A stretch of DNA of 9,034 bases from contig JACRGO010000105.1 in assembly GCA_016212295.1 (NCBI GenBank), positions 1 through 9,034 of the forward strand, in the 5' to 3' direction. Position 1 is the first letter of the stretch. Each line of letters begins with the position of its first letter. Of the stretch, positions 1-9,034 are shown one piece after another. Origin of the DNA: Nitrospinota bacterium (GTDB taxonomy: Bacteria; Nitrospinota; Nitrospinia; JACRGO01). A program made the translations under genes and the position numbers. A model generated the notes under the pieces. That model saw only the letters and a program-made list of their open reading frames with translations, did not search any database and was not told where the DNA came from.

Positions 1-127
1 ATTTGAAATTTCAAAAAGGCGGCAAAAAGTGAAACGTTTTATGGCAAAAAGAGATAAATTTTCGGAATAGGCGAGTAAGTATCTCCAACCGTGAAAAAAC
101 ATTGCGCCTTTTTTGAAAATTTCAAAT
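1..127. repeat. Imperfect inverted repeat at left window edge
   Basis: Bases 1-21 (ATTTGAAATTTCAAAAAGGCG) are the near-exact reverse complement of bases 105-127; aligning them needs only two single-base insertions in the homopolymer runs. The arms enclose about 83 bases of AT-rich DNA without a plausible gene. The left arm starts at the window edge and may continue outside. It could be the ends of a small non-autonomous element or a large hairpin; nothing here decides between these. Confidence 0.45.
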
Positions 128-264
128 ATTTTTGGCTAGATTTCAGATTGAAAGAATATAAAAAAACCTACCGCAAATCCAAAATCCAAAATCGTAAATC
201 TAAAATTGTTTTCATCGGCTTTTATTGGATTGTGATAGATGAATTCCCAATAAGCGGGTAAGTG
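128..264. other. AT-rich gene-free region downstream of def
   Basis: No plausible gene is visible. Bases 174-208 are a run of near-identical units of the form ATCCAAA / ATCGTAAA / ATCTAAA, resembling oligo-AT intergenic repeats common in environmental bacterial genomes (from memory, not searched). Bases 222-228 (TTATTGG) and 247-253 (CCAATAA) form a 7-base inverted repeat just past the def stop. It is AT-rich and lacks a convincing U-tract, so it is at best a weak terminator for the minus-strand operon. Confidence 0.4.
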
Positions 265-795
265 CTATTTCGCCCAGTATTTCCCATATTCCTCAAGGTG
301 GGTCAGGGTGGAAAAGTCCTTCATCCTGTCCAGAAATACCTTGCCGCTCAGGTGGTCGAGTTCATGCTGGATCACCACCGCCAGGAATCCTTCAGCGCGG
401 AAGTCCTGCTTGTTCATTTTTCTGTCAAAGGCGCGGACTTCAATGGCGGTGGAGCGCGGCACCTTTCCCTTCAGATATGGAACGCTGAGGCACCCTTCCC
501 AGTCCTCTTCCTTTTCCTCTGAGCGCCAGGTGATGGATGCGTTGACCAGGACCATCAAGGGGATTTCATGCGCGGACTCATAGCGGGCGGTGTTTCTCGC
601 CTCAATGACAAGGACCTGCTTGGAGCAATGGACCTGGTTGGCCGCCAGCCCAACGCCGTCGTATTCCCGCATGGTGGCGATCATATCGTCTATCAGCGTC
701 TGGGTCCTCGGGTCCTTTAATTCCTTTTCGGAAAGGGGCGCCGCTGGTTTACGTAAAACCGGGTGGCCAAGCCGGGCGATTTTTAAAAGGGACAT
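265..795 (-). CDS. def: Peptide deformylase
   Basis: This enzyme removes the N-terminal formyl group from nascent proteins in the cytoplasm using a bound metal ion. At 176 residues it has the normal family length. All three family motifs are present in order: GVGLAANQ (residues 47-54), EGCLS (100-104) and HELDH (144-148). C102, H144 and H148 are the expected metal ligands and E145 the catalytic base. The N-terminus (MSLLKIARLGHPVLR) matches the usual family start, so the ATG at 795 is well placed although no clear Shine-Dalgarno sequence precedes it. It is the last gene of the minus-strand operon, 43 bases after the oxidoreductase alpha-beta stop. In many bacteria def instead sits next to fmt, which is not seen here. 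The assignment is secure. Confidence 0.96.
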   Translation of the reverse strand: MSLLKIARLGHPVLRKPAAPLSEKELKDPRTQTLIDDMIATMREYDGVGLAANQVHCSKQVLVIEARNTARYESAHEIPLMVLVNASITWRSEEKEEDWEGCLSVPYLKGKVPRSTAIEVRAFDRKMNKQDFRAEGFLAVVIQHELDHLSGKVFLDRMKDFSTLTHLEEYGKYWAK

Positions 796-800
796 AGATT

Positions 801-838
801 AATCAACAAATTTAAAATCGACAATTGACAATTGAAAA
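801..838. repeat. AT-rich spacer with tandem ACAATTG repeat
   Basis: The spacer between the alpha-beta oxidoreductase gene and def holds two consecutive copies of ACAATTG (821-827 and 828-834), each containing the palindrome CAATTG. TTGACAATTGAAA (825-837) matches the reverse complement of 7118-7130 at 12 of 13 positions, so the same short repeat seems to occur twice in the window in opposite orientations. It occupies the place where a def ribosome binding site would normally be expected. Confidence 0.35.
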
Positions 839-3136
839 TCAAAGCAGCGGATGTTCACTCAGGGCCTTTATCCTGTTCCAGCGCCTGTCAACCTCGCGTT
901 GGAATTCCTGGAGTATGTGCTTATTGTCCGGCTTGAGGATGTGCTTGGTCTTTGCCATCATTTTCAGCCATTCCTCCACGGGTAATTTTTTGCCCTTCTC
1001 CTCTGGATTGTAATTGAGGGTGGTGATCCCGCGCTCCACTTCGTACAAGGGGAAGAAACAGGTGTCAACAGCGGCGCCCGCCACGGCCTGTCCGTCCTTG
1101 TCATTATACCTCCAGTTGAGGGGACATACGGAAAGGAGCTTGCCAAAGGCCATGCCTTCGTGCTTGGCGTAGTATTGGGCCTTGGCCGCCTTTGTTATCA
1201 GGTCCTTGTAATGCACGTCAGTGGCAGTGAAAACGTAAGGGATATGGGCAGCGGCGAATAATTGGGCCGAGTCCTTGTGATGGAACTTCTTCCCCTTGCC
1301 GACGGAGCCGACGTTGGAAGTGCTGGTGGCGTGGCCCAAGGGCGTGGTGAAGGAAAGCTGGTTTCCGGTGTTCATGTATCCCTCGTTGTCGTACTCTATG
1401 ATGATCAGATTGTGGTTCCTGAAGGCTGTCCCAAGGGCGGGTCCAAGGCCGATGTCCAGTCCTCCGTCGCCTGTAACCATGACAAAGGTGATGTCCTGGT
1501 CCTTGGGGATTTCCCCCCTGCGCTGCCTCTCCTTGTACATCTCCACCACGCCGCTGAGGGTGGCGGCCCCGTTCTGGAAGAGGTTGTGAATATAGGTTAT
1601 ACGGAAAGACGTGAAGGGGTAACCGGTGGTCACCACCATGCCGCACCCGGTGTGCCATAGCATTACCACATGGCCGGAAATCCCCTTGAGAAAGGTCCCG
1701 ATGTTCGGGAATATGCCGCACCCGGGACAGGCCCCGTGTCCTTGGACAATGCGTCTGGGCATGGCGGTCAAGTCCCTCTGCCGTACGCCTTTCACAGTCA
1801 ATTTGCCTGTTTTTTCGTCCTTGGCAACGGAGATGATATTGGGGGTGGCCTCTTCCTTGGTTATGGGCTTGAAAACCTGCTCCGGTTTATAAGCAGGGTC
1901 TCCTGGAGTGATCCCGATATAATCATAAGGGACATCAACTTTTCCCTTGCGCGCCGCCTCCAGCGCAAGCTCCAGCATGGTGATTCCGTCCTCGCGGAAA
2001 AAATCCTTTCCTCCCAGGCCGTAAATTCTGGACATGACAAGGGTCCTGTTGTCAGGCTCGTCCTTTAAGGCGGCCTTTACCTCGTGGGTCATGCTCCCGC
2101 CGTTGGCGCCGTATGAATCCGCCCGGTCGGCCACGAGAACGACCTTTGCCTTCCCAAGGGCGGCGGCGATCTCCCTTGACGGGAAGGGGCGGATCACAGT
2201 GGCGTAAACCACGCCGACTTTTTTACCGCTTTCCCGCAAGGCGTCCACCGCCTCCATTGCCGTGTCCGCCGCGGAATTAAGAATAAACATGGCGGCCTCC
2301 GCGTCTTCCATCCGGTAGGTTTCCACCACGTTGTATCTTCTGCCGCTGATTTTTTCGTATTCCTTGAACACCTTTGGAATGGCGGCGTAGGCGGCGTCCA
2401 TTGCGAGGCTCAACTGCTTCTTGTTGTTGATCTGGTCAGGATCGTTCATGTAAGGCCCGATGGTCACGGGATTGGCCGGGTCGACCGAGGTAACAGTGGC
2501 CTGGAACTCGCCAACGAAATCGGAAATGGTCTTTTTTTCGGTGAAGTGCTGGATCTTGCGCTTCTGGTGGCTCGTGAAAAATCCGTCAGAGGCCACGATG
2601 ACCGGAAGCCGGACGTCCTGGAGCTCCCCTATCTTTACCGCCATGATGTTCATGTCGTAAACCGCTTGCGGGTCCTTGGCCATGAGAATGATCCATCCCA
2701 TGTTCAGGACGGACATCACGTCGCTGTGGTCGCCCCGGATGTCGAGTGGACCAGAGACGGAGCGGCAGACAACGTTCAGCACCATGGGAAAGCGGGTGCC
2801 GGACTGCACTGGCAATTGCTCTATGGCGAAGAGCAGGCCGTTTGCCGAGGTGGCGTTAAAGACCCTGCCGCCTGCCGTGGTCGCGCCATAGCATATACCG
2901 GCGGCGCCGTGCTCGCCGTCAGCGGGGACCATGTTGACGTTATGCTCGCCGTTGGCGCCCATTTCGTCAAGATACTCAGCGATCTCGGTGGACGGGGTGA
3001 TGGGATAATAGCCCATGACGTGGTAATTGATCTGGTTCGCGGCAAGGGCGGCCGCCTCGTTTCCGCTCATGAAGTCCACTGTCTGGTCCGATTCTGTTTC
3101 CTTTTTTTTCTCAATCTCTTGGGTAGCTGTTGCCAT
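839..3136 (-). CDS. 2-oxoacid (pyruvate-type):ferredoxin oxidoreductase, fused alpha-beta subunit
   Basis: This is the catalytic half of a CoA-acetylating 2-oxoacid:ferredoxin oxidoreductase, most likely acting on pyruvate (pyruvate + CoA + oxidised ferredoxin to acetyl-CoA + CO2 + reduced ferredoxin). It has 765 residues. Residues about 20-235 are the alpha pyrimidine-binding domain (GYYPITPSTE, FNATSANGL, RGDHSDVM, and SDGFFTSH, which resembles pyruvate enzymes). Residues about 240-410 are alpha domain II. Residues about 455-765 are the beta subunit. C470, C473, C498 and C671 are the likely proximal [4Fe-4S] ligands, and GDG (556-558) through D583-N584 forms the thiamine diphosphate/Mg site. 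Alpha and beta are usually separate genes, or are merged with all other domains in one large chain; here only these two are joined. A strong GGAGGA ribosome binding site (3141-3146) precedes the ATG, 13 bases after the gamma-delta stop. Pyruvate specificity is inferred. Confidence 0.92.
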   Translation of the reverse strand: MATATQEIEKKKETESDQTVDFMSGNEAAALAANQINYHVMGYYPITPSTEIAEYLDEMGANGEHNVNMVPADGEHGAAGICYGATTAGGRVFNATSANGLLFAIEQLPVQSGTRFPMVLNVVCRSVSGPLDIRGDHSDVMSVLNMGWIILMAKDPQAVYDMNIMAVKIGELQDVRLPVIVASDGFFTSHQKRKIQHFTEKKTISDFVGEFQATVTSVDPANPVTIGPYMNDPDQINNKKQLSLAMDAAYAAIPKVFKEYEKISGRRYNVVETYRMEDAEAAMFILNSAADTAMEAVDALRESGKKVGVVYATVIRPFPSREIAAALGKAKVVLVADRADSYGANGGSMTHEVKAALKDEPDNRTLVMSRIYGLGGKDFFREDGITMLELALEAARKGKVDVPYDYIGITPGDPAYKPEQVFKPITKEEATPNIISVAKDEKTGKLTVKGVRQRDLTAMPRRIVQGHGACPGCGIFPNIGTFLKGISGHVVMLWHTGCGMVVTTGYPFTSFRITYIHNLFQNGAATLSGVVEMYKERQRRGEIPKDQDITFVMVTGDGGLDIGLGPALGTAFRNHNLIIIEYDNEGYMNTGNQLSFTTPLGHATSTSNVGSVGKGKKFHHKDSAQLFAAAHIPYVFTATDVHYKDLITKAAKAQYYAKHEGMAFGKLLSVCPLNWRYNDKDGQAVAGAAVDTCFFPLYEVERGITTLNYNPEEKGKKLPVEEWLKMMAKTKHILKPDNKHILQEFQREVDRRWNRIKALSEHPLL

Positions 3137-3149
3137 TTGTTCCTCCGGT

Positions 3150-4160
3150 TTATTTGGATCGGGTGAACCCGTCCTGGATGATCTTCTTGTCCACCTCGTA
3201 TTCCTTGGCGGCGGTCAGGGCGTGGAATTTGCAAATTTCAACGCATCGCAGGCAGCCTTTACAGTATTGGTAATTATATTTAAGCAGGGTCCGCCTCTCC
3301 TTGCCCTTCTCGTCCTTTTCCTCGCCCCAGACCATTACATAGTCCGGACAGGTGATGTCGCACTCTCCGCAGGAGGTGCATACCGAGCGGTCCAGCACCG
3401 GGACCCAGCCGCTCCTTGAGGCGCTGAGGTCCTTGGTTGCGGAATTTCCTGGAGTTGTGATCACGCCTCCGATGTTCTGGTTGAAATATCCTGTTTTTTG
3501 TCCTTCCCTGCTGAATGGGATGAGTGGATACTTTCCGTCCGGCTCAAAATATTTTGAAACGCCTTCGTTATAACCCCTGTCAAAGGTCTTGAGGTTCGGC
3601 TCGATGAGGAAGGAGTATTTCTTGCCGAGATTTTTCTTGATCATGTCCTTGACCACGTCCGGATCTATAAACCCGCTCACCTTGCAGATGGCGCCAAGGA
3701 GGGCGGTATTGACCCGCGTGTTTTCCTCAACCGCGATCTTCATGGCGTCCACGCAGTGTATGGTCCCGCCGTGCAGTTTCAGGTAATCCCTTGCTTCTTC
3801 CGGGGATTTCCCTGTCGAGAAAACCACCACTGAATCCTTTCCAACGCCTTGGGTCACCGAGACGCTCCTGACCATTTCCTCGTGGAAAATAACGAGAATA
3901 TGGGGCTCAGTGACCGGGCTGTTGACCCTGACTTCCTTGTCAGGCGCGCAGAGCCGCACAAAGGCCTTAACCGGCGAGCCTTTTTTTTCCGAGCCATAGC
4001 TTGAAAAATTGGACCCGTTATAGCCCATGCCCAGGACCCCTGCCTCGCCCAAAATCTTTCCGGCCAGGTTAGCTCCGAACCCGCCGATGCTCTCCATCCG
4101 GATTTCAAAAAATCCTGATTTATTTACCTTGGGAAGCTCCTTGTAATTTTCCGAGTGCAT
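3150..4160 (-). CDS. 2-oxoacid:ferredoxin oxidoreductase, fused gamma-delta subunit
   Basis: This is the partner of the alpha-beta protein. At 336 residues it joins the gamma domain (about 15-200; GGFGANLAGKIL, then NFSSYGSEKKGSPVKAFVR), which contributes to CoA binding and assembly in this enzyme family, to a delta-type ferredoxin domain. The ferredoxin part has two [4Fe-4S] motifs: C261, C264, C267, C271 and C300, C303, C306, C310. These would carry electrons from the thiamine site to external ferredoxin. Residues about 205-250, containing YFNQNIGGVITTPGNSATKDL, link the two parts and resemble the N-terminal stretch of free-standing delta subunits. It is first in the minus-strand operon, behind a recognisable promoter. 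The start at 4160 leaves a normal N-terminus; the preceding GGGA is only a weak ribosome binding site. The cytoplasmic role as part of the oxidoreductase complex is secure; substrate is inferred. Confidence 0.92.
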   Translation of the reverse strand: MHSENYKELPKVNKSGFFEIRMESIGGFGANLAGKILGEAGVLGMGYNGSNFSSYGSEKKGSPVKAFVRLCAPDKEVRVNSPVTEPHILVIFHEEMVRSVSVTQGVGKDSVVVFSTGKSPEEARDYLKLHGGTIHCVDAMKIAVEENTRVNTALLGAICKVSGFIDPDVVKDMIKKNLGKKYSFLIEPNLKTFDRGYNEGVSKYFEPDGKYPLIPFSREGQKTGYFNQNIGGVITTPGNSATKDLSASRSGWVPVLDRSVCTSCGECDITCPDYVMVWGEEKDEKGKERRTLLKYNYQYCKGCLRCVEICKFHALTAAKEYEVDKKIIQDGFTRSK

Positions 4161-4191
4161 TGTGTTTTCCCGATTTGTTGTTGGTTGCAGT

Positions 4192-4221
4192 ATTATAGTA
4201 AAGTATATGGTAATTTTACAA
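4192..4221 (-). promoter_or_regulatory. Sigma70-type promoter of the oxidoreductase-def operon
   Basis: On the minus strand TTGTAA (4221-4216) is followed after 18 bases by a perfect TATAAT (4197-4192). Transcription would begin near 4185, leaving a leader of about 25 bases before the ATG at 4160. It is the best promoter match in the divergent spacer. Confidence 0.6.
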
Positions 4222-4227
4222 CCCGCG

Positions 4228-4244
4228 CGATGATTATATCATCG
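4228..4244. promoter_or_regulatory. 17-base palindrome, possible operator
   Basis: CGATGAT-TAT-ATCATCG is a perfect 7+3+7 inverted repeat. It starts six bases upstream of the -35 element of the minus-strand operon promoter and lies within the spacer shared with lptE. The position suits a dimeric activator or a regulator acting on both transcription units. No regulator is assigned. Confidence 0.4.
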
Positions 4245-4302
4245 AACGTTTGAATACATCGAAATTTATTTTGGTTGCGGCCATGCCGCGCTATGTATTT
4301 TT

Positions 4303-4308
4303 GGAGAA
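4303..4308 (+). promoter_or_regulatory. Ribosome binding site of lptE
   Basis: GGAGAA lies six bases before the ATG at 4315 and supports that start. A small hairpin (GCGGC-CAT-GCCGC, 4277-4289) lies just upstream. I see no convincing promoter for lptE in the spacer. Confidence 0.5.
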
Positions 4309-4314
4309 ATTATC

Positions 4315-4824
4315 ATGAAAAAAAAACCTTGGTTTCTGATTTTTTCTTTTTTCTTTATATTGGGTTGCGGATATAAACTCCTGGGGCATGGGTCCTCTGT
4401 GCCTCCGGATGTGCATTCGATCTCCATCCCTACCTTTACCAATACCAGCCAGGAGCCTGGCATTGAAAGGACCTTTACCCAGGTGGTCCGCGAGGAGTTC
4501 ATCAATGACGGGCGCCTGGCGGTGGTGGAAAATCAAAAGGCCGATTGGAACCTGAAAGGGGAAATCAAGGAATATTATCTTAAGCCGGTGTCCTTTGATT
4601 CCCGCGACAACGTTACCGCCTATTGGATTGAAATGACGCTGTTTATAGAGCTGACGGACGTTAAAAAGAAAAAGACCATTTTCAAACAGCAATTTCATCC
4701 CCATTGGGATTATAGGGTTACCTCAGCGGTTTCCTTGTCAAATATAAAGCGCATGGAAGGCATCGGCAACGCAGCCAGGGACTTCGGAAAGACCCTGACC
4801 AGTCTGATAATAGAAGGATTTTAG
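4315..4824 (+). CDS. lptE: LPS assembly lipoprotein LptE
   Basis: LptE is the lipoprotein plug of the outer-membrane LptD-LptE translocon that delivers lipopolysaccharide to the cell surface. The 169-residue protein begins with a lysine-rich lipoprotein signal (KKKPW then a phenylalanine-rich segment) and lipobox ILGC, so C18 should become the lipidated N-terminus. The mature part starts CGYKLLG and continues with IPTFTNTSQEPGIE, ADWNLKGEIKEY and an amphipathic end, in the style of the LptE/RlpB family. It overlaps holA by one base, and the lptE-holA order is conserved in many Gram-negative bacteria (in E. coli as leuS-lptE-holA; leuS is not here). That context supports the call, as LptE sequences diverge strongly. 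It is divergent from the oxidoreductase operon. Confidence 0.88.
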   Translation: MKKKPWFLIFSFFFILGCGYKLLGHGSSVPPDVHSISIPTFTNTSQEPGIERTFTQVVREEFINDGRLAVVENQKADWNLKGEIKEYYLKPVSFDSRDNVTAYWIEMTLFIELTDVKKKKTIFKQQFHPHWDYRVTSAVSLSNIKRMEGIGNAARDFGKTLTSLIIEGF

Positions 4825-5825
4825 TGAAATACAGCCAATTAATTAAAGAACTTGAGCAGGGCCGGGTCTCTTCGTTTTATCTTCTGGTTGGAGAGGAACA
4901 ATTTCTGGTCCGCGAGGCGTTGGAGCGGCTCATAAACGCAATCGTTCCCCAGCCGGAAAGGAGCTTCAACCTGGAAATCCTTGACGCCGGAGAAACGAAG
5001 GCCGCCAGACTGAAGGAAGCCATTGGGACCCTTCCCTTTTTGGGAGGAAGGCGGCTGGCCGTCATCAGGAATTTTGAGGATTTCAAGGACTCCGGTGATG
5101 GAGCGGATTTTGAAAAATTCCTTGAAAAGCCGGACCCATCCATTGTAATAGCAATAACCGCTTCTTCCCTGGACAAGAAGAAAAAACTCCATAACGTGCT
5201 CTATAAATACGCTGAAGTCGTGGAATTGGACAAATTAGGCAAGGGAGAGGCAAGGTCCTGGGTATCCAAAAGAGCCGCTGCCCTGGATAAGACCATTGAT
5301 GACGAAGCGGTAACATATCTCATTGAGCGTGTTGGCGCCGACCTTTCAAGTCTTCACAATGAATTGGAAAAGGCGTACGCATACATTGGAAAACGAAAGC
5401 GGATCACGCTGGAAGACCTTATGGCGCTTGTGGGAGACCTGCATGTTGATTCCGTGTTCGGACTGGTGGACGCCGTTGGCGAGAAAAATCTGGACAAGGC
5501 CCTCGTGACGCTTAAGAATCTCATGGCCCACGGCGCCGAGCCTTTGGCCATTCTGGGGATGCTGGCGCGGCAGTTCCGCCTGATATGGCAGACCAAATCA
5601 CAACTGAATAAAAAGACGCCCAAGCTTCAAATCGCGAAGGCGATAGGGACGCACGCATTTTTGGTGGACAAGCTGGCTGTCCAAGCGAAAAAATTTTCAG
5701 AAATCGAGCTTGCCTCGGCTTTTGAGAAGATGAAATCCCTGGATGGCATTTGGAAGAGTTCCGATGTGTCCAAAGCCCTCCTTCTGGAAAATTTTCTTTT
5801 TGATTTTTGCCGGTCAAGGTTTTAA
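4824..5825 (+). CDS. holA: DNA polymerase III subunit delta
   Basis: The delta subunit of the clamp loader opens the beta sliding clamp during loading onto primed DNA. At 333 residues it has normal length. The N-terminal domain begins with the family signature FYLLVGEEQFLVREALERL (about residues 18-36) and includes GGRRLAVIRNFEDFK. A middle region contains SSLHNELEKAYAYIG, and the C-terminal collar helices contain DALVGDLHVDSVFGLVDAV-like and LGMLARQFRLIWQ segments. The start is GTG, overlapping the lptE stop as TAGTG, with AAGGA five bases upstream (4814-4818). This implies translational coupling with lptE. The assignment is secure from sequence and context. Confidence 0.94.
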   Translation: MKYSQLIKELEQGRVSSFYLLVGEEQFLVREALERLINAIVPQPERSFNLEILDAGETKAARLKEAIGTLPFLGGRRLAVIRNFEDFKDSGDGADFEKFLEKPDPSIVIAITASSLDKKKKLHNVLYKYAEVVELDKLGKGEARSWVSKRAAALDKTIDDEAVTYLIERVGADLSSLHNELEKAYAYIGKRKRITLEDLMALVGDLHVDSVFGLVDAVGEKNLDKALVTLKNLMAHGAEPLAILGMLARQFRLIWQTKSQLNKKTPKLQIAKAIGTHAFLVDKLAVQAKKFSEIELASAFEKMKSLDGIWKSSDVSKALLLENFLFDFCRSRF

Positions 5826-5837
5826 CATTATTATGTT

Positions 5838-5896
5838 TCCGTTTTTCAGTAACTTCTTTTTTTCCTTTGCGTTCTTGGCGGGCTTTGCGTGAGAGA
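5838..5896 (-). repeat. Dispersed-type intergenic repeat (CGCAAAG / CCAAGAACGCAAAGG)
   Basis: On the minus strand this spacer reads CACGCAAAGCCCGCCAAGAA followed by CGCAAAGG and an A-rich tail. It resembles a repeat I recall from the intergenic regions of many environmental bacterial genomes, which often produces spurious peptides of the HAKPAKNAKE type. Only this copy is in the window, so the repeat status rests on memory. It matters because the GTG at 5889 lies inside it. Confidence 0.45.
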
Positions 5897-5909
5897 AAAT
5901 ATTTTTAAA

Positions 5910-7061
5910 ATGATGGATAAACGCGAAATAGTATCCCTGGCAAGGTGCGCTGAGTATTCGGAAAAGGAGGTTTTCCGGGCGGTTTCGGAAGCAATCTCCG
6001 CCCTTGGCGGCATGCAGTCCTTTATAAAACGCGGAGACAAGGTCCTGCTGAAACCCAATCTGCTGTCCGCCAAGACGCCTGACCAGGCGGTTACCACCCA
6101 CCCATTGGTCGTCCAGGCCGTTGGGAAGCTGGCTAAGGATTGCGGAGGAATTTTGACCATAGGCGACAGCCCTGCCCTGGGCAATTGGAAGAAAATTATT
6201 TCCCTGACAGGAATGGAGGAAACAGCGAAATATTTAGGCGCTGATTTGGTCCGTTTCAGTGAAAGCGTTTGGGTGGAAAGGGAAGAGAGGCATCGATTCA
6301 AGAAAATGGAGATCGCAAGGGAGGCGGTGGAAAGCGATGTGGTCATCAACCTTCCCAAGCTTAAAACGCACGTCCAGATGTTTTTGACCCTTGGAGTGAA
6401 GAACATCTTCGGATGCCTGGTGGGAAAAAGAAAGCCCGCCTGGCACATGGAGGCCGGCAAGGACAACATGGGCTTCGCCAGGAGGATCGTGGAGCTGTAT
6501 GAAGCAGTGGGCCCGAAGCTTACGCTGGTTGATGGCATAGTCGGCATGGAGGGGGAAGGGCCGGGCAGCGGCGATCCCAGGCGCATGGGGCTGATTGCAG
6601 CCGGACGGGACGCAGTGGCCGTTGACCGCGTCATACTGGAAATTGTCGGCGGAAAGGTGAAACAGTTTTATACTCTCGCGGCCGCGGAGGAGTTGGGGAT
6701 AGGAGAGCCGCGCCTGGACAGTATTCAAATCGCGGGCGGGGAATTAGAGAAGCTTAAACTCAGGGATTTTAAATTTCCCACCATGCAGGGCGTTGAGTTC
6801 GGACCTCCTTTCTTGCGCCCTTATATCAAGGATTTTGTCACCACCCGCCCCTATGAGGACCACTCCAAATGCACCCTTTGCGGGCATTGCATAGAGGCGT
6901 GTCCGCCCAAAATAATTTCCAAGACCAAGGACAAGAGGCTTCATTTTGAATATGAAGAATGTATCAGGTGTTATTGCTGCATGGAAGTCTGTCCGGAAGG
7001 CGCCATGAAAATGAAGCAGGGCCTGATCCTTAGGGCGCTTCAATGGACCGGCTTGATGTAA
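5910..7061 (+). CDS. DUF362 family protein with C-terminal 2x[4Fe-4S] ferredoxin domain
   Basis: Role unknown. The DUF362 domain spans most of the protein: VLLKPNLL, TTHPLVVQAV, IGDSPALGNW, VINLPKLKTH, LGVKNIFGCLVGKRKPAWH and VDGIVGMEGEGP are typical signatures. At the C-terminus two ferredoxin motifs follow; counting from the upstream GTG at 5889, they are C328, C331, C334, C338 and C358, C361, C364, C368, with an extra C363 in the second. Electron transfer or a redox-linked function is likely, but family members have no firm common reaction. An in-frame GTG at 5889 would add seven residues, but it lies in repeat-like sequence; ATG 5910 or 5913 (MDKREIVSLARC) fits the family better. No strong Shine-Dalgarno sequence marks either. 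It follows holA by 84 bases on the same strand and may be co-transcribed, without an evident functional link to replication. Confidence 0.88.
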   Translation: MMDKREIVSLARCAEYSEKEVFRAVSEAISALGGMQSFIKRGDKVLLKPNLLSAKTPDQAVTTHPLVVQAVGKLAKDCGGILTIGDSPALGNWKKIISLTGMEETAKYLGADLVRFSESVWVEREERHRFKKMEIAREAVESDVVINLPKLKTHVQMFLTLGVKNIFGCLVGKRKPAWHMEAGKDNMGFARRIVELYEAVGPKLTLVDGIVGMEGEGPGSGDPRRMGLIAAGRDAVAVDRVILEIVGGKVKQFYTLAAAEELGIGEPRLDSIQIAGGELEKLKLRDFKFPTMQGVEFGPPFLRPYIKDFVTTRPYEDHSKCTLCGHCIEACPPKIISKTKDKRLHFEYEECIRCYCCMEVCPEGAMKMKQGLILRALQWTGLM

Positions 7062-7211
7062 GAACGCTATATTAAGTCTATGTTGGCAACGCTGCCAAAG
7101 TTTCGTGAAATTTCAAATCTCAATTGTCAAATAACAAATAAATCTCAATAACCAAAATTACAAAGGATAGACAAGTGAATGGAGTTGTTTTGTACATTCA
7201 GTAATTGTGAT
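7062..7211. other. Convergent spacer with small hairpin and AT-rich repeat
   Basis: This separates the convergent DUF362 and regulator genes. TTGGCA-ACGC-TGCCAA (7083-7098) is a perfect 6-base stem with a 4-base loop, 22 bases after the DUF362 stop, but no T-tract follows, so it is only a weak terminator candidate. Bases 7107-7160 (GAAATTTCAAATCTCAATTG and on through CAAATAACAAATAAATCTCAA) are an AT-rich simple repeat related to 825-837 and to the left edge of the window. No gene is visible. Confidence 0.4.
7083..7098 (+). terminator. Weak hairpin after the DUF362 gene
   Basis: The perfect inverted repeat TTGGCA-ACGC-TGCCAA could end or stabilise the plus-strand transcript. The absence of a T-run argues against an efficient intrinsic terminator. 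Confidence 0.25.
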
Positions 7212-7982
7212 TTATTCCTTCCTGAAATAGCAGAATTCCCTTGGCATTCTGCCGTCCGCTATCATCTCCAGCAAAAACCCCTGGTCTATCCCGCATTCCT
7301 TGGCCAATACCGGGAGCGGCGCCAGGTCACCTTTGTCCATTGGCCTGATGCTTGAATAGATCGCCTTTTCAAATTTCGCGAAAACCGTCTTCGCTTCAGA
7401 AATAAAATTGGCGACGTCCTCGCAGCAAAGGACCAGGTCCCCGTTTTCCGTCTGAACCAGGCTGATGAGTTGCAGTGCCGCAAGTTTCCTTATGTACTGT
7501 TCTATTTCATAAAGGGGGATGTTGAGTACCTTTTTTACCTCGATCAATGCCTTTTCTTTTTTTATCTTTCCGCTCCGCGACGCTTCAAACAGGAAGGCAA
7601 GGAAATTGGAAAAGGCCAGGAATTGGGGCGGCTCCGGGATGATCTGGACCGCGCCGCCCAGCGACTTGACGCGCTTGCTAAGGGAACTTATTATGACCTT
7701 GGTTATGGGGGGTGATTTCCTGAAGAGCTTGGAGAGGTTCTTTGAGTTGAATATGAGGACCTCTGTATTGTCCATGGCCACGGTCGTGGAGTCCCTCTTG
7801 GTCTTGGCCAGCACCGCCCTTTCGCCGAACACGGCCCCTTTGCCGTGAGTGGCGATGGCCACTTCCCGGCCTTCCACAAGCCTGTACTCCTTGACCCTTC
7901 CCCGCTTTATCAAATAGGCGGAGCTTTCCACGGAGTCCTCCCTGTAAATAATCTGCCCTGCCGTGTAAAATTTACTTTTCAT
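7212..7982 (-). CDS. Cyclic nucleotide-binding domain regulator with winged-helix and second helix-turn-helix-like region
   Basis: A 256-residue protein of CRP/FNR-like type. Residues 1-85 form the beta-barrel sensor: an early FYTAGQIIYREDS, AYLIKRGRVKEYR, then the phosphate-binding cassette FGERAVL (52-58) with R63-D-S near the usual ligand-contacting arginine. A helix at about 92-108 probably forms the dimer interface. Residues about 123-187 look like a winged helix (VKKVLNIPLYEIEQYIRKL, then LQLISLVQ and a GDLVL wing). The last 37 residues (LPVLAKECGIDQGFLLEMIADGRMP) resemble a MerR/excisionase-type helix-turn-helix, which is unusual. Ligand and targets are unknown. The open frame extends to an ATG at 8108, but those 42 residues are the translation of a 43-base repeat (SPLERGGRRPGCV) and flanks; the ATG at 7982 has GAGG 11 bases upstream (7994-7997). 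It is convergent to the DUF362 gene. Confidence 0.8.
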   Translation of the reverse strand: MKSKFYTAGQIIYREDSVESSAYLIKRGRVKEYRLVEGREVAIATHGKGAVFGERAVLAKTKRDSTTVAMDNTEVLIFNSKNLSKLFRKSPPITKVIISSLSKRVKSLGGAVQIIPEPPQFLAFSNFLAFLFEASRSGKIKKEKALIEVKKVLNIPLYEIEQYIRKLAALQLISLVQTENGDLVLCCEDVANFISEAKTVFAKFEKAIYSSIRPMDKGDLAPLPVLAKECGIDQGFLLEMIADGRMPREFCYFRKE

Positions 7983-7997
7983 TTGGAAATTAACCTC

Positions 7998-8040
7998 AAC
8001 ACACCCCGGCCTTCGGCCACCCCTCTCAAGAGGGGAATTT
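7998..8040 (-). repeat. 43-base GC-rich repeat, copy 1 (inverted)
   Basis: Read on the minus strand it contains CCCCTCTTGAGAGGGG, a 7-base stem with a 2-base loop, then GTGGCCGAAGGCCGGGGTGTG. It differs from copy 2 at one base only. The sequence resembles a repeat I recall as widely dispersed in environmental bacterial genomes. The copy ends immediately upstream of the regulator gene's GAGG ribosome binding site. Confidence 0.8.
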
Positions 8041-8170
8041 ATAGGTGATGACGCCCTTTCGCTAGGGATTAATGAATAAGGCGCCGCTGTAAACCGTGAA
8101 AATCTCATAAAGGCGACTGGTAGAAATTGCTGGAAATTATAGCTCCGGCGATTAAGTTTTTTCCTTTGAA

Positions 8171-8213
8171 AAATTCCCCTCTTGAGAGGGGTGGCCGGAG
8201 GCCGGGGTGTGTT
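8171..8213 (+). repeat. 43-base GC-rich repeat, copy 2 (direct)
   Basis: This copy matches the reverse complement of 7998-8040 at 42 of 43 positions (GGCCGGAGGCC here, GGCCGAAGGCC there). With copy 1 it bounds a 216-base unit. I see no target-site duplication at the outer edges, so a simple transposon insertion of the pair is not supported. Confidence 0.8.
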
Positions 8214-8308
8214 AGCTGGCTTCTTATTACTACCACTTGCCGCTCATATTACCACAAAACACGAAACGCCACAAACCGTTATATGTTGATTTTACGGGCT
8301 TTTTTCTC

Positions 8309-8336
8309 TTGAAAAATATTCAGGATGTGCTATGCT
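8309..8336 (+). promoter_or_regulatory. Extended -10 promoter of the TIR gene
   Basis: TTGAAA (8309-8314), a 16-base spacer, and TATGCT (8331-8336) preceded by TG at 8328-8329 as in extended -10 promoters. Transcription would start near 8343, giving a leader of about 85 bases. Confidence 0.55.
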
Positions 8337-8427
8337 TTAGTGGTTAAATGGCAATGTGGAAGCCAGTATATTAAAAGTTAGAGTTGTATTACATACTTTA
8401 AATGAACTTTAGTTTTGAGGGTTCCTT

Positions 8428-8904
8428 ATGGGTCGAATGAAAGAATGGATGATGGAGCAACAAAATCGTATACAGGAACGGCACGATGAACTACCTGATC
8501 GAATCGATGATATGCTTTCATACCTTGGTGATATCGCAGAAAGGCTGGACAATGTTTTAGAGAAGTTCGATCCAGCAGATAGAAACAGGATATTTTTGAG
8601 TCACAAAAGCTGCGATAAGCCGATGGTTAGAAGGTTCATGTCTGCTCTGAGAGCAGTTGGGCTTGATCCATGGCTTGATGAAGATGAAATGACAGCAGGC
8701 TCACATCTCGACCAATCCTTACTGCAAGGTCTTAAGGAATCCTGTGCCACTGTCTTCTTCATTACACCCAACTTCCAGGATGCGGACTTCTTAAAACAGG
8801 AGATCGAGTATGCAATAGCAGAAGAAAGAGAAAGGACCGGGCGCTTCACCATTATTACTATTCTACTAAGCGGAGCCACAGAAGCAAATATACCGTCAGG
8901 GTGA
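8428..8904 (+). CDS. TIR-domain protein with N-terminal coiled coil
   Basis: Bacterial TIR proteins commonly cleave or process NAD+ in anti-phage defence or signalling. Here 158 residues comprise a charged heptad-like helix (about 5-47; ERHDELPDRIDDMLSYLGDI), probably for oligomerisation, and a TIR domain (53-158): RIFLSHKSCDK (54-64), PWLDEDEMTAGSHLD as the BB-loop region (81-95), VFFITPNF (109-116) and FLKQEIEYA. E125 is at the position of the catalytic glutamate, with F121 where W is usual. The protein stops about 17 residues after FTIITILL begins, shorter than many TIR domains, so a terminal helix may be missing. The ATG at 8428 has GAGGG six bases upstream (8417-8421). Arginine is AGA/AGG in 8 of 13 cases, which hints at transfer but is weak, since the DUF362 gene also uses AGG. 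NADase activity is inferred, not shown. Confidence 0.85.
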   Translation: MGRMKEWMMEQQNRIQERHDELPDRIDDMLSYLGDIAERLDNVLEKFDPADRNRIFLSHKSCDKPMVRRFMSALRAVGLDPWLDEDEMTAGSHLDQSLLQGLKESCATVFFITPNFQDADFLKQEIEYAIAEERERTGRFTIITILLSGATEANIPSG

Positions 8905-8955
8905 ATTTGTTCTTTTCCCTATCTCACTGATATATAAGAGAGAACCATCGACTCC

Positions 8956-8984
8956 TGGACATTGAACCGCGAATGGGGTATAGT
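8956..8984 (+). promoter_or_regulatory. Promoter for the gene at the right edge
   Basis: TGGACA (8956-8961), a 17-base spacer, and TATAGT (8979-8984): five of six matches in each hexamer at ideal spacing. It lies in the 113-base spacer after the TIR stop, so the next gene could be expressed independently of the TIR gene. Confidence 0.5.
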
Positions 8985-9017
8985 GTTCTTCATTAGCGTC
9001 TAATCTTGGAGGACAGT

Positions 9018-9034
9018 ATGGACATTAAACAAAT
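9018..9034 (+). CDS. Start of an unidentified gene, cut by the window edge
   Basis: ATG at 9018 follows a strong GGAGGA (9008-9013) with four intervening bases, and the frame reads MDIKQ before the window ends. With the promoter at 8956-8984 this is very likely a real gene start. The product cannot be inferred from five codons. It lies directly downstream of the TIR gene on the same strand. Confidence 0.55.

What the first reader, a model, noticed from the sequence alone, without database searches (positions are those of the whole stretch)
8428..9034. TIR-domain gene at the border of a possible defence region
A coiled coil plus TIR domain with the catalytic-position glutamate (E125) sits behind its own extended -10 promoter, followed by another gene start with its own promoter and strong ribosome binding site. 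TIR proteins are known NAD+-consuming effectors, often paired with a sensor gene. The preceding genes are all housekeeping or metabolic, so this looks like an accessory boundary. The partner is outside the window.
Basis: partly seen in the sequence, partly recalled or inferred. Interest (0 to 1): 0.6.

Follow-up and report, generated by a model that had tools for sequence, protein, structure and literature searches.

The report
TIR gene cut by transposon insertion

Summary
The TIR domain is real: Pfam TIR_2 gives E = 4e-17, and E125 is conserved in all six intact relatives and aligns with the corresponding glutamate of solved bacterial TIR proteins. The contig ends at 9034, and bases 8897-9034 are the left end of a multi-copy insertion sequence (IS). 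Twenty copies of this end lie in the genome, 18 identical over 136 bp, each beside unrelated flanks and nearly all at contig ends. Matching right ends exist, and ten insertions show perfect 10-bp target duplications. The IS starts inside the TIR codons, so the last two codons and the stop come from the IS. The protein keeps 156 of its own residues and lacks the conserved C-terminal ~35-40 residues that every intact relative has. The 'next gene with its own promoter and strong ribosome binding site' is most likely the IS transposase. Intact relatives are single genes without a shared neighbour. The missing 3' part was not found in the assembly. Verdict: a disrupted, probably horizontally acquired, stand-alone TIR gene. 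Ordinary.

The parts
8428..8896 (+). 5' part of a TIR-domain gene (156 complete own codons, to base 8895): helical N-terminus about residues 1-50, TIR domain from residue 54 to the break; E125 = codon 8800-8802
8897..9034 (+). left end (138 bp, cut by the end of the contig) of a multi-copy insertion sequence, terminal sequence CAGGGTGAATTTGTTC; supplies the codons S, G and the TGA stop (8902-8904) of the truncated TIR ORF
   Evidence: right ends; 10-bp target duplications of sister copies
9019..9034 (+). start of the presumed transposase (ATG GAC ATT AAA CAA AT..., GGAGG upstream); a sister copy continues MDIKQIFVRPAQRCEESRY
8887..8896 (+). expected 10-bp target duplication, left copy (AATATACCGT); the right copy was not found in the assembly

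Best explanation
The feature is a pseudogene: a stand-alone TIR-domain gene, probably horizontally acquired, interrupted by a recently active insertion sequence that makes 10-bp target duplications. The intact gene most likely worked like other prokaryotic TIR proteins: a variable N-terminal part senses infection or drives assembly, and the C-terminal TIR domain then cleaves NAD+ using E125. In this genome the insertion removes the last ~35-40 residues of the protein family's conserved TIR region (the last helix-strand-helix elements). The 158-residue product therefore most likely cannot fold into an active TIR, and the system is off. Shown by sequence: the TIR domain, the element boundary, the loss of the tail. 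Inferred: NAD+ cleavage, anti-phage role, loss of activity.
For: The last 138 bases match 19 other places in the genome. All begin at the same base (CAGGGTGAA) beside unrelated flanks, nearly all at contig ends, and 18 of the 20 are identical over 136 bp. Right ends with an imperfect inverted copy (CACGGTAAATTTGTTC) occur at about 26 places. Ten left/right pairs share exactly 10 bp of flank. Six intact relatives of 267-392 residues continue past the break with a conserved tail (about 35 residues, xxxP.LL..YVWK....A...I..ALP) that the window lacks. The structure model of an intact relative has two further helices after the strand at which the window protein ends (low confidence). No second fragment of the family lies in the genome. 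PMC7282519 states that all prokaryotic TIRs examined need the catalytic glutamate for NADase activity.
Against: The right-hand junction of this insertion and its target duplication were not found among 26 right flanks, so the insertion is read from one side only. The interior of the element is missing from the assembly and its family could not be named. The genome is a fragmented assembly (237 contigs), so a misjoin cannot be excluded from reads. Pfam's TIR_2 match also stops near position 93 of 122 in three of the four intact relatives scanned, so the partial Pfam match alone does not prove truncation.
Confidence: 0.85

Rival explanations
1. Functional short TIR protein: the 158-residue ORF, ended by the stop codon of the element, is still folded and active (for example as a component that assembles with others).
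For: The frame is open up to the break with no other stop or shift; E125 and the WLDED motif are kept.
Against: All six intact relatives keep a conserved tail of about 35-40 residues after the break point; losing it removes about a quarter of the domain. No relative that naturally ends at this point was found.
Confidence: 0.07
2. One reading: TIR effector at the left border of a defence island, with a sensor partner just to the right.
For: TIR proteins are known defence effectors; weak matches to Thoeris, CBASS-type SAVED-TIR and candidate models. The preceding genes are housekeeping or metabolic.
Against: What follows is an insertion sequence. Intact relatives have no common neighbour, one being the only such gene on a 3.5-kb plasmid. 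Relatives carry their own variable N-terminal parts.
Confidence: 0.04
3. Assembly artefact: TIR and element were joined wrongly in a fragmented assembly, and the gene is intact in the cell.
For: The contig ends inside a repeat; the right junction was not found.
Against: The join lies exactly at the base where the other 19 copies begin, as for a true insertion; ten sister copies are validated by target duplications. No intact copy or 3' part of the gene lies elsewhere in the genome.
Confidence: 0.04

Closest known systems
Stand-alone prokaryotic TIR-domain proteins (Pfam PF13676 TIR_2), e.g. WP_191212475.1 of a 3.5-kb Citrobacter plasmid and WP_193807454.1 of an Enterobacter asburiae plasmid
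   Same: TIR domain 43-55% identical over about 100 residues to intact relatives, same glutamate, single gene, often on plasmids or beside integrases
   Different: the window copy lacks the C-terminal ~35-40 residues and has only about 50 residues before the TIR domain, where relatives have about 130-220
PADLOC candidate PDC-S66 (single-gene phage defence candidate)
   Same: among the best-scoring candidate models for the relatives; the window matches profile positions 114-232 of 282, E 8e-12
   Different: only part of the profile matches, in the window and in the relatives, so membership is not shown
Thoeris ThsB / CBASS SAVED-TIR effectors
   Same: TIR domain with catalytic glutamate; weak profile matches
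   Different: no ThsA, SAVED or cyclase gene in the window or as a shared neighbour of the relatives; NCBIfam scores far below cut-off
Bacterial insertion sequences with 10-bp target duplications
   Same: short imperfect terminal inverted repeats, 10-bp duplications, one presumed transposase start just inside the left end
   Different: interior not assembled; family not assigned

Membership tests
Prokaryotic TIR-domain protein (PF13676) | profile match above the curated cut-off | tested here: met
   63.2 bits against 28
Prokaryotic TIR-domain protein (PF13676) | catalytic glutamate in the conserved helix position | tested here: met
   E125 aligned with the Glu of Cat1, BtTir and AbTir, 7 of 7 in the family
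Prokaryotic TIR-domain protein (PF13676) | complete domain including the C-terminal strand and helices | tested here: not met
   ends just before the conserved P.LL..YVWK tail
Prokaryotic TIR-domain protein (PF13676) | NAD+ cleavage | not testable with these tools
   needs an enzyme assay
Thoeris | ThsA partner next to the TIR gene | tested here: not met
   followed by an insertion sequence; no shared neighbour in relatives; NCBIfam ThcB4 29.7 bits against cut-off 220
CBASS with TIR-SAVED effector | SAVED domain fused to the TIR domain | tested here: inconclusive
   profile match covers the TIR part only (13-103 of 404); relatives scanned match the same TIR part only and show no SAVED match in Pfam; the window's own 3' part is missing
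PDC-S66 | match over the whole candidate profile | tested here: not met
   positions 114-232 of 282 only
Insertion sequence | several copies with the same ends at unrelated sites | tested here: met
   20 left ends, 26 matches for the right end
Insertion sequence | terminal inverted repeats and target duplication | tested here: met
   CAGGGTGAATTTGTTC / CACGGTAAATTTGTTC; 10-bp duplications in 10 pairs; for the copy in the TIR gene itself the right side is missing
Insertion sequence | transposase gene | tested here: inconclusive
   only an N-terminal (19 residues) and a C-terminal (36 residues) end are readable; no family match for the C-terminal end

The most novel reading that the evidence does not exclude
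The intact relatives form an undescribed stand-alone TIR defence family in which a conserved C-terminal TIR domain is joined to exchangeable N-terminal sensor parts (one resembling PADLOC candidate PDC-M14A) and travels on plasmids and beside integrases; the window holds an inactivated member.
Probability: 0.25. Interest if true: 0.35.

Novelty: new member of a known kind. Interest (0 to 1): 0.13.

Why it matters
It removes a false lead: there is no evidence for a defence island or a partner gene to look for here. It also shows how a contig end inside a repeat can make a cut gene look complete. If the loss is real, it is one example of a probable defence gene switched off by an IS burst in a genome rich in mobile elements.

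Tried and rejected
Looked for the 3' remainder of the gene by target duplication, by the YVWK motif in the right flanks and by profile: not found. Looked for the full element in 60 relatives, plasmids and viral contigs: none. Suspected a DruA-like transposase from the N-terminal letters: no PF14236 match in the genome. One search used a peptide extended from memory and is disregarded. Looked for an eroded longer N-terminus upstream of 8428: no match and stops in all frames. Searched for further close relatives in 397 other genomes of the Psychrobacter relative's phylum: none at E 1e-30. The P. savastanoi plasmid hit (H3) was left out of the alignments because it lies near a type III effector gene and was not needed.

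Full report
What is in the sequence. The ORF at 8428-8904 encodes a TIR domain (Pfam TIR_2, residues 55-148, E 4.2e-17). E125 lies in the helix after the third strand of the model and aligns with the corresponding glutamate of the solved bacterial TIR proteins Cat1, BtTir and AbTir. The promoter in front of the gene is no better than chance for the region. The seven preceding ORFs are ordinary: peptide deformylase, two 2-oxoacid:ferredoxin oxidoreductase subunits, LptE, DNA polymerase III delta, a DUF362 ferredoxin-type protein and a cyclic-nucleotide-binding regulator.

What follows is a transposon end. The window is contig C51 of a 3.74-Mb, 237-contig genome, and the contig ends at 9034. Bases 8897-9034 recur at 19 other places. 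In every case the match starts at CAGGGTGAATTTGTTC next to a different flank and nearly always runs into the end of a contig; 18 of the 20 copies are identical over 136 bp. Sampling contig ends gave the opposite end of the element on contig C55, reading CACGGTAAATTTGTTC from outside. A search with it gave 26 places. Ten left and right flanks pair by exactly 10 identical bases. With about 20 x 26 comparisons and 4^10 possible 10-mers, less than 0.001 such pairs are expected by chance (own estimate). The element is thus an insertion sequence with 10-bp target duplications and a presumed transposase starting at 9019 (MDIKQIFVRPAQRCEESRY in a sister copy), whose end (...LVFDYLRMTKNSCTLNGV, stop) is readable on C55.

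Consequence for the TIR gene. The element begins at 8897, inside the TIR reading frame: codons up to 8895 are the gene's own (156 residues), the last residues S and G and the TGA stop are the element's (codon 157 shares its first base with the gene). Six intact relatives (L051 Enterobacter asburiae plasmid, L052 Citrobacter plasmid, L120 Psychrobacter, L121 Phycisphaeraceae, L126 and L127 viral contigs) have 267-392 residues, are 43-55% identical over the TIR part, and continue past the break with a conserved tail of about 35-40 residues. Predicted models, of low confidence because only three sequences were aligned, end after the fourth strand in the window protein and show two more helices in the Psychrobacter relative; the latter model matches solved TIR proteins (SPARTA TIR-APAZ, SARM1, AbTir). 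The partial Pfam match alone is not proof, as three of four intact relatives also match only to about position 93. The near-identity of the IS copies and the otherwise unbroken frame suggest a recent event (inference). The 3' remainder was not found: no right flank begins AATATACCGT, and a profile of the family finds only this one place in the genome. Half of the left ends lack a found partner, so this absence is expected from the incomplete assembly (inference).

Partner and defence role. The ORFs within 6 kb of the six intact relatives share no detectable sequence similarity between loci. Recombinase/integrase-like genes lie close by in L051, L126 and L127 (annotated; read from the ORF translations), and L127 has a tRNA-His gene just before the TIR gene, which fits mobile elements. 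The N-terminal parts differ between relatives, apart from two similar pairs, L120/L127 and L051/L052; that of L121 matches PADLOC PDC-M14A. So the family looks like a single-gene TIR system with exchangeable N-terminal parts. Its defence role rests on similarity only. No relative at E 1e-10 was found in the class of the host, and one weak one at E 6e-9 in the same set of genomes, which fits horizontal acquisition.

Conclusion. TIR domain and E125: yes. Complete TIR gene with a second gene of its own system and a defence region beyond: no. The best account is a TIR gene cut by an insertion sequence. Confidence 0.85; the missing item is the right-hand junction.

Noticed in passing
window 7994-8234: A repeat of about 240 bp with 43-nt inverted arms (7998-8040 / 8171-8213, 98% complementary) lies between the cyclic-nucleotide-binding regulator gene and the TIR gene; similar sequence occurs at about 20 other places in the genome, like a small non-autonomous mobile element.
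   Followed up: partly
window 1-140: The left end of the contig is also a repeat shared with other contig ends (C12 right end, C82 left end), so the contig is bounded by repeats on both sides.
   Followed up: no
L054-L093 (contig ends): Contig ends of this genome fall into several different families of repeated ends, some with a start codon near the break, so the genome seems to carry many kinds of mobile elements.
   Followed up: no
L048:1531-4386 and L049:77-4015: Two other TIR_2-containing large proteins in the same genome, 951 aa (TIR at the N-terminus, then an ATPase-like part) and at least 1313 aa (ATPase-like parts on both sides of the TIR domain, cut by the contig end); both look like NLR-type architectures by eye.
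   Followed up: no
L121:7575-8753: Intact TIR relative whose first 137 residues match PADLOC PDC-M14A (E 3e-21), whose name suggests a separate protein of a multi-gene candidate system.
   Followed up: no
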